The notes beneath the pieces are model-generated. The model was not told where the DNA came from, did no database searches, and was given only the letters and a program-made list of their open reading frames with translations. A program made the position numbers and the translations under genes. 64,000 nt of DNA from Spongiibacter tropicus DSM 19543. Lineage in GTDB: Bacteria; Pseudomonadota; Gammaproteobacteria; Pseudomonadales; Spongiibacteraceae. This document shows positions 1 through 64,000 of the stretch, piece after piece. The stretch covers positions 62,001-126,000 of the forward strand of contig NZ_ATUS01000001.1 of assembly GCF_000420325.1 (NCBI RefSeq). The letters are read 5' to 3'. How positions within the stretch are numbered: the first letter of the stretch is position 1; each line of letters begins with the position of its first letter.

Positions 1-521
1 CCAATCATCAGCACCACCCCGAATTCACCCAGCGTGTGGGCAAAACCCAATACCGTGGCGGTGATAATGCCCGGACGGCACAGGGGCAGTAACACAGTAA
101 AAAACCGGTCGAATGGCCCCGCGCCAAGCGTGGCCGCCACATCCAACGGCCGCTGACCCACCGATTCCATCGCATTTTGAAGGGGCTGCACAACAAAGGG
201 CAGGGAGTAGAACAGGGAACCAACAACCAATCCGGAAAAACTGAATGCCAGACTTTGCATTCCCAGCAGTTCAGTCAACGCCCCGAGCGGACCCTCGGGG
301 CCCATCGCCAGCAGCAGGTAGAAACCCAAAACCGTCGGCGGAAGGATCAAGGGCAGGGTAATCAGGGCAGCAATAGGCTGCCGCAACCACGAACGACTGC
401 GGCACAGCCACCAGGCGAGAGGAATACCAATCACGAGCAGCAGTATCGTGACGATTGCCGCCAACTTGAGCGTCAGCAATAGAGCGCTGAGATCTGCGGC
501 ATTCAGGAACCCTGTCGTCAC
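1..521 (-). CDS. modB: Molybdate ABC transporter permease ModB (C-terminus cut by window edge)
   Basis: Inner-membrane permease of the molybdate importer; it would pair with ModA (next gene upstream) and an ATPase ModC expected beyond the window edge. I translated the minus strand from a GTG two bases after the modA stop: [20 protein letters not shown], then alternating hydrophobic segments and a permease EAA-type loop ([20 protein letters not shown]), ending near [16 protein letters not shown], which is typical of ModB. About 173 codons are visible, with only the last part of the protein missing. There is no ATG at the start; the GTG fits the tight coupling to modA. Family assignment is firm, exact start less so. 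Confidence 0.9.
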
Positions 522-523
522 TC

Positions 524-1261
524 TCAGCGGGCTCCCGGAAGGCGGTAACCCGCGCTCAAAATGCGCGCTTCTGCCGCTTCAGTTTGCATAAACGCCAAAA
601 ACTGCTCAGCGGCGCGCTGCTGCTTGCTGTTTTTCATGACCACGCGCTGCTGTTCGATTGGCGCATACCAATTCGTCGGAACCTCCCAGAAATCGTCATC
701 ATTCCGCATTTGAGAGCGTGCCAGCAAGCCCGCTTCCGCATTGCCGCTGTAGACGTACTGATAGGCCTGACTGATATTCTCACCGCGAACCAGCCTTGGC
801 TGGGCCTTATCCAAAATCGCCAGTTTCGTCAGGACTTCCATCGCGGCTTTGCCATAGGGCGCCAGTCGCGGGTTAGCGATGGAAAAACGGCTGTAAGCAA
901 ACGCCTTGAGTGCGTCTTCAGGGGTCGGCCCGGCTGGCCACAACACCAGTTGACCCAGCGCATAGGGCTGGCGACTGCCAGTGGCGATCAGCCCCTTGGC
1001 TTCCAGTGCTTTGGGGCGGTCAGCGTCCGCCGAGAAGAAAATATCAAAGGGCGCGCCCTGAACAATCTGCGCGTACAGCTTGCCCGACGAGCCGCGAACC
1101 ACGGTAACCTTGTCACCTGTGCTCGCCTGGTAATCCGCAGCCAGTGCCTCAAGGGTGTCAGCGAAATTTGCCGCAACGGCGAGGCGAAGCTCCGCATGAG
1201 CCTGAGCGACGGTCCCGAGCAGCCATAGGGATAAGCAGAACAAGAATCTGGACAACGACAA
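524..1261 (-). CDS. modA: Molybdate-binding periplasmic protein ModA
   Basis: Periplasmic solute-binding protein that captures molybdate (possibly tungstate) and hands it to ModB. The 245-residue product has a signal peptide ([20 protein letters not shown]) and ModA-like text: [21 protein letters not shown], a [23 protein letters not shown]-type anion-binding stretch around residues 55-80, then [21 protein letters not shown]. The start is a TTG, the only plausible start ahead of the signal peptide, with GGAG just upstream. It is the first gene of a modA-modB operon, two bases before modB. No Mo-box could be identified upstream. Confidence 0.93.
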
Positions 1262-1386
1262 GGTGCTCCGAACAAAGAAAAAATCAGCCTGCGTTTTACG
1301 GTAGAGCAGCTACGCACACTGAACAACCGCCAGAAAGCTAACAAGCTGAAAATAATAGATTTTTTACCTTGGTTTTCAAGCCTAAG

Positions 1387-1806
1387 CAGACCGCTACCGC
1401 CAAAATTGTATCACGCAACATTGCTCCGCAGGCCCTGGGGCAAAGAAAAGGGCTTCTGCCGTTCGTTTATATCAACAGCGCCGTCGGCAAGGGCTTGACC
1501 TGTGTCTTGGACAAAGGTGTATAACCGACTTACTGAATCAGATTCCTGTTCTGGTAAAGGCGCCGACGGGAATTATGATTTGCCATTTGATTGAAGAAGT
1601 TGCCGCGGATCAGCGTGGTAGAAGCGAGTCAACGTATTGAAGCCGTTAACGTAGCTGGGCTGTCTTATCAAACGCCCATGCGAATAGGCCGGGAGTAGGG
1701 CATGAGTTCAAACACGACAACATCTGGCGATGCATCTTGCCATGGTAATAACGCCACAACGTCACCCCATCATCCTCACACCCATGATCATCATGACGCC
1801 GAGACC
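1387..1806. repeat. Direct repeat copy A: duplicated copA promoter, leader and first codons
   Basis: This 420 bp segment matches 2920-3345 base for base except for about 16 substitutions and three indels (by-eye alignment, about 96% identity). It contains a MerR-type promoter, a leader and a truncated start of copA. All indels are 3 or 6 bases. The two copies are in direct orientation and bracket an AT-rich insert, so recombination between them would remove about 1.5 kb and leave one intact copA promoter. Confidence 0.95.
1495..1525 (+). promoter_or_regulatory. CueR/MerR-type promoter, upstream copy
   Basis: The -35 hexamer TTGACC (1495-1500) and -10 hexamer TATAAC (1520-1525) are separated by 19 bases, the over-long spacing that MerR-family activators correct by untwisting DNA. 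A dyad ACCTGTGTC / GACAAAGGT (1498-1506 and 1510-1518) fills the spacer, as in CueR operators. Because copA follows the second copy, copper is the likely signal (inference). Confidence 0.75.
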
Positions 1807-1824
1807 TTTATCTTGCGCCTATAA
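1702..1824 (+). pseudogene. Truncated copA N-terminus, His-rich 40-residue ORF
   Basis: This is the duplicated 5' end of copA. It keeps the copA start codon and the His-rich N-terminus (HHPHTHDHH at residues 23-31), then leaves the repeat at 1806 and runs into unrelated sequence (ETFILRL) before a TAA. It lacks the CxxC metal-binding domain and all of the ATPase. It sits behind its own intact copy of the copper-type promoter and could therefore still be transcribed as a tiny histidine-rich peptide. The simplest view is a relic of the duplication; a copper-binding role is only a possibility. Confidence 0.6.
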
Positions 1825-1863
1825 AACGGACGCATTTATTTTCTCTGACCGGGAAGTATCTAG

Positions 1864-2310
1864 AAAACTAGTGGCAATTCAGGTCCTGCAATAGGTGTAG
1901 ATATAGGGGTAGATTTTTTACAATTTGGAGTTCAGCAAGGTAGTATCGCTAACAGTTTCAGGGGTAGCAGTGGAAGCATTACGACAGACCTAATGCTCCC
2001 CTTCATTAGTGCAACAGGCACTATCACTTCAGGTGATATTAACTATGGTGGACAGATTAATTTAGGCATTTCAGTTGCTGATGCGATATTTTTTACGACA
2101 GGCATTCCAGTTCCTGAAGTAGTTGGCTCAAAAAATACTACTCACATCATTACTGTTGAAGATGCCTTGAATGGTTTTCGGACAGGGGTAAGCACATTTT
2201 TCGAGAGTTTTTTTGGCCCGGTAGACGGCCCAAATGAAAACGGCGCGCGCTATCCAATTGATTCGTTAGACCTAGACTTCGGAGCCGATGGAACAGGGTC
2301 TGATTTTTAA
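1864..2310 (+). pseudogene. 5'-truncated AT-rich reading frame, unknown product
   Basis: The frame is open from 1864 to a TAA at 2310, but no start codon appears before the ATG at 1993. It therefore looks like the C-terminal part (about 148 residues) of a longer gene cut off at the insert edge; an alternative is a 105-residue protein starting at 1993. The product is Gly/Ser/Thr-rich and low in charge (ISATGTITSGDINYGGQINL) with an acidic tail (DSLDLDFGADGTGSDF). I do not recognise the family. Base composition is much more AT-rich than the flanking modA and copA genes, suggesting transfer. Its last codons overlap the next gene. Confidence 0.5.
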
Positions 2311-2677
2311 GTTTAGCTTCCTAAAAGAGGGTTTGGTTTTGCTTAGAAAAATGAATATTAGAAAAAGATGGTTATTCTTTATCGGAATAGAAATTGTATT
2401 TTTAGCTATGGTGATAAGTTTTGTCAGCTTAATACTGAGCTCCGCACCCTATCTCTTTCCCATTTGGTTCTTAAGCTTCCCTATTTTTTTTTCAATTATC
2501 GTAAAATGCCCGAAATGTAATTCTTCATTTTTTTCTATTATCAAATCAGAGTCGTCAGTAACATCGAGACTTCGATTTGGAAGGTTATTAATTTTATTCT
2601 GGAAAACTCCACTAAAGGGTGAGGTTTTATGTCCGGTTTGTCATCACGATTTATTTGAATCTTCTCCAGATGAATAA
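2288..2677 (+). CDS. Small membrane protein with two CxxC pairs, unknown function
   Basis: A 129-residue product with two hydrophobic segments (about residues 28-50 and 56-72) followed by a soluble tail with CPKC (74-77) and CPVC (115-118), the spacing of a treble-clef or zinc-ribbon-like pair. The start at 2288 has GGAG just upstream and overlaps the end of the preceding frame by 23 bases; ATG 2351 is an alternative that keeps both hydrophobic segments. AT-rich like its partner. A short membrane protein translationally coupled behind the C-terminal piece of a larger protein is the layout of toxin-tip/immunity cassettes, but no toxin domain is recognised, so this is speculation. Confidence 0.55.
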   Translation: MEQGLIFKFSFLKEGLVLLRKMNIRKRWLFFIGIEIVFLAMVISFVSLILSSAPYLFPIWFLSFPIFFSIIVKCPKCNSSFFSIIKSESSVTSRLRFGRLLILFWKTPLKGEVLCPVCHHDLFESSPDE

Positions 2678-2919
2678 GGGATAGGTTTTTTTGCTCAAAA
2701 TACCCAAAAATCTGCTTAATCCGCCTCGTTTCTACCCTATAAGTGTAACTCCCGCTAGGAGTAGTCAGGGTGATAAGCAGTACTCAAGGACAGCAGTTCC
2801 TGTCACGGCTCGCGAAAAATATTTTGGTGTAGAGATGTCGGCTCATGCCGATCTGTTCGGCGAGTAGACTCCATATTTCCGCAGCAAACCTTTGATTTTA
2901 AAACGATATACCGCAACAA
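2678..2919. other. Insert tail without a supported gene
   Basis: This stretch joins the AT-rich insert to repeat copy B. Translated fragments on the minus strand near 2790-2870 (for example AEQIGMSRHLYTKIFF) vaguely resemble a mobile-element coding fragment, but each is interrupted by stops within 40 codons. No terminal inverted repeats were seen. Confidence 0.4.
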
Positions 2920-3027
2920 CAGACCGCTACCGCCAAAATCGTATCACGCCACATTGCTCCGCAGGCCCCGGGGCAAAGAAAAGGGCTTCTCCCGTTCGTT
3001 TATATCAACAGCGTCGTCGGCAAGGGC

Positions 3028-3058
3028 TTGACCTGTGTCTTAGACAAAGGTGTATAAC
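3028..3058 (+). promoter_or_regulatory. CueR/MerR-type promoter of copA
   Basis: TTGACC (3028-3033), a 19-base spacer and TATAAC (3053-3058), with the dyad ACCTGTGTC/GACAAAGGT at 3031-3051. The long spacer plus dyad is the signature of MerR-family activated promoters, and CueR controls copA in many gammaproteobacteria. No merR/cueR gene lies in this window, so the regulator would act from elsewhere. Confidence 0.8.
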
Positions 3059-3107
3059 CGACTTGCTGAATCAGATTCCTGTTCTGGTAAAGGCGCCGAC
3101 GGGACCT

Positions 3108-3176
3108 ATGATTTGCCATTTGATTGAAGAAGTTGCCGCGGATCAGCGTGGTAGAAGAAGCGAGTCAACGTATTGA
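3108..3176 (+). other. Candidate 22-codon leader ORF between copper promoter and copA
   Basis: ATG at 3108 begins MICHLIEEVAADQRGRRSES and stops at 3176, inside the transcribed leader. Copy A carries the same ORF (1575-1640) one codon shorter: the 3-base indel keeps the frame. GGGA lies 3-4 bases upstream. It contains a Cys-His pair near the start. Conservation may only reflect the recent duplication, so translation is uncertain. Confidence 0.25.
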
Positions 3177-3237
3177 AGCCGTTAACGTAGCTGGGCTGTC
3201 TTATCAAAGACCCATGCGAATAGGCCGGGAGTAGGGC

Positions 3238-5577
3238 ATGAGTTCAAACACAACATCTGGCGATGCATCTTGCCATAGTAATGACGCCACAACGTCACCC
3301 CATTATCTTCACACCCATGATCATCACCATCATGACGCCAAGACCGCCAATCTGCAGGAGCTCATTATTGAAGGAGCGGGCTGCGCCAGTTGCGTCGGGA
3401 AAATCGAGTCAGCATTGAATGCTGTGCCGGGCGTAGAAAAGGCGGAGATGAATTTTGCGATGCGCACCGTAAGTGTGGCGGGCACGGCGCCAGCAGATGC
3501 TTTGGTCAATGCGGTAGAGAAGGCCGGCTATAACGCCAAAATCGCAACGGCCGAGCATGAAGACGATGCGCTGGCGGAAAAAGAACAGGCAGATTGGGCC
3601 TATTACAAACGTCTGATGCGTGACATGACCATCGCCTTGTCCGTAGGTGTGCCGCTGATGATATACGGCATCGTCGGCGGCGCAATGACCGTGAATACGA
3701 CCGGTGAGCGCCTTGCGTGGTTAGCGGTAGGGCTCCTGACATTCGCCGTGATGGTCATTGCGGGTAAACATTTTTATATCGGTGCCTGGCAGTCCTTCAA
3801 AAACCACTCGGCCAATATGGACACCTTGATCGCGCTGGGCACAGGCACCGCATGGCTGTACTCCATGGTCGTTGTAGCCGCTCCCCAGCTCGTTCCGGAA
3901 ATGGCGCGACATGTGTACTTCGAAGCTACAGCCATGATTATTGGCTTAATTGACCTGGGCCTGGCGCTTGAACTGAAGGCCCGGGGCCGGACATCTGAAG
4001 CCATAAAGCGGCTTATCGGCCTGCAAGCTAAAACTGCCAGAGTCATTCGCGACGACAAAGAACTCGACGTGGCTATTGAGCAGGTATTAATGGACGACAT
4101 TGTCCGTGTGCGACCGGGCGAGAAAATTCCTGTCGATGGTGAAGTCATCGACGGTCATACGGCCATAGATGAGTCCATGCTAACCGGGGAACCGATGCCC
4201 GTTGAAAAAGCCGAGGGCGATGCTGTAGCGGCGGGCACCATCAATAAAACCGGCTCAATACGGTTCAAAGCCACCCGCGTCGGCAAAGACACGGCGCTCG
4301 CGCAAATTATCAATATGGTCAAGCGCGCGCAGAATTCCAAGCCGCCCATAGGGCGTTTGGCAGACGTGATCTCGGCGTATTTTGTGCCGGTCATCATGAT
4401 TATTGCCATCACAAGCGCACTGGCATGGCTCAATTTTGGTCCCGATCCAGCGCTTGCCTTTGCCATTGTGTCAGCCACCACCGTGCTGATTATCGCTTGC
4501 CCCTGTGCACTGGGGCTGGCAACCCCCATGTCGGTCATGGTGGGCGTGGGCAAAGCGGCGGAGGCGGGTGTGCTGATCCGCAATGGCGAAGCCTTGCAAA
4601 CCGCATCGAAAATATCGGCCATGATTCTGGATAAAACCGGCACGATCACACTGGGCGCCCCGAAAGTCACCGATATTCTAATCGCTAGCGAGGAGGACGA
4701 GAGCACCGTGCTAAAACTGGCGGCATCCCTTGAATCCGGATCAGAGCATCCCCTCGCGTTAGCCATTGTTGAGACTGCCCGAGAGCGGGGCATCGAGAGC
4801 AGCAAAGTCGCTAACTTCAGCGCCATTGCAGGCCATGGCGTGCAGGCGGACGTTGACGGTAAGACATTGCTGTTCGGCAACGAAAAACTGATGCGCGAGC
4901 GTAATATCGACCTCGGTGAGTTCGTCGAAAAAGCACAAAATCTCGCCATTGAGGCAAAAACTCCCATGTATTTCGCGGTGAACAATCGGCTGTCCGCCAT
5001 TATCGCCGTGGCTGATCCCATCAAAGACGACTCCATTGCCGCCATAAAACGCCTGCAACAGAACGGTATTCGCGTCGTCATGCTGACCGGTGATAACCGC
5101 GCGACGGCAAAGGCCGTTGCCGCAAAGGCGGGCATTTCCGAGTTTTTCGCCGAGGTACTGCCAGAAGACAAATCCAAAAAAGTTCAGGAATTGCAGATGG
5201 AAGGTGAAGTGGTCGGCATGACCGGCGATGGCATTAACGATGCGCCAGCGCTGGCCATCGCCAATGTCGGGTTTGCCATCGGCACCGGTACCGATGTGGC
5301 CATCGAGAGTGCCGATATCACCCTCATGCGTGGATCGCTGCACGGACTTGCCGATGCCATAGCGGTAAGCAAAGCCACGCTGCGCAACATCAAACAGAAC
5401 CTCTTCGGCGCCTTCGTCTATAACGCTGCCGGTGTGCCCTTTGCTGCGGGCGTGTTGTATCCATTCTTTGGCGTGTTATTGAGCCCGGTCGTCGCGGGGG
5501 CTGCGATGGCATTTTCGTCCCTGACCGTCGTCACAAACGCCAACCGTCTGCGCCTGTTTAAGGCACAAGAACACTAG
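3238..5577 (+). CDS. copA: Copper-exporting P1B-type ATPase CopA
   Basis: Inner-membrane pump that exports Cu(I) from the cytoplasm using ATP. The 779-residue product has a His-rich N-terminus (HTHDHHHH, 25-32), one heavy-metal-associated domain with GCASC (48-52), the transmembrane CPC motif (421-423), phosphorylation site DKTGT (D465), the SEHPLA histidine (H504) and GDGIND (663-668). CPC with a single GxxC-type domain is the P1B-1 (copper) signature. The start is the ATG 180 bases after the CueR-type promoter. A cupredoxin gene follows 36 bases later, probably co-transcribed. The His-rich extension may add metal binding (inference). No regulator gene is adjacent. Confidence 0.96.
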
Positions 5578-5613
5578 AGAGCGCCAACCAGCATCCTGTT
5601 AAGGAGAGTAGAT

Positions 5614-5970
5614 ATGCTTTTGATCAATATCGTCGGTATCGTGCTGATAGCACTGATTGTATGGTGGTTCTGGCTGTACAAGCCTAAAGAGGCCGAGCTT
5701 GGCGAAAACGACCTGATAATCACCGTCGAAAACGGCACGTACTCGCCTGCGAGAATCAAAGTGCCCGCAGGGAAGGCGATAGACATTAAATTCATGCGCA
5801 AAGACCCAACGCCTTGTTCCGAAACCTTGCTGATCCCCGAGTTAAGCATCAGCGAAACGCTGCCACTCAACAAACTGAAGTCGATCACTTTGCCGGCATT
5901 ACAGGCGGGCGAGTACGCATTCCATTGCCAGATGCAAATGTACCGGGGACAGATCATGGTTGGTAACTAA
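5614..5970 (+). CDS. Membrane-anchored cupredoxin-domain protein
   Basis: A 118-residue protein with one N-terminal membrane anchor (about residues 3-21, LINIVGIVLIALIVWWFWL) and a small cupredoxin fold. Potential copper ligands are C68 (PTPCSE), H104, C105, M107 and M109 (FHCQMQM). The AAGGAG ribosome site precedes ATG 5614. Position just after copA indicates a periplasm-facing copper carrier or chaperone that receives copper exported by CopA or passes it on (inference). Ligands differ from classic azurin/plastocyanin because the usual first histidine is replaced near C68. Confidence 0.85.
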   Translation: MLLINIVGIVLIALIVWWFWLYKPKEAELGENDLIITVENGTYSPARIKVPAGKAIDIKFMRKDPTPCSETLLIPELSISETLPLNKLKSITLPALQAGEYAFHCQMQMYRGQIMVGN

Positions 5971-6143
5971 GTCTTGTGGAGGCTATTTCAAAGCCCGCAT
6001 GCCATCGATAAAACCGAGAGCTTGTCATGAAGCTGATGACCGTGTACCGGCCTTCAGTCCGCTTTGCCTAGCCTTATTGGGCTTGCACCCCGCGAAAACC
6101 TCTCGTATAACAGATAGATAATTGCACCAAGGAATTAGGTGAA

Positions 6144-6371
6144 ATGGTACGGATTCAGGACAGCGGCGGGGCATTTCCGGCGCCCCGGACCAAGCGGCTC
6201 TTCTACCCGAATGAGCCGCACCTCGATACGTTCCCCATTCAGGACTGGAAGCGCCTGATCGGCAATCTCGACACCGTCGACGCCACATCAGCATACTTCC
6301 TCAAACTCGAAATCCTGGGCCTGTTAACAGCCGATCTCGGACATTTTTTTGAGGGGGTAGATTTTCACTAA
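6144..6371 (+). CDS. Hypothetical short protein, possibly a gene remnant
   Basis: A 75-codon frame with strongly GC-rich third positions for its first 65 codons, as expected for real coding sequence of this genome, then an abrupt turn to AT-rich codons (GHFFEGVDFH). A plausible ribosome site (AGGAATTAGGTGA) precedes the ATG. I do not recognise the product. The composition switch near 6345 suggests that the 3' end was replaced when neighbouring AT-rich DNA arrived. The opposite strand also has a 49-codon GC-rich frame (ADQALPVLNGERIEVRLIRV), so strand assignment is uncertain. Confidence 0.3.
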   Translation: MVRIQDSGGAFPAPRTKRLFYPNEPHLDTFPIQDWKRLIGNLDTVDATSAYFLKLEILGLLTADLGHFFEGVDFH

Positions 6372-6466
6372 CTGAAATCCATATAAGAATTTAAATAACC
6401 AATGAAACGATCATTGATGGTGGCTCGGCCCCGTGGACGACTGCTCATGTAAAAATAGGTGAATAA

Positions 6467-7117
6467 GTGCCAACAATATTCGAAGCAAAAATAGATGGAT
6501 CTAATGCGATCAGATACTTCCATTTCTCACTAGTCGAATTTTATCTAGAACAGGCCTATGTCAACTCTACGCAGGCAAAAGAAGATCAAGAGCCTAATCA
6601 TCTCTTAGCATCGAGCATCATGGGCATTATGTTTTCAGCAATGGCGCTAGAGGCATTTGCCAATGAGATCTCAGAGGAAATAATCCCTAAAGAGGATTTG
6701 AAGAGCTTTATTCACCTTAGAAAAGGATACAAGAAGTTACAGGGTGAATCGTCGGTACTAGCCAAGCTCCGGATATTGTTTAAAGAAAAATTTAATCACG
6801 ACCTAGACTCTGATGCGAAGTCTGGTTTGGAAAAGCTTACATCGTTACGAAACAACCTAGTCCATTACAAGCTAAGCGATCTTGCCGGTAAATATATCAT
6901 GCCTCCAGTTGGTAACATGGATGTAGGAGGTGGGCAAAAAATGCTCACCATTGACTTCATGCAAAAGCCTGAAAGAGTAGAACCCCCGTTTATACAAGAG
7001 GTTACTGGTGACGCGGCTCTTGAATGCTTCAATCATGCCTATTCAGTTATAGAAACATGGAATTCTCTAATATCAAAAAAGGAACAAGATTCTGGAAACG
7101 ACGTAAGTACTAGATAA
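6467..7117 (+). CDS. HEPN-like domain protein, orphan in accessory island
   Basis: A 216-residue, AT-rich gene starting at GTG. It is mostly helical in appearance: a stretch with ALEAFANEISEE (about 64-75), then charged helices and SLRNNLVHYKL with an R128-x4-H133 pair. Rx4-6H after a helix is the catalytic signature of HEPN ribonucleases, and a conserved acidic/aromatic helix before it fits. Many such stand-alone proteins sit in defence or toxin-antitoxin loci. No MNT nucleotidyltransferase or other partner is next to it, so a toxin role is unproven. Composition unlike its neighbours suggests transfer. Confidence 0.6.
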   Translation: MPTIFEAKIDGSNAIRYFHFSLVEFYLEQAYVNSTQAKEDQEPNHLLASSIMGIMFSAMALEAFANEISEEIIPKEDLKSFIHLRKGYKKLQGESSVLAKLRILFKEKFNHDLDSDAKSGLEKLTSLRNNLVHYKLSDLAGKYIMPPVGNMDVGGGQKMLTIDFMQKPERVEPPFIQEVTGDAALECFNHAYSVIETWNSLISKKEQDSGNDVSTR

Positions 7118-7451
7118 AGCAGTTTAAAAGTACGCAGTTAACCCGCCCCAATAATGCGAAGTGGAAGAAGGGCTACGCAGCTTCACGCTGAAGCTCGATG
7201 CCTTCTTCGCTGAGATACCATATTTTACATAATATATATTATGCGAACATTTGGGGACTGAATGGCGTCGCAAGCCCGGTCAATCCGTTCCCGTAACTCG
7301 CTTGCTTTTGTCGACTGTCCGTAGCCGACACGAACGCCCTCGAATTAAAACGCTGAACACCGATGCCCTTGCGCTTGCCGTGCAACGGCATATCCGGACG
7401 TCAGTCCAGACATGCTTGACGCCGGAACCCAATAGCTTGCAAGTCGGGCAC
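7118..7451. other. Intergenic stretch containing the dif-like site
   Basis: No convincing gene. The minus strand at 7160-7215 reads YLSEEGIELQREAA then stop, a coding-like scrap of unknown origin. The dif-like Xer site at 7222-7249 is the only clear element. Confidence 0.5.
7222..7249 (-). other. dif: dif-like XerC/XerD recombination site
   Basis: On the minus strand the 28-mer has a XerC arm TGTTCGCATAA, centre TATATA and XerD arm TTATGTAAAAT. Against the gammaproteobacterial dif consensus as I recall it (arms RNTKCGCATAA and TTATGTTAAAT, centre TGTATA) 25 of 28 positions agree. It could be the chromosome-dimer resolution site or the attachment site of a Xer-dependent integrated element. 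Only one such site was found in the window. Confidence 0.75.
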
Positions 7452-8450
7452 TTAATCGGTGAAGCAGATTTCCTTGCCGTTGCCCTGGTCGTAGCAATCG
7501 CGGCGATTGGAGTTTGGCGCTGACGGCAACTGGTTTTGCGAGTTGTTGATCATTGTTCTGTATGCGGCATCTGCAGCCTGTTTGCGGGCTTGGTCTTTGG
7601 CTGCCTGTTTATCGCGTTCCTGCCTGGCATAGAATTCACGCTGCGCACGGCCCGCCTCATAAGCCTCTTTGGCTAGTTTCTGGCCCCGAATACTATCGAG
7701 ATATTGCTGACGTTGAGCTGCTGCGATTTTTCGTGCTTTCTCGGCGGCTTCTCGACCCGCTGCGTCGTTTTCCAGCGCGTATTCATAGGCGATGGCAGGA
7801 ACATATCCACACCCTCGCGCATTGCGATGCTCGATTTGCGAGCGCCCCCAATGCATCAAGGCTTTATCTTTTGCTAGGTAGTGCGTCATTTTCGGCATTG
7901 CCGCTGCCGCGTTGCAGAAATTGGCCGAGAATTCACCGCGAATCAGGCCAATCTCCTCGAAATTGAGCTCTGCGCTGCGCTCACCAAAGCAATCGCCGTA
8001 AATCTTTGTCACCATGATCATCGCTTCACGCGGCGGATACTCGGATATTCTGTCGAGAGGAAGCGGCTTGTGCTTTTCCAGCGCTTTTTCCACCTTTTTA
8101 TCGGGCACAATGCCCCAGCGGTTTGGTTCGCCTTTCTTTAATTTATTGGAGGAATCTTGAGCCCATTTTCCGAATACCTGTGCTGCGAAGTCGCGTTGCA
8201 TGTAGGAGGCCGCCGTTTGTATCCCCTCTTTGCCCTTCAGGGCCCAAAACGCAACAACACCAAAAGACTTGTCGACAGCGATGAAGGCGCGGGGATTCTC
8301 GAGCTGCTCTGAGCTTAAATTTCATGCGGGCGGAGGCTGACTGTTCGAGTCCAATTGCGCCACGGCAGTGGAAGAAAAAGAAAAAATGGCAACGGTGGCC
8401 ACTATTGACGCGGCCGTAAACGCCCCGCTCGCCTTCGTATGCTTGGGCAT
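7452..8450 (-). pseudogene. Secreted Ala/Gln/Lys-rich protein interrupted by an in-frame TGA
   Basis: From ATG 8450 the frame encodes a clear signal peptide (SGAFTAASIVATVAIFSFSS then TAVA) and stops at TGA 8324-8322 after 42 residues. The same frame then stays open for 289 further codons, through AFIAVDKSFGVVAFWALKGK, to 7452. Removing the single stop gives a 332-residue exported protein with a central Cys-containing domain and a C-terminal helical region rich in Ala, Arg, Gln and Lys (about residues 215-305), probably coiled coil. ATG 8201 gives a 249-residue product without a signal peptide, unlikely to be functional. I do not recognise the family. A sequencing error or recent nonsense mutation are both possible. 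Confidence 0.7.
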
Positions 8451-8488
8451 CAGCTTCCCTCTATAAATGTTACAGCGCTGGGTTGTCG

Positions 8489-8842
8489 TTACTGAGTTGC
8501 AGCGTTGTTTTGCGAAAAGTCGGCCATATCCAGATGGTTCAGGTTAAGAATGCCGTGCTGGACGGCGACGAGTGTCGCCATCGCGCGATTTCTAATCCCG
8601 AGTTTTCGGTAAATTTCTTTCACGTATCCGTCTACCGTGTACATGCTGATAGATAAGATATTTGCAATCATCTTGTTGCTCTTACCCATCGCGAGTTCCT
8701 GGAGCACCTGGCGTTCGCGTGGCGTGAGGGGCAGCGGTTTTGCACTGGAATACGGGGTATTAGCGTTGTCGAGGGGCATTTTGGCGATCACTTTTCCGTT
8801 GCGATTGCCGAGTATCTTCCCCTGTGAATACGGGGCTGACAA
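8489..8842 (-). CDS. LuxR-type HTH transcription regulator without a sensor domain
   Basis: A 117-residue product consisting almost entirely of a LuxR/FixJ-type DNA-binding domain: LTPRERQVLQELAMGKSNKM followed by the recognition helix region TVDGYVKEIYRKLGIRNRA. The start given is a TTG; ATG 8779 would give 96 residues and still include the whole HTH. There is no receiver or autoinducer-binding domain, so the protein must respond through dimerisation, a partner, or its own level. It lies 24 bases downstream of a LysR-type gene on the same strand and could be co-transcribed. Targets unknown. Confidence 0.8.
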   Translation of the reverse strand: MSAPYSQGKILGNRNGKVIAKMPLDNANTPYSSAKPLPLTPRERQVLQELAMGKSNKMIANILSISMYTVDGYVKEIYRKLGIRNRAMATLVAVQHGILNLNHLDMADFSQNNAATQ

Positions 8843-8865
8843 ATGAATAATTCAGCGCTTTCAGA

Positions 8866-9774
8866 TTAGATTATCTTATTCGACCATTCTTTGGCGATGA
8901 TACCCGCTACCCACTGATGGAAGTCCTGAATGACTTGATCACCCTGATGCTTGTTGCTGTAGGTCAAAAAACATTCACCGTGCCGGGTAACTTTCTCGGC
9001 CATTGGCAGCACCAACTCATCGTCGCTGCGCATGAATTGATAGGACGTGGGCAGGTAGCCCATTGCGACGCCGATGTTGCTCTTCACGGCCTCGATACTC
9101 GCCTGCACCGTGCTGACTACCAGCTCGTTTGCAATATCCGGGAGCAGGCCCCACTGCGTTTGCCATCGTGGCCATTGGTAACTGTCGTTGGCGATTTTAA
9201 TGATCCGGCAGCCGCTGAAATCGCCGGCGCTCAAGCCGGGATGTTCGGCGAGGTAGCTCCGTGTGCAGATGGGCGTCAACGAGATTTCTACCAGGGGATG
9301 GTAGGTAAGCTCGGGCTCATTGCCACATTCGTGACGGATAGCGACGGTGGTTTCCGACTGTTCCAAATCAACCCGCGAGACATCGGAATCGATCTGGATT
9401 GTTAGCTCTGGATATTTCGGCTGGAACTCGTGGATGTTGGGAAACAGTAACAGCGTTGCGATATTTGGCAGTGTATTGATGACAAAACGCTGTTTTTTCC
9501 GCTCTTTGCGCACCGCCAGTGTGGCGGTATCAATCAAGTCCAGACCGCGTTTGACATGCAGATAGTAGCGTTTGCCTTCTGCCGTCAGGGAGATTTTGCG
9601 ATTTTCCCGTTTGAACAGCGCCACACCCAGATTTTCTTCCAGCGCTTTGATCTGGTGGCTGACTGCCGGGGGCGATACAAACAGTTCGTCTGCGGCGTCT
9701 TTGAAGCTTAATCGGCGAGCGGCAACTTCAAAAACACGAATCAGGTTAAGTGAAGGCAGGTGCTGGGTGGGCAT
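8866..9774 (-). CDS. LysR-family transcriptional regulator (GcvA-like)
   Basis: A 302-residue LysR-type regulator. Residues 8-67 form the winged HTH (LNLIRVFEVAARRLSFKDAA, then SPPAVSHQIKALEENLGVAL), followed by a periplasmic-binding-protein-like effector domain. The opening PSLNLIRVFEVAARRLSF and RTSYLAEHPGL-type text resemble the GcvA/AmpR subgroup. The ATG start follows an intergenic region of about 150 bases shared with the rhombosortase 3' end. A LysR regulator often controls a divergent neighbour, but here no gene is directly divergent, so its target cannot be inferred. Confidence 0.9.
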   Translation of the reverse strand: MPTQHLPSLNLIRVFEVAARRLSFKDAADELFVSPPAVSHQIKALEENLGVALFKRENRKISLTAEGKRYYLHVKRGLDLIDTATLAVRKERKKQRFVINTLPNIATLLLFPNIHEFQPKYPELTIQIDSDVSRVDLEQSETTVAIRHECGNEPELTYHPLVEISLTPICTRSYLAEHPGLSAGDFSGCRIIKIANDSYQWPRWQTQWGLLPDIANELVVSTVQASIEAVKSNIGVAMGYLPTSYQFMRSDDELVLPMAEKVTRHGECFLTYSNKHQGDQVIQDFHQWVAGIIAKEWSNKII

Positions 9775-9921
9775 ACGATACGACTCAACGATACAGCAGG
9801 CTAATCTATACGAGTGTTGCGGAATAACAACAAGAATATCCTAATGTTACGCGCGATATCACCCTGCACGCCGCAGATACCGAAATGTCTCACTCCCCTG
9901 TTGCTCAGGCAGACCATCACC

Positions 9922-10521
9922 CTACTCACCTCCACGCCCCAACGCTCGGCTGAGGCGCTGCGCAAGTGCCGACATCGCGCACAGAGTAACGCCGGATACC
10001 GCCCCCCATAAATGGGCCTCGGTGGCGACTCGCATGTCTATCAGCGATTCCGTGCTGCTAGTATCCAGCAGTCCGCTTTGTTCCAGTACGATTTTTGTCA
10101 GGAGCAGCAATAACAGCACTGGGCCGCTTATCGCGTGTTCGCGCCACAGCCAGATGCCGATGACCACGCTTAAACCATGTAGAACCCCAGACAAGCCCAC
10201 ATAGTGCTCCAGCTGGGGCTCCATCAGCAGAAGAAATCCGCCTGTGAGCAGGGCTACGACGACCACGACCGGCAGGAGGTAACTCCTGTTTTTCTCGGGA
10301 ATCAAACCGGCGAGTAATATCAAGGCAGCGAGATTCATCGCCATGTGTATGAGGTTCGAGTGAACAAAGTGTCCGCTGATTAGCCGCCACGGCATAGCGG
10401 CCAGAATGGCCTGGCGTTGATAACTCAACTCGGTTACGCCGCTCTCTGTTACCAGTTGCAGCACTATCAGCAAGGCCGCGATTCCCAGCAGCGCCGGATA
10501 TGGCCAGTTATTTCTCCACAC
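9922..10521 (-). CDS. rrtA: Rhombosortase (rhomboid-family sorting protease)
   Basis: A 199-residue intramembrane serine protease with about six hydrophobic segments. Rhomboid features: HFVHSNLIHMAMN (51-63), GLSGVLHG with the catalytic serine S111, and a later catalytic histidine H170 in TEAHLWGAVSG. The size and GLSGxLHG form match the rhombosortase subfamily, which processes proteins with a GlyGly-CTERM tail. The gene directly divergent from it encodes a protein ending in exactly such a tail, strong support for the assignment. The start is GTG; no ATG fits the frame. Confidence 0.92.
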   Translation of the reverse strand: MWRNNWPYPALLGIAALLIVLQLVTESGVTELSYQRQAILAAMPWRLISGHFVHSNLIHMAMNLAALILLAGLIPEKNRSYLLPVVVVVALLTGGFLLLMEPQLEHYVGLSGVLHGLSVVIGIWLWREHAISGPVLLLLLLTKIVLEQSGLLDTSSTESLIDMRVATEAHLWGAVSGVTLCAMSALAQRLSRALGRGGE

Positions 10522-10696
10522 ACATTTCTCAACACGCGCCCTTTAGCGCTCATTTCCAGAGCATTCAGTAAATACCGAATACTGCGCAACGTGACCTTAA
10601 GGTGTCACATATGCGCGTCAGACTACAGCGGCGTTCTCGGTAGAACGCCCCTTTGCGAGTCGCCGCCGAGATCTGCTTCACACCGCCCCAATATAC

Positions 10697-12745
10697 ATGA
10701 CGAGGTCTCTCCGGATGACGTTTCTGCGCGCAGTCATAACGATGTGCAGGCTGCTTATTGCCCTTTTTCTAATTGCCCCCAGCCATGCCAACACCGCCGC
10801 GCCACTGCCCTTTCACGGCTGGACGCTGACGCATGACGACATGGCCTACAATTTATCGGCGATAAGCAGAATGCAAGAATTCGGCGTGACACATGTTCAG
10901 CTCTCTCACCGCATTGTCACCCGCGTCGACCAGTTCCAGTCAGAACCAGAGGTCGTAGATCGCGTCCGGACACTGGCCAGTGCCATCCATAGTCAGGGTG
11001 GCCAGGCGATTGTCTGGATGCAGGAGCTTAACACCTCAGATACGCTCGCTTACTGCTTTGACCTGGACGGTGAGCAGATGCAGGAAAAAATGCAGGCCTA
11101 CCGGGATGCCCTGACAGCCGCGCCGGAAATCGACGGTGTGATGATTAGTTTCGGTAGCGCGCCGAGCGAGTTGCAGTACGTGCTTCCAAGCTGCAAGCCA
11201 TTGGAGTTTGCACAGCCCAAGGCCCGTTACAAAGCCATCATCGAGGCGGTTTCTCGTGTGGTAATGGATGAGTTCGGCAAGCAGGTGTACGTGCGAACTT
11301 TCTATCACAAGGGGCACGAGATACCGATTCTTCGCAATGCCTTGCAGGAAACCAAGCGGCCCATTGTGGTGATGTCTAAAGCCGAACCCAATGATTTTGA
11401 ACCCTATTACCCGCTTAATCCCTTAATTGCCGACGTCGGCGATCACGATCAGTTTTTCGAGCTGGATTGCGCCGGGGAATACTGGGGGCGTGGAGCGCTC
11501 CCCTTTGTTGCGATCGAGTACTTCGTACAGCGCTATCGCGAAGCCGCCCAGCGTCAAGCCACGGGCAAGGGCCGCTTTATTGGATCAACATGCCGGGTCG
11601 ACCGCTACGAATACTCAGCACTGGAAACCCTGAATGAAGCCAATCTGTTTGCGCAGGCTCAGCTCGTTCGCGACCCCAGTGTGAGCGCGCAGACGATTCT
11701 TCGTCGTTTCGTGGAATCGCAGTACGACCTCCCTGCGGGCAGCGATGAGCACCACGTGCTGGCCGACATTCTGCGCCGCACTTATTGGATTGGTCGAAAA
11801 ATGTACTACGCCAAGGGGGAGTGGGCGTTCAAGAAAGGCAGCGACCTCCCGTCCAGTAATACCGATGCCCTGGGCAATATGATCGATAAGAGCATCTCTC
11901 AGTGGGAGCCCGCCTACACGCCGATTACCGCCGCCCTGCTCTCACCCGGCCGCCAGACACTGCAGGAGCTGGGGCAGGAAAAGTTTGAAGCCAGTGACCT
12001 CGCGCGGCGAAATCTTGAGACCCTGGAGCAGTTACGGAGTGCGCTGCAGCCGAGCGATTACACAGCGATCGAGACGCTATTGCTGAAACAGCGAATCGCC
12101 GCGGACATTTGGCGGCATATGTCCGGCGCGGTGTTTGCTGCGCGTAGTTTGAACCTGGCGTCGTCGAACTGGGCCGCTTGGCATCTCGAGCAGATGGAAG
12201 CGATTGCCCAGCAGTTGGACCAACAGTCCTACCCTCAACTGCCCGATACGTATCCCTTCTCTAGCGACGACATTCGGGCGTTTGCGGAGAGCGAGCGTCG
12301 GTTCTTGTTCGCTACCGCAGCCTCCCCACTGGAACAATTGACTATCAGCATGATTGATGTCGTGCCTAGCACTAGCAATTCCCTCACGCTGCGCTGGCTG
12401 GCGGAAGCCGATACCCAGTACCGCATTGAACTCAGCCAGCAGCTTCCCAACTACACGACCGAGATAGCGATCGACGGGACGAGTGAGGCCCTGCCGAGCC
12501 TGAATGACTTTACGATTACCGATCTTGAAGCGGACTCGCCGTACTGGTTACGCATCACGGCCAGCCGCGGCGAGGAAACGGTGAGCTCTGGCGATTTTCC
12601 TGTCTGGACCCTGAGTACGCTCGATGCGCAAGATTCCGGGACACCGTCACTGCAATCGCGCTCGGCATCGGGTGGCGGCGCACTGTCACTGTGGTGCCTT
12701 ATTGGCTTGGCAATGATGCAATGGGCCCGCCGACGCGGGCCTTAG
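10697..12745 (+). CDS. Large secreted GlyGly-CTERM protein, possible glycosidase-like barrel
   Basis: A 682-residue exported protein. An N-terminal signal peptide (about residues 13-31, ITMCRLLIALFLIAPSHA) is followed by a large region that looks like a TIM-barrel glycosidase (FHGWTLTHDDMAYNLSAISR, VTHVQLSH, DGVMISFG, FFELDCAGEYWGRG), an Fn3-like domain near 560-645 (NSLTLRWLAEADTQYRIELS), and a C-terminal sorting tail: SGGGALSLWCLIGLAMMQWA plus RRR. That tail is the GlyGly-CTERM signal cut by rhombosortase; such proteins usually leave through type II secretion. The cognate protease is divergently encoded 175 bases away. The enzyme class is a guess, distantly reminiscent of alpha-glucuronidase-type barrels. 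Confidence 0.85.
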   Translation: MTRSLRMTFLRAVITMCRLLIALFLIAPSHANTAAPLPFHGWTLTHDDMAYNLSAISRMQEFGVTHVQLSHRIVTRVDQFQSEPEVVDRVRTLASAIHSQGGQAIVWMQELNTSDTLAYCFDLDGEQMQEKMQAYRDALTAAPEIDGVMISFGSAPSELQYVLPSCKPLEFAQPKARYKAIIEAVSRVVMDEFGKQVYVRTFYHKGHEIPILRNALQETKRPIVVMSKAEPNDFEPYYPLNPLIADVGDHDQFFELDCAGEYWGRGALPFVAIEYFVQRYREAAQRQATGKGRFIGSTCRVDRYEYSALETLNEANLFAQAQLVRDPSVSAQTILRRFVESQYDLPAGSDEHHVLADILRRTYWIGRKMYYAKGEWAFKKGSDLPSSNTDALGNMIDKSISQWEPAYTPITAALLSPGRQTLQELGQEKFEASDLARRNLETLEQLRSALQPSDYTAIETLLLKQRIAADIWRHMSGAVFAARSLNLASSNWAAWHLEQMEAIAQQLDQQSYPQLPDTYPFSSDDIRAFAESERRFLFATAASPLEQLTISMIDVVPSTSNSLTLRWLAEADTQYRIELSQQLPNYTTEIAIDGTSEALPSLNDFTITDLEADSPYWLRITASRGEETVSSGDFPVWTLSTLDAQDSGTPSLQSRSASGGGALSLWCLIGLAMMQWARRRGP

Positions 12746-12846
12746 TCGTAGCGCGCGTCCCGCCCCACCTGGGCAGCACACTTCCCCCAGCGACCAACAA
12801 GCGCGTAATATTGCTCAGGGCTTTCCTGTCAAAAGGCGTTGTTGAT

Positions 12847-13263
12847 ATGTCACGTGGAATGAAAATCTATGCGGCTCTGCTCGTGGCGCTGGGCGGGTTT
12901 ATCGTATTCAACATATTTTACGAGCCGTCAGATGTCAGGGCGCTGAATGCTACGCTGAAACAAGATGAACAACTCAGCAGCTACCCCTACACATTTCGCG
13001 TTTTACGCCTGAAAGATGGCGTGGCGACGATGACATCCCCGCGCTCGGCGTCCGTCCCCGTACCGATGATTATCAGCGTCATTGAGCCGGCGCTAAGCGG
13101 CATATCCGTCAACGACGAGCGTTTCTTTGCGGCTCAACAACGCCTTGCCGACATGCAGTCGAGAGCGCATACACTGGTCACCGCCAGCCCCGACGTCGAC
13201 CGCGTTATATGGGCCTTGGACGAAGCCTGGCTTCAATCTCAGGGAATCACACTGCCCCGCTAA
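12847..13263 (+). CDS. Small exported or membrane-anchored protein, unknown function
   Basis: A 138-residue product beginning MSRGMKIYAALLVALGGFIV, a signal anchor or signal peptide, followed by a soluble domain of mixed composition (YPYTFRVLRLKDGVATMTSP; DERFFAAQQRLADMQSRAHT; DVDRVIWALDEAWLQSQG). The start ATG 12847 is preceded by AAAGGCG; longer in-frame starts would overlap the previous gene and lose the signal sequence. It lies about 100 bases after the GlyGly-CTERM gene on the same strand and converges on a lipoprotein gene. I do not recognise the family. Composition matches the genome. Confidence 0.7.
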   Translation: MSRGMKIYAALLVALGGFIVFNIFYEPSDVRALNATLKQDEQLSSYPYTFRVLRLKDGVATMTSPRSASVPVPMIISVIEPALSGISVNDERFFAAQQRLADMQSRAHTLVTASPDVDRVIWALDEAWLQSQGITLPR

Positions 13264-13286
13264 CGCCTTGCCCGCGCTTGAACGCG

Positions 13287-15332
13287 CTACGGCGTTCGTG
13301 GGACAACGGCAATAAAGTAGTTGCTGCTTTGGTAGCAAGGCACGGCGACCATTACATCCTCGGTATCGCTGTACTCCCCAACAATGGAAGGATGCCCCGG
13401 CGCCAAACACCCCTCTTCAACAGCGTGGGTAGACGTCGCCACTTCGCCACCTTCACTGTCCAGCTCAATAATATGGAATGTATTGTCATTGAATCCGGCA
13501 CTGATCAGTAAGCTATTGCCGGAGTCTTCGTCGTACCAGATATCGATGCCTACCGGCCCGTCGCCGACCGGCAGGGGCTCAAGAATAACGGGAGTGCCGA
13601 CACCATCCCAAACAAGTGGAATCACCTGGTCATTGGCAAAATCACTCACAGCGCAAACTGGACCGTCCGCGCTGCAGCGAATTTTTCGAGGACTCTCCCC
13701 CACAGAACCGACATTTTCTTTGTCTCCAATTCTGTCGTCAAAGTAGAGATCCCCAGTTTCTGTTACCACCAAAATGGCACCACCGTCTATTTTCCCTGTC
13801 GCGCTGACAGGTTCGAGGAAATTGTAGTCGAGAGATGCAGACCACGAATATCCGTCAAAGCTGCTATCGTAGCTAACGAAACGAATCTCGGTATCGGCTG
13901 TGACAACCATTTCGTTCGCAAAGATTGTTCCGGGCGGCACATTGGCCGCATCGGTATGGGCTCCTTGCCGAATATTGCCACCCGGCCCAAATTCTCCGGT
14001 ATCGGGGCTGAAGTTCATCAGAAAGCCTTGCGCCCCTACGCCGTACTCAACAATGGCGGCCGCGGTACTCCTCTCACCCGAAGTGGCGAGTTGCGCAATT
14101 AGATGAGCCCCCTGAAGATTGAAGCCGGTTTTATTCTCGCTTGTTTGATCCGCGATAATGTTCCCGTTATCGGCGCGAATTAGCGCACTACCGTGGTCGC
14201 CAGCCATCAGCAGGCCAAGCACTTGAGTTGTCGGAGCAAGGGCATTGATGCCTGCTTCACTGACTAACTGCAGTGTTTCGAGCAGTTGTAAGCCACTCGG
14301 CGCGGAAAATAGCCCCAGTTCCGGCGTGGAGTCGGGTTCTTCCCCTCCGGCATCGACACAATCAACTGGCGTCGAAGAGTAAAAACTGTATTCATAAACA
14401 CGGCCCAAATCGTCTCCCGATGTATCGGTTGCGAACAGGGTGTTGGCATAGACAACACCACCTTCAGCGATGAACGCCAGCGAGGTTCGCCCGACACCAG
14501 GGCAATACAGCACTACGCTCTGTTGGGCAGGCCCAAGAGTGCCGTCTTCACGCTCCACTTGAAACATCTCGAACGCTGGTGGTGTGGAGGTATCAAAGCA
14601 ATCTCCGGCGGCAGTCTCGAGAATACTCTGATTGTCAGGGTTGAACGCAGGACAGACTCCCACTCGCCGATCAAGAAAGCGCGACGCACCGCCACCGGTT
14701 CTAAGTTCCGCCGTGAAGCTGGCATTAACAGGGTCATCAACTTCGATTTGCGCAGGCACGCCTGACACCAAGAAGTCCACATCATTTAGCGAACCACGTC
14801 GGAGAATAAGTGGCGAGAAATGCGATAGCGCGCCTTCTACAGTAACGCTTGCACTCCCCGCGTCCTCTCTGACAATCACAGTTTGATCGAGCAGTACTTC
14901 TGGAACTCCCTCGTCGTCCACTGTCCCCAATGCCAGTATGGGAAGCGAAAATTCACCCCGGCGCGCCACGGGATTTATCGGTGCTTCAAGAACAACCTTT
15001 ATCGGAGCGTCAAAAGTTAATCCATCTGGGCCCAATTCGTAGTAGCTGAGATTACTCTCCGAGGAAAGCGCATCAGGGACATCACTCACGCGTAGAGCGT
15101 CAATACGAATCTCAACGGTTTGCTCCAGCGCTCCCGCAGGTATCTCGAGTCTTAACAGGCCATCGCTGGACACGATTTCTCCACCCGACGCTCCGATTGT
15201 TTGGCTCCGGCTAGTGCTACTTGCGTTGGAGTTCGAATCAGAATGCCAGCAAGCAGCCAGCGTCAGGCAAATGGTGATGATAAGAAATTTCGATTGGGTG
15301 CTCGGCTTATTCTCGAACCTTTTGAAAAACAT
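13287..15332 (-). CDS. Large lipoprotein with ZU5-like domain, unknown function
   Basis: A 681-residue predicted lipoprotein. ATG 15332 is chosen because GAAGGT lies about 10 bases upstream and it leads straight into a lipoprotein signal: SKFLIITICLTLAAC with lipobox cysteine C28. A Ser/Asn-rich linker follows, then a ZU5-like motif (GGEIVSSDGLLRLEIPAGAL, near 47-66). The rest is acidic and beta-rich with repeated short strands (DTGEFGPGG, DGYSWSASLDYNF, DDRIGDKENVG) that suggest a propeller or repeat-sandwich surface domain. It faces the previous gene tail to tail. Likely anchored in the outer membrane; function unknown. Confidence 0.8.
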   Translation of the reverse strand: MFFKRFENKPSTQSKFLIITICLTLAACWHSDSNSNASSTSRSQTIGASGGEIVSSDGLLRLEIPAGALEQTVEIRIDALRVSDVPDALSSESNLSYYELGPDGLTFDAPIKVVLEAPINPVARRGEFSLPILALGTVDDEGVPEVLLDQTVIVREDAGSASVTVEGALSHFSPLILRRGSLNDVDFLVSGVPAQIEVDDPVNASFTAELRTGGGASRFLDRRVGVCPAFNPDNQSILETAAGDCFDTSTPPAFEMFQVEREDGTLGPAQQSVVLYCPGVGRTSLAFIAEGGVVYANTLFATDTSGDDLGRVYEYSFYSSTPVDCVDAGGEEPDSTPELGLFSAPSGLQLLETLQLVSEAGINALAPTTQVLGLLMAGDHGSALIRADNGNIIADQTSENKTGFNLQGAHLIAQLATSGERSTAAAIVEYGVGAQGFLMNFSPDTGEFGPGGNIRQGAHTDAANVPPGTIFANEMVVTADTEIRFVSYDSSFDGYSWSASLDYNFLEPVSATGKIDGGAILVVTETGDLYFDDRIGDKENVGSVGESPRKIRCSADGPVCAVSDFANDQVIPLVWDGVGTPVILEPLPVGDGPVGIDIWYDEDSGNSLLISAGFNDNTFHIIELDSEGGEVATSTHAVEEGCLAPGHPSIVGEYSDTEDVMVAVPCYQSSNYFIAVVPRTP

Positions 15333-15527
15333 GACGAATACCTTCGTTTTTTGAGATATCACAACTTTCAGTTGCGCTGTCTTACAAGCAAAAAGGGAGT
15401 GAGTCAGTTTTTACTATAGTGGCTCAGAATCGCGACAAGTAATCTAACTTGAAAAAATGAGAAGTAGTGCGAGCTTGCGGCAAGACCGTGTAAAGGCTGG
15501 GGACGTTTGGGATCAGATTAGCTGGAG

Positions 15528-15992
15528 CTAGTAGTCGGCGTCACTTTGAAAACGGAGCAACACATCGCGATCAATGCCGCTGCCACCGGCTTCTCCGTCC
15601 GAGCCAAAGCTTGTCAGCTCGAAAGAAGGCGGCGCGTCGGAGCTATTGTAGCGATAGGGTCGCTGCCAGGGATCTTCAAGCAGGTTGGCCCGGCTCAAGT
15701 AGGGCCCCGCCCAGTTGGGTGCCAGCGGGGCTGTCTGAGGGGGCTGCAGCAAGGCGCTCAGGCCTTGCTCCGCGCTGGGGTAGCGCAGATTGTCCAGTTT
15801 GTATTGGTGTAGCGCTAGCGAGATACGTTCGAGGTCTGCTGCGGCGTGGTGGTGCATTGCCTCTTCCGCGCGGTGCTTCACCAAACTGCTTACATAGATA
15901 GCAAGCACCGCAACAATAACGAGCACCCAAATCACCTCGCGACGGGTAATCCCCGCCTGGCGGCGCGCGCAGACACAGTAAGACTCGGACAT
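15528..15992 (-). CDS. Orphan GspG-like type II secretion pseudopilin
   Basis: A 154-residue protein with a prepilin-type leader and the GspG C-terminal pattern: RYPSAEQGLSALLQPP, NWAGPYLSRANLLEDPWQRP, FGSDGEAGGSGIDRD (the calcium-binding end of GspG). The cleavage site reads AG^ITRRE: the glycine and the glutamate at +5 are kept, but two arginines replace the usual hydrophobic residues at +3/+4, followed by a normal helix (VIWVLVIVAVLAIYVSSLV). No other gsp genes are adjacent. Its ATG directly abuts the stop of the upstream acuI-like gene, implying translational coupling. It may be a specialised minor pseudopilin (inference). Confidence 0.85.
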   Translation of the reverse strand: MSESYCVCARRQAGITRREVIWVLVIVAVLAIYVSSLVKHRAEEAMHHHAAADLERISLALHQYKLDNLRYPSAEQGLSALLQPPQTAPLAPNWAGPYLSRANLLEDPWQRPYRYNSSDAPPSFELTSFGSDGEAGGSGIDRDVLLRFQSDADY

Positions 15993-16985
15993 TTACAGCT
16001 TGACTCGGGTTCTCCCGCACACCGAAACGGTAAGAAACCGCGCCAGTTGATCGGGAACGGCTGCCAGTTCAATTTCAGTCAGAAGGTTTGACCACTGGTC
16101 GGATGATAACTTCCACGGACCGGCAAAACGCTGCCAAATTTCCGCTTTTCTGGCAGGGGAAATTTCCACTGAATCGACGCCGAGCAGACAAACACCTCGG
16201 AGTATAAAGGGGAACACGCTGCTTTCGATATCCGTGCCGGCAGCCATACCGCAGCAGGCCACAGCGCCTTCCGGGCAGATCATTTTCAGCAGGTTACTCA
16301 GTGGCTCACCACCAAGCGTGTCAACAGCGGCATCAAACTGGGGTTTGACCATCGCCTTTTTCGCCGCATCGTCAAACAAATCAGGTGAACAGCATTGATC
16401 CGCGCCAAGCTGCTTCAGCATGGGATATTGCTCCCCCTTGCCGCTGATCGCCGTCACTCTTGCACCGAGATGACTGAGCAGCGCGACGGCGATAGAACCG
16501 ACACCGCCACTGGCCCCGGTCACTGCGATGCGCAGGCCCTGAAGTTCGCCTAACTGGCGCTGCAATTTGTCGACACAAAGTCCCGCTGTGAGACCTGCCG
16601 TCCCCAGGCCCATCGCTTCGGCAGCATCCAGGCCTTCAGGCATTTTCAGCACCCAGCTTCCCGGAACCTGAATTTGTTCCGCCAGGCCGCCGTCGGTATT
16701 CATGCCGAGGTCGTAGCCGGTAACGATGACCTTATCGCCCACCTGAACGTTATCGCAGGTAGAGGCCACGACCTCCCCTGCGGCATCGATGCCTGGTGTG
16801 TGGGGGAAACTACGGGTAACCCCCTTATTCCCGGCGGCAGACAGTGCATCTTTGTAGTTCAGCGATGAATAGGCAACTGCAACCCGCACCTGTCCCTCTT
16901 CGGGCTCGGGGAAGTCACTTTTATCAATTAACTCTACGCGGTAGCTACCCTGCTCTTCTCGAACCTGAATGGCTTTGAATGACAT
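15993..16985 (-). CDS. acuI: AcuI/YhdH-type zinc-free alcohol dehydrogenase (acrylyl-CoA reductase-like)
   Basis: A 330-residue medium-chain reductase of the YhdH/YhfP/AcuI group, which reduces acryloyl-CoA or related enones with NADPH. Visible features are SSLNYKDALSAAGNKGVTRS and HTPGIDAAGEVV near the N-terminus, the nucleotide-binding VTGASGGVGSIAVALLSHLG (about 150-169) and FDAAVDTLGG. No zinc ligands. In marine bacteria AcuI detoxifies acrylate from DMSP, but this role cannot be shown from the single gene. It is followed without a gap by the pseudopilin gene and preceded 15 bases upstream by sohB. Confidence 0.9.
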   Translation of the reverse strand: MSFKAIQVREEQGSYRVELIDKSDFPEPEEGQVRVAVAYSSLNYKDALSAAGNKGVTRSFPHTPGIDAAGEVVASTCDNVQVGDKVIVTGYDLGMNTDGGLAEQIQVPGSWVLKMPEGLDAAEAMGLGTAGLTAGLCVDKLQRQLGELQGLRIAVTGASGGVGSIAVALLSHLGARVTAISGKGEQYPMLKQLGADQCCSPDLFDDAAKKAMVKPQFDAAVDTLGGEPLSNLLKMICPEGAVACCGMAAGTDIESSVFPFILRGVCLLGVDSVEISPARKAEIWQRFAGPWKLSSDQWSNLLTEIELAAVPDQLARFLTVSVCGRTRVKL

Positions 16986-17000
16986 ATCGCCCTCCCGTAA

Positions 17001-18035
17001 TCAGCCGTGGAAGCGGCTGCTTCGCAGCTTATCGATAACGCGCCACAGCCCGCGATCAACTGCCCCTTCAGCAGCCAGGCCCAAGCGTTCTTGCAAACTG
17101 CGCTTGTATTTGAATTTAACGGCATAAATATCCGCTTCATCGCGCTTTTCAAGCAAATAGTCGTCGCTGGTTGAAAGGCCGTCAATCAGACCTTGGTCGA
17201 CGGCCCGGCGGCCGTACCAGACCTCCCCGGTAGCGATGGCGTCGATATCCAACTGCGGACGGTGCTCTCCCACAAACTCTTTGAACAACTGATGAGTGTC
17301 TTCGAGTTCTTCAATGAACTTTTTCCTGCCTTCTTCCGTGTTCTCACCGATCATCGTGAGTGTGCGCTTATGCTGACCAGCCGTATGCAGCTCAACATCG
17401 ATATCGTGTTTTTTCAGCAGGCGATTGAAATTGGGAAGCTGGGCAACCACACCAATGGAGCCGATAACGGCGAACGGCGCGGCCAACAGGCGGTTGCCGA
17501 TACAGGCCATCATATAGCCGCCACTGGCGGCCACGCGGTCTATGGCAATGGTCAGCGGGATATTCTTGTCGCGCAGGCGTTGCAATTGTGATGCGGCCAA
17601 ACCATAGCTGTGCACCAGTCCGCCGGGGCTTTCCAGGCGCAGCAACACTTCGTCCTGTGGCGTTGCAAGCGTCAGAATGGCGCTGATCTCATGGCGCAGA
17701 CACTCGACCTCTGACGCTCGAATATCACCGTCGAAGTCGAGAACAAACAGCCGTTTCTTGTCGGATTTCAGTTTGCCTTTGCGCTCTGCTTTCTCGTGCT
17801 TGCGCCGCTCTTTGCGCAGCTTTTTATATTGCTCATCATTCATCAGCGCATAGTTCAGGGTGTCCTGCCAGTCTTCAAAGCGTTCGTGAAGCCGACTGAC
17901 TTCTATGTGCCCGTCTTCGTTTTCGCGCTTGTTGCGCTGGGACAACGAGCTGATCAAGCTGATAAGAATAAGGATAAAAACCAGGCCAGTAATCGCTTTA
18001 GCGAAGAACAGACCGTACTCAAGCAAAAAGTCCAA
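17001..18035 (-). CDS. sohB: SohB-type inner-membrane serine protease
   Basis: A 344-residue S49-family peptidase. An N-terminal transmembrane helix (FFAKAITGLVFILILISLIS) precedes a charged linker (residues 55-95, Lys/Glu/Arg-rich) and the SppA-like core, where IDRVAASGGYMMACIGNRLL holds the nucleophilic serine and GSIGVVAQLPNFNRLLKKHD the following helix. The SohB N-terminal extension is present. The start is TTG with GGAG upstream. SohB is a periplasm-facing envelope protease; its substrates are poorly known. It lies in a same-strand run with the two upstream membrane/chemosensory-like genes and acuI. Confidence 0.93.
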   Translation of the reverse strand: MDFLLEYGLFFAKAITGLVFILILISLISSLSQRNKRENEDGHIEVSRLHERFEDWQDTLNYALMNDEQYKKLRKERRKHEKAERKGKLKSDKKRLFVLDFDGDIRASEVECLRHEISAILTLATPQDEVLLRLESPGGLVHSYGLAASQLQRLRDKNIPLTIAIDRVAASGGYMMACIGNRLLAAPFAVIGSIGVVAQLPNFNRLLKKHDIDVELHTAGQHKRTLTMIGENTEEGRKKFIEELEDTHQLFKEFVGEHRPQLDIDAIATGEVWYGRRAVDQGLIDGLSTSDDYLLEKRDEADIYAVKFKYKRSLQERLGLAAEGAVDRGLWRVIDKLRSSRFHG

Positions 18036-18098
18036 GGTGGCTCCAGAGAAAAAGCAAAAGGATCGCCATAGTCTTATGACTGGCCGTTTGGGTCAAGC

Positions 18099-18746
18099 TC
18101 ACCAGTGCTGCAAGGCGTTGATGGCAATTGGGTTTTCCGGTTTGATAAACATACCACTGCGCCCGAGATAGACGCCATAAAGCGCACCGTCAACCAGGGG
18201 CGCATATACTCCGCTGCCGAAGTCCACTTCCACCCAGTCCCAGATAAAAGGCTGGTCTCGCAAGAGCTGCCATGAGTCGACCCATTCTCCCCCTTGCAAG
18301 GGATAAACACTGCGCAGTTGTTGCGCCTCATCAGCGGGATCACGATAGCGACTGCTCAAGCGTTCCAAGCGCACCAGATTATTGAGCCCAAGCTTGCCCA
18401 GCGCCGCGTCCCAGCGGAGTATCCGCGCGTCCAATCGCCACTCATCGCCGTGCATTGTCGCATCCAGCGCTAACTGCTGGTCATCTGTATTGACGTGAAT
18501 AAGAAATCCCTTCGCCGGATCCTCGGCCACAAACACTGTGGCAACACGCTGCTCTTCCGCGAGGTTGCGATAGGCCAGCAAATCCTGACTGAGGAACACG
18601 ACGCCCCCCGTCAGTGGCGCGACGAGGAGTAAGGCAAGCGTTGCACCGAGCGGCCGCCGTCGCAACAGCAGGAGTAGTAGCAGGGTCAGGCCAAGGCTGA
18701 CACCACACAGCGCCAGCAGCAGGCTATCAAGATCAGGAAGCCACAT
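18099..18746 (-). CDS. Membrane protein with two N-terminal helices, unknown function
   Basis: A 215-residue protein with two N-terminal hydrophobic segments (LLLALCGVSLGLTLLLLLLL, then LGATLALLLVAPLTGGVVFL) and a periplasmic C-terminal domain (ATVFVAEDPAKGFLIHVNTD; GEWRLDARILRWDAALGKLG; GALYGVYLGRSGMFIKPENP). ATG 18746 is preferred over a longer frame because it starts directly before the first helix; it overlaps the end of the upstream chpA-like gene by 14 bases, so the two are translationally coupled. Proteins of this kind are sometimes labelled efflux pumps, which the sequence does not support. Confidence 0.75.
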   Translation of the reverse strand: MWLPDLDSLLLALCGVSLGLTLLLLLLLRRRPLGATLALLLVAPLTGGVVFLSQDLLAYRNLAEEQRVATVFVAEDPAKGFLIHVNTDDQQLALDATMHGDEWRLDARILRWDAALGKLGLNNLVRLERLSSRYRDPADEAQQLRSVYPLQGGEWVDSWQLLRDQPFIWDWVEVDFGSGVYAPLVDGALYGVYLGRSGMFIKPENPIAINALQHW

Positions 18747-20490
18747 ATTCCGGCTCAGCTGTGGCGACGGGGTAGCCCAGTTGTTGCAGGGCCTCTTCGG
18801 CAATACCCAGAATACTGTCGTCGGGCAGGTGTCGCCGCTCCATCTCGCCCAGGTAGTACTCCATGCTGATCATGGCGTCTGCCAATGTCTCGAGAGACTG
18901 GGCATCCCGCGTAGGATCGATATCTCCCCGCGCAACAAACGCTTGCATGAATGCCACCGACGACACCGCGACAGCGGCAAGACGGCGCATTTTCAGCATC
19001 TGGAATGCCCCTCTGACGGTATTGAGGCTTGTCGGGGTATTGGCGATATGGGTGGCGTCAAAGCCCGAGTCGATATAGGCGGCAATCGCGCGTTTAACAA
19101 GACTGATTGCGCTCTTTGCCTCGTCCAGCACAATCGCCGTCGCTTCGCTGACCTGATTATCGGCACTAATGCTGTCGCGTTTGTCGATACTCAGCGCATT
19201 CAGCTCGTCGTAGTTCAGCTTGCGGCGGTCGATCTGCGCCAGACTGCTCTCGATAAACAACAGCGTCTCCGCCAATTCCTCCAGTTCACTGCGGTGGCGA
19301 CTCAGGTCTTTACCAACAAAACTCAGCAAGGCTTTCGAATGCGTGTTCAACACTTCCGACAAGGAAGGCAGGTTCAGTACCAGCAACACATCGGCGCCCT
19401 GCTGCAGTAACTCGCTCAGTGGTCGAATTTCTTCGTCATCACTTCGGCCATGCTGCGCAAGGAGTTCGAGGATATCCTTGGCGTGACGCAACTCGCCGCG
19501 CAATTCATTCAATACTGACGATACGGTGTCATAACTCAGCCCGAGCATCTGCTGGCGCAGGCGCTGCAGTTCAGCATCATCGAGTTCTGAGGGTGACGCC
19601 CCAATGGCTCTGAGAAGCTTGCCGCCCAGCCCCTCCTGCCACGCAGAAAGCCTGAGCAGGAACAGCAGTTCAGCTTCCAGAACATCGTCAGACGGCTTGC
19701 CTGCCGCCAGGCGTCGGAGCTGTCCATCCAGAGCAGACAGTACCCGCTTACGTCGCGGATTGAGCTCCAGCCCCTTGTTCAGAAACGCCTCGATCACCGC
19801 CGTCGCCAGCAACCAGAAACGCTGCTGGGGGCCGCCAGTCAGCGCCGAACAGAGCTTGCGCAAGGCACGGGCGATCAGCGTCAACTGCATTTCGACCTGG
19901 GCATCGCGCAGCACACCGAGCAAGCCCCGCTGATACGCTTGGCGAACGCGTTTCAGCAAGGCCTGAAAGTCCGCCTCTGACAGATTTTCACTGCGCAATA
20001 CCAGACGGCTGTCGCGACTGAACAGAAACCCGGTTTCAGGCAGGAAATAGCTGTCTGGCAGCAGCAACTGCCGGTGAGCCGCTCGAAGTTCGTTCGCGTG
20101 AGTAATGGCCAGAATAGGGATATCTTCTGCGTGGCTCTGCACGAACTCCAGGTACCGGGGCAGAACAAAAAAGGCCGTACTCAGAGCGTTCAGCTGTGCC
20201 TCGGGCAATTCCTGCGTGTTGGCAAGAATACTTTGGCAGAGCGCTCGCATTTCATCGGCGATCAGCGCGGCGCCACGCACTTCAATCAAGCGTAGCGTAC
20301 CGCCAATCTGCCGAAGATCTGTTTCACAATGTTCAAGCAATTGCAGGTCATGTCGCTCTGCAAGAAAGGTCTCAAACACATTGGTCGCTTGCTGGACCGT
20401 ATTATTCAGTTCTGCATCCACCAGCGCAAAGGAGCTGGTATTGATGGCTGTTTTTATTTCAACTGGCTTTAACACGCGTGATTGCCCCAC
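18733..20490 (-). CDS. Stand-alone protein resembling the N-terminus of ChpA/PilL
   Basis: A 585-residue cytoplasmic, helix-rich protein. Its first part matches the style of the Pseudomonas ChpA N-terminal scaffold: GGTLRLIEVRGAALIADEMR, FVLPRYLEFVQSHAEDIPIL and NELRAAHRQLLLPDSYF. Later regions contain Hpt-like helices (around 310-400 and 455-560; NTVRGAFQMLKMRRLAAVAV), but I see no phosphoacceptor HExxHxxKG motif and no CheA kinase or receiver domain. It may be a regulatory scaffold paralogue rather than a kinase. The start is GTG. It is coupled to the membrane protein that follows. Neighbouring type IV pilus chemosensory genes are absent. Confidence 0.7.
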   Translation of the reverse strand: MGQSRVLKPVEIKTAINTSSFALVDAELNNTVQQATNVFETFLAERHDLQLLEHCETDLRQIGGTLRLIEVRGAALIADEMRALCQSILANTQELPEAQLNALSTAFFVLPRYLEFVQSHAEDIPILAITHANELRAAHRQLLLPDSYFLPETGFLFSRDSRLVLRSENLSEADFQALLKRVRQAYQRGLLGVLRDAQVEMQLTLIARALRKLCSALTGGPQQRFWLLATAVIEAFLNKGLELNPRRKRVLSALDGQLRRLAAGKPSDDVLEAELLFLLRLSAWQEGLGGKLLRAIGASPSELDDAELQRLRQQMLGLSYDTVSSVLNELRGELRHAKDILELLAQHGRSDDEEIRPLSELLQQGADVLLVLNLPSLSEVLNTHSKALLSFVGKDLSRHRSELEELAETLLFIESSLAQIDRRKLNYDELNALSIDKRDSISADNQVSEATAIVLDEAKSAISLVKRAIAAYIDSGFDATHIANTPTSLNTVRGAFQMLKMRRLAAVAVSSVAFMQAFVARGDIDPTRDAQSLETLADAMISMEYYLGEMERRHLPDDSILGIAEEALQQLGYPVATAEPEYVAS

Positions 20491-20643
20491 CTGATTCCGC
20501 CGCAGACCGGCACCTTGATAGGCCGACCCTTTCCGGCTGCAATGGCGCAGTTTTAGCAGGTCTTGCCGACGCTGCCCAGTCTCTGCAATGCGAAATACCT
20601 ACTGGGACACAGTAAATGCCTGCGTCCATTTGAGTATTGGCTG

Positions 20644-21357
20644 TCACCCTTCCGGAGAGGAGCGCCATAAACACTGGCCGCCACTGGCCTTGTCAATAAT
20701 ATCCAGCTGCTCCTGATGGGCCGCCAGTTCGACATCGCTGGCACGCACCACCCGCAGCGGTTGACGCTCAGCCGAAAGTCGACGAATACCACTACTGCCC
20801 TCAGCGCTGCTGTCTTCTTCCCCCGCCAGCGCCAGATTGGTCTGACCACCGGTCATCGCCAGATAGACGTCGGCGAGGATCTCCGCATCCAGCAGAGCCC
20901 CGTGAAGATCGCGCTGGGAGTTATCGACAAAATAGCGCTGACACAGGGCATCCAGGCTGTTGCGCTGCCCCGGATGTTTCTGACGCGCCATGACGAGGGT
21001 GTCGAGAACCCCGCAAATCTCGCGAATACGAGGCTGGGCCGACATCAGCCCCAGTTCCATATCGAGGAAGCCCACGTCAAAGGGCGCGTTGTGAATGACC
21101 AATTCGGCGCCGCGCACAAACTCCAGGAACTCATCGGCAATCGATGAGAATACCGGCTTGTCTGCCAGCATTTCATTGGTGATGCCGTGAACTTCAATCG
21201 CCCCCTGCTCGACTTCTCGTTCGGGGTTGATATACACATGAAAATGGCGCCCGGTGAGCTTGCGGTTAACCAGCTCGACACAGCCTATTTCGATAATTCG
21301 ATGGCCGTCATTGGGGTCGATACCCGTGGTTTCGGTATCCAGAACAATCTGCCGCAT
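20644..21357 (-). CDS. dnaQ: DNA polymerase III epsilon subunit (proofreading exonuclease)
   Basis: The 3'-5' exonuclease that proofreads for the replicative polymerase. The 237-residue product has all DnaQ motifs: ExoI LDTETTGID (6-14), ExoII HNAPFDVGFLDMEL and ExoIII HGALLDAEILADVYLAM, of the DEDDh type. The C-terminal tail after residue 180 is the usual link to the alpha subunit. It begins two bases after the rnhA stop and is on the same strand, the arrangement common in pseudomonads, whereas in E. coli the pair is divergent. Confidence 0.96.
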   Translation of the reverse strand: MRQIVLDTETTGIDPNDGHRIIEIGCVELVNRKLTGRHFHVYINPEREVEQGAIEVHGITNEMLADKPVFSSIADEFLEFVRGAELVIHNAPFDVGFLDMELGLMSAQPRIREICGVLDTLVMARQKHPGQRNSLDALCQRYFVDNSQRDLHGALLDAEILADVYLAMTGGQTNLALAGEEDSSAEGSSGIRRLSAERQPLRVVRASDVELAAHQEQLDIIDKASGGQCLWRSSPEG

Positions 21358-21359
21358 GA

Positions 21360-21806
21360 TTACCTCTTTAATTCATCAATACCGCGATTGGCCAGAGCAT
21401 CGGCCAGCTCGTTCTCGCGGTGACCACTGTGGCCCTTTACCCAATGCCACTCAATGTCATGCTTGGCAGCGAGTTCATCCAAGGCTCGCCACAGGTCGGC
21501 GTTCTTAACCGGGGCTTTGGCTGCCGTCTTCCAATTGCGCTTTTTCCAGTTGGGCAGCCACTCCGTAATGCCTTTGCGCACATATTGGGAGTCGGTCGTC
21601 AGGGCAACTTTGCAGGGACGTTTCAGGGCGCGCAGCGCTTCAATGGCTGCCGTCAGCTCCATGCGATTATTGGTTGTATCCGGCTCGCCGCCATACAGCG
21701 GCTTTTCCGTGGTGCCGCTGCGCAGCAACGCTCCCCAGCCGCCGGGGCCGGGGTTGCCGCGGCAGGCACCGTCGGTGAAGATTTCCACTTTACTTGCTTT
21801 TGTCAT
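21360..21806 (-). CDS. rnhA: Ribonuclease HI
   Basis: A 148-residue enzyme that cleaves RNA in RNA-DNA hybrids. The four acidic catalytic positions are visible in [16 protein letters not shown] (D), [10 protein letters not shown] (E), [10 protein letters not shown] (D) and [12 protein letters not shown] (D). Length is typical of bacterial RNase HI. Its ATG overlaps the TGA of the upstream methyltransferase gene by 4 bases and dnaQ follows at once, so the three genes form one operon. Confidence 0.96.
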
Positions 21807-22576
21807 TCCTGAGGTTTTTCTCTGAGATTGCGCGTTGCACCGAGCATGGCCGGGTGCGGGATGATATTGGAACGCCGGCGCAGGTTGGCAGACGGCGTCA
21901 GCGGCGCGCGGTATTTTGTCGCGCTCAGCACAAAAACACCACCCATCGGCAGTTTTGACGACAGGCTCCGATGGTTCATAAAGAAGCTTGGCGTATTGAT
22001 CGGCAGCCGGTGAAAGGTGTAGCGCAAGTCCGCCTGTTCAAAGCCAAGCAGCGACAGCCAGTCATTGAGCCGGTTGAGCGTAAGGCTGTGGTGCTGCCAC
22101 ATGGCGCTGCGTTTGACACGCCCCATCATTCCTCGCAACGCCAGTGGCGACCAGGGGTTGATACCACAAATCACCAGCTTCCCATGGGGAACGATGAGGC
22201 GCTCAACCTCTCTGAGAACGGTGTGCGGATTATTGACGAACTCCAGTAAGTGATGAAGGACGACCATATCCACCGATTCATTGGCAATGGGCAGCTGGTC
22301 AAATTCGCAGACGGCGTCGAGAACCTGGCTAAAGCCATACTGACCGATACTGCCAAGGTGAATTGGGCGGTGACAAAGTCGGTCATCAACCTGAAACCGC
22401 TCGGGAATCATGCTGAGCTTGAGCAGGTTCCTGCGTTCGGTGCTGCAGTCATCCAGCGCGGCATTAATCAATGCCTGTTCTTCCTGCAAGACGGTGCAGC
22501 CGACTGGACTCCGAAACCATTCCCGCAGCGCGGGAAGCAGAATTTCCGGGGAGTGTTGTGTACGCCATTTAGCCAT
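21803..22576 (-). CDS. SAM-dependent methyltransferase (YafS-like) of the rnhA-gloB locus
   Basis: A 257-residue class I methyltransferase. The central region has [20 protein letters not shown] followed by [20 protein letters not shown] and [20 protein letters not shown], the usual motif-II to post-II pattern. The first 80 residues hold a less conserved N-terminal domain. E. coli YafS occupies the same place between gloB and rnhA, and the substrate of this family is unknown. It is divergent from gloB (92-base gap) and overlaps rnhA by 4 bases. Confidence 0.88.
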
Positions 22577-22668
22577 TGTTCACCTCTGTCGCGCCCCTGT
22601 GATCACTGCCTGAGAGCTTGTCTGGCAAGAGATAACTGTTTAACCTGAGCCAAACGAGGTAGCAATTT

Positions 22669-23439
22669 ATGGACGCTCTGTCTGTGACGCCGATTCCGGC
22701 GTTCGACAACAATTACATCTGGTGCATTCACCGCGACCAAAACGCCGTGCTTGTCGATCCCGGTGATGCTGCTCCGGCACAGCGCTTTTTGCGCGAGTCT
22801 GGCTTTGAGCTTACCGCAATTCTGGTAACGCATCATCACTACGACCACGTCAACGGCATCGCCGAATTGCTGTCTGAGTGGCCGACTGCCACTGTCATTG
22901 GGCCCGCCACCGCCTCCCCGGCCATCACCCAAGCGGTCAAGGATGGCGATACGGTCACGCTGTTCGACCACCGCTATCAGGTCATCGCCGTTCCGGGCCA
23001 CACACTGGATCACTTGGCTTACTATCAGGCAGAAACCGGCCAGTTATTTTGTGGCGACACGCTCTTTGCCGGGGGCTGCGGCCGGCTGTTTGAAGGCAGC
23101 CCCGAACAGATGCTGCGCTCCCTCCAGCGGCTTCAGGACCTTCCGGCGGCAACCCGTGTATACTGCGCCCACGAGTACACCTTGGCGAACTTGGCCTTTG
23201 CCTTGAAAGCCGAGCCAGAAAACGCCACACTGCGCGACCGTTATAGCGTAGTGACCGAAAAGCGTGAGCGTGGAGAGATCACACTGCCATCCACTCTTGC
23301 CCAAGAGTGCGCGAGCAACCCGTTTTTACGAACCGACAGTCCCTCGCTGCGAGCGCGAATCTGCGAGCGCGAAGGAAGCGACACGCTGAGTCAGGTTGAG
23401 GTGTTTGCCGCGCTGCGAGGCTGGAAAGATAATAGTTGA
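22669..23439 (+). CDS. gloB: Hydroxyacylglutathione hydrolase (glyoxalase II)
   Basis: A 256-residue metallo-beta-lactamase-fold enzyme that hydrolyses S-lactoylglutathione in methylglyoxal detoxification. The metal-binding THHHYDH motif lies at about residues 54-60, with further ligands in AVPGHTLDHLAYY, FCGDTLFAGGCGRLFEG and YCAHEYTLANLAFA. The C-terminal HAGH domain (TLRDRYSVVTEKRERGEITL; NPFLRTD) is complete. The stop overlaps a possible TTG for the following mltD gene, suggesting coupling. Confidence 0.96.
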   Translation: MDALSVTPIPAFDNNYIWCIHRDQNAVLVDPGDAAPAQRFLRESGFELTAILVTHHHYDHVNGIAELLSEWPTATVIGPATASPAITQAVKDGDTVTLFDHRYQVIAVPGHTLDHLAYYQAETGQLFCGDTLFAGGCGRLFEGSPEQMLRSLQRLQDLPAATRVYCAHEYTLANLAFALKAEPENATLRDRYSVVTEKRERGEITLPSTLAQECASNPFLRTDSPSLRARICEREGSDTLSQVEVFAALRGWKDNS

Positions 23440-23444
23440 AGATA

Positions 23445-25037
23445 ATGACAACGACCGACACATTGACCTGGGGCGTGAACTTGGCCCGTGCACCGAGACT
23501 CCTGATCATTTCACTTGGCGTATTGCTGACTGCCTGTGTCAGTCAGCCCTCGCGCCAGCAGGCAGTTGACTATCGCGCCAGTTGTGCCACCTGCACCGCC
23601 GATCGCCAGCTCACGGTTGTCCGTAAGACCCAAGCCGTGGCCCCGGAGCCCCAGCCATCGCTCCCCGAGTATCAGGACGTCTGGGAGCGAATCGCCGCCA
23701 AACTCAGCTTTACCGATATAGCCCGCCACGCCCGGGTGGAAAAACTGGAAGACTGGTACGCAACACACGGTCATTACATGACGAAGGTAAGCGACCGCGC
23801 CGGGCACTACATCTACCATATTATTGAGCAGCTTGAAGCCCGTGACATGCCCGTTGATCTCGCGCTGCTGCCTTTCGTCGAAAGTGCCTACGACCCCTTC
23901 GCCTATTCCCACGGACGCGCCGCAGGCCTCTGGCAGTTCATTCCCAACACAGCAAAATATGTCGGTATCGAACAGAACTGGTGGTACGACGGCCGACGTG
24001 ACGTTCTGGTCGCCACAGACGCCGCACTGGACTACTTAAGCTCGCTAAACCAGCGTTTCGACGGCGATTGGATGCTGACGCTGGCCGCCTATAATGCGGG
24101 CGCAGGTACCGTGAACAAGGCGATACGACGCAACAAGAAAAAGGGCCGCCCCACCGACTTCTGGTCGCTGGATTTACCAAGAGAAACAGAGCGTTATGTG
24201 CCAAAGCTACTGGCACTTGTAAAGATTTTTAGAAACCCGGCGAGCTACAATATCACCCTGCCTCATGTGGAAGACGCGCCACGCTTTGCCAAGATCAATA
24301 CCGGTGGACAGATTGATCTTGCCAAGGCAGCGAGTCTGGCGGGCATCACTGTCGAAGAGCTCTACCGCTACAACCCCGGATTCAATCGCTGGGTCACGGC
24401 CCCCGATGGCCCCCATTACCTGCTTATTCCCACCAGCAATGCCGCACAATTTCAGACCCAGCTGGCCGCCCTGCCAGAAAAACAGCGCGTGCGTTGGACC
24501 CGCTACAAGGTTGCCAAAGGCGACAATTTGATCAGCATCGCGAAGCGTCACCATGTCGACATTGCCAGCATTCGTCGATTTAACGAATTGAACAGCGACA
24601 TGTTGCGCATTGGGCAGGAACTGCTGATTCCCGGTGGCAGCCAGTCGGCGCCCCTCGACAACCTGAATCGCGGCGTCGCCAGCAGCGGCCGTCAGCAACG
24701 CAATTACACGGTTCGCCGCGGTGACACCCTGAGCGAAATCGCCAAGACCCACTCCGTAAGCGTCAATCAACTGATTCGCTGGAACCGACTGGATCAGGGC
24801 GCCCTGATTAAACCCGGCCAACAACTCTCCATTTGGACCAATGCATCGGCGCCCAGCGGCATTGTTCGCAAGGTGGGTTACAAAGTGCGCAACGGTGACT
24901 CACTCTCGGCGATTGCCAGTCGCTTTAAACTCAAAGTTGCTGATATTCTTGAGTGGAATGGGATTGGCCGCAGCAGTTATCTACAGCCCGGTCAGTCGCT
25001 GACGCTGTACGTCGACGTAACGCGCGCCGACCTCTAA
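23445..25037 (+). CDS. mltD: Membrane-bound lytic murein transglycosylase D
   Basis: Lipoprotein that cuts peptidoglycan glycan strands. The 530-residue product has a lipobox (LISLGVLLTAC), an SLT domain with the catalytic glutamate in LPFVESAYDPFAYSHGRAAG and the LWQFIPNTA motif, and three C-terminal LysM repeats (starting near TRYKVAKGDNLISIAKRH, NYTVRRGDTLSEIAKTH, GYKVRNGDSLSAIASRF). ATG 23445 is chosen; a TTG three codons upstream would overlap the gloB stop. A peptide ABC transporter operon follows 28 bases after the stop, which suggests joint handling of murein fragments (inference). Confidence 0.95.
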   Translation: MTTTDTLTWGVNLARAPRLLIISLGVLLTACVSQPSRQQAVDYRASCATCTADRQLTVVRKTQAVAPEPQPSLPEYQDVWERIAAKLSFTDIARHARVEKLEDWYATHGHYMTKVSDRAGHYIYHIIEQLEARDMPVDLALLPFVESAYDPFAYSHGRAAGLWQFIPNTAKYVGIEQNWWYDGRRDVLVATDAALDYLSSLNQRFDGDWMLTLAAYNAGAGTVNKAIRRNKKKGRPTDFWSLDLPRETERYVPKLLALVKIFRNPASYNITLPHVEDAPRFAKINTGGQIDLAKAASLAGITVEELYRYNPGFNRWVTAPDGPHYLLIPTSNAAQFQTQLAALPEKQRVRWTRYKVAKGDNLISIAKRHHVDIASIRRFNELNSDMLRIGQELLIPGGSQSAPLDNLNRGVASSGRQQRNYTVRRGDTLSEIAKTHSVSVNQLIRWNRLDQGALIKPGQQLSIWTNASAPSGIVRKVGYKVRNGDSLSAIASRFKLKVADILEWNGIGRSSYLQPGQSLTLYVDVTRADL

Positions 25038-25065
25038 CGAAACCCGCCCTGTCAGGACGCTTTTC

Positions 25066-26094
25066 ATGGCCGGCTATTTTCTGCGCCGAATATTGCTGAT
25101 CATACCGACCTTTCTCGGCATCACTTTGCTGGTATTCAGCATTACCCGCGTGGTGCCCGGTGGTCCTATTGAGCGCATGATGACCCAAGCCCAGCTCGGC
25201 GGCGAAGCTGGCAGCCTCCACCGCAGCGAAGGCGGCGGTACGCTGTCTGACGAGCAATTGGCAGAGCTGGAGCGCTACTACGGCTTTGATCAGCCGCTGC
25301 TCACCAGCTATGCCCTTTGGCTGAAGAAGGTGGCCGCCTTTGATCTTGGCCTGTCCACTCGCTATCAGGACCCGGTCTGGGAGATTATTCGCGAACGTTT
25401 CCCGGTGTCGATATTCTACGGCGTTACCACGCTGATCCTCACCTACCTCGTCTGTATTCCCCTTGGGCTAATGAAAGGCATCTATCATGGAAGCCGCTTC
25501 GACAGTATGTCGTCCGCCGTGGTATTCCTCGGCTACGCGCTGCCCAGTTATGTAATCGGCATCGCGCTGATTTCCCTGTTTGCCGGGTATTACGACTGGT
25601 TTCCCCTCGGCGGCTTTGTGTCGGATGATTACGATGATTTATCAACCTTGGGCAAGGCAAAGGATATTTTTCACCACGCGGTCTTGCCGCTAATCGCCTA
25701 CCTGGCCGGCAGTTTCGCCGTCACCACGCTGATGATGAAAAATGCGCTGATGGACAACCTTTCCGCCGACTATATGCGCACGGCTGCGGCCAAGGGACTG
25801 AGCGTCGGCCAGAGTGTACGGCGCCACGCCTTGCGTAACAGCCTCATTCCGATTGCCACCTCGTTCGGCAACAATATTTCGCTGCTCATCGGCGGGTCTT
25901 TCCTGGTAGAGACCATCTTCAATATTGATGGAATTGGCCTGCTGGGCTACGAGGCCGTCATTGAGCGCGACTATCCCATTGTCATGGGGATTCTGGTGAT
26001 CTCCTCGCTGCTGTACCTGGTTGGCAACATTCTGTCTGACCTCTGTGTTGCGCTGGTCGACCCCCGTATTCGCTTCGGCGGAGGACGCCATTGA
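25066..26094 (+). CDS. yejB: Oligopeptide ABC transporter permease, YejB-like
   Basis: A 342-residue inner-membrane permease of the Dpp/Opp/Yej class. It starts AGYFLRRILLIIPTFLGITL and carries a long periplasmic loop, then ENALMDNLSADYMRTAAAKG-type EAA loop text (KNALMDNLSADYMRTAAAKG, RRHALRNSLIPIATSFGNNI) and VETIFNIDGIGLLGYEAVIE. The insertion with GGEAGSLHRSEGGGTLSDEQ (about 42-62) is characteristic of YejB. Its TGA overlaps the next ATG. Transports peptides with YejE and the ATPases below. Confidence 0.93.
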   Translation: MAGYFLRRILLIIPTFLGITLLVFSITRVVPGGPIERMMTQAQLGGEAGSLHRSEGGGTLSDEQLAELERYYGFDQPLLTSYALWLKKVAAFDLGLSTRYQDPVWEIIRERFPVSIFYGVTTLILTYLVCIPLGLMKGIYHGSRFDSMSSAVVFLGYALPSYVIGIALISLFAGYYDWFPLGGFVSDDYDDLSTLGKAKDIFHHAVLPLIAYLAGSFAVTTLMMKNALMDNLSADYMRTAAAKGLSVGQSVRRHALRNSLIPIATSFGNNISLLIGGSFLVETIFNIDGIGLLGYEAVIERDYPIVMGILVISSLLYLVGNILSDLCVALVDPRIRFGGGRH

Positions 26095-27143
26095 TGGCAC
26101 TGCTGAGCAACCCGATTGCCCAAAAGCGCTGGCGGCGATTCAAGCAGTCACGTCGAGGCTATGTCTCTGCCTGGTTACTGCTGATACTGACCACACTGAG
26201 CTTTGCGGCTGAGTTTATTGCTAACAACCGCGCCCTCATTGTTGCCTACGATGGCGAGCTTTATTTTCCCACGCTGTCGGCCCAGTACAGCGGCAGAGAT
26301 TTTGGGCAGGACTACGATTACGAAGCCAACTATCGGGATCTGCAGCGCCATTTTGCCGATCAGAAGCAAGGTAATTGGGTGCTTATGCCGCCGGTGCCCT
26401 TCGGGCCGCTGGAAAACGACTTGATAGATGGAGATTTCCCGCCGAATGCGCCCTCTCTGGCTACCGGCCACTATTTGGGCACAGACACCAGCGGACGCGA
26501 TGTTCTCGCCAGACTGATTTACGGCTTCCGTACCGCCATGCTGTTCTCCTTGATTTTGCTGCTGTTCAACTATGCCATCGGTGTCGCCATTGGTTGCATG
26601 ATGGGCTACTGGGGCGGCGCCTTTGACCTGATATTTCAGCGCCTGATCGAAATCTGGTCGAACGTGCCGTTTCTCTACGTCATCATGATTGTTGCCTCGG
26701 TCATCACCCCCGGGTTCTGGACGCTGCTTTTCATCATGGCGTTTTTCGGTTGGACAGGAATGACCTGGTATATGCGTACCGCCACCTACAAAGAGGTGGC
26801 ACGGGATTATGTGATGGCCGCGCGAGCGCTTGGCGCCTCCGGCTCACGCATTGTGTTCCGGCATATTCTGCCCAATAGCGTTTCGACACTGGTGACCTTC
26901 GTCCCCTTTTCCGTGGCGTCCGGGATTACCGCGCTGACAGCGCTGGACTACTTGGGCTTTGGTCTGCCTGCGCCGACGCCGAGCTGGGGCGAACTGCTGA
27001 AACAGGGAACGGAAAACCTGGAATCCATGTGGATTGTCAGCTCCGTCGTTCTCGCGATGACATTGATTCTGATGTTGGTGGCCTATGTGGGTGAAGCCAT
27101 CCGTGACGCCTATGACCCCAGGACCTTCAGCTACTATGACTAA
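26094..27143 (+). CDS. yejE: Oligopeptide ABC transporter permease, YejE-like
   Basis: A 349-residue second permease of the same transporter. After the N-terminal helix (SAWLLLILTTLSFAAEFIAN) there is the large periplasmic insertion typical of YejE (YDGELYFPTLSAQYSGRDFG ... GPLENDLIDGDFPPNAP), then LGTDTSGRDVLARLIYGFRT and the EAA loop KEVARDYVMAARALGASGSR / RHILPNSVSTLVTFVPF. ATG 26094 shares its A with the TGA of the upstream permease gene. It overlaps the next gene by 8 bases. Confidence 0.93.
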   Translation: MALLSNPIAQKRWRRFKQSRRGYVSAWLLLILTTLSFAAEFIANNRALIVAYDGELYFPTLSAQYSGRDFGQDYDYEANYRDLQRHFADQKQGNWVLMPPVPFGPLENDLIDGDFPPNAPSLATGHYLGTDTSGRDVLARLIYGFRTAMLFSLILLLFNYAIGVAIGCMMGYWGGAFDLIFQRLIEIWSNVPFLYVIMIVASVITPGFWTLLFIMAFFGWTGMTWYMRTATYKEVARDYVMAARALGASGSRIVFRHILPNSVSTLVTFVPFSVASGITALTALDYLGFGLPAPTPSWGELLKQGTENLESMWIVSSVVLAMTLILMLVAYVGEAIRDAYDPRTFSYYD

Positions 27144-28971
27144 GGCCGCTAGAAACTGCCTGTGGCTGGTCGTTATCGGCCTGCTGCTGAACTCCTTGAC
27201 GCTGCATGCAGACGACAGCGCAACAGCGCTGCCCGCAGAATTACCGCCAACGTTGACCTGGGAAACCAACAACAGTGATCCGACGTTTGCCAGCCCTGAG
27301 GCCAAACGCGGTGGCCGCTTCCGCACCTTCGTTACCACCTTTCCGCTGACGCTGCGCCTTGTCGGGCCCGACTCCAACGGCAGTTTTGCGAGCTATATGC
27401 GCGCCAATAATTTAGGCCTGGTCGGCGTCCACCCCAATACACTGAATCCCATTCCGGAGCTGGCCACTCACTGGGCGTTCGGCGACGACGGTCACAGCAT
27501 TTTCTATCGCCTTGACCCGGATGCCCGCTGGTCTGATGGACAGCCCGTCACCGCGGAGGACTTCGTATTTGCACTCGCGTTCATGCGATCAAAGCACATA
27601 CTTGCGCCCTGGTATAACAACTACTACAGCGAAGTCATTCGCGATGTCGTCAAGTACGACGACCACACTATTGGCGTCCTCGGTGCAGTGGCGAAACCGC
27701 GCGATGAAATGCTTTTCGAATACAGCATCTCCCCTGTTCCCGCGCATTTTCACCAGCTCGATGAAAATTGGGTGCGTGACTACAACTGGAAAATCGCGCC
27801 GAATACCGGCCCCTACGCCATCGACCGTATTCGCAAAGGCAAGTACATTGAGTTTCGGCGCAAAAGTGACTGGTGGGCTAACGACAAGCGCTATTTCCAG
27901 CACCGCTTCAATCCCGACTATATTCGTGTAAAGCTGATACGCGATCTGAACATCGCCTATCAATATTTCCGCAAAGGCGAACTGGACAGCTTCCCGCTCC
28001 TCATGCCCCGGCTTTGGCACAAAAAGGCGCAGGGAAAAATCTACGACATGGGCTATGCGGGCAAAATCAAGTTCTACAATGAGGTCCCCCAGCCAATCAG
28101 TGGGCTATTCCTGAACGAGGATGCCCCCCTGCTGAAAGATCGAAACGTGCGGTATGCGATAGCCCATGCCCTGAATATCGACAAAGTCATCAACACGGTG
28201 CTTCGCGGTGACTATGAACGCCTGCAGCGTACCCACGACGGTTATGGTGACTACAGCAACCCGAATATTCACGCCAGACCTTTCGACCTGAAGAAAGCCA
28301 ATGCGCTGCTGGACGAAGCCGGTTGGACGAAACGCGGCCCGGATGGCATCCGTGTGAAAGAAGGTCAGCGTTTGAGCTTGCGCATTACCTATTACAACAG
28401 CGGCCACAATGATCGCCTGGTGATCCTCTCCCAGGAAGCACGCAAAGCCGGTATTGAATTCGAGCTGCAGCTCCTGGACCCATCGGCGGCCTTCAAGCAA
28501 ATTATGGAGAACAAACACCAAGCCGCCTGGATGGGCTGGTCGGGAGGCGGGCTGTCGCCGCGTTACTGGCAATTCTACCACTCCGATAATGCCCATAAGC
28601 CTCAGACGAACAATGTGACGAACACCGACAACCCCGTAATAGACGAGAAAATAGACGCCTACCGTAAAGCGACGAAAAAGGCAGACCGTGTGCAGCTTGC
28701 TCACGAACTCGAACAGCTCATTTTCGATCAGGGTTCGTTTATCCCCACCTTCAAAGTGCCCTATACCCGTGAGGCATTCTGGCGCTGGCTCAAACTGCCT
28801 GCCTTCCACGGTACGCGGACCAGCGAAAGTCTGTTTGACCCGATGGGTAGCAACGGCGGTCTGTTCTGGATTGATGAGCGGGAAAAACAGGCTATCGAGA
28901 CGGCAAAAGACGAACACCAGGGCTTGCCACCGCTGAAGATTGTTAACAAGCAGTGGGCACAGACACCATGA
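27136..28971 (+). CDS. yejA: Oligopeptide ABC transporter substrate-binding protein, YejA-like
   Basis: A 611-residue periplasmic SBP family 5 protein. The start ATG 27136 lies inside the yejE stop region and leads to a signal peptide (ARNCLWLVVIGLLLNSLTLH then A). Downstream: AKRGGRFRTFVTTFPLTLRL, SIFYRLDPDARWSDGQPVTA (the family 5 signature) and NTGPYAIDRIRKGKYIEFRR. In E. coli YejA binds peptides and the Yej system imports microcin C. Here the receptor gene sits between the permease and ATPase genes rather than first, a rearranged yej order. Confidence 0.92.
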   Translation: MTKAARNCLWLVVIGLLLNSLTLHADDSATALPAELPPTLTWETNNSDPTFASPEAKRGGRFRTFVTTFPLTLRLVGPDSNGSFASYMRANNLGLVGVHPNTLNPIPELATHWAFGDDGHSIFYRLDPDARWSDGQPVTAEDFVFALAFMRSKHILAPWYNNYYSEVIRDVVKYDDHTIGVLGAVAKPRDEMLFEYSISPVPAHFHQLDENWVRDYNWKIAPNTGPYAIDRIRKGKYIEFRRKSDWWANDKRYFQHRFNPDYIRVKLIRDLNIAYQYFRKGELDSFPLLMPRLWHKKAQGKIYDMGYAGKIKFYNEVPQPISGLFLNEDAPLLKDRNVRYAIAHALNIDKVINTVLRGDYERLQRTHDGYGDYSNPNIHARPFDLKKANALLDEAGWTKRGPDGIRVKEGQRLSLRITYYNSGHNDRLVILSQEARKAGIEFELQLLDPSAAFKQIMENKHQAAWMGWSGGGLSPRYWQFYHSDNAHKPQTNNVTNTDNPVIDEKIDAYRKATKKADRVQLAHELEQLIFDQGSFIPTFKVPYTREAFWRWLKLPAFHGTRTSESLFDPMGSNGGLFWIDEREKQAIETAKDEHQGLPPLKIVNKQWAQTP

Positions 28972-29963
28972 CAAGCGTTCCTCATCCCGCTATTGAAGTC
29001 CGCGAGCTGAGCATCGCCATTCGCGATGAGCAGGGCAATGAGCGCCTGATGGTCAGCGATATTTCGTTTCGTATTGCGGCGGGTGAAACCCTGGCTCTGG
29101 TGGGCGAATCCGGCTGCGGCAAAAGCCTTACCGCGATGTCACTGCTCCATCTTCTTCCCCAGCCCCAGGTTCGCCTCCACAGCGGCGAGATTATTCTCGC
29201 GGGTCAGGCCGTTCACCGTCTTGGGAAAAAACAGTTCCGTAAACTTCGCAGTCATCGTATCGGGGTGATCTTCCAAGACCCCATGACCGCCTTGAACCCC
29301 GTTCAGCCTATCGGCAAGCAAATCGACGAGGTGTTGCGCCTGCACCGACCGGAATTGGCGCGGCGTGCCCGGAGAGACCGCACCCTTGAACTGCTAAAAG
29401 ATGTGGGGCTGCCAGCTCCTGAATCCCGGCTGATAGCCTACCCTCACCAGCTCTCCGGCGGGATGCGCCAGCGGGTGATGATCGCGATGGCCCTTGCTGC
29501 CGAGCCGGAAGTGCTGATTGCTGACGAACCTACCACAGCGCTGGACGTCACTATTCAAGCGCAGATTCTGCAATTGCTGAAAAAACTGCAGGACGAACGG
29601 GGCATGGCAATGCTGTTTATCACCCACGACCTTGCGCTGGTTTCCCAGCTCGCCGATCGGGTCGCGGTGATGTATGCCGGAAAAATCCTGGAGCAGAACC
29701 GCGCGAAAGCGCTGTTCCAGTCTCCCAAACACCCCTATACCCGGGGATTGCTGGCAGCCCTGCCCGCGTCAGCGACAGCCCCGAAGACCTTGCTGACTGC
29801 CATGCCGGGGCAAGTGCCGAGCATTGATGCCATGCCGCCGGGCTGTCGTTTTGCGAACCGCTGTGCTTATGCAGATGACCGCTGCCAGCAGCTACCCGCT
29901 ATCGAGAGGGATAGCGCTGGCGGTGAAGTCGCTTGTCACCACTGGAGGCGACTGAATGACTGA
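28968..29963 (+). CDS. Peptide ABC transporter ATPase, first subunit (DppD/YejF N-half-like)
   Basis: A 331-residue ATPase. Walker A is [10 protein letters not shown], the signature motif [15 protein letters not shown], Walker [13 protein letters not shown], and the H-loop [10 protein letters not shown]. The C-terminal extension with [20 protein letters not shown] has the four-cysteine pattern of oligopeptide-transporter ATPases, which can carry an iron-sulfur cluster in this family. ATG 28968 overlaps the receptor gene stop by 4 bases. E. coli YejF is one fused double ATPase; here the two halves are separate genes. Confidence 0.93.
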
Positions 29964-30942
29964 GCCACTGCTGCAGGTGCGTGACCTCGCCTTGCACTTT
30001 TACCCTGCTCGCCGCCTGTTCCGTCGCGGTCCCGCGTTGCGCGCCGTCGATGGCGTAAATTTTGATATCGCCCCCGGCGAAACGTTGGGACTGGTCGGAG
30101 AATCCGGCTGTGGCAAAAGCAGCCTGGGCAAGGCGCTACTAAACCTTTACCGCCCGACCAGCGGAGAGGTTCGCATGCAGGGGCAGCCGATCAGTGCGCT
30201 GAGTGACCGGCAAATGCGGCCTTTGCGCCGCAACATGCAGATGATTTTCCAGGACCCGTTTGAATCGCTGAATGCCCGTCACACAGTAGGCGCCATCCTC
30301 GAAGAGCCGCTGATTATTCATCGGGCAGGCGATCGCGCAAACCGGCAAAAGCGAGTCGCCGCCTTGCTGGACCAGGTTGGACTTCCGCAGTCCGCCCAAG
30401 ATAAATATCCACATGAATTCAGTGGTGGCCAACGCCAGCGTATTGGCATCGCCAGAGCTATCGCCCTGCAACCGAAACTGCTGATCTGTGATGAAGCGGT
30501 CTCGGCACTGGATGTGTCGGTGCAGGCACAAATCCTGAACCTGCTACTGGAAATACAACGGGAGCTGGGGCTCAGCATGCTGTTTATCTCCCACGATATC
30601 TCCGTGGTACAGCACGTCAGCGATCGTATTGCCGTCATGTATCTCGGCGAGATCGTGGAAATCGGCGACGCTCAGACCGTTCGTCAGCATCCCGCCCATC
30701 CATATACCCAAGCACTGCTGGCTGCGGTTCCGCAGTTGGGAGCCGAACAACTGCCCGTGGTGGCGCTGGAGGGAGACATGCCCTCTCCCATGGACATGCC
30801 CACAGGATGCCGGTTTGCCGGGCGATGTCCACACCGCCGCCCCAAATGCGAGGAAACGGCGCCACGGCTTGAGTCGGAAAGCCTTCATTCACGCGCCGTT
30901 GCCTGTCATTTCTGGCGGGAAATTTCTCCCCAATTGCCGTAA
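29956..30942 (+). CDS. Peptide ABC transporter ATPase, second subunit (DppF/OppF-like)
   Basis: A 328-residue ATPase partner. Walker [19 protein letters not shown], signature [20 protein letters not shown], Walker [18 protein letters not shown]-loop [10 protein letters not shown], and the Cys-rich tail [19 protein letters not shown]. Overlaps the first ATPase gene by 8 bases, completing a compact five-gene transporter (permease, permease, receptor, two ATPases). An AraC-type regulator starts 32 bases later. Confidence 0.93.
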
Positions 30943-30974
30943 ACTGGGCGATTAAACCGCCGTGGGAAGACACC

Positions 30975-32087
30975 GTGCGCAGCAGTAACCTCCATGCAAA
31001 ACGAGACCCCGTGCCGCTGAAATATGCCCGCAGCATGTTGCAGGTGGCTGAGGCGCAGGGGTACAACAGCGCGGAGATATTGCGTTCACTGCAGTTGCCC
31101 ATCGACCCACTGGCTGATAATGCGGACCTTGAAGCCCCTATTGACGCGCGTTATTACTCGGTTATTTACCGGCGGGTCATGTCATTGCTGCAAGACGAAT
31201 CCTTCGGTTTGGGACTGCGGCAAAAAACGCCGGCTGGCAGCTTCCGCATGTTGTCGCTGTTTATTATTCACTGCGAAACGCTTGAGCAGGCACTGCGCAG
31301 GGCATCGGAATTCATTATTTTCTGTCGCACATTGAGAGAACTGCCCAGCGCGTCCAAACGGCCGGTTGAGCGGCTCGGCGATGGTACCGGGCTGTATCGC
31401 TTTCCCGCCGACATGGAGCTGGCAGAGAGTGACGATACCGATGAGCAGCGTTACACCATGGCCCACACCATGGCGATCTGGCGCCGCTTTTGTCAGTGGT
31501 TAATCGGCAAGCCGCTGGATCTCGTCGCGATACGTATGCAAGCCAGCAAACCCGAGAATCCCGAGTATTTCGAGCAGCTGTTCAGCTGCGAAATTCAGTA
31601 CGGCTGTAGTGACAACGCCTTTGTCTTGGCAGAGCACTGTCTGGATTGCCCGCTGATCCACACCGAAGAGTCGTTGCGTAAATTTCTACGCGACGCGCCC
31701 TACCATCTGCTGGTTGCCCAGGATGATGATGACACCTCACTGCTCTCACAGATGAAGCGCATTGTCGGCACGGACCTGAGCCACGAATTTCCCAGTGTTG
31801 TCACCATGGCGGAACACCTGAGCATGTCGGTGCGGACGCTGCGCCGACGCCTCAAGGATTTGGGGACAACCTACCAGCAGTTCAAAGATGAGCTGCGAAA
31901 AGAACACGCTCTGCGCTGGCTCAACCAACCAGAGCTAAAAATTAACGCCGTCTCAGCGCTGCTGGGCTTTGACGAACCCAGCGCCTTTCACCGCTCCTTT
32001 AAAAAATGGACGGGAATGACACCAGGGGAATACCGCGCCAGCCGCCAGTCAGCCAAACCCCAAAATAATCAAAGGCAATCCGGATGA
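30975..32087 (+). CDS. AraC-family transcriptional regulator
   Basis: A 370-residue regulator. Residues about 10-190 form an arabinose-binding-domain-like N-terminal region (PLKYARSMLQVAEAQGYNSA; LEAPIDARYYSVIYRRVMSL), and residues 255-355 the AraC double HTH (MAEHLSMSVRTLRRRLKDLG; ALLGFDEPSAFHRSFKKWTG). The start is GTG with GGGAAG upstream. It follows the transporter closely and overlaps the next phosphatase gene by 4 bases, so it may autoregulate or control the peptide transporter operon (inference). The effector is unknown; relatives often sense hydrophobic or amino-acid-derived ligands. Confidence 0.9.
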   Translation: MRSSNLHAKRDPVPLKYARSMLQVAEAQGYNSAEILRSLQLPIDPLADNADLEAPIDARYYSVIYRRVMSLLQDESFGLGLRQKTPAGSFRMLSLFIIHCETLEQALRRASEFIIFCRTLRELPSASKRPVERLGDGTGLYRFPADMELAESDDTDEQRYTMAHTMAIWRRFCQWLIGKPLDLVAIRMQASKPENPEYFEQLFSCEIQYGCSDNAFVLAEHCLDCPLIHTEESLRKFLRDAPYHLLVAQDDDDTSLLSQMKRIVGTDLSHEFPSVVTMAEHLSMSVRTLRRRLKDLGTTYQQFKDELRKEHALRWLNQPELKINAVSALLGFDEPSAFHRSFKKWTGMTPGEYRASRQSAKPQNNQRQSG

Positions 32088-32971
32088 GCGAACACGACAT
32101 TGCGAAAACCCTGCACCTGCAATCGGCATTTTCCCAGCTTAGTGCCGATGAACGCCCGATACCCGCGCAGCTACCACCCGAAGAGCGCCTTGCGCTGCGA
32201 AAACTGCCCTTTGAGCAGGCCCACAATTTCCGAGACCTGGGTGGCTATCTGAGCGGCGATGGCCGCTATACCCGCTGGGGCAAGATTTATCGTACCGACA
32301 AGCTTTCCTCACTGAGCGAGCAGGATCAGCGCTACCTTCAGCGACTGGGAGTTAAACGCATTGTCGATTTCCGCTCCGATGAAGAACGCAATACGGCGCC
32401 CCATACCCTGCACCCGGAAAGTCGCATCCTGATCGACCCACTACCCATTAATGTTGAGGCCGCCCAGATCGAGCGCGTGACCGCTCGCCTGCAGGAGCAA
32501 AATGTCAGCGCCGAGGACATGGTTGAGTTTCTGATGAGTGCCAACCGCGCCATGGTGACGCACTTCACGGACACCTACAGGAATTGGATACACTCGCTGC
32601 TCAGCGACGACCACTATCCCCAGTTATTCCACTGCACGGCAGGCAAAGACCGCACCGGCTTGGCTGCTGCCTTGCTGCTGCGTGCCCTTGGCGTCTCTGA
32701 GGAGACGGTGATGGAAGACTACCTCGCGACCAATCACTACACAGCGGCGCGTATCGACGAAATCATTCGCCAAATCCAGGAAATGGATGTGTTCAAAGTT
32801 GAGGAGCCGGTCATTCGCACGCTGTTCCATGTGCAGCCTCAGTATATCAATGCCGCCTTCGAAGTGATTGCCGAGCGCTACGGCGATATAGAAGCCTACC
32901 TCCAAGACGGCCTCGCTCTGGACCGTTTCCAACGGGAACAGCTTCGCGATATGTTGCTTGAGGAGCTGTAA
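32084..32971 (+). CDS. Tyrosine/phosphoinositide-type protein phosphatase
   Basis: A 295-residue DSP-like phosphatase. It has FRDLGGYLSGDGRYTRWGKI at about 48-67, the P-loop HCTAGKDRTG near 186-195 (Cx5R, with the lysine typical of lipid-phosphatase-like P-loops), and RIVDFRSDEE where the general-acid loop begins. This is the Tyr_phosphatase3 type of family seen in mycobacterial PtpB and Listeria LipA. The physiological substrate is unknown. Translationally coupled to the araC gene (ATGA overlap) and six bases before rlmG. Confidence 0.88.
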   Translation: MSEHDIAKTLHLQSAFSQLSADERPIPAQLPPEERLALRKLPFEQAHNFRDLGGYLSGDGRYTRWGKIYRTDKLSSLSEQDQRYLQRLGVKRIVDFRSDEERNTAPHTLHPESRILIDPLPINVEAAQIERVTARLQEQNVSAEDMVEFLMSANRAMVTHFTDTYRNWIHSLLSDDHYPQLFHCTAGKDRTGLAAALLLRALGVSEETVMEDYLATNHYTAARIDEIIRQIQEMDVFKVEEPVIRTLFHVQPQYINAAFEVIAERYGDIEAYLQDGLALDRFQREQLRDMLLEEL

Positions 32972-32976
32972 GCCGC

Positions 32977-34110
32977 TTGAGCAATACCGTTTTTGACAAT
33001 CCTTTTGGGCAGATCCAACTTCAGCGCAGACCTCGTCGCCGCAATGAAGTATTGCAAGCATGGGATAATGCCGATCACTACTTGCTGCAGCATCTGGCGG
33101 AATCCCCGCCGCCAAGCGGCGCCCGCCTGCTTATCGTTAATGACAGTTTTGGCGCACTGGCCTGCGCACTGGCCGACTACGATTGCCTTGCCTGGTCAGA
33201 CTCTGCGGTCAGCCATCTGGCCACTCAGGAAAATTGTGCTGTAAATGGCCGCAAGGCGCCCACATTGTTGAGCAGTACTGAAATCCCACAAGGCGACTTC
33301 GACCGTGTGATCTATCGTCTGCCTCGCAACCACACGCTGATGCGCTATCAACTCCAGCAGATAGCCCCCCTCCTGCCTAATGCCGATGCATTCTGCGCAG
33401 GCATTATGGCGAAATACCTGGATGCCGCCACAATGGCCGTGATCAGCGACAGCATCGGCGACGCCGCCGCGTCACTGGCATGGAAAAAAGCCCGCCTCGT
33501 ACGGCTCAATCAAGTGAAGCAAAACGTCGCCCCTGATGACGACTGGCTACCGTTCTATGCCGAAGATTACCAGCTTGAGTTGGGTAATCGCGGCAATGTG
33601 TTTTCACGAGGGAAACTGGACCGAGGCAGTCGCCTGCTGATCGCAAGCCTGCCGCAGCTCAATACGCCCGCGTGCGTTGCCGATTTGGGCTGCGGCAATG
33701 GCCTGCTCGGCTTAATGGCGACTCGACAATGGCCCGACGCTCAGCTCGATTTTTTTGACGAGTCCTACATGGCTGTGGCCAGCGCTCATCGGAATTGGCG
33801 GGAAAACCGCTTTGAGGAAAAGCGTGCCGCATTCCATGCCGGCGATTGCTTGCAGGGGTACGGTGGTGAGCATTTTGATTTGATCCTCTGCAATCCGCCT
33901 TTCCATCAAGAACAGCAGCTCGGTGACCACATTGCCCAGCAGATGTTTGCCGATGCCAAACGATTCCTCCGTCCCGGAGGACAGTTCTGCGTGGTGGGTA
34001 ACCGCCACCTTAATTACCACGTCAGCCTGAAAAAGCGCTTCGGTAATTGCCGGGTCATCAATACCGACGCTAAATTCGTGGTATTACTTGCAGAGCAAGA
34101 GACACGCTGA
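32977..34110 (+). CDS. rlmG: 23S rRNA guanine-N2-methyltransferase RlmG
   Basis: A 377-residue two-domain methyltransferase that modifies G1835 of 23S rRNA in E. coli. The start is a TTG giving SNTVFDNPFGQIQLQRRPRR, close to the RlmG opening. The catalytic C-domain contains CVADLGCGNGLLGLMATRQW (SAM-binding), LILCNPPFHQEQQLGDHIAQ (NPPF motif) and GQFCVVGNRHLNYHVSLKKR near the end. Full length for the family. Position after a regulator and phosphatase is unusual. Confidence 0.92.
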   Translation: MSNTVFDNPFGQIQLQRRPRRRNEVLQAWDNADHYLLQHLAESPPPSGARLLIVNDSFGALACALADYDCLAWSDSAVSHLATQENCAVNGRKAPTLLSSTEIPQGDFDRVIYRLPRNHTLMRYQLQQIAPLLPNADAFCAGIMAKYLDAATMAVISDSIGDAAASLAWKKARLVRLNQVKQNVAPDDDWLPFYAEDYQLELGNRGNVFSRGKLDRGSRLLIASLPQLNTPACVADLGCGNGLLGLMATRQWPDAQLDFFDESYMAVASAHRNWRENRFEEKRAAFHAGDCLQGYGGEHFDLILCNPPFHQEQQLGDHIAQQMFADAKRFLRPGGQFCVVGNRHLNYHVSLKKRFGNCRVINTDAKFVVLLAEQETR

Positions 34111-34216
34111 CACGCGGTACTAGAGCACAGCGCCAACCAAACGGGTGATGGCAGGCCAGGAACCCCCGTGATAGCCTCCAGCGCGTCGCTTATTCACGCA
34201 CAGATTGAAGTTTGCC

Positions 34217-34696
34217 ATGACCATCCATGTTGTATTTGTCTGCCTCGGTAATATCTGCCGCTCTCCCGCCGCTCAGGGAATTTTTGAGAAAAAAGTCAGC
34301 GATGCCGGGCTCGATCAGCGCATAACGGTCGATTCCTGTGGCACCGCCGCCTTTAACATCGGCAAATCACCCGACCCGCGTTCCGTCTCTGCCGCCGCCA
34401 AAGCGGGCTATGACATCAGCCAGCAAATCGCCCGGCAGATCGACGACGATGATTACCATCGGGGCAGCTATCTGATCGCGATGGACCGCAACAATCTGGG
34501 CAATGTGATGGCTTGGGCGCCGAAGAATTTCGACGGCGAGATCAAGCTCTTCCTCGATTACTGTCACCACGGTGGCAACCGGCAGATTCCAGATCCCTTT
34601 TATGGCAAGGCCGACCAGTTTGATACGGTTATCCGCAGCTTGGAAAAAGCGGCAGATGGCCTCCTCCATTACATTCGGGAGCAACATTCGCTGTAA
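34217..34696 (+). CDS. Low-molecular-weight protein tyrosine phosphatase
   Basis: A 159-residue phosphatase. The P-loop VFVCLGNICRSPAAQG places the nucleophile at C9 and the arginine at R15, followed by S16 (Cx5RS). The general acid lies in IPDPFYGKADQFD near residue 120-130. Length is normal for the family. ATG 34217 is chosen over an upstream TTG because the P-loop in this family begins within the first ten residues. It stands alone with about 105 bases upstream and no polysaccharide export genes nearby, so its role may be general signalling. Confidence 0.93.
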   Translation: MTIHVVFVCLGNICRSPAAQGIFEKKVSDAGLDQRITVDSCGTAAFNIGKSPDPRSVSAAAKAGYDISQQIARQIDDDDYHRGSYLIAMDRNNLGNVMAWAPKNFDGEIKLFLDYCHHGGNRQIPDPFYGKADQFDTVIRSLEKAADGLLHYIREQHSL

Positions 34697-34738
34697 TTCG
34701 ACTCCCGCATCACGACCAACAATAACAACAGGTGCACC

Positions 34739-35608
34739 ATGAAATTTGTTCTATCTTCTTCGTTTTGTCCGCTTCACGAATTGCGCGAGCTGGCCGTAGC
34801 CGCGGATCAGAGCGGCTGGGAAGCGATGTCGTTCTCAGACCACGTCGTCAATCCCGAAACACTCAGCCACGATTACCCCTATACCGACGACGGCTCGCGC
34901 CGCTGGGCACCGTTCACCGACTGGCCTGACCCTTGGGTCATGACTGGTGCACTCGCCGCCGTGACCGAGCGCTTGAAGTTCACCAACAACATCTTTGTAT
35001 TGCCGATGCGCAACCCGTTTCTCGTTGCCAAAGCCATCAGCACCGCCGCGATTGTCTCCAATAACCGGGTGATTCCGGCTATCGGCGTGGGTTGGTCTAA
35101 AGATGAGTTCGGGCTTCTTCAGCAGGATTTTCACACGCGCGGCAAACGCACTGACGAAATTCTGGAGATTCTGCCGCTGCTGTGGACCGGTAAAATGGTG
35201 AGCTATCGCGGTGAGTTTTATCAGTTTGACCCACTGGAGATGAATCCTGCGCCCAGCGAAATTCCGCCAATCTGGGTCGGCGGTATCAGCAAGGCGGCGA
35301 TGCGCCGCGCTGCACGCTGTGATGGCTGGGTCAGCGACCTTCAGACCAGCGCCGAGATCATTGAATGTCTGGAGTTCATCAAACAGTGCCGACGGGAACT
35401 GGGACTTGAGAACACGCCATTCTCGGTGATGGCAACGCCCTCCGACGCTTTTACGCCGGATGGCTACCGGCACCTTGAGGATCACGGCGTGACGCATATC
35501 CTCACCCAGCCCTGGCCTTTCTACCATGGCAATACCGACGACCCGGCGAAAAAGCGGGACGGCGTGCTGCGCTATGCTGAGGATATTATCCAGCAGATGG
35601 ACGACTGA
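34739..35608 (+). CDS. Luciferase-like flavin/F420-type oxidoreductase
   Basis: A 289-residue TIM-barrel protein of the bacterial luciferase-like superfamily. Family text: MKFVLSSSFCPLHELRELAV, ADQSGWEAMSFSDHV, TERLKFTNNIFVLPMRNPFL, AKAISTAAIVSNNRVIPAIG and VGWSKDEFGLLQQDF, followed by IPPIWVGGISKAAMRRAARC. Many such proteins use FMN or F420; the cofactor cannot be decided here and F420 is rare in gammaproteobacteria. The gene converges on and overlaps the end of rlmD by 23 bases. Confidence 0.88.
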   Translation: MKFVLSSSFCPLHELRELAVAADQSGWEAMSFSDHVVNPETLSHDYPYTDDGSRRWAPFTDWPDPWVMTGALAAVTERLKFTNNIFVLPMRNPFLVAKAISTAAIVSNNRVIPAIGVGWSKDEFGLLQQDFHTRGKRTDEILEILPLLWTGKMVSYRGEFYQFDPLEMNPAPSEIPPIWVGGISKAAMRRAARCDGWVSDLQTSAEIIECLEFIKQCRRELGLENTPFSVMATPSDAFTPDGYRHLEDHGVTHILTQPWPFYHGNTDDPAKKRDGVLRYAEDIIQQMDD

Positions 35609-36896
35609 GCCAGACCATAGACTCCAGGTGGTGGGTATGAGGGAACATATCCACCGCCACCGCCTCACGAATGTGAAACCCGCCCTCACATAGGATGCTG
35701 AGGTCTCTGGCCAGACTGGCTGGATCACAAGACACATAAACCAGCGATTGCAGCTCTTTCGACGTGGCCAGTGCTTCACACAGGGCTTTGGCACCGGCGC
35801 GCGGCGGATCAAGCAAGACCTTGGCGGCACCGCGCAGCACAATATTCTCACTGTCAAACAAATCAGCCCTGGCAAACTCAATGCTAAGCCCCAGTGCGTC
35901 CGCCCTTGCCGAGGCTCGCTCGAGCATCGCGTCCCCCATATCCAGCCCCAGCACATGGGCCCCGCTGTGGGCCAATGCGAAGCTGAAATTCCCCAAACCA
36001 CAGAAATAATCCACAATCTGCTCGCCAGCGCGTGGAGCCAACCAGGTAATCGCCTGCTCAATCATTTCGGTGTTCAGGGGGCGGTTGGCCTGCGTGAAGT
36101 CCCCCGGTACAAAACTGACACCCAGCTCGCCACCGTAACGCAGCGCTGGAAAGCCGCCGCTCCAGCGCGTTTGATTACTGGAGACACTATGAAGCTCTAA
36201 CGGCTGCAAGGCGACTTTGAGCGCCTCACACCAGTCAGTGTCCACCTCATGCGGAAGCGTCAGGGCCAGTCCAACACGCCCGTCGTCATCGCAGGCGAAA
36301 TGCAATTCCGCCGTTTTCAGGTTTTTAAGCGTACTCAAAAGTAATGGACGCGCTGCCATCACCGCAGGCTCCAGCACAGATTCCAGTACAGGACAGGCCT
36401 CAACATCCACCAGGTGATGGCTGGCCGCAGCCCGAAAACCCAAGTGACCGGCGCGGTAGGAAAGCCTTGCCCGGTGGCGGTAGCCCACGGCCTCAGCCGC
36501 CAGCAGCGTAACCTCAACATTCGCACGCTGCGCATCCATCACGGCTTGCAGGCGATCGCGTTTGTAGCTCCGCTGAGCCGCGAGCTCCAGATGCTGTAAC
36601 TGGCAGCCACCACAATCACCAGCGTGAGCACAGGCCACCGGCCGACGGCTGGGTGATGCATCGAGAATCTCCACCGCCAGTGCCTCATCGAAGCGTTTCT
36701 GTTGACGCAGCAAGCGCACATTGATGCGCTCTCCCGGCAGCGCGTTCGCCACAAATACGACTTTTCCCCCGTGATACGCTACGCCTCGGCCATCATCCGC
36801 CAGACGTTCAATGGATAATGTCTCGATCTTCTGCGGCGGCGTCCGGGGTTTGGCACGTCGCTTGTCCGGCTTTCCAGGCTTGAATATTTTCGCCAT
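35586..36896 (-). CDS. rlmD: 23S rRNA uracil-C5-methyltransferase RlmD
   Basis: A 436-residue TRAM plus methyltransferase protein that makes m5U1939 in 23S rRNA. ATG 36896 gives MAKIFKPGKPDKRRAKPRTP, a basic tail, then a TRAM domain. An iron-sulfur cysteine set is visible in VACAHAGDCGGCQLQHLELA. The catalytic domain shows QIVDYFCGLGNFSFALAHSG (SAM), LLDPPRAGAKALCE and the nucleophile region VYVSCDPASLARD. The start overlaps the stop of the small upstream periplasmic gene (TGATG). Confidence 0.93.
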   Translation of the reverse strand: MAKIFKPGKPDKRRAKPRTPPQKIETLSIERLADDGRGVAYHGGKVVFVANALPGERINVRLLRQQKRFDEALAVEILDASPSRRPVACAHAGDCGGCQLQHLELAAQRSYKRDRLQAVMDAQRANVEVTLLAAEAVGYRHRARLSYRAGHLGFRAAASHHLVDVEACPVLESVLEPAVMAARPLLLSTLKNLKTAELHFACDDDGRVGLALTLPHEVDTDWCEALKVALQPLELHSVSSNQTRWSGGFPALRYGGELGVSFVPGDFTQANRPLNTEMIEQAITWLAPRAGEQIVDYFCGLGNFSFALAHSGAHVLGLDMGDAMLERASARADALGLSIEFARADLFDSENIVLRGAAKVLLDPPRAGAKALCEALATSKELQSLVYVSCDPASLARDLSILCEGGFHIREAVAVDMFPHTHHLESMVWLSRPSAG

Positions 36897-37162
36897 CAAC
36901 GCAGTCCTGTCGCCGGGATAAACTGCCGGTAAGCCTGCAAGCACTGCTGCTGACGTTCGCGTAGCTGCCGCTGCTCAGCTTCGGACTCCGCCCTCACCTC
37001 AGCCAGGGAGTCACAGGGCATATCACTGATGGCATTGTGCGGCTGTTCTCTCACCACCGGAGACAGACGCACTACTGAGCCGACGTCGGCATCGTCGGGC
37101 TCAGCCGCCCAAAGGCCGACAGCGGATAACAGGCCAATGGCCAATAGGGTTGTTCGCTTCAT
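36896..37162 (-). CDS. Small periplasmic protein, unknown function
   Basis: An 88-residue product with a signal peptide (MKRTTLLAIGLLSAVGLWAA) and a short soluble part rich in Glu, Gln and Arg (SLAEVRAESEAEQRQLRERQ, QQCLQAYRQFIP), probably one long helix. ATG 37162 is preferred over an ATG four codons upstream because the signal peptide starts there. Two cysteines (MPCDS, QQCLQ) could form a disulfide. Overlaps rlmD by the TGATG arrangement, so it is co-translated with it. I do not recognise the family. Confidence 0.7.
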   Translation of the reverse strand: MKRTTLLAIGLLSAVGLWAAEPDDADVGSVVRLSPVVREQPHNAISDMPCDSLAEVRAESEAEQRQLRERQQQCLQAYRQFIPATGLR

Positions 37163-37301
37163 TGTGCGTCTCAATGCCCGGTTCGCTGGAAATCCGCGTA
37201 TTTTAGCGCCAGAGGCGCCGCCTTGATATTTTATTGCGGTCTTTTTCGGTTAGAATATCAGGCTCTATTGCGATTGCAGCGGAACAGAATCCGGAAGTTT
37301 T

Positions 37302-38381
37302 ATGCCAGAAACCGTTATTGAAAACCTAAACGTTGCCGCACAGGAAGTGCTGATTACTCCTGCGCGACTGAAAGCCGCTCTGCCCATGAGTGACAAAGCC
37401 AAAGCTGTCGTGGCTGAAGGTCGTGAAACCGTGCGCAACATCCTCGATGGCAAAGACCACCGTATGTTTATCGTGGTGGGCCCCTGCTCTATCCACGATA
37501 CGGAACTGGCGATGGACTATGCCCAGCGTTTAAAAGCGCTGGCAGACGAGTTGCAAGATACGCTGGTTATCATCATGCGTGTCTATTTTGAAAAGCCCCG
37601 CACGACGGTCGGCTGGAAGGGGCTGATTAACGACCCCTATCTGAATGACACCTTCAAAATCGAAGATGGGCTGCATATCGGCCGCAAGCTGCTGCTCGAC
37701 ATCACCGAGTTGGGGCTGCCTACTTCGACCGAGGCACTGGACCCGATTTCGCCGCAGTATCTGCAGGACTGTATTTCCTGGTCCGCCATCGGCGCCCGCA
37801 CGACGGAGTCTCAAACCCACCGGGAAATGGCCAGCGGTCTCTCCTCCGCAGTTGGCTTTAAAAATGGCACGGACGGCAACCTGGATGTAGCCATGAACGC
37901 GATCGGTTCGGCCGTGAAGCCTCACCGTTTTCTGGGGATTAATGGCGAAGGCCAGGTTGCGGTTATCCACACCCGTGGCAACCGCTATGTACATGTCGTA
38001 CTGCGCGGCGGCAGCACCGGCCCGAATTACGACTCGGTACACATCAAACTTTGTGAGGCTGCGCTCGACAAGGCCGGTTATCCGCAAAACATCATGGTGG
38101 ATTGCAGCCATGCAAACTCCAACAAGCAGCCAGAGCTGCAGCCGCTGGTGATCGAGAATGTGACCAATCAGGTAATTGAAGGCAACGCCTCGATTGTCGG
38201 GCTGATGGTTGAAAGCAATATTCGCCCCGGTAACCAGAAAATTCCGGCAGATCTGTCTGAGCTGGAGTACGGCGTATCAGTAACCGACGGCTGTATCGGC
38301 TGGGAAGAAACGGAAGCGGCCCTGCGCGATATGCGTGACAAGCTTCGGGATGTCCTGCCCAAACGCAAGCGCAATGTCTGA
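37302..38381 (+). CDS. aroG: 3-deoxy-7-phosphoheptulonate synthase (DAHP synthase, AroG/F/H type)
   Basis: First enzyme of the shikimate pathway, condensing PEP and erythrose-4-phosphate. The 359-residue class I product shows FIVVGPCSIHD, MRVYFEKPRTTVGWKGLIND, GARTTESQTHREMASGLSSA, GFKNGTDGNLDVAMNAI and MVDCSHANSNKQ, holding the substrate and metal ligands. Which aromatic amino acid inhibits it cannot be told from sequence alone. It has its own upstream region and ends in a strong bidirectional terminator. Confidence 0.95.
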   Translation: MPETVIENLNVAAQEVLITPARLKAALPMSDKAKAVVAEGRETVRNILDGKDHRMFIVVGPCSIHDTELAMDYAQRLKALADELQDTLVIIMRVYFEKPRTTVGWKGLINDPYLNDTFKIEDGLHIGRKLLLDITELGLPTSTEALDPISPQYLQDCISWSAIGARTTESQTHREMASGLSSAVGFKNGTDGNLDVAMNAIGSAVKPHRFLGINGEGQVAVIHTRGNRYVHVVLRGGSTGPNYDSVHIKLCEAALDKAGYPQNIMVDCSHANSNKQPELQPLVIENVTNQVIEGNASIVGLMVESNIRPGNQKIPADLSELEYGVSVTDGCIGWEETEAALRDMRDKLRDVLPKRKRNV

Positions 38382-38400
38382 CATTGCGGTGTGTAATATA

Positions 38401-38427
38401 AAAAGGCGCCTTTTGGCGCCTTTTTTG
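38401..38427 (+). terminator. Intrinsic terminator of aroG (bidirectional)
   Basis: AAGGCGCC-TTTT-GGCGCCTT stem-loop followed by six T; the reverse strand also ends in five T, so it may serve the convergent nuclease gene too. Confidence 0.9.
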
Positions 38428-38495
38428 TTTCTAAGAGATCCAGATGGGAGATCCGCGCGTAAAGCTTTATGCTTCTACACCATCTATGGCTGTTT

Positions 38496-38519
38496 GCCCC
38501 GGTTTACCGGGGCTTTTTT
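38496..38519 (+). terminator. Second intrinsic terminator downstream of aroG
   Basis: GCCCCGG-TTTA-CCGGGGC stem followed by six T, plus-strand only. It lies about 70 bases after the aroG terminator with no gene between them. Confidence 0.85.
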
Positions 38520-38532
38520 ATTCTGGGAGCAT

Positions 38533-39297
38533 TCACTTTAACCCTCCAGCCGCATTCAGCTCACCGGGCAGTTCAAACTCCGCGTACAGCGCACAGTGGT
38601 CCGACAGTGACTCCCAAGGTTCCCCGTGTAGCAACTGGGCGTGGCGTAAGGTCAATCCTCTAAAATATACCCGGTCCAGTGGCAACAGCGGCCTCTTCGA
38701 TGGGAAGCTTTTCACTGGTCGTCCATATTGCTCGCAGAACGCCTCTTTCAGATCGAGGTTTAAAAAGCGCCGGTGCAATCGCTGGTGCCAGTCATTGAAA
38801 TCACCCGCAATGATCAGCGCATCATCCCCGCTGACGCGGTCATTCAACTGCTCATCAAGCCGCTTGAGCTGCCGCCGTCTCTCCCAGGCAAACAATCCCA
38901 TATGAGCGCAGACGAGCTGCACGCCGGGCGCGATTTTAGCGAAAAGCAGCCCCCGCTGAGAGCGGCGCATTACGGAAATATCGACATTGTCGACGGCGAT
39001 AATCGGGTATTTGCTCAGTATGGCATTGCCGTGGTGGCCATGCTGGTACACAGCGTTCCGACCATAGGCATAGTGGCTCCAGACGCTATCCGCGAGATAC
39101 TCAAACTGCCCCGCATCAACCCAATTACTGTGCTTCTGGGCATTCTGACGGTTTTGTCCCACTACCTCCTGAAGAAACACGATATCTGCGTTGACGCGGC
39201 GTATCCCTTCGCGGATTTCCTCTAGCAAAAACCGCCGGTTATCGGCGTTAAACCCTTTGTGAACATTGTAGGAAAGGATACGCAGAGGAACAGACAT
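38533..39297 (-). CDS. Endonuclease/exonuclease/phosphatase-family protein
   Basis: A 254-residue EEP-fold hydrolase (YbhP-like). It shows RILSYNVHKGF (metal-binding Asn), IVFLQEVVGQN (Glu), HGHHGNAILSKYPI, the central LIIAGDFNDWH (catalytic Asp/Asn) and LSDHCALYAEFEL (Asp-His) near the C-terminus. No signal peptide, so it is probably cytoplasmic. Family members include nucleases, phospholipases and phosphatases, and the substrate cannot be decided. Its ATG directly follows the TGA of the upstream ychJ-like gene. Confidence 0.9.
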   Translation of the reverse strand: MSVPLRILSYNVHKGFNADNRRFLLEEIREGIRRVNADIVFLQEVVGQNRQNAQKHSNWVDAGQFEYLADSVWSHYAYGRNAVYQHGHHGNAILSKYPIIAVDNVDISVMRRSQRGLLFAKIAPGVQLVCAHMGLFAWERRRQLKRLDEQLNDRVSGDDALIIAGDFNDWHQRLHRRFLNLDLKEAFCEQYGRPVKSFPSKRPLLPLDRVYFRGLTLRHAQLLHGEPWESLSDHCALYAEFELPGELNAAGGLK

Positions 39298-39759
39298 TCA
39301 ACACTCCGGATGGCATTTCTTCTGTTTACGGCCACTGCCACAGCAGCAGGGATCGTTGCGGGACAATTTGACGGGCGGCAAAAAGCGGCCATCAACATAG
39401 CGCCACACCCCATCGACACGCTTGAAACGGGAACGCTCCCGGAGTTGCTGGATTTTTCCCCCATCAAGGAAAAATGCCACAAACTCGACGTCTGCATCGC
39501 CGTCGCTGTTCTCACGATGATCGAGAACGCGCAGCCCCAACCACTCAGTCTCCAGCGCCTCGCCCGGCTTTGGCGCCGCGCTGAGCGTCTTGGGATGCCA
39601 TGACTCGCGCAGATACGCGATATCTCTGAGTACATAAGCACTGTAACGCGAGCGCATTACCTGCTCTGCGGTGGCCTCGCGGGACGGCTGCTGATGCAAC
39701 AGGCGGCAGCAATCGGCATAGAGCTCACCGCTGCCGCAGGGACAATCCGCATTGAGCAT
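39298..39759 (-). CDS. ychJ: YchJ-like SEC-C zinc-motif protein
   Basis: A 153-residue protein of the UPF0225/YchJ family with SEC-C motifs at both ends: CPCGSGELYADCCRLLH (N-terminal) and DPCCCGSGRKQKKCHPE (C-terminal). The centre has the conserved MRSRYSAYVLRDIAYLRESW and an NTF2-like YchJ domain. SEC-C motifs bind zinc and mediate contacts with SecB or ribosomes in other proteins; the function of YchJ is unknown. Start overlaps the upstream thioesterase stop by one base. Confidence 0.93.
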   Translation of the reverse strand: MLNADCPCGSGELYADCCRLLHQQPSREATAEQVMRSRYSAYVLRDIAYLRESWHPKTLSAAPKPGEALETEWLGLRVLDHRENSDGDADVEFVAFFLDGGKIQQLRERSRFKRVDGVWRYVDGRFLPPVKLSRNDPCCCGSGRKQKKCHPEC

Positions 39760-40172
39760 CAGCGCGCGGGCGGAGGTGGAATCTTTGAGGAGTCGGTGGG
39801 CTGCCAGCTTTCCGGCAAAGCAATCGCCGCCCGGGTCTTTCTGTCAAAGCCCACAATGATCGTACTGCATGTCGTGGCACACTCGCCATTGGCGTAGATA
39901 TGATGCTCTATCGTCATGCTCTTGTTGCCAACCCGGCTGCACCAGCTATCGACGACCACTTCATGGTCAAAGCGAATTTCATGCAACATATCCATTTTCA
40001 CACTGGCAACCACGTTGTGAGGTGCCGGCGAGAGCTTTTCCACCTCAGTGAAAAAATCGATACGTGCCAAGTCAAAGTACTGCGCGTAGACACTGTTAGA
40101 AACGTGCCCAAGGAAATCGAGGTCAGAAAAGCGCACCTGAATCCGGGTGCGCGTGTAGGGAAGCTGAATCAT
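39759..40172 (-). CDS. Hot-dog-fold acyl-CoA thioesterase (YbgC/FadM-like)
   Basis: A 137-residue 4HBT-type protein. The opening TRIQVRFSDLDFLGHVSNSV carries the catalytic Asp of the YbgC/4-hydroxybenzoyl-CoA thioesterase group, followed by QYFDLARIDFF and HEIRFDHEVVVDSW. The last 20 residues are Pro/Arg-rich and unconserved. The gene lies upstream of ychJ on the same strand, overlapping by one base, in a run starting near nfuA. The acyl substrate is unknown. Confidence 0.88.
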   Translation of the reverse strand: MIQLPYTRTRIQVRFSDLDFLGHVSNSVYAQYFDLARIDFFTEVEKLSPAPHNVVASVKMDMLHEIRFDHEVVVDSWCSRVGNKSMTIEHHIYANGECATTCSTIIVGFDRKTRAAIALPESWQPTDSSKIPPPPAR

Positions 40173-40221
40173 GGGGTAAATCCTTCTTCAACGCGGCGCG
40201 ATGCCGCGAGAAACTGCAGGC

Positions 40222-40824
40222 TTACTTGAAATACGCGTTATCAGTATTGCTGTGGTCAGTCGTGTCGCGCACACCTGCCAGCTCCGGGATGTTCTCCAGC
40301 AGTGTTTTCTCGACCCCTTCTTTGAGGGTCACGTCAACCATACCGCAACCCTGGCAACCACCGCCGAATTTCAAGACGGCGTAATTATCAGCGGTGATTT
40401 CCAGCAGCGAGACTTCGCCACCGTGGGCGGCCAGCGAAGGGTTCACCTCGTTGTAGAGCACATAGTTCACGCGGTCTTCCATTGGACTGTTGGCGTCAAC
40501 ACGGGGCAGCCGGGCATTCGGTGCTTTGATGGTCAATTGACCACCCATACGGTCTTTCGCGTAATCAATCAGTGCTTCGTCGAGGAACGGGGCGCTGCGC
40601 AGCTCGAAGTAGGCTTCAAAACCCTCATAGGGCACCACCACGTCGTCCTCTTTGGCATCGCCGTCCCGACAATAGGCAATACAGGTCTCAGCCTTGGGAG
40701 TGCCTGGCTGGGTGATAAATACACGAACGCCGACGACATCGTCCTGTTTGGAAAGCAACTCAGCAAGATAGCCTTGGGCAGACTCAGTAATCGTTAAGTT
40801 AACCTTGGCTTGCTCTGTTGTCAT
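40222..40824 (-). CDS. nfuA: Fe-S cluster carrier protein NfuA
   Basis: A 200-residue protein that delivers [4Fe-4S] clusters to targets. ATG 40824 is chosen because AGGTGA precedes it, removing a spurious 38-residue extension. The N-terminal A-type-like domain ([20 protein letters not shown] ...) has lost the usual cysteines except ETCIAYC, and the C-terminal Nfu domain keeps the CxxC in [20 protein letters not shown]. It is divergent from metH with about 155 bases between starts, and MetH neighbours need no cluster, so the pairing may be chance. Confidence 0.95.
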
Positions 40825-40980
40825 GTTCACCTCATTCTGACACTGCGCACTGACGGGAAAACTCACACGATGAATTTCTATGCGCAGCAGAGTATCTGAT
40901 AGAATTCCGCAGTTTAACACGAAGCCCCTATCGGCCACAGCCTCGGGGCGTTAACACGCTATTTACGCATCAGGATATTC

Positions 40981-43900
40981 ATGAAGCCTTCAACCCCTCG
41001 CCCCGACGCCCTAAAGGCCGCCTTAAAAGACCGCATCTTGGTAATAGATGGGGCCATGGGGAGCATGATTCAAGAATACAAACTGGAGGAAGCCGCCTAC
41101 CGCGGCGAGCGCTTTGCCGACTACCACCTCGATCTGCGCGGCAATAACGACCTGCTCACCCTCACCCGCCCCGATTTGATCCGCGACATTCATCAGGCGT
41201 TTCTGGATGTCGGTGCCGATATCATCGAGACCAACACTTTCAATTCCACCGCCGTGGCGCAGGACGATTACCAACTGGGCGAGATTGCCGAAGAGTTGAA
41301 CCTGGCCGGCGCTCGCCTCGCTCGCGAGATCGCGGATGCAGAAACTGCAAAGAATCCCGCCAAGCCGCGTTTTGTGGCGGGGGTGATCGGCCCCACCCCG
41401 CGGACGGCATCCATCTCGCCGGACGTAAACGATCCGGGCGCCAGAAACATCACCTTCGACAAGCTGGTTGAGGATTACTATGCCGCCGTGCGCGGACTGG
41501 TGAACGGTGGCGTAGACCTGCTGCTGATTGAAACCATTTTCGACAGCCTGAATGCCAAAGCCGCCGTCTACGCGGTTCTGCAGTATTTCGAAGATCAGAG
41601 CATTGAACTGCCCATCATGATTTCGGTGACCTTTCCGGACACCAGCGGGCGTACCTTGTCCGGTCAGACGCCCAGTGCCTTCTGGAACAGTATTTCCCAT
41701 GCCAAGCCGCTGATTGTTGGCACCAACTGTGGTCGTCGATTCAGTGAGATACGACCGTTTGTTGAAGAACTTTCTGAAACTGCGGAATGCTATTTCAGCG
41801 GCCATTTCAATGCGGGCCTGCCCAATGAGTTCGGCGAGTACGATGAAACCCCCGCCGACATGCATGACGAGCTTCGCGATTTCGCTCAGCGGGGCTTTCT
41901 GAATCTGGTCGGCGGTTGCTGTGGCACCACACCGGGACATATCGAAGCGATCGCTAAAGCCGTCGAAGGCATCGCACCGCGCCCCTTGCCTGAACTCCCT
42001 GTCGCCTGCCGCCTGTCGGGGCTTGAGCCTTTCAATATCAGCGCCGACAGCCTGTTCGTCAATGTCGGCGAGCGCTGTAATGTCACCGGCTCCGCAATAT
42101 TCAAGCGCCTGATTCTCGAGGGCAATTACGACGAAGCCCTGTCGGTAGCCCGGCAGCAAGTGGAGAATGGTGCCCAGATCATCGACGTGAACATGGACGA
42201 AGGCATGCTGGATGCCAAGGAAGCCATGGTCACCTTCCTTAATCTGATTGCCTCTGAGCCGGATATTTCCCGTGTGCCGATCATGGTCGACTCGTCGAAA
42301 TGGGACGTCATTGAAGCCGGACTGAAGTGCATTCAAGGCAAGCCGGTTGTGAACTCGATCTCTCTTAAAGAAGGCGAAGAGGAATTCCGCGAGCGCGCAA
42401 GTCAGTGCATGAAGTTCGGTGCGGCCGTCGTGGTAATGGCTTTTGACGAAACCGGCCAGGCCGACACCTTTGCCCGCAAGGCCGAAATCTGTAAGCGCTC
42501 CTATGACATTCTGGTCAACGAGATCGGCTTTCCGCCCCAGGACATTATTTTCGACCCCAATATCTTCGCCGTTGCCACGGGCATAGAAGAGCACAACAAC
42601 TATGCCGTCGACTTCATCGAGGCCACCGCCTACATCAAGCGTGAACTGCCTCATGCGATGGTGTCCGGAGGGGTCTCCAACGTATCGTTCTCGTTCCGGG
42701 GCAATAACCCCGTCAGAGAGGCCATCCACTCTGTATTCCTCTACCACGCCATTAAAGCTGGCATGGATATGGGTATCGTCAATGCTGGCCAGCTCGCCAT
42801 CTACGACGACCTCCCTGCTGAGTTGCGCGATGCCGTCGAAGACGTGGTACTCAACCGGCGCGATGACGGAACAGAGCGCCTGCTGGATATCGCCGAGAAA
42901 TATCGCGGTGACGGCAAAGGCAGCACTCAGAAAGAAGACCTAAGCTGGCGCGAATGGCCCGTTGCCAAACGTATTGAGCATTCTCTGGTGAAAGGTATTT
43001 CCACCTTTATCGAGGAAGATGCCGAAGCTGCACGCCAGGAGGCAGCCCGCCCCATTGACGTGATCGAAGGGCCGCTGATGGACGGCATGAACGTCGTCGG
43101 CGACCTGTTTGGCGACGGCAAAATGTTCCTGCCTCAGGTGGTGAAATCTGCCCGCGTGATGAAGCAGGCCGTTGCGTACCTGAACCCATATATCGAAGCT
43201 CAGAAAGAAGTCGGTGCCAAGGCCAACGGCAAGGTGCTGATGGCCACGGTGAAAGGCGATGTCCACGACATCGGCAAAAATATTGTTGGCGTTGTGCTCC
43301 AGTGTAATAACTTTGAGGTTATCGACCTGGGCGTTATGGTGCCCTGCGACAAGATCCTGGAGACAGCCAAGGCCGAAGATGTCGACATTATCGGCCTAAG
43401 CGGGCTGATCACCCCGTCATTGGATGAAATGGTGCACGTTGCCAGTGAGATGCAACGGCTGAACTTTCAGGTACCGCTGATGATAGGCGGTGCCACAACA
43501 TCGAAGGCTCACACCGCAGTAAAAATTGAGCCGAAATACCAAAACGACGTTGCCGTTTACGTTCCCGATGCCTCTCGCAGCGTCGCGGTAGCGACACAAC
43601 TTATCAGCCGCGACATGAAAGCCAATTTCGTGGCTGAACGACGCGATGAGTACGAGCGCGTTCGCGCGCGCCGCGAGGGTAATCAGCGTAAAACCCGACT
43701 GCTCGACTACCCGACGGCATGCAGCCGCGGCCTCAATATCAACTGGGCCGATTATCAGCCACCGACGCCAGCCTTCCTTGGTACCCGCGTGTTCACTGAT
43801 TATCCCTTGGAAAAACTGCGTGAAACTATCGACTGGACGCCCTTCTTCATCTCCTGGGGGCTGGCGGGCAAATACCCCAAAATCCTCAACGACGAAAAAG

Positions 43901-44676
43901 TCGGCGAAGCCGCTCAGAACCTGTTTAACGACGCCCAGCAAATGCTCGACAAGCTGATCAACGAAAAGCGGATTCACGCCAATGCCGTTATTGGCTTCTG
44001 GCCCGCGCAGCGTCGTGGCAGCGATGATATTGCCGTCTTCAATGAACAGGGCGAGGAAATCAATATCCTTCACCACCTGCGTCAGCAGGCAGAAAAGGCC
44101 GATAACAAACCACAAATGAGCCTGGCTGATTACATTGCGCCGGAAGGCAGTGGTGTTAAGGATTATATTGGCGGCTTTGCGGTGACCACCGGCATCGGCG
44201 CCGACGAACTCGCCCAAGAGTACGAGGCCGCCAATGACGACTACAGCGCCATTATGGTTAAAGCGCTGGCGGATCGCCTGGCGGAATCCTTCGCGGAGCA
44301 TATGCACCTGCGCGTACGCAAGGAATTCTGGCCTTACGCGACGGATGAATCACTGAGTAACGAGGAATTAATCAAAGAGGCCTATCGCGGTATTCGCCCC
44401 GCTCCGGGCTACCCGGCCTGCCCGGATCACACTGAAAAAAGCACCCTTTTTGAGCTGCTTGATGCCACCAACGCAACGGGAATCAGCCTTACCGAACACC
44501 TGGCCATGTTCCCCGCCGCCGCCGTCAGCGGCTTTTATTATTCGCACCCCGACTCGCGCTACTTTGCGGTGGGACGTGTAGCCAAAGATCAGGTCGCCGA
44601 TCTCGCCAAACGAAAAGGCATGGAAATGGCAACCATGGAACGCTGGCTATCTCCCATTCTGGATTACGATCCCTGA
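40981..44676 (+). CDS. metH: Cobalamin-dependent methionine synthase
   Basis: Transfers a methyl group from methyltetrahydrofolate to homocysteine. All four modules are present in 1231 residues: homocysteine-binding barrel ([20 protein letters not shown]; zinc cysteines in GTNCGRRF and [10 protein letters not shown]), pterin-binding barrel (about 345-630, [18 protein letters not shown]), cobalamin-binding domain with the histidine loop [20 protein letters not shown], and the reactivation domain with [12 protein letters not shown]. No cobalamin riboswitch could be recognised in the short upstream region. Confidence 0.98.
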
Positions 44677-44786
44677 GGCATCGCGGAAAGTCCGCTAAGG
44701 CTATGCGGGAAAAGCACTTAGCCTTGGCGGACTCGGCAAGGCTATTATGTAAACGGTAAGATGGGCTGACTGGTTAAGGACATGAA

Positions 44787-45008
44787 ATGACAGACCCCGA
44801 CAAAAAAGACGAGAAAAAACCCGGCCCGCTGCAGGTTGTTGGCAGTGTAATTTCTGCAGCATTTGGTGTGCAGAGCAGCCGCAACCGTGAGCGCGATTTT
44901 CAGCACGGCCGCTTTCGCAATTACGTGATTGCGGCCGTGGGCTTCGTGATGGTGTTTATCGTGGTCGTCTTCAGTGTGGTGCAGATGGTGCTGAAAAGCG
45001 CTGGCTGA
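44787..45008 (+). CDS. Small DUF2970-type membrane protein
   Basis: A 73-residue protein with a charged N-terminus (MTDPDKKDEKKPGPLQVVGS), GVQSSRNRERDFQHG and one C-terminal transmembrane helix (YVIAAVGFVMVFIVVVFSVV). This layout matches the DUF2970 family, of unknown function. It is preceded by AAGGACATGAA and followed by a strong terminator. Not obviously related to metH in function. Confidence 0.85.
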   Translation: MTDPDKKDEKKPGPLQVVGSVISAAFGVQSSRNRERDFQHGRFRNYVIAAVGFVMVFIVVVFSVVQMVLKSAG

Positions 45009-45026
45009 CCCCATTTCTCGAGCAAT

Positions 45027-45056
45027 AAAAAAGGCTGCCGAGGCAGCCTTTTTTAT
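45027..45056 (+). terminator. Intrinsic terminator (bidirectional)
   Basis: AAGGCTGC-CGAG-GCAGCCTT stem flanked by A and T runs on both sides; ends the DUF2970 gene and also the small minus-strand gene that faces it. Confidence 0.9.
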
Positions 45057-45074
45057 TGCAACCGTCACCGGCTC

Positions 45075-45197
45075 TTAATAGCCAGGCATACCGTGAAGCC
45101 AGTAAACCACAGTACCGACCACAATGGTCAGGATCGCAACGGCGGCGCAAGCATCAGCAAAACTGTCCTCACGCGCTTCTTGATTGTTGTCAGACAT
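45075..45197 (-). CDS. 40-residue single-helix membrane microprotein
   Basis: A short frame missed by length cut-offs. It begins MSDNNQEAREDSFADACAAV, then a transmembrane stretch (AAVAILTIVVGTVVYWLHGM) and ends PGY. A good ribosome site (GAGG, seven bases before the ATG), the acidic-head plus hydrophobic-helix design and a terminator directly downstream support a real gene. I do not recognise the family with certainty. Confidence 0.7.
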   Translation of the reverse strand: MSDNNQEAREDSFADACAAVAILTIVVGTVVYWLHGMPGY

Positions 45198-45383
45198 AGC
45201 AACCTCAAAAGATTATCGGAATAAAATACCGGATTATTCCGGCAGACAAAGACGGCGCATTATAACAAGTTTCTGGATAACGAAATCCCCTAAATGATAA
45301 TCGGCCAGACGTATAAGCCTTATCCGCAAAAAGCATTAGCGATATAACCGATAACATTTTAAGATTCGCGCCAGATTGCTATT

Positions 45384-45423
45384 AAGCCCTCCGGCAGAGT
45401 TCTCCGCCGGTATCGCCGGGCTT
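45384..45423 (+). promoter_or_regulatory. Nested stem-loop in the leader of the sulfite/nitrite reductase gene
   Basis: Outer arms AAGCCC (45384-45389) and GGGCTT (45418-45423) enclose an inner stem CCGGC (45391-45395)/GCCGG (45406-45410). It ends about 45 bases before the ATG. There is no T-run, so it is not a terminator and may stabilise or regulate the mRNA. Confidence 0.4.
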
Positions 45424-45468
45424 CCGAGCCCTACAAGACCGATTTAACGCGAGAGATTTCAACGCTTT

Positions 45469-47112
45469 ATGTACGCCTACGACCAGTACGACCGGCAAAT
45501 TGTCAGCCAGCGTGTCGCCCAATACCGGGACCAAACCGAACGCTATCTGGCAGGAAAAATCAGCGATGAGCAGTTTCTGCCGCTGCGCCTCCAAAACGGC
45601 CTTTACGTTCAACGCCTGGCCCCCATGCTGCGCATCGCGGTTCCCTACGGCACACTCAACAGCCAACAGTTGCGCAAACTGGCGCATATTTGCCGCCATT
45701 ACGACAAAGGCTACGCGCACATCAGCACGCGGCAGAATATTCAGCTGAACTGGCCAAAACTCGAAGAAGTTCCCGGCATTCTCGAAGAGCTACTCGAGGT
45801 CGATATGCACGCCATTCAGACCAGCGGCAACTGTATTCGCAACGTGACTGCTGACCAGTTCTCAGGCGTCGCTGCAGACGAGGTGGAAGATGCGCGCCCC
45901 TGGTGTGAAATCATTCGCCAGTGGTCAACGTTCCACCCCGAGTTTGCCTTCCTTCCCCGCAAATTCAAAATTGCCGTGTGTGGTTCCGAACAGGACCGTG
46001 CAGCGGTGATGGTGCACGATATCGGCCTGCAAATTGTTAAGGATCCCGAGGGCAACACCGCATTCAAAGTGATCGTGGGCGGCGGCTTGGGTCGCACCCC
46101 GGTGATTGGCAGCGTGATTCATGACGCCCTCCCCCCACAGCACCTGCTGACATACCTGGAAGCCATCGTCCGGGTCTACAACCAACTCGGGCGCCGGGAC
46201 AACAAGTTCAAAGCGCGAATCAAGATTCTTGTTCGCGCCATGGGCGCTGATGCCTTCAAGGCGAAAGTAGAAGAAGAATGGGCCTTCATCAAGGACGGTC
46301 AGCTGAGCCTGCCGGAGGAAGAAGTCGCGCGCGCCAAGTCGTTTTTCACAGCACCCGATTACCTAGCGCTGCAGAATGAGGATCTTCAGGCTGTCGCTCT
46401 TGAGAGCCCGGCGTTTGCCCGTTGGCTTGCGCACAACGTACACGCGCATAAGCAAGACGGCTACGCGATCGTTACCCTGTCACTGAAAACCACCGGCGTA
46501 GCGCCTGGTGACATTACTGCAGAACAATTCGAGGCCGTTGCGAATCTGGCTGAAGAATATGGCTTCGGCGAGGCGCGAAGCACTCATCAGCAAAATATGG
46601 TGTTGCCAGATGTACAGCAGAAGCAGCTTTTCTCTCTGTGGCAGCGGCTGGAGAGCCTAGAGCTGGCCAGCCCGACTGTGGGCACGATGAACGATATTAT
46701 CTGCTGCCCAGGCGGGGATTTTTGCTCGCTAGCCAACGCGAAATCTATTCCGATTGCAGAAGCGATTCAGCGTCGCTTCGACGATCTGGATTACCTCTAT
46801 GATCTTGGCGAGATCGAACTGAATATTTCAGGCTGTATGAATGCCTGCGGCCATCACCATATCGGCAACATTGGCATTCTCGGTGTTGATAAGAAAGGGC
46901 AAGAGTTTTATCAGGTTTCCCTCGGCGGTAGCCAAGGGTTAAACGCGTCACTGGGTAAAATTCTGGGGCCATCTTTTGCACAGGAAGATATTCCCGACGT
47001 TATCGAGAAAATTCTGAACTGCTACGTAGAGCGTCGCCAGCCCGACGAGGACTTTCTCGACACTTTCAATCGCATTGGCCTGGAGCCCTTCAAGGAGCGT
47101 GTATATGCCTAA
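45469..47112 (+). CDS. cysI: Ferredoxin-type sulfite (nitrite) reductase hemoprotein
   Basis: A 547-residue siroheme/[4Fe-4S] enzyme reducing sulfite to sulfide for cysteine synthesis. Visible are two repeats of the nitrite/sulfite reductase half-domain: GYAHISTRQNIQLNWPKLEE and GFGEARSTHQQNMVLPDVQQ, with siroheme-binding TSGNCIRNVTADQF. The cluster cysteines are in CCPGGDFCSLANAKS and NISGCMNACGHHHIG. The following DUF934 gene, typical of assimilatory sulfite reduction in these bacteria, favours sulfite over nitrite. Overlaps that gene by 8 bases. Confidence 0.93.
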   Translation: MYAYDQYDRQIVSQRVAQYRDQTERYLAGKISDEQFLPLRLQNGLYVQRLAPMLRIAVPYGTLNSQQLRKLAHICRHYDKGYAHISTRQNIQLNWPKLEEVPGILEELLEVDMHAIQTSGNCIRNVTADQFSGVAADEVEDARPWCEIIRQWSTFHPEFAFLPRKFKIAVCGSEQDRAAVMVHDIGLQIVKDPEGNTAFKVIVGGGLGRTPVIGSVIHDALPPQHLLTYLEAIVRVYNQLGRRDNKFKARIKILVRAMGADAFKAKVEEEWAFIKDGQLSLPEEEVARAKSFFTAPDYLALQNEDLQAVALESPAFARWLAHNVHAHKQDGYAIVTLSLKTTGVAPGDITAEQFEAVANLAEEYGFGEARSTHQQNMVLPDVQQKQLFSLWQRLESLELASPTVGTMNDIICCPGGDFCSLANAKSIPIAEAIQRRFDDLDYLYDLGEIELNISGCMNACGHHHIGNIGILGVDKKGQEFYQVSLGGSQGLNASLGKILGPSFAQEDIPDVIEKILNCYVERRQPDEDFLDTFNRIGLEPFKERVYA

Positions 47113-47590
47113 TATCATTAAGCAGGGCCAGATCGTCGAGGACAACTGGCAAGTGTGGCGCGACAGCGACTCTCTGCCGGACAGTGCCCATGTTATTGTT
47201 CCGCTCGCCCTCTGGCAGGCACAGCGTGATGCCCTGCTGGCCAAAGGGCCTGTAGCACTGTTTCTCGCCAGCGACGAGTCTCCGAAAGCCCTGAGCGATG
47301 ACGACCTGGAAAAAGCGGCCTTTATTGCCGTCGATTTCCCCAAATTCATGGATGGCCGGGGCTTCAGTTATGCACGCGAGCTCCGGGAACAGCGTCACTA
47401 TCAGGGCGAAATTCGCGCCATTGGCGACTTTATGCGAGACCAGCTTTTCTACATGCAACGCTGTGGCTTCAGCAGTTACGCGCTGCCCAGCGAAGAACTG
47501 GAAGCCGCATTGGCCAGCTTCAATGATTTTACCGAAAGCTATCAGCCGTCTATCGATCAACCGCGACCGCTATTTCGCAGACGCGCCTGA
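47105..47590 (+). CDS. DUF934 protein associated with sulfite reductase
   Basis: A 161-residue protein (IIKQGQIVEDNWQVWRDSDS; FPKFMDGRGFSYARELREQR; IRAIGDFMRDQLFYMQRCGF). DUF934 genes almost always follow a cysI-type gene and are thought to be an accessory or electron-delivery factor for sulfite reduction. ATG 47105 lies inside the cysI stop region, so the two are co-translated. A strong bidirectional terminator follows. Confidence 0.93.
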   Translation: MPNIIKQGQIVEDNWQVWRDSDSLPDSAHVIVPLALWQAQRDALLAKGPVALFLASDESPKALSDDDLEKAAFIAVDFPKFMDGRGFSYARELREQRHYQGEIRAIGDFMRDQLFYMQRCGFSSYALPSEELEAALASFNDFTESYQPSIDQPRPLFRRRA

Positions 47591-47612
47591 CAGCAGCTCG
47601 ATCCCCACAAAA

Positions 47613-47638
47613 AAGCCCGCTAAAAGCGGGCTTTTTTG
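47613..47638 (+). terminator. Intrinsic terminator (bidirectional)
   Basis: AAGCCCGCT-AAA-AGCGGGCTT stem with T-run on the plus side and A-run on the other; separates the DUF934 gene from the convergent YceI gene. Confidence 0.9.
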
Positions 47639-47658
47639 TCTTTGGTGACATTCGCGAG

Positions 47659-48228
47659 TTATTTAAAAATCACCGAAAAAGTCACGGGCACAGCCAGAGA
47701 AATGTTATTCAAACCGGCGAGACTGCGCAGCTTGCCGATACCGGGTGCCAACTTGTGTCGAGTCACATCAATAAAACCAGGAGTGACCGTCGCGACGCTC
47801 AACTCACCGCCGCTCAATCGCGTCACCTGCGTCTGAAATACCATGGGGACGGTATTCCCATTCAAGGTCAACTCCCCTTTTAACTCTACTGCCTGTTGCT
47901 CACCCGCTTTCAGCGCGCTCACCGACTCGAGATCGACATCAGCTACGAAATTCGCCGTTTTATACTGCGCGGTATCGAACAGGTATTTGCGCATGCGCTC
48001 ATCACGGATTTCGATCCCGCTGTTAATGCTGTCCAGAGCAATCTCTATCGTTGCTTTACCACTCGCGTCATCGATACTGCCAGCCACCTTTTCAAAGGTA
48101 AACAATTCTGCAAAACGGTCATTCTTGACACTGGTGATGTTCAGTGTCGAGCGACTGCTATCCATTTCCAGGGCATTCAAGCCACTGGCAGCCAAAGCCA
48201 GCGCTGCCGCACAGAAGAGCTTTTTCAT
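47659..48228 (-). CDS. YceI-family periplasmic lipid-binding-type protein
   Basis: A 189-residue exported protein. The start ATG 48228 gives a signal peptide (MKKLFCAAALALAASGLNAL); a longer frame upstream would hide it. The mature part shows the YceI lipocalin-like pattern: STLNITSVKNDRFAELFTFE, ATIEIALDSINSGIEIRDER and the conserved QTQVTRLSGGELSVATVTPG. YceI proteins bind isoprenoids or similar lipids in the periplasm; physiological ligand unknown. Convergent with the sulfite reductase operon. Confidence 0.9.
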   Translation of the reverse strand: MKKLFCAAALALAASGLNALEMDSSRSTLNITSVKNDRFAELFTFEKVAGSIDDASGKATIEIALDSINSGIEIRDERMRKYLFDTAQYKTANFVADVDLESVSALKAGEQQAVELKGELTLNGNTVPMVFQTQVTRLSGGELSVATVTPGFIDVTRHKLAPGIGKLRSLAGLNNISLAVPVTFSVIFK

Positions 48229-48334
48229 TACCACACACTCCTTTCTTGATGAACTCGCATTGTTGGACAATATAATCCCAAAAAATTACCGACCATCTTA
48301 CAAAGAATGGCTGCTCTTTGCAGATGTCGTGCGC

Positions 48335-48365
48335 ATAAAAAAGCCCGGCCAAATGACCGGGCTTC
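48335..48365 (-). terminator. Intrinsic terminator of the etfBA operon
   Basis: On the minus strand GAAGCCCGGTCATTTGGCCG folds as AAGCCCGG/CCGGGCTT and is followed by six T. Confidence 0.85.
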
Positions 48366-48398
48366 TCATACGCTCAAAGCGTAATGCGATACAGCTGC

Positions 48399-49328
48399 TT
48401 AAATCGCGCTTTCCAGCTCAGGCAGTGCATCAAACAAATCGGCAACCAGACCGTAGTCGGCAACCTGGAAGATGGGAGCATCTTCGTCTTTGTTGATGGC
48501 GACAATGACTTTAGAGTCTTTCATGCCTGCAAGGTGCTGGATGGCACCGGAAATGCCCACGGCAATATACAGCCCGGGAGCAACGATCTTGCCGGTTTGA
48601 CCGACTTGCATATCGTTAGGTACGAAGCCTGCGTCAACAGCGGCACGAGAAGCACCCACTGCGGCACCCAGCTTGTCAGCCAGCGAGTACAGCATGCTGA
48701 AGTTATCACCGTTCTGCATACCGCGTCCGCCAGAGACAACGATGTCGGCAGCGGTCAGGTCAGGACGATCGCTCTTAGCCAGCTCTTCTTTATCGAAGCT
48801 GGAAATCGCTGCGTCTTGGGCACTGGCTACGGCTTCAACAGCCGCAGAACCACCTTCAGCTGCGGCGGCATCAAAAGCGGTTGCACGTACAGTGATCACC
48901 TTGATCGGATCAGAAGACTGCACCGTTGCGATAACGTTACCCGCGTAGATGGGACGCTTGAACGTGTCAGCGCTTTCTACAGCGATAATCTCAGAGATTT
49001 GTGCAACATCCAGCAGAGCTGCTGCACGCGGCAGCGTGTTCTTACCATTGCTGGTCGCAGGAGCCAGGATGTAACCGTAGTCCTTGCCCAGCTCGGCAAC
49101 CAACAGCGCAACGTTCTCAGCCAGTTGATGACCGTAGGCAGCATTATCAGCCACCAGAACCTTGCTCACGCCGTCGATTTTCGCTGCAGCTTCCGCTACA
49201 GCACCACAGCCTTCACCGGCAACCAATACGGCGATATCACCGCCGATCGCTTTTGCCGCTGTCACGGTGTTCAGGGTTGCCCCATTGATAGAGGCGTTAT
49301 CGTGTTCTGCAATAACAAGAATGCTCAT
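48399..49328 (-). CDS. etfA: Electron transfer flavoprotein alpha subunit
   Basis: A 309-residue FAD-binding subunit that carries electrons from acyl-CoA and other dehydrogenases to ETF-quinone oxidoreductase. It shows [20 protein letters not shown], the C-terminal FAD signature [40 protein letters not shown] and [20 protein letters not shown]. Its ATG overlaps the etfB TAA by one base (TAATG). The quinone oxidoreductase gene is divergently encoded from this operon. Confidence 0.97.
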
Positions 49329-50077
49329 TAGATTACCTTCGCCTCGTTTTTCAGTTTTTCAACCAGTTCAGCAACGTCGGCCACCTTGATGCCTGCCTGA
49401 CGCTCTGCCGGCGGCTCAACTTTCAGTGTTTTAACACGTGGCGTTACATCGATGCCCAGCTCGTCAGGAGTCAGAGTATCCAGCGGCTTTTTCTTGGCTT
49501 TCATGATATTCGGCAGTGAAGCATAACGGGGTTCGTTCAGACGCAAGTCTGTAGTCACCACTGCGGGCAGCTTCAGTTTCACTGTCTGCAGACCGCCATC
49601 AATTTCGCGAGTGACTGCAACGCTGTCGCCATCAACCGCAACTTCTGAAGCGAATGTCCCCTGACCCATACCAGCCAACGCGGCCAGCATCTGACCAGTC
49701 TGGTTGTTGTCACCGTCAATGGCCTGCTTGCCCATGATCACCAGCTGAGGCTGCTCTTTATCAACAACCGCCTTCAGTACTTTGGCAATGCCCAGAGGCT
49801 GAACGTCTTCATCGGTTTCGACCAAAATGCCGCGGTCAGCACCCAGCGCCAACGCAGTACGAATTTGCTCTTGGGCCACTTTGGGACCGATCGATACAGC
49901 GACGATTTCAGTAGCGACGCCTTTCTCTTTCAGGCGCACAGCTTCTTCAACAGCGATTTCACAGAATGGATTGATCGCCATTTTGACATTATTCAGATCA
50001 ACGCCAGTACCATCCGACTTGGGACGCACTTTGACGTTGTAGTCAACGACTCGTTTGACAGCAACAAGAACCTTCAT
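49328..50077 (-). CDS. etfB: Electron transfer flavoprotein beta subunit
   Basis: A 249-residue partner of EtfA that binds AMP. It starts [20 protein letters not shown] and has [38 protein letters not shown] and the beta signature [31 protein letters not shown]. Full length, with GGGGAAT before the start. Transcribed with etfA and divergent from etfD over a 376-base region. Confidence 0.97.
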
Positions 50078-50453
50078 GGATTCCCCAGTAAACGCGTAAA
50101 TGAATGGAAATAGCTAACGTCCTTACGCTGCGGATTGAAAAATCGATCCGTCCAGACGAAGCCCCTTATAAAAAGCGCCGTTATATTGACGCCATTGCCC
50201 CGCGAGGTCAACCAAACCGGCCTATTCACCGCCTGAATAATGAGAATTAACGACATTGAATTTGATGCTTTTATAACCCAAAAAACGGCAAGAACAGCGA
50301 ACAGCGCCGGACTCTGCCCTCCTCTATACACGCAAAGCCAGTGCACACTTGTAGCCTTTCCAAGCACATCCCCCTATAATTTCGCCTTTTGACGGCGCCC
50401 AAAGGCTCAGACTATAAGGGCTGCGCTGAACTTGGTATTAAAGGAGAGAGACT
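50078..50453. promoter_or_regulatory. Divergent control region between etfB and the ETF-quinone oxidoreductase gene
   Basis: No gene. It contains a perfect -10 hexamer TATAAT at 50375-50380 for the rightward gene, although the best -35 candidate (TTGTAG) is spaced too far (20 bases). No clear palindromic operator for fatty-acid regulators such as PsrA was recognised. A short AT-rich stretch lies near 50225-50285. Confidence 0.6.
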
Positions 50454-52109
50454 GTGGAACGCGAATCGATGGAGTTTGACGTCCTGATCGTCGGCGCTGG
50501 TCCTGCGGGTCTGGCTGCGGCCTGTAAAATTCGCCAACTGAGCGAAAGCACCGGCCAAGACATCAGCGTGTGTGTAGTAGAAAAAGGCTCCGAAGTCGGC
50601 GCCCACATCCTTTCAGGCGCGGTCTTCGAGCCCACAGCTCTGAACGAGCTGTTTCCCAACTGGAAAGAGATGGGTGCACCGTTGAACACTGCGGTCACTG
50701 GCGACGACATCTACTATATGACCAGTGCGGAAAAGGCGACCAAAGTACCCGGTTTCGCCGTCCCCAAGACCATGCACAATGAAGGCAACTACGTCATCAG
50801 TCTCGGCAACCTCTGCCGCTGGCTGGCAGAGCAAGCAGAAGGCATGGGAGCAGAAATCTACCCCGGCTTTGCCGCTTCTGATGTACTTTATAACGAAGAT
50901 GGCAGCGTTAAGGGTATTGTGACCGGCGACATGGGTATTGCTGCCGACGGAAGCCAGAAAGACAGCTACATGCCCGGCATGGAGCTGCACGCCAAATATA
51001 CTCTGTTCTCGGAAGGTTGCCGCGGCCACTTGGGTAAGCGGCTGATTGAGAAATTCGACCTGAGTGCGGGCAAAGATCCCCAACACTATGGCATTGGGAT
51101 CAAAGAACTGTGGAAAATCGATCCAGCCAAACACGAAGAAGGCAAAGTTATTCACGCCACTGGCTGGCCGCTTTCAGAAAATGGTGCCTTTGGTGGTAGC
51201 TTCCTCTACCACATCGAAGACAACCAAATTTCTATCGGCCTGATCACCGATCTGTGCTATGACAACCCCTGGTTGTCGCCCTTCGAAGAGTTCCAACGCT
51301 TCAAGCAACACCCCGTTATCAAACAGTACCTTGAAGGGGGCGAGCGTGTTTCATACGGCGCTCGGGCCATCTCCAAAGGCGGTCTTCAGTCTCTGCCCAA
51401 AATGACCTTCCCAGGCGGCCTGCTGATCGGCTGTGACGCCGGCACACTGAATTTCGCCAAGATTAAAGGCAGCCACACTGCAATGAAATCGGGCATGATC
51501 GCTGCGGAAGTGGTTCACAAGGCCTTGACGGCCGACAGTAAATCCGGCGAAGAGCTGACCGAGTACACCACCGCCTTCGAAAACTCCTGGCTGTATGACG
51601 AACTCTACGCGCAGCGTAACTTTGGTCCTGCGCAACACAAATGGGGCAACTTCATCGGCTCGGCGTACGCCTTCGTTGACATCAATATCTTCAACGGCAA
51701 ACTCCCGTGGACAATGCGCGATGATCATGCGGACTACGCGCAGATGAAACCCGCTGACAGCTGCAAGAAAATCGAGTACCCGAAACCTGACAACAAAATC
51801 AGTTTTGACCGCCTCAGCTCGGTGTTCCTGTCGAATACCAACCACGAGGAAGATCAGCCCTGTCATTTGACCCTGAAAGACCCAGAGCTGCCAATTCGCG
51901 AAAACCTGCCGAAATACGCCGAGCCTGCTCAGCGCTACTGCCCGGCCGGTGTTTACGAGGTAGTTGAGGATGAGAGCGGCACAGCGCGCTTCCAGATCAA
52001 CGGCCAGAACTGCGTTCACTGCAAAACCTGTGACATCAAGGATCCGGCTCAGAACATTGTCTGGGTAACGCCTGAGGGCCTGGGCGGCCCCAATTACCCC
52101 AACATGTAA
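50454..52109 (+). CDS. etfD: Electron transfer flavoprotein-ubiquinone oxidoreductase
   Basis: A 551-residue membrane-associated flavoprotein that passes electrons from EtfBA to ubiquinone. N-terminal FAD-binding FDVLIVGAGPAGLAAACKIR, SGAVFEPTALNELFPNWKEM, GCDAGTLNFAKIKGSHTAMK, and a C-terminal [4Fe-4S] domain with CPAGVYEVV and INGQNCVHCKTCDIKDPAQN. The GTG at 50454 is used because AAGGAGAG lies just upstream. It ends in a strong terminator. Together with etfBA this completes the electron route for beta-oxidation and related dehydrogenases. Confidence 0.97.
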   Translation: MERESMEFDVLIVGAGPAGLAAACKIRQLSESTGQDISVCVVEKGSEVGAHILSGAVFEPTALNELFPNWKEMGAPLNTAVTGDDIYYMTSAEKATKVPGFAVPKTMHNEGNYVISLGNLCRWLAEQAEGMGAEIYPGFAASDVLYNEDGSVKGIVTGDMGIAADGSQKDSYMPGMELHAKYTLFSEGCRGHLGKRLIEKFDLSAGKDPQHYGIGIKELWKIDPAKHEEGKVIHATGWPLSENGAFGGSFLYHIEDNQISIGLITDLCYDNPWLSPFEEFQRFKQHPVIKQYLEGGERVSYGARAISKGGLQSLPKMTFPGGLLIGCDAGTLNFAKIKGSHTAMKSGMIAAEVVHKALTADSKSGEELTEYTTAFENSWLYDELYAQRNFGPAQHKWGNFIGSAYAFVDINIFNGKLPWTMRDDHADYAQMKPADSCKKIEYPKPDNKISFDRLSSVFLSNTNHEEDQPCHLTLKDPELPIRENLPKYAEPAQRYCPAGVYEVVEDESGTARFQINGQNCVHCKTCDIKDPAQNIVWVTPEGLGGPNYPNM

Positions 52110-52114
52110 AACCC

Positions 52115-52144
52115 AAAAGGGCAGCTTACGCTGCCCTTTTTTTT
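52115..52144 (+). terminator. Intrinsic terminator of etfD
   Basis: AAGGGCAGC-TTAC-GCTGCCCTT stem followed by eight T. Confidence 0.92.
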
Positions 52145-52212
52145 GCACGACTATTGATGACACATCAATGCTTCAGCCACCCATCGCCATGACTGGCAAC
52201 AGCGAGAATCGA

Positions 52213-52755
52213 TCAGCAGCTCCCCAACTCAAAGTTACTGCCTGAGGAAGCCAAAATCAGCTTCCCATCTTCTTGTTCCGCCATCTCCACCAGACGATAG
52301 AACGAAGCGCGATTTACCCTCGCCGCCAAGCCATATTCCGTCATGACGCTGGGTTGCGGCTCTCCAGAGGTTTCATCTTCGGTCACGATTAATGGGTGTT
52401 CAGCAGCAATCGCATACCAGCGATCAACATTGGTTTTTACCGCAACACGCTGCTCAAGAGTGCCTTGATTTTCGATTTCCGTATCAACGACGATGAGCGG
52501 CAGGTCATCGACAATCAGCCGCCACTTTTCGACAGGCGTCACCAGGTAATACTGCCCGTCGTCCTCACGGCGAAGAATAGACGAGAAGAGGCATACCAAC
52601 TCGTGACGCTTGATCTCCCCGCCTTCATGAAACCATCGTCCGTCGGCCGTGATACGAATATCGATATCGCCACTGAGTTCCGGATGCCACTTGTCGAGCG
52701 GCGGGCGTCCCTTCTGCTCACTCAGTAGTTTCTCAATGCTGTCCAGCGCCGACAT
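52213..52755 (-). CDS. DUF1285 protein, unknown function
   Basis: A 180-residue protein of the DUF1285 family: PPLDKWHPELSGDIDIRITA, GRWFHEGGEIKRHELVCLFS, SILRREDDGQYYLVTPVEKW and RLIVDDLPLIVVDTEIENQG. ATG 52755 is chosen because AGGAGG lies five bases upstream; a GTG two codons earlier falls within that ribosome site. Likely cytoplasmic. It follows serA by about 13 bases on the same strand and is the last gene of that operon. The family fold is known but the function is not. Confidence 0.85.
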   Translation of the reverse strand: MSALDSIEKLLSEQKGRPPLDKWHPELSGDIDIRITADGRWFHEGGEIKRHELVCLFSSILRREDDGQYYLVTPVEKWRLIVDDLPLIVVDTEIENQGTLEQRVAVKTNVDRWYAIAAEHPLIVTEDETSGEPQPSVMTEYGLAARVNRASFYRLVEMAEQEDGKLILASSGSNFELGSC

Positions 52756-52768
52756 AGCCACCTCCTGC

Positions 52769-53941
52769 TCAGCGAATCAAGCGGACGTTGATCACTCCTT
52801 CCAGCGCCGCAATTTGCTCCAGCAACTCCTCGCCAACATCACTGGCGAGATCAATAAGATTGTAGGCAATTTCATCGCGGCTCTTGTTTAGCATATCAAC
52901 GATATTGATGTTTGCATCGGAGAGAATGCCGAGAATACTGCCCAGAATCTTGGGCACATTGTGATTGGCAACCGCCAGTCGACACTCGCCACTGCGCTCC
53001 AGGTACAACGCCGGAAAGTTCACAGAATTGCTGATGTTGCCGTTACGCAAAAAGTCATCCAATTGATTCGCCGCCATGATGGCGCAGTTCTCTTCGGCCT
53101 CGTCAGTGCTGGCACCAATATGCGGCATGAGAATCACGTCGTTGCGACCAATCAGCTCAGGCGTTGGGAAATCGGTGATAAATTTACGCAGGCGCCCGGC
53201 GTTTAGGGCTTCTACGACCGCATCGATATTGACGATTTCTTCCCGCGCAAAATTGAGCAGACAGGTGCCTGGGCGGCAATTGCCCAGCAGATCGGCGTTA
53301 ACCATGCCTCGAGTTGAATCGAAGACCGGCAAATGCAGCGTGATGAAGTCTGCCTTGGCGAACAGGCTGCCAATATTCTCCATTTTTTGCACCGCGCTGG
53401 GCAGCCGCCAAGCGGCATCGACGGACAGCGCAGGATCGTAGCCAATCACCTGCATGCCAAGATCCAGCGCTGCTCGGGCAATCATAGAGCCAATGGCGCC
53501 CAGGCCAACAATACCTAGCGTGCGCCCCTGCAATTCATTACCTTTGAAGCGCTTCTTTTCCTTTTCAAGCAGCTTGGCAAGCTCAGCACCATCCTTCATG
53601 TCGCCCAACGTATCGACATAGGCAATACCTTCAAGAATGCCCCGCGAGCCCAGCGTGAGGCCGGAAATCACCAGCTCTTTTACCGCATTTGCGTTGGCAC
53701 CCGGGCTGTTAAAGACGGGAATGCCGCGCTGCGTACATTCGGCAACAGGAACATTGTTGGTCCCCGCCCCGGCGCGCGCGATGGCTTTTACCGATTCGGG
53801 AATATCAGCATTCTGCAATTTATGACTGCGCAGCAAAATGGCATCTGGCGAGCTAAATTCGCTGGCGATCTCGTATTGCTCTCTGGGCAGACGCTCCAGG
53901 CCTTTGACAGAAATCTGGTTCAAGGTAAGAATTTTGTACAC
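52769..53941 (-). CDS. serA: D-3-phosphoglycerate dehydrogenase
   Basis: First enzyme of serine synthesis. The 390-residue product has IARAGAGTNNVPVAECTQRG, the NAD-binding GIVGLGAIGSMIARAALDLG, the catalytic His region VILMPHIGASTDEAEENCAI and a C-terminal ACT-type domain (NIVDMLNKSRDEIAYNLIDL). GTG 53941 is taken as the start because AGGAGG ends four bases before it; the longer frame adds seven residues that span the ribosome site. It lies 21 bases after a phosphopantetheinyl transferase gene, an uncommon partner. Confidence 0.92.
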   Translation of the reverse strand: MYKILTLNQISVKGLERLPREQYEIASEFSSPDAILLRSHKLQNADIPESVKAIARAGAGTNNVPVAECTQRGIPVFNSPGANANAVKELVISGLTLGSRGILEGIAYVDTLGDMKDGAELAKLLEKEKKRFKGNELQGRTLGIVGLGAIGSMIARAALDLGMQVIGYDPALSVDAAWRLPSAVQKMENIGSLFAKADFITLHLPVFDSTRGMVNADLLGNCRPGTCLLNFAREEIVNIDAVVEALNAGRLRKFITDFPTPELIGRNDVILMPHIGASTDEAEENCAIMAANQLDDFLRNGNISNSVNFPALYLERSGECRLAVANHNVPKILGSILGILSDANINIVDMLNKSRDEIAYNLIDLASDVGEELLEQIAALEGVINVRLIR

Positions 53942-53962
53942 ACTTCCTCCTTCTCGTTTCAC

Positions 53963-54733
53963 TTAACGGGCCGTGCCGGGCAGAATCTCCTGCAGCGACG
54001 CCAGCTCTTTACACTCCACTTTTGGAATACAGCGAAACGCATTGATATTATTAATTTTTCCCGCCACTACCAGAGCCGCAGTGAAATCGTCATCCTGGGC
54101 CAACAGACGCAAATCCCAGCGCCCTGCATCATCGGCATCCAGGCGCTTAACCTGCATGCCATCTAACAGCACGGAGAAATCGTGTAGCGGAATAGACAGC
54201 CCCTCACCACGCGCCTTGAGATAGGCCTCTTTTAATGTCCAGAAGCGGAAAAAGGCGGTCAGGCGCCCTTCAACCTCGATCTCTTTGAGAGCCGCCATTT
54301 CGGTGTCGGAAAGGTAATCATCCGCTGCATCCAACATCCCCTGGCTGTCGGTCTGAAACTCGACATCAACACCAACATCGACGCCATTGGTGACAGCACA
54401 CAGCGTCAATCCGTGGGTATGAGCAGCATTAAAGCTTAAATTATGCTGATGCTCGGCGAGGCTCGGCTTACCATAGCGGTTAACCTCGAATTGCAAGGCT
54501 TCAGGCGCCATATCAACATACTCTGCGAGCACACAGCGCAAAAACGCTCGGCTCGCCAAATAGTCCTCGGCCTGGCCGGCATGCTGGCGCTGCTCGTATT
54601 CCTCCTGCTCATCAGGAGACAGCCACTGCATGTAATGTTGTAGCTTGGGTTTAATGCGGGGATCATCGGTCGCACAGCACCAGATATCGACCTGGCCGGC
54701 AGACAAACGCCTGAATTCACGCGTTGTCGTCAT
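53963..54733 (-). CDS. Sfp-type 4'-phosphopantetheinyl transferase
   Basis: A 256-residue enzyme that loads phosphopantetheine from CoA onto carrier proteins. It shows SRAFLRCVLAEYVDMAPEAL, NRYGKPSLAEHQHNLSFNAA, the metal-binding GVDVGVDVEFQTDSQ and the WTLKEAYLKARGEGLSIPL motif (W-x-x-KEA-x-x-K). Sfp length and motifs separate it from AcpS. ATG 54733 removes an 11-residue extension. No polyketide or NRPS genes are nearby, so its carrier protein is elsewhere; it could serve fatty-acid carriers too. Confidence 0.92.
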   Translation of the reverse strand: MTTTREFRRLSAGQVDIWCCATDDPRIKPKLQHYMQWLSPDEQEEYEQRQHAGQAEDYLASRAFLRCVLAEYVDMAPEALQFEVNRYGKPSLAEHQHNLSFNAAHTHGLTLCAVTNGVDVGVDVEFQTDSQGMLDAADDYLSDTEMAALKEIEVEGRLTAFFRFWTLKEAYLKARGEGLSIPLHDFSVLLDGMQVKRLDADDAGRWDLRLLAQDDDFTAALVVAGKINNINAFRCIPKVECKELASLQEILPGTAR

Positions 54734-54811
54734 TATTATGTCCTTGCCGGGCCGAAAATCACGCACCCGGTTCTCTTAAGAGCAGAATCAAGGGCGCTGC
54801 TGCGCCCCCTC

Positions 54812-56692
54812 TCAGTTGATACTGATTTCTGCGGTGTTCCACAAAATATTAAAATAGCTAGCGAAAGCCTGTGAGGCAGCATTTTGATTCATGCTGCGAC
54901 GTACGCTCGCAAGTGTCTCTGCGTCCAGCGCAGCACGCTGCCCTGCCTGATGGTCTCTCAGTTGCACCACTAAGTAATCACCCGTCTGACGATGTAGCGT
55001 CGACGCACTCACACCACTTTCCTCTGGCAATGGCATTTGGAATACGAAGCGGCGCAGATCCTGTTCAACAGAAATGTCCGTTCTGCGGATAGACTGGGAT
55101 GCCTGCCATTCCAGCCCCCTCGCCTTGGCGACGGCTTCCGCTCGCTCGCCTGCCGCCATGGCCGCCTCAATTTCCTGCGCATCGGCAACGGCCAACGCCT
55201 GAGCTTTCTCAGCCTTCAACTCCGCACTGATATCGGACTTAACCTCGTCAAAAGGCAGAGTTTCCGGCGCTTGGTAAGCATCGACATGAATAACCAAGAA
55301 GCGTTCTGGGCTCAATTCAAATACATCGCTGTTTAACGCCTGGTCGCGCAACTCAGCGTCAAAGGCCGCCTGTTTGACGCGCTCATGGCTAAAGAGTTCG
55401 CTGTCAGCATCTTCCGTCAGCCAATCTGTCTCTTTGACCTCCAGCTCCAGTTCCTTTGCTGGCATGCTCAAATCTTCCGCGTTGAAAACCAGATCTCTCA
55501 AGGTTTCTACCGCGGCCGTCAGTTCCGGCTGCGCTTTCTGGCGGCGCAGACGCTCTGTAATCTCCAATCTCATGGAGTCGAGGCTTGGTGTGTCAGCTTC
55601 TTTGATGCTCAGCAATTTAATCAGATGTAACCCCGCCTCGGTTTCCACAGGCTGTGAGACTTGCCCTGGCTCAAGGGAGGCCAAGGCCTCTTCAAATTCA
55701 GGAGGGAAACTGTCCCCGCGGGTAAAGCCGAGACGACCGCCATCATCAGCAGAGCCTACGTCTTCAGACAGCGATTTTGCCAATGCCTCGAAGGACTCCC
55801 CCGCCATCAGCTTCGCCTCTGCGTCCTTCAGTTTTTCGAGCGCTTGTTCTCGACTTTGCTCATCGTTTATCTCAAGCAAAATATGCGCAGCCTCTCGCTC
55901 TGACTCAGTGTTCAGATTGGCCACCATATTTTCGTATTCGGCCTGGACCTGCTCCTCAGAAACTGGCTGATAAAACTGCTCTTCGTTCAATTCCAGATAG
56001 GAAAGCTTCACTTTCGGCTGACTCTGAAAGCGCGCACTGTTGGCATCATAAAAGTCACGCAGCTCGTCTTCACTGACCGTGACCTGGTTTTCATACTTGC
56101 TCAACGGCACGGTAACCGTGTGGAAGCCCCGTGTTTCGTATAGGTAGGCCACGGCATCATCAACATCAGCGTCCGTAACAAACGCCGAGGACGCAACTGA
56201 TGCCGAGAGCTGCTGAATGCGCAAGTCAGCACGCAACATTTGCTTGAACAGAGCGCCGCTGTACCCCTGCAGCCTCAACACTTGCTGATACAGGTCTTGA
56301 GAAAAGCGGCCATCTTCCTGAAATTGCGGCATACCCGCAATGACGGCATTGAGCTGCTGATCGGAAACCTCAATACCGGCTTCATCGGCGGCTTGAAGTA
56401 ACAATTGTTGCTTGATCAATGTATCCAGTGCGGGTTTGCGTAACACGGCATCATCAAGCATGGCCGGATCCAATTGCTGCCCCATTACAGAAATAAGGCG
56501 GCGCTTCTGCATCGCGATCGCCTGCTGCAATTCTGCCTCGGAGACTTTTTCGCCATTAATGCTTGCCGCTGGCGGCTGGGATGAGGTGTTAAAAAGGCTG
56601 TCGATTCCGAAAAGCGCAAAGGGAACAATAATGATGGCGATGATGACTTTCGCGGCCGTTCCCTGAATGTTATCCCTGATGTTCTGCAGCAT
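54812..56692 (-). CDS. ppiD: Peptidyl-prolyl isomerase PpiD (inner-membrane chaperone)
   Basis: A 626-residue protein anchored by one N-terminal helix (AAKVIIAIIIVPFALFGIDS) with the bulk in the periplasm, assisting newly exported proteins at the Sec translocon. It contains a SurA-N-like domain, a parvulin domain near 260-360 (AAHILLEINDEQSREQALEK; DDGGRLGFTRGDSFPPEFEE) and a long C-terminal region. It lies downstream of hupB in the usual lon-hupB-ppiD order. Confidence 0.95.
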   Translation of the reverse strand: MLQNIRDNIQGTAAKVIIAIIIVPFALFGIDSLFNTSSQPPAASINGEKVSEAELQQAIAMQKRRLISVMGQQLDPAMLDDAVLRKPALDTLIKQQLLLQAADEAGIEVSDQQLNAVIAGMPQFQEDGRFSQDLYQQVLRLQGYSGALFKQMLRADLRIQQLSASVASSAFVTDADVDDAVAYLYETRGFHTVTVPLSKYENQVTVSEDELRDFYDANSARFQSQPKVKLSYLELNEEQFYQPVSEEQVQAEYENMVANLNTESEREAAHILLEINDEQSREQALEKLKDAEAKLMAGESFEALAKSLSEDVGSADDGGRLGFTRGDSFPPEFEEALASLEPGQVSQPVETEAGLHLIKLLSIKEADTPSLDSMRLEITERLRRQKAQPELTAAVETLRDLVFNAEDLSMPAKELELEVKETDWLTEDADSELFSHERVKQAAFDAELRDQALNSDVFELSPERFLVIHVDAYQAPETLPFDEVKSDISAELKAEKAQALAVADAQEIEAAMAAGERAEAVAKARGLEWQASQSIRRTDISVEQDLRRFVFQMPLPEESGVSASTLHRQTGDYLVVQLRDHQAGQRAALDAETLASVRRSMNQNAASQAFASYFNILWNTAEISIN

Positions 56693-56714
56693 GTACGTTG
56701 GACCCGTTTAAATA

Positions 56715-56745
56715 TAAAAAAAGCGCATCTTTCGATGCGCCTTTC
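56715..56745 (-). terminator. Intrinsic terminator of hupB
   Basis: Minus-strand GCGCATC-GAAA-GATGCGC stem followed by seven T, between hupB and ppiD. Confidence 0.88.
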
Positions 56746-56804
56746 GACAGAGGCATACCCTCTTTTCAGTGGCGGCTCTGCCTAACGCTATAAGCTGTTC
56801 GCCC

Positions 56805-57077
56805 TTAGTTGCAGGCGTCTTTCAGCGCTTTACCCGCTTTGAAACTAGGGATCTTCGCAGCAGCGATTTCGATCGGCGCACCAGTCTGAGGGTTACGGCC
56901 GGTACGGGCAGCACGCTCTTTGACACTGAAGGTTCCGAAGCCAACCAGTGATACTGAATCGTTTGATTTCAGTGCATTAGTGATCGCTTCGACGGCGGCG
57001 TCCAGTGCACGCCCAGCCGACGCTTTGGACAGGTCTGCGGACTCAGCAATAGCGTCGATTAGCTCAGATTTATTCAC
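56805..57077 (-). CDS. hupB: DNA-binding protein HU (beta type)
   Basis: A 90-residue nucleoid protein. [20 protein letters not shown], a beta-arm with [20 protein letters not shown] and a C-terminal helix [15 protein letters not shown]. The start is a GTG with AAGGGGAAGGA upstream. In the conserved lon-hupB-ppiD order. Bends DNA and compacts the chromosome. It has its own terminator, so it is probably made in large amounts. Confidence 0.97.
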
Positions 57078-57328
57078 TTATCCTTCCCCTTCAAATTGTT
57101 ATGAAAAACCGTATAGCAACGCTGGTGACAACCTACACGCATCGATAAATTACGCGGTAGCTGCCGACTCAGAGAGAGGGTTTTATACCAACTGCCATGG
57201 GGCCGGTCAAGGAAACTCTGCGCCACCGGACGCATTATCGCAAATATGCCAAATACAGTTGCCACGGGGGCTGGAGGCTGGTTAATAGATAGCCAACCTC
57301 AGCCAAAAACGCTTTATCATATTTTTAT

Positions 57329-59755
57329 TCAATGCGCATTAGGGCGAGCGTTTTCCGCGTTCTCCCGAGATGCCTCAACAGCTTTTTGACCGTCATCAAG
57401 GCCGGCAAGATATTCCTCTTCAGAAATTTCCTGAGGAATGCTTTCGAGCGCAATATTGAGCACTTCGTCAATCCATTTGACGGGCCGAATATCGAGGTCT
57501 GCTTTGATATTTTCTGGAATCTCTTTCAAATCGCGCTCATTTTCTGCCGGAATCAGCACGGTACGGATGCCACCTCGATGCGCGGCCAACAATTTTTCCT
57601 TCAGGCCGCCAATCGCTAACACCTGCCCTCGCAGGGTAATTTCCCCCGTCATCGCAACATCGCTGCGTACGGGAATACCGGTTATCACTGAAACAAGCGC
57701 CGTACACATGCCTATCCCGGCAGACGGACCATCTTTTGGCGTCGCACCTTCCGGCATGTGAATATGGATGTCGTGGCGGTCGTGATATTTAGCGGGAATA
57801 CCAAGGCGCTTGGAGCGACTACGAACGACGGTCATTGCGGCCTGAATAGACTCCTGCATCACGTCTCCCAGAGAGCCGGTCTGCACCTGCCGTCCCTTGC
57901 CCACGACCGACACAGCCTCGATGGTCAGCAACTCACCCCCCACCTGCGTCCATGCCAGCCCGGTGACCTGGCCAACCTTGTTCTCCTCTTCGGCCTTACC
58001 GAAGGTGTATTTACGTACGCCAAGGTAATCCTCAAGATTTGCCGCATTCACCACGATTGGCGTCGACTCATCACTGAGCGCGACATTCTTGACGATTTTC
58101 CGGCAGATTTTGGCAACCTCTCGCTCCAATGAGCGCACCCCTGCCTCTCGGGTGTAATAACGAACAATGTCCTGCAATGCGTCGTCATTGATTTCAGCTT
58201 CTTTGGCTTTGAGGCCATTATTTTTGAGCTGCTTGGGCACCAGATAACGGCGTGCAATATTAATTTTCTCATCCTCGGTGTAACCGGGGATTCGAATCAC
58301 TTCCATACGGTCCAGCAGCGCAGGGGGAATATTGAGCGAATTCGACGTGCAGATGAACATGACGTCCGACAAATCGTAATCCACTTCCAGGTAGTGGTCG
58401 TTGAAAGCGTGGTTCTGCTCAGGATCCAACACCTCCAATAACGCTGATGCCGGATCGCCACGGTGATCCATCCCCATTTTGTCGATTTCATCCAGCAGGA
58501 ATAACGGGTTACGAACGCCGGTTTTCGACATTTTCTGGATGACTTTGCCCGGCATGGAACCGATGTACGTGCGGCGATGACCGCGAATTTCAGCTTCGTC
58601 ACGCACCCCACCCAGCGCCATACGCACGAACTTCCGATTCGTAGCACGCGCGATGGACTCGCCGAGTGACGTTTTGCCGACCCCAGGAGGCCCTACCAAG
58701 CAGAGCACAGGGCCTTTCACTTTCTTCACTCGTTTCTGGACTGCGAGATACTCAAGAATACGGTCCTTGACCTCTTCAAGCCCGTAATGATCACTGTTGA
58801 GGATCTCTTCCGCTTTCTTCAGGTCGTGTTTAACCCGAGAACGTTTCTGCCACGGGATATTAACCAGCCAGTCGATGTAACCGCGAACCACTGAGGCTTC
58901 CGCCGACATCGGCGACATCATCTTGAGCTTGGAGAGTTCCGCTTTTGCCTTCTCCAGCGCCTCTTTACTCATGCCGGCGTCACTGACACGTTTTTCGAGC
59001 TCTTCAAGCTCATTGGCGCCATCTTCCCCCTCACCCAATTCGCGCTGAATCGCTTTCATCTGCTCATTGAGGTAGTACTCGCGCTGGCTTTTCTCCATCT
59101 GCTTCTTAACGCGACCGCGAATCCGCTTTTCGACCTGAAACAGGTCTATTTCAGACTCCATCAGCGCCATCAAATGCTCCAAGCGCTCGCGCTCATCGCT
59201 CATTTCCAGTACAGCCTGCTTCTGCTCCAGGTCCATACTCATATGCGCTGCAACGGTATCAGCCAGGCGTCCTGGTTCGTCAATACCAGCGAGTGACGTC
59301 AGAACTTCGGCGGGAATTTTCTTACTGAGATTGATGTACTTTTCAAACTGCGACACCGCAGAGCGAAGCATTACCTCGGCTTCCTCAGCAGGAATTTTCT
59401 CTTCAGGCAAAGCAACAATTTCCGCCTGAAAATACTCTTCTTCAGCGGTGATGCTGTTTATTTCTGCTCGGTAATCGCCTTCGACAAGTACCTTGACCGT
59501 GCCATCGGGAAGCTTCAACAATTGGAGAATATTGGCCACGGTACCAATGTCGTAAAGGTCTTCGGTGCCCGGCTCATCAACATCGGGGTTCTTCTGGGCA
59601 GCGAGAACGATCTCTTTATTGCTGGACATTGCCAGCTCCAGAGCACGAATAGACTTATCGCGTCCGACAAAGAGCGGAATCACCATATGGGGATAAACCA
59701 CAACATCCCGAAGGGGAAGCAGCGGCAATTCCAGGGTCTCACGTGTATCAGCCAT
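57329..59755 (-). CDS. lon: ATP-dependent protease Lon
   Basis: An 808-residue AAA+ protease that degrades damaged and regulatory proteins. N-terminal substrate-binding domain (ELPLLPLRDVVVYPHMVIPL), Walker A GPPGVGKTSLG, Walker B LFLLDEIDKMG, and the proteolytic domain with GATPKDGPSAGIGM (catalytic serine) and the lysine in GGLKEKLLAAHRGG. A sigma-32-like promoter precedes it. Confidence 0.98.
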   Translation of the reverse strand: MADTRETLELPLLPLRDVVVYPHMVIPLFVGRDKSIRALELAMSSNKEIVLAAQKNPDVDEPGTEDLYDIGTVANILQLLKLPDGTVKVLVEGDYRAEINSITAEEEYFQAEIVALPEEKIPAEEAEVMLRSAVSQFEKYINLSKKIPAEVLTSLAGIDEPGRLADTVAAHMSMDLEQKQAVLEMSDERERLEHLMALMESEIDLFQVEKRIRGRVKKQMEKSQREYYLNEQMKAIQRELGEGEDGANELEELEKRVSDAGMSKEALEKAKAELSKLKMMSPMSAEASVVRGYIDWLVNIPWQKRSRVKHDLKKAEEILNSDHYGLEEVKDRILEYLAVQKRVKKVKGPVLCLVGPPGVGKTSLGESIARATNRKFVRMALGGVRDEAEIRGHRRTYIGSMPGKVIQKMSKTGVRNPLFLLDEIDKMGMDHRGDPASALLEVLDPEQNHAFNDHYLEVDYDLSDVMFICTSNSLNIPPALLDRMEVIRIPGYTEDEKINIARRYLVPKQLKNNGLKAKEAEINDDALQDIVRYYTREAGVRSLEREVAKICRKIVKNVALSDESTPIVVNAANLEDYLGVRKYTFGKAEEENKVGQVTGLAWTQVGGELLTIEAVSVVGKGRQVQTGSLGDVMQESIQAAMTVVRSRSKRLGIPAKYHDRHDIHIHMPEGATPKDGPSAGIGMCTALVSVITGIPVRSDVAMTGEITLRGQVLAIGGLKEKLLAAHRGGIRTVLIPAENERDLKEIPENIKADLDIRPVKWIDEVLNIALESIPQEISEEEYLAGLDDGQKAVEASRENAENARPNAH

Positions 59756-59829
59756 TAGCTCGCCTCGTAGTAATACTGTGAACGCCCGCAGGCAATAAAT
59801 TCTACGGCTTACGGACGGCTATGGTTCTA

Positions 59830-59858
59830 AGATGGGGACTTGCCAGGGGAAAAACAAG
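59830..59858 (-). promoter_or_regulatory. Sigma-32-like heat-shock promoter of lon
   Basis: On the minus strand a -35 element CTTGTTT (59858-59852) and a -10 element CCCCATCT (59837-59830) are spaced 14 bases, matching the sigma-32 pattern CTTGAAA-N11-16-CCCCATNT. It lies about 75 bases before the lon ATG, and lon is a classic heat-shock gene. Confidence 0.75.
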
Positions 59859-59880
59859 ACTTGACTGTAAACAAAATGAC

Positions 59881-59905
59881 AAAAGCCGCCTGTATAGGCG
59901 GCTTT
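59881..59905 (-). terminator. Intrinsic terminator of clpX
   Basis: Minus-strand AAGCCGCCT/AGGCGGCTT stem with a short loop, followed by TTTTG. Placed 8 bases after the clpX stop. Confidence 0.8.
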
Positions 59906-59912
59906 GCAGGCC

Positions 59913-61187
59913 TTACTCTTCAGGAGCGGCTTTGCGCTGCTCACTGTAGACCAGTATCGGCGGCGATTCGCCATTGATCACGGAAGCATCTATAACCACT
60001 TTGCTGACATTGTCGACAGAAGGCAGGTCATACATCGTATCCAGCAACACCGACTCCAAAATAGATCGGAGGCCGCGGGCGCCAGTCTTACGCGCCATGG
60101 CCTTCTCTGCGACGGCACGAAGACCATCGTCACGGAAATCAACCTCGACACCTTCCATCTCGAACAATTTAGAGTACTGCTTGGTCAGCGCGTTGCGCGG
60201 CTCAGTCAGAATATTGACGAGCGCATCGGCATCCAGCTCTTCCAGTGTCGCAATGACAGGCAAACGACCGACAAACTCAGGAATCAGGCCGTAGCGCACC
60301 AGATCTTCCGGCTCGACATCAGCCAAGACTTCACCCACGTTACGAGATTCATCTTTGCTTTTGACCTCAGCACCAAAGCCGATTCCGCCTTTTTCTGAGC
60401 GGTCGCGAATCACCCGGTCCAAGCCAGCGAAGGCACCACCACAAATAAACAGGATATTAGCCGTATCCACCTGCAGAAACTCCTGCTGGGGATGCTTGCG
60501 GCCTCCCTGCGGCGGAACCGAAGCCACGGTACCTTCAATCAGCTTCAACAGCGCCTGCTGCACACCCTCACCCGAGACGTCACGGGTAATTGACGGATTG
60601 TCTGATTTACGCGAAATCTTGTCGATCTCATCGATGTAGACAATACCCATCTGGGCCTTTTCTACATCGTAGTCGCACTTTTGCAGCAGTTTCTGAATGA
60701 TGTTCTCGACATCCTCGCCGACATACCCCGCCTCTGTCAGCGTCGTAGCATCAGCAATGGTAAACGGGACATCGAGCAGGCGCGCGAGCGTTTCAGCAAG
60801 CAAGGTTTTACCGCTACCGGTGGGGCCCACAAGCAGAATATTGCTTTTGCCCAGCTCCACATCATCCTTGTTCTTGTCGCCATATCGCAGGCGCTTGTAG
60901 TGGTTGTATACCGCTACCGCCAATACCTTTTTGGCACGCGACTGGCCAATAACATACTGATCCAGCGTCGCATTAATTTCCTGCGGAGAAGGCAGTTTGC
61001 TGCTACCGGACTCGCCAGCGGCTTCCTGCACTTCCTCGCGGATAATGTCGTTACACAGGTCTACGCATTCGTCACAAATGAACACGGAGGGGCCCGCAAT
61101 GAGTTTGCGCACTTCGTGCTGACTTTTGCCGCAGAATGAGCAATACAGCAGTTTGCCGTTGTCGTCTGCGCCGTCTTTACTACTCAT
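59913..61187 (-). CDS. clpX: ATP-dependent unfoldase ClpX
   Basis: A 424-residue AAA+ subunit that unfolds substrates for ClpP. N-terminal zinc-binding domain ([17 protein letters not shown] ... [10 protein letters not shown]), Walker [18 protein letters not shown], Walker [15 protein letters not shown], and the ClpP-binding loop with the IGF tripeptide in [13 protein letters not shown] 61187 with AGGTGA upstream is chosen over an ATG two codons earlier. Between clpP and lon in the conserved order. Confidence 0.97.
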
Positions 61188-61296
61188 TAACACTCACCTT
61201 GTCGATGTTTCGGGGCGAATTTACTTCTGTAAATTAAAATGACCCCTTTTACCCAGTTTTGCAAGTCGCCGGGTACGATCTCTCATACCCTACGGC

Positions 61297-61926
61297 TTAG
61301 CTACGCGAAGTGATGACCTGGTCAACCAAACCGTAATCGCATGACTGCTGGGCATTCATAAAGTTATCCCGCTCAGTGTCGCGAGAGATGGTTTCGTAGT
61401 CCTGACCGGTGTGCTCAGCCATCAACTGATTCAAGCGCTCGCGAATAATGAGAATTTCACGTGCATGGATATCGATGTCGGTAGCCTGCCCCTGAGCGCC
61501 GCCACTGGGCTGATGGATCATCGTGCGAGCATTGGGAAGAATATAACGCTTACCCTTCGTACCGCCGCTCAGCAAAAATGCCCCCATACTGGCCGCTTGA
61601 CCGATACACATCGTGCTGACGTCAGGCTTGATAAACTTCATCGTGTCGTAAATGGACAGTCCTGCAGTGACCGAGCCACCCGGAGAGTTGATATACAAGT
61701 GAATATCTTTGTCGGGGTTCTCAGATTCCAAGAACAGCATCTGCGCCACGATCAGGTTGGCCATGTGATCTTCCACCGGGCCGACGCAGAAGATAACGCG
61801 CTCTTTCAAAAGGCGGGAATAAATATCGTAAGAGCGCTCGCCACGGGCGGTCTGCTCAACGACCATGGGGATCAGGCCGAGGTTATTAATGGTATTGTTG
61901 CTGATTCCGTCGAAATTGCGGGACAT
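61297..61926 (-). CDS. clpP: ATP-dependent Clp protease proteolytic subunit
   Basis: A 209-residue serine protease that forms the barrel used by ClpX. Catalytic serine in [14 protein letters not shown], histidine in [14 protein letters not shown], and aspartate in [14 protein letters not shown] 61926 is chosen over a TTG two codons upstream. Follows tig after a strong terminator and precedes clpX. Confidence 0.97.
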
Positions 61927-61976
61927 ACTCAATTCTCTTAAGTGGCGTGAATTGACTGTTACGTTATGGCATGCCA

Positions 61977-62015
61977 GAAAAAAATCAAGCGGCGGAACCG
62001 AAGTTCAGCCGCTTG
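61977..62015 (-). terminator. Intrinsic terminator of tig with a UUCG tetraloop
   Basis: Minus-strand arms TCAAGCGGC/GCCGCTTGA enclose a second stem GAAC-TTCG-GTTC; the C(UUCG)G loop is very stable. A run of seven T follows. Long, two-part stem. Confidence 0.92.
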
Positions 62016-62042
62016 ACGAGGAATACGAGATCAGCTTGGAAA

Positions 62043-63371
62043 TTAAGCTTCTTCGTCTTCCGAAGACGGCGGCGACATAACCTCTTTGTAGCTTAAAGTT
62101 TCTTCGCTAACCTTCGATTTTTCAAGCAGTTTCTCAACTACTTGCTCTTCAATCACAATGCCTTCAATCTGCTGAAGCTGCTGAGGCTGACTCATGTACC
62201 AGTTGATGACTTCTTCTTTGTCCTCATAGCTGGCGGCCATTTCTTCCAGCGTCTCACGAACCTTATCGGCATCGGCTTTAATTTCTTCAGAGCTGATCAG
62301 CTCATTCAACACCAGCCCCAGTTTTACGCGACGCTCAGCGTTGTCGCGAAACAGGTCATCTGGCAGGATGTCGGCCGGGTTCAATTTCTCAGCGAGAGCA
62401 CCGAACTGCTGCATCTGCTGGTTGCGCAACGCATCGATCTCTTGCGAGATCAAGGCCTTCGGCACTTGCAGATCGCCGTGAACCGCCAATACGCCATCCA
62501 TCACTTGAGTTTTAATGCGGTTCTTGGTGGCATTTTTCAACTCTCGCGCCATGTTTTTTTCAACTTCAGCACGAAATGCTTCTTCACCACCCTCTTCTAC
62601 ACCGAATGCTTTGAAGAATTCATCATCCAGCTCAGGCAGTTTGCGCTCTTTAACCGCGTTGACCTTGATCTTGAACTCGACAGCAGCACCTTTCAGCTCT
62701 TCGCTGTGATAGTCCTCGGGGAAGGTCAGTGCGACGACTTTTTCCTCACCGACAGTCATGCCCACGATGCCATCTTCGAAGCCTGGGATCATACGGCCAG
62801 AGCCCAATTCGAGGTCGGTACCTTCTGCCTTGCCACCTTCGAATTCTTCGCCGTCTTTGGTGCCGACAAAGTCGATATTGACTTGATCACCTTCGGCTGC
62901 CGCACGCTCTGCCACTTCCCACGAAGCGCGCTGTGTCCGCAGATTCTCGATCATTTCATCGATATCAGCAGTGGTAATTTCTGCCACCGGCTTTTTAACT
63001 TCAATGCTGCTGTAATCTTTCAGCTCGATTTCCGGGAACACTTCAAAGGTAGCGACAAACTCAATGTCCTTACCCTCATCCAGGCTTTTGGGCTCTATCT
63101 CCGGACGACCGGCAGGTTTGAGGCCTTGCTGCTGAATCGCTTCGTAGAATGAGTCATTCATCACCTGGCCAAGAACTTCCATACGCACAGACTGGCCGAA
63201 ACGCTGACGGATCACCCTCATCGGTACTTTACCTGGACGGAAACCATTCAGTTTGACGGTCTTAGCCGCTTCCTGGAGGCGGCTGTCCACTGCGCTATCA
63301 ACGCGCGACGAGGGGACACCTACGATTAAGCGACGCTCAAGACCTGACGTCGTTTCTACAGAGACTTGCAT
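62043..63371 (-). CDS. tig: Trigger factor (ribosome-associated chaperone)
   Basis: A 442-residue chaperone and peptidyl-prolyl isomerase. The ribosome-binding signature is visible in LNGFRPGKVPMRVIRQRFGQ, then the FKBP-like domain GDQVNIDFVGTKDGEEFEGG and the long C-terminal helical region (MQQFGALAEKLNPADILPDD). Acidic tail SSEDEEA. First gene of the tig-clpP-clpX-lon run; a tRNA-Leu gene lies upstream. Confidence 0.97.
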   Translation of the reverse strand: MQVSVETTSGLERRLIVGVPSSRVDSAVDSRLQEAAKTVKLNGFRPGKVPMRVIRQRFGQSVRMEVLGQVMNDSFYEAIQQQGLKPAGRPEIEPKSLDEGKDIEFVATFEVFPEIELKDYSSIEVKKPVAEITTADIDEMIENLRTQRASWEVAERAAAEGDQVNIDFVGTKDGEEFEGGKAEGTDLELGSGRMIPGFEDGIVGMTVGEEKVVALTFPEDYHSEELKGAAVEFKIKVNAVKERKLPELDDEFFKAFGVEEGGEEAFRAEVEKNMARELKNATKNRIKTQVMDGVLAVHGDLQVPKALISQEIDALRNQQMQQFGALAEKLNPADILPDDLFRDNAERRVKLGLVLNELISSEEIKADADKVRETLEEMAASYEDKEEVINWYMSQPQQLQQIEGIVIEEQVVEKLLEKSKVSEETLSYKEVMSPPSSEDEEA

Positions 63372-63441
63372 GGAAGTTCCTCAAAAGCGATCTAACACAC
63401 GAACCGCTTTCAGAGCGGCCCGTTTTAAGAATTCTATGAAA

Positions 63442-63526
63442 TGGTGCGGATGGAGAGACTCGAACTCTCACGCCTCGCGGCACCAGAACCTAAATCTGGC
63501 GTGTATACCAATTTCACCACATCCGC
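63442..63526 (-). tRNA. tRNA-Leu (anticodon TAG)
   Basis: Acceptor stem GCGGATG (5') pairs with CATCCGC; a CCA end is encoded (TGG at 63442-63444). Anticodon stem CCAGA/TCTGG with loop TTTAGGT, anticodon TAG (63490-63492), reading CUA/CUG codons. A long variable arm (GCCGCGAGGCG) is typical of leucine tRNAs, and the T-loop GTTCGAGTC is present. Located between fadA and tig. Confidence 0.95.
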
Positions 63527-63643
63527 ACACGCTAAGCCGTTGATAATTAACGACTTACTAACAGTTTCGTCCAGCCCGAGCTGAACGAGGCGGGAAATTG
63601 TGCCACAGGGCCTGCCCACGATCAAGCAAAGCCCCGTCGCACA

Positions 63644-63663
63644 GGCCTTTCCGAAGAAAGGCC
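63644..63663 (-). terminator. Hairpin after fadA, possible terminator
   Basis: A perfect 8-base stem GGCCTTTC/GAAAGGCC with a TTCG loop just after the fadA stop, but without a T-run, so termination may be weak or factor-dependent. Confidence 0.4.
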
Positions 63664-63673
63664 GGGAAGCACG

Positions 63674-64000
<327 letters not shown>

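Follow-up and report, generated by a model that had tools for sequence, protein, structure and literature searches.

A conserved, mobile HEPN-family gene beside dif in Spongiibacter tropicus that probably encodes a stand-alone defence ribonuclease

The 64,000-nucleotide stretch of the Spongiibacter tropicus DSM 19543 genome analysed here (the window) carries, at 6467..7117 on the + strand, a real, conserved and mobile gene of the HEPN family, the product of which is probably a stand-alone defence ribonuclease. A stand-alone defence gene is the most likely reading of the locus; its fold, motif and mobility are supported by computation, and ribonuclease and anti-phage activity are what we infer. 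We lean, with slightly more belief than doubt, towards a horizontally acquired, self-contained HEPN endoribonuclease that is activated conditionally, belongs to a family without a name and would work like Tha of Staphylococcus aureus prophages.

The gene starts with GTG and encodes a protein of 216 aa, predicted to be a ribonuclease that acts alone. This start is supported by the alignment of homologs from the same residue (MPTIFEAKIDG...). GC content is 0.402 in the open reading frame and 0.392 at its third codon positions, compared with 0.546 across the window and 0.556 in the gene of the neighbouring P-type ATPase, confirming the AT-rich reading frame with R128-x4-H133 that had originally been predicted from the letters. 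A search of the same genome with the protein gave a single match at E 0.001. No promoter above chance was found in the window, and a scan of 5500-8500 for a non-coding RNA antitoxin gave no Rfam match. An imperfect hairpin at 7164..7208 (no strand assigned), between the HEPN gene and the dif site that follows it, is weak (z -2.1) and is not called a terminator.

Predicted fold and conserved residues

No family in Pfam, NCBIfam or PADLOC claims the window protein above threshold, so annotation pipelines would probably label it hypothetical. Its nearest Pfam profiles were DUF3644 (E 0.0088) and Apea-like HEPN (HEPN_Apea, PF18739; E 0.029), both below cut-off. The homolog in G011, a genome of the same genus, matched HEPN_Apea at E 0.001, again below cut-off, and the member in G1299 had no Pfam match at E 0.1. 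Across four members the PF18739 matches ranged from E 0.001 to 0.029, ended just past the RNxxxH motif and scored 15.2 to 19.9 bits against a cut-off of 24.4. ApeA itself, as encoded in genome G740, is 462 aa long and possesses the ApeA N-terminal domain, whereas the 216-aa window protein lacks this domain.

An AlphaFold2 model built from a four-row alignment (window, L027, L028 and L029) reached a pLDDT of 73.4 and a pTM of 0.70; residues 1-19 and about 141-170 were modelled less reliably, with low confidence. It contains long helices at residues 20-39, 43-72, 75-92, 96-109, 115-143 and 181-211, and a predicted beta-hairpin after the motif helix, with strands within residues 148-162 (6908..6952, + strand); model confidence there is low, at 51-59 in blocks of 10 residues over residues 141-170. 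In VIA, which itself warns that a Z below about 13 may reflect merely the arrangement common to helical bundles, the best structural matches were 1ufb (Z 11.0), HepT of MntA-HepT (6m6w, 10.4), the HEPN protein AF_0298 (2hsb, 10.3) and TM0613 (10.1). These were followed by the HEPN toxins of other HEPN-MNT pairs, the sacsin HEPN domain (9.5), and YutE and Csm6 (8.1-8.5), and lower down by the ROQ domains of Roquin (6.9-7.5) and by AbiV (6.5-6.6); a fold of another helical kind first appeared with alpha-catenin (6.1). The HEPN matches covered residues 16-209 of the 216 in the model. We take 1ufb, 1wty, 2q00 and Csm6 to be HEPN proteins. 1wwp and YutE are named as such in PMC3710099, which gives the order of HEPN elements as an acidic residue in helix 2, an insert between helices 2 and 3, and an Rx4-6H motif ending helix 3; the secondary structure of the window model matches the order described there. 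Foldseek against the PDB also placed HepT chains first, weakly (E 0.12), and a viral structure library gave nothing at E ≤ 0.001 (best 0.026, a protein without a name). As helical bundles reach such Z scores, the case for HEPN rests on the consistency of this list, the order of secondary structure and the conserved residues taken together. The prediction of a HEPN four-helix fold is supported, and the alignment of the model with solved HEPN domains ahead of all others bears out the HEPN assignment first proposed from the motif.

Rx4H occurs once in the protein, as R128-N-N-L-V-H133 (codons 128-133, 6848..6865, + strand), the predicted catalytic motif. An Rx4H was present in 15% of 20,000 shuffled proteins of the same composition, and an RNx3H in 0.8%. 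Since so many shuffled proteins carry an Rx4H, the motif alone is weak evidence and the original prediction needed the support of homologs; conservation in 18 of 18 sequences is not weak. The alignment comprised the window protein, two Methylotenera copies, G1503, G011, G1299, G1285 and two sequences from one Bacteroidota genome, together with an IMG/VR contig, G1338, G1494, G1504, G1406, G014, G708, G740 and G1111, and identity to the window protein ranged from 59% down to 15%. Among 24 chosen columns inspected, F56, E62, R128, N129 and H133 were identical in all 18 sequences, so that the arginine and histidine of the original motif proved to be conserved. The protein thus has, on predicted helix 3, an Rx4-6H motif with a polar residue after the arginine, and an acidic residue in helix 2, namely the invariant E62 (codon 6650..6652, + strand), which falls in the predicted helix 2 (residues 43-72) of the model. 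The position four residues after E62 is N66 in 14 of 18 sequences and Y or F in the other four, not the K/R of the frequent Ex3[KR]. The conservation of E62 is partly due to the way the sequences were selected, as this residue sits inside the scan pattern that fetched L027-L029, and perhaps L042: L027-L029 were retrieved by patterns holding E62 without the RN...H motif and L042 by patterns holding both, with L002, L030, L046, L061 and L064-L072 coming from whole-protein or profile searches. After the motif, the segment KYI.PP ... DFM..P.R...PF is conserved in seven close members only; P146, P168 and P174 are common to these seven, and one further sequence has P at 146. Between the two Methylotenera copies dN/dS was 0.11, at a dS (1.16) near saturation; for the window protein against other members dN/dS was saturated.

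Similar folds are found in sacsin and MtlR, and the catalytic activity of the window protein is a prediction, which would leave room for a non-catalytic HEPN adaptor or a nucleotide- or RNA-binding protein of the kind seen in those two. However, an active site accounts better for the strict conservation of E, R, N and H in all 18 sequences, the identity of which falls as low as 15%, and we regard the adaptor as distinctly unlikely. The presence of HepT among the closest solved folds, and the abundance of similar HEPN toxins, raises another alternative, a HepT-like toxin neutralised by a nucleotidyltransferase or other antitoxin. HepT (HEPN-MNT, type VII toxin-antitoxin) shares its fold and the Rx4H with the window protein, but the latter is longer and has the predicted beta-hairpin after its motif. 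It also lacks the tyrosine of RX4HXY, which lies at +2 after the histidine and is the AMPylation site of HepT according to PMC7641770; position 135 is K in 16 of 18 sequences, including K135 of the window protein, and P in the other two. The two flanking reading frames (6144-6371 and 7452-8201) gave no match to an MNT antitoxin. A toxin of such a pair is thus very unlikely here, and an active HEPN ribonuclease working alone remains our preferred reading.

Distribution, integrons and neighbouring genes

Homologs are scattered over distantly related bacteria. Searches with the window protein found them in 2 of 57 genomes of relatives at E 0.01, in 2 of 18 genomes of the genus at E 0.001, and in 1 of 369 genomes of the class at E 0.001, this being its own genome. 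A two-row profile found 2 of 398 genomes of the phylum at E 0.001 (its own and G740), and a six-row profile found 11 of 390 in its own order at E 1e-5, its own genome and G011 included. In the family of one Methylotenera genome there were 2 of 187 at E 0.001, the two already known, and in the order of G740, queried with the G740 protein, 2 of 295 at E 1e-6. Two short patterns run against 84,980 species genomes yielded 3 confirmed loci from 153 stretches. The window protein matched none of 72,556 plasmid and 50,697 phage records and had no relative in a viral collection, from which the six-row alignment retrieved one IMG/VR contig (L042).

In the tree the window protein belongs to a clade of seven rows (support 97/99) with G1503, the two Methylotenera copies, G011, G1299 and G1285. 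By path it is closest to Methylotenera and to G1503, the latter from a species of another family, at 58-59% identity. The copy from the same genus, G011, is 41% identical and groups with G1299 and G1285 (98/97), not nearest to the window. This pattern, together with the low GC content, argues for horizontal transfer. Judged from sequence comparison, the gene is accessory and sporadic and has apparently moved between families and classes.

An integron feature was found at 9 of 18 family loci: an attC site at the gene end in five, a position inside arrays in two, an attC after the following genes in one, and an integrase only in one. As L078/L079 and L047/L082 are close pairs, the nine loci are not nine independent events. 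None was found at the other nine (window, L027, L028, L029, L042, L074, L075, L076 and L081). Two attC models were used: R1, built from G740 with L047 in its training set, and R2, built from eight attC of chromosomal integrons in the genome of the window (G000) and G011 with the L025 locus excluded. At L025 the G011 copy (9467-10096) and the gene for a 160-aa protein behind it are flanked by two R2 attC sites, at 9192-9279 (E 3.7e-6) and 10879-10960 (E 2.7e-11), both of which R1 missed. L078 (E 1e-5), L079 (8.5e-10), L080 (R1, 3.2e-5) and L082 (R1, 2.4e-11) each have an attC that overlaps the gene end or comes after it, and repeat families place one at the gene end in L047. In L077 the gene is flanked by attC sites on its own strand, at distances of about 1.8 and 2.0 kb. 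The locus with the integrase only, L048, has it 1.9 kb away (TIGR02249, 301.5 bits against a cut-off of 265), with its C-terminus cut short and no attC; it lies on the side that does not normally carry cassettes. L047 and L078 resemble integron cassettes of a single gene, each flanked by attC, although the upstream attC of L078 is weak (E 0.067). Papers by Kieffer and by Darracq reportedly describe integrons that carry phage-defence genes.

Near the window gene no attC was found by regular expression, by R1 (unfiltered best E 2.8) or by R2, whose best hit in the window (E 2.4) lies far away, although an odd attC there could be missed, as R1 missed both sites in L025. R2 over 203.5 kb of genus DNA around dif also found nothing at E ≤ 0.1 (one at 0.72).

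Several other integron and repeat features were seen in these genomes. G000 has integron integrases at C1:1400053-1400994, C3:9652-10581 and C6:216126-217072, two intact and one broken, with attC beside the first (L055) and none found beside the other two. In G740, about 206.5-223 kb of contig C8 (L047, L059) is a chromosomal integron with many attC and an integrase at C8:207946-208884. L025 contains direct repeats of about 200 bp (8596-8795 and 10181-10381, 93-94% alike) that bracket the HEPN gene and a gene for a 129-aa zinc-ribbon-like protein, with GGGGACAG...TTATTTT motifs near the repeats.

We read the neighbours by eye at 11 loci (window, L025, L027, L028, L029, L042, L047, L048, L073, L074 and L075; L076-L082 lie outside this set). 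In the window no partner-like gene was found beside the HEPN gene, and among the 11 loci only the two from Methylotenera shared neighbours, so the description of the gene as an orphan stands. Some relatives keep defence-type company. The homolog in G1503 (L073), at 59% the closest relative in the order, is immediately upstream of an Olokun system, with 64 bp between its end and OloA; OloA (E 1.3e-88) and OloB (E 5.3e-172) share its strand, and an attC lies 83 bp past OloB. The HEPN gene, OloA, OloB and the attC at L073 (1479-5768) all run in one direction, and this may perhaps be an Olokun system captured by an integron. In G1285 the HEPN gene follows PDC-M49A (1069 bits) and PDC-M49B, a candidate system, with one gene between. 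The G740 array includes ApeA (ApeA_NTD1 E 1.2e-58, HEPN_Apea E 1.3e-41), a TIR_2 cassette just at cut-off and a distant HEPN relative. In Methylotenera (L027 5297-8648; L028 5325-8645) the HEPN gene ends a conserved cassette with DUF3892, DUF2188 and two further proteins, of 91 aa and of 341/342 aa, the last with a partial-length match to PDC-M14A (1.5e-11) and its own RHPITH motif; the gene just before the HEPN gene is unmatched, and in L028 the preceding frame is at most 31 bp from the HEPN start. A further 128-bp stretch, 91% alike between L027 and L028, lies 0.7 kb downstream. When ten chosen proteins, nine of them neighbours, were run against PADLOC, no model matched the gene that directly precedes the HEPN gene in L074, in L075 or in L028. 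The defence neighbours may be island company only.

The Olokun, PDC-M49 and Methylotenera neighbours would also suit an accessory subunit of a larger defence system, Olokun or another neighbour in relatives, of which the window copy would be a stranded relic. Against this, among the 11 loci neighbours were shared at the two Methylotenera loci only, the two cassette-like relatives hold one gene each, and in three others attC stands at the end of the gene; the window frame is intact and keeps all conserved residues. We therefore consider a subunit unlikely. The defence-type label of the original prediction draws its support solely from the context of some relatives.

That the HEPN gene is the only defence-type candidate in the window, as originally predicted, is at best a tentative statement. 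In the window itself, no known defence system was found beside the HEPN gene, and the HEPN protein had no PADLOC match among 53 chosen reading frames scanned. The other frames matched 29 PADLOC models at E ≤ 0.001, used without the cut-offs of these models, which then also pick up housekeeping relatives; no Olo model was among the best 25 of the 29 families. The best scores over the 53 frames, not assigned to particular ones, were mad3 7e-29, mad2 1.9e-16 and mad8 8.4e-13, and these are possibly housekeeping relatives. When 20 of the 53 frames were run one by one at E 1e-8, those with matches were an 808-aa protein (BrxL and DolB models), a DEDDh exonuclease that also matched PDC-S48, and a frame with a weak match to mad2. 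The 808-aa protein is presumably Lon-like.

The dif site and its surroundings

The chromosomal dif site (TGTTCGCATAATATATATTATGTAAAAT) is located at 7222..7249 on the - strand, 104 bp from the stop codon of the HEPN gene, and is a neighbour of this gene, not part of its mechanism. Shuffled windows gave 0 matches to its 26-base core at ≤3 mismatches. Over 126 kb of the contig the next best match to the 28-mer, its own reverse reading aside, has 10 mismatches, and the 20-base core at ≤3 mismatches matches this one place in the whole genome. GC skew is mostly positive to the left of dif and negative to the right, with a cumulative peak about 12 kb to the left and then a plateau, and the KOPS-like GGGNAGGG occurs eight times forward and never in reverse on the left, and never forward and twice in reverse on the right. 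A scan of the genus matched 12 of 18 genomes, from which G005, G006 and G008 were left out by eye as un-dif-like; eight genus-mates have a clear 28-mer site with the arm TTATGTTAAAT (8 of 8 scored). The single copy, the reversal of skew and KOPS around it and its conservation in the genus together identify the window site as the chromosomal dif. One arm of the window site reads TTATGTAAAAT, against TTATGTTAAAT in all eight genus sites scored. The neighbourhood is the replication terminus, which explains nothing about the function of the HEPN gene.

The original prediction had placed the gene about 100 bases from a Xer recombination site and regarded that site as a landing place for mobile DNA. 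The distance was right, but the site is the chromosomal dif, and no second dif flanking the gene was found in 126 kb, so that capture by Xer is unsupported. Xer/IMEX integration at dif was rejected, as it requires two flanking sites and one was found in 126 kb. The proximity of dif and a decayed tyrosine recombinase nearby are what an element integrated through host XerCD (IMEX-type), with the HEPN gene as cargo, would account for; a dif-like site that is alone in 126 kb and has a skew and KOPS setting that fits a chromosomal dif, and a G011 locus in which no dif was found (best 11 mismatches in 19.5 kb), make such cargo scarcely credible.

The decayed recombinase is a 75-aa frame at 6144..6371 (+ strand), between the cupredoxin gene and the HEPN gene. 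It aligns to both ends of an intact 244-aa recombinase and has an in-frame internal deletion by which the middle of the protein was lost. The intact protein, with a Phage_integrase match, is encoded in G013 (L035 8515-9249), about 8 kb from dif, and such recombinases (<60% identical) are common on plasmids. The strip around dif is an accessory region. We compared the 20 kb surrounding the window dif with L025 and with the dif loci of eight genus-mates. Four of these shared dif itself: L033 with nothing further, L031 together with genes well to the left, L034 together with the ATPase and L035 together with the recombinase remnant. L036 had just genes well to the left in common with the window, and L032, L037, L038 and L025 nothing. 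Owing to this patchy sharing no clean empty site was drawn, and the window sequence preserves no record of the way in which the HEPN gene came in. In G009 (L034) the P-type ATPase and cupredoxin genes of window 3511-5955 lie beside dif on the opposite side and mirrored, which looks like an inversion about the terminus. The evidence for mobility of the HEPN gene points to the integrons and defence-type neighbours of its relatives, and to the decayed tyrosine recombinase upstream in the window, instead of to dif.

Comparison with one-protein HEPN systems and a proposed mechanism

The closest known parallel to the proposed mode of action is Tha, which PMC11087260 describes as a HEPN ribonuclease of S. 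aureus prophages activated by phage tail proteins, with the motif R265NSIMH270. Tha and the window protein share the RN-x3-H form of the motif. By that description Tha has 301 aa with an N-terminal region before its HEPN domain, whereas in the window protein HEPN fills nearly the whole chain and this region is absent. DS-11 is another one-protein HEPN defence system, according to PMC13092281. An Rx4H HEPN family typified by 3jrt is carried by gammaproteobacterial integrons (Table 1 of PMC3710099). The window protein did not match 3jrt by phmmer or profile against PDB sequences, and 3jrt was absent among the best 50 VIA rows; the window family is perhaps a second, separate integron-borne HEPN family. 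In the same paper integron-borne HEPN proteins are proposed to induce dormancy under stress, which by analogy would be a mild alternative to phage defence for this family. No description of the family was found by title or abstract in the best-ranked open-licence literature.

Since no antitoxin was found, the protein would have to be latent. A complete predicted active site, the missing antitoxin and repeated carriage by integrons (at least two one-gene cassettes) together argue for a latent ribonuclease switched on by a cue. By the HEPN biochemistry in the literature, the protein would form a homodimer with its two Rx4H motifs facing a cleft, in which H133, with R128, N129 and E62, would help the RNA 2'-OH to attack the backbone, no metal being involved. 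The segment after the motif, comprising the beta-hairpin (residues about 143-176), would be the likeliest seat of regulation or substrate choice. The latency, this seat of regulation and the steps that would follow are the least certain: the protein might be activated by a cue, most probably a product of the phage as with Tha, and host and phage RNA might then be cut, so that growth stops and the infection aborts.

More tentatively, and with somewhat more doubt than belief, we propose that these proteins form a partnerless, one-gene family of HEPN ribonucleases that may have used integrons and defence islands to spread in both Pseudomonadota and Bacteroidota, and may abort phage infection by themselves, sensing the phage with neither an antitoxin nor a CARF domain nor a nucleotide signal. 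Among defence ribonucleases HEPN domains form a major class, and a protein that combined sensor, switch and nuclease in one chain of 216 aa would offer a simple test case for the control of HEPN activity without an antitoxin.

Follow-up and report, generated by a model that had tools for sequence, protein, structure and literature searches.

A divergent rhombosortase and GlyGly-CTERM gene pair in Spongiibacter tropicus with a predicted GH67-like substrate

The gene pair and its genomic setting

In a 64,000-nucleotide window of the Spongiibacter tropicus genome (the whole stretch of DNA analyzed here), two divergent open reading frames lie back to back, as an earlier note made from the sequence had described, with 175 bp between them. 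The features of the locus are as follows.

9922..10521, minus strand: rhombosortase (rrtA/rssP type), 199 aa, with the S111 and H170 dyad, SGVLH, and AHLWGAVSG (TIGR03902, residue check)
10522..10696, no strand: intergenic region between the divergent starts, 175 bp
10697..12745, plus strand: secreted GlyGly-CTERM protein, putative GH67-like glycosidase, 682 aa (ORF, profile, fold)
10697..10792, plus strand: Sec-type signal peptide region, approximately residues 1 to 32 (hydrophobic N terminus in the sequence)
10799..11680, plus strand: predicted eight-stranded alpha/beta barrel, residues 35 to ~328, with candidate carboxylates D233, E255, E261, and tentatively E158 (AlphaFold2, Foldseek, AguA alignment)
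11684..12310, plus strand: predicted helical C-terminal domain of the core (GH67C-like), approximately residues 330 to 538 (PF07477, model)
12356..12607, plus strand: fibronectin type III-like domain, approximately residues 554 to 637 (PF00041)
12668..12742, plus strand: GlyGly-CTERM tail comprising SGGG, hydrophobic helix, and ARRRGP (TIGR03501, 14.6 bits; orthologue tails)

The 199-aa protease scored 134.4 bits against TIGR03902, above the curated cut-off of 84, versus 33.5 bits against the GlpG model, and reached an E value of 6.8e-39 in the whole-genome search. The rhombosortase subfamily is marked by SGxLH, with a His replacing Tyr205 of GlpG, and by AHxxGxxxG in TM6 (Haft and Varghese, PMC3237569). 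Both signatures are present, as S111-G-V-L-H115 (within GLSGVLHG at residues 109 to 116) and as A169-H170-LWG-AVS-G177, so that the S111, H170, and GLSGVLHG of the earlier note are all in place, with H115 also at the position that they imply. Judged by these motifs and scores, the product of 9922-10521 on the minus strand is a true rhombosortase. No sigma-70-like match was found in the 175-bp intergenic region (10522..10696).

The 682-aa protein, whose length agrees with the earlier description, ends in SGGGALSLWCLIGLAMMQWARRRGP. Its tail starts at residue 658 and unites a Gly-rich motif, a hydrophobic helix, and a basic cluster at the extreme C terminus (residues 658 to 682). TIGR03501 gave 14.6 bits (E value, 0.43), the best score in the genome and just below the cut-off of 15.5. 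Profile A3, compiled from 20 tails of relatives, gave an E value of 4.8e-7, which is inflated because the window tail was included; a profile built without it gave 6.8 bits, yet the tail still ranked at the top of the 105 ORFs scanned. A simple tail rule matched 6 of 490 ORFs, only two of which had extreme C-terminal tails on soluble secreted proteins. Taken alone, the tail would be weak evidence; the case for it rests on its extreme C-terminal position, the rhombosortase beside it, and the tails on both close orthologues.

The pair sits in a lineage-specific variable segment: the sohB-(acuI)-gspG block on its right is common to congeners, and everything beyond gspG is species specific. This segment spans approximately 2000 to 15400 of the window, up to the conserved gspG-sohB block, and holds genes for a copper-type P-ATPase, a cupredoxin-like protein, proteins of unknown function, and a ZU5-domain protein along with the pair. 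The GC content of the pair (55 to 58%) does not stand out. A pseudopilin gene of the gspG type (TIGR01710, 111 bits) at 15528-15992 on the minus strand is separate from the type II secretion system (T2SS) operon that bears GspD. This is a genus-wide stand-alone gene, as it follows sohB (with or without acuI) in 7/7 congeners compared, whatever lies beyond. We rejected a link between it and the pair on this ground and because the T2SS operon with GspD is on another contig.

One rhombosortase and one recognizable target

We searched the genome (3.95 Mb; completeness, 100%) for further rhombosortases and GlyGly-CTERM proteins, a count that the earlier note had proposed. Only one rhombosortase scored above the TIGR03902 cut-off. 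A separate rhomboid on contig C3 matched Pfam Rhomboid (98 bits) better than the rhombosortase model (51 bits), which places it with the usual GlpG type. TIGR03501, searched up to an E value of 10, returned two matches, the 682-aa neighbor and a stretch of a 1,118-aa FimV-like protein that we rejected as a target because it is internal rather than C-terminal. With profile A3, the neighbor alone was recognized, and the next match was a 121-aa frame at an E value of 1.1. The genome also encodes a T2SS, whose gsp-like operon on contig C3 includes a GspD secretin (559.6 bits), so that rhombosortase, T2SS, and GlyGly-CTERM protein occur together. There is thus one rhombosortase and one recognizable, adjacent target, a count that could miss diverged targets, since genuine weak tails in congeners reached only E values of 0.5 to 0.8 with the profile.

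This result supports well the one-to-one relation that had been suggested, and no second rhombosortase speaks against it. Contrary to the impression given earlier, the arrangement is not unusual. Haft and Varghese (2011, PMC3237569) listed 21 genomes with one rhombosortase and a single GlyGly-CTERM target, and in 16 of these the two genes adjoin, a tendency that amounts to a documented rule for single-target genomes. One-protease, one-target pairs have been known since 2011, the present pair fits that description fully, and only the identity of the substrate enzyme is new.

Among 84,980 species genomes scanned, we found only two close orthologues of the substrate, in metagenome-assembled genomes of Oceanococcus (66% identity) and Abyssibacter (61% identity). 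Both carry GlyGly-CTERM tails. Each of these genomes has one rhombosortase above the cut-off, which does not adjoin the orthologue, and about eight to ten GlyGly-CTERM proteins. In those genomes the enzyme is therefore one target among many, and here it is apparently the sole one: the private tie between protease and substrate holds for this genome but is not intrinsic to the substrate, whose orthologues share an unlinked rhombosortase with many other proteins. In both genomes (loci L099 and L100), the rhombosortase gene directly adjoins T2SS pseudopilin genes.

The substrate had no match among 17 congeners or 391 genomes of the order, and 398 genomes of the phylum yielded distant relatives only. 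Distant relatives (20 to 24% identity) came from three genomes within the same class and from a plasmid of Pelagibacterium. One adjoins a gene read as unsaturated-uronyl-hydrolase-like (L091), and the plasmid-borne one adjoins a GH43 gene. Viral contigs that we scanned held no relative. In trees, the window rhombosortase grouped with those of congeners (support, 93/92 in one and 84/85 in another). Placement beside the donor-like rhombosortases, as expected if an Oceanococcus-like bacterium had donated both genes together, could not be firmly rejected (AU P = 0.073).

Elsewhere in the order, rhombosortase genes neighbor different proteins. Three of these end in a clear tail: an S15-peptidase/PKD protein of 1,039 aa (congener G002), a lactonase-propeller protein of 605 aa (G048), and an unclassified protein of 286 aa (G024). 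In congener G007, the neighbor is a metallophosphatase/endonuclease protein of 1,761 aa whose end is tail-like. Rhombosortase loci in this order thus adjoin unrelated substrates. A conserved rhombosortase-like gene also lies beside MFS and yajQ-like genes in congeners G003, G005, G006, G007, G008, G016, and G017 (L024-L029 and L041), with an active site of SAALYG or similar that has Tyr instead of His. No GlyGly-CTERM neighbor was seen at these loci, and the gene may encode a rhombosortase that acts on something else or has lost its target. In congener G001 (L034), the rhombosortase ORF appears to end before the catalytic His, possibly as a decayed copy.

Two other readings of the pair have to be weighed. 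A hydrophobic C-terminal helix and a few arginines might have come to lie beside a rhomboid gene by chance, with no functional link. The weakness of the tail by itself would allow this, but the same tripartite tail is found on two orthologues of 61 to 66% identity, in genomes that have a rhombosortase and several clear targets; we regard coincidence as already disfavored and very improbable. We also consider it unlikely, if less so, that the rhombosortase serves further targets whose diverged tails the profiles missed, with the neighbor merely the most canonical of them. Several congeners have rhombosortases with no profile-recognizable target, and true tails at E values of ~0.5 to 0.8 exist in G002 and G010. 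Against this, two profile searches of the genome down to an E value of 10 revealed no further C-terminal tail, and in the literature, adjacent genes mark the single-target genomes.

A GH67-like core in the substrate

The earlier note had taken the substrate for a TIM-barrel glycosidase with a fibronectin type III domain and of unknown enzyme class. Based on sequence profiles and a predicted fold, the first point is supported and the class narrows to GH67 alpha-glucuronidase-like, short of confirmed membership. Pfam GH67C (PF07477) matched at 26.8 bits (E value, 4.5e-6), just below its cut-off of 27, and GH67M at 13.4 bits (E value, 0.039), far below its cut-off of 23.5. The fibronectin type III domain is real but weakly matched (PF00041; E value, 5.5e-4 here and 5.2e-6 in an orthologue); both it and the GH67C match recur in all three orthologues, the window protein included. 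In the PDB, phmmer detected no relative when queried with this protein alone. A seven-sequence profile that combined it with its relatives did match PDB entries, the best being Geobacillus AguA (1k9d, 1mqp; E value, 2.8e-7). In this alignment, AguA residues D364, E386, and E392 correspond to D233, E255, and E261, which are invariant among the three close orthologues. In AguA, E285 serves as the acid, and D364 and E392 serve as the bases. The reaction that characterizes GH67 alpha-glucuronidases is the release of (4-O-methyl)glucuronic acid from xylo-oligosaccharides.

Structure prediction, which the earlier note had proposed, gave a consistent picture. A single-sequence model was of no use (pLDDT, 41), and we instead modeled residues 35 to 538 with AlphaFold2 from three sequences (pLDDT, 69; pTM, 0.70). 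In the model, eight strands with intervening helices precede a helical domain. In a Foldseek search of this core against the PDB, the top 11 matches were all GH67 alpha-glucuronidases (E value, 2e-9), followed by GH84, with GH115 lower. D233 directly follows strand 6, E255 sits at strand 7, and E261 comes after it. E158, which follows strand 4, is a tentative general acid whose alignment with the GH67 acid is not secure. Both Pfam and the model indicate that the GH67N domain is absent and that the barrel begins directly after the signal peptide; because this domain is missing, we describe the core as GH67-like and do not claim GH67 membership.

Alternatively, the domain could retain the fold in a binding or structural role without being a glycosidase. 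The missing GH67N domain and the low GH67M score fit such a role, as do the distant relatives, some of which lack the aligned catalytic residues, with Arg at the AguA D364 position in enterobacterium-like ones. Within the close orthologues, however, D233, E255, and E261 are invariant and directly follow predicted strands 6 and 7, and we find a noncatalytic role unlikely. A glycosidase remains our preferred reading.

Proposed function and comparison with known systems

We think it probable that the pair is a dedicated rhombosortase/GlyGly-CTERM system with one recognizable target, a Sec-exported, membrane-held protein whose GH67-like barrel cleaves an alpha-linked uronic acid or similar sugar. 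Sec would export the 682-aa substrate, and the C-terminal helix would keep it in the inner membrane. By analogy with VesB, cleavage by the rhombosortase may then be followed by lipid attachment and surface location. This mechanism has been demonstrated for VesB, and GlpG cuts elsewhere, giving a soluble protein (PMC6219818; PMC11389362). The barrel is predicted to remove an alpha-linked uronic acid, or a sugar like it, from a glycan or oligosaccharide by hydrolysis; GH67 enzymes target uronic acid on the non-reducing end of xylo-oligosaccharides (PMC3879575). More tentatively, the protein might represent an uncharacterized group of secreted, cell-surface GH67-like enzymes with no N-terminal domain and a sugar specificity of their own, and rhombosortase loci across this group of bacteria might be accessory modules that swap single substrates, an idea that we hold as possible rather than probable.

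The locus is a real, ordinary dedicated rhombosortase pair; its contribution lies in assigning the substrate to a GH67-like class and in comparing it with orthologues from genomes that have many targets. Pairs with a single target provide the clearest test of what a rhombosortase does, as knockout of the protease should touch one protein. For this target a likely enzyme class can be named, and the many-target genomes that hold its orthologues are a natural point of comparison. Neither Pfam nor NCBIfam covers its GH67-like group at cut-off.

Like the GH67 enzymes AguA of Geobacillus stearothermophilus (1k9d/1mqp) and GlcA67A of Cellvibrio (1gqi), the substrate has a barrel and a helical C-terminal domain and keeps the counterparts of D364, E386, and E392. 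It differs in lacking GH67N, in its identity of only ~14%, and in its signal peptide, Fn3 domain, and GlyGly-CTERM tail, and it is a predicted enzyme only. With the dedicated pairs of Haft and Varghese (PMC3237569, Table 3), the locus shares one rhombosortase, one recognized target, adjacent genes, and a T2SS in the genome; the GH67-like substrate may set it apart from the pairs in that table. RssP/VesB of Vibrio cholerae (PMC6219818, PMC11389362) likewise combines a rhombosortase, a GlyGly-CTERM tail, a T2SS, and a separate GlpG, but the rhombosortase there serves several unlinked targets and VesB is a serine protease.
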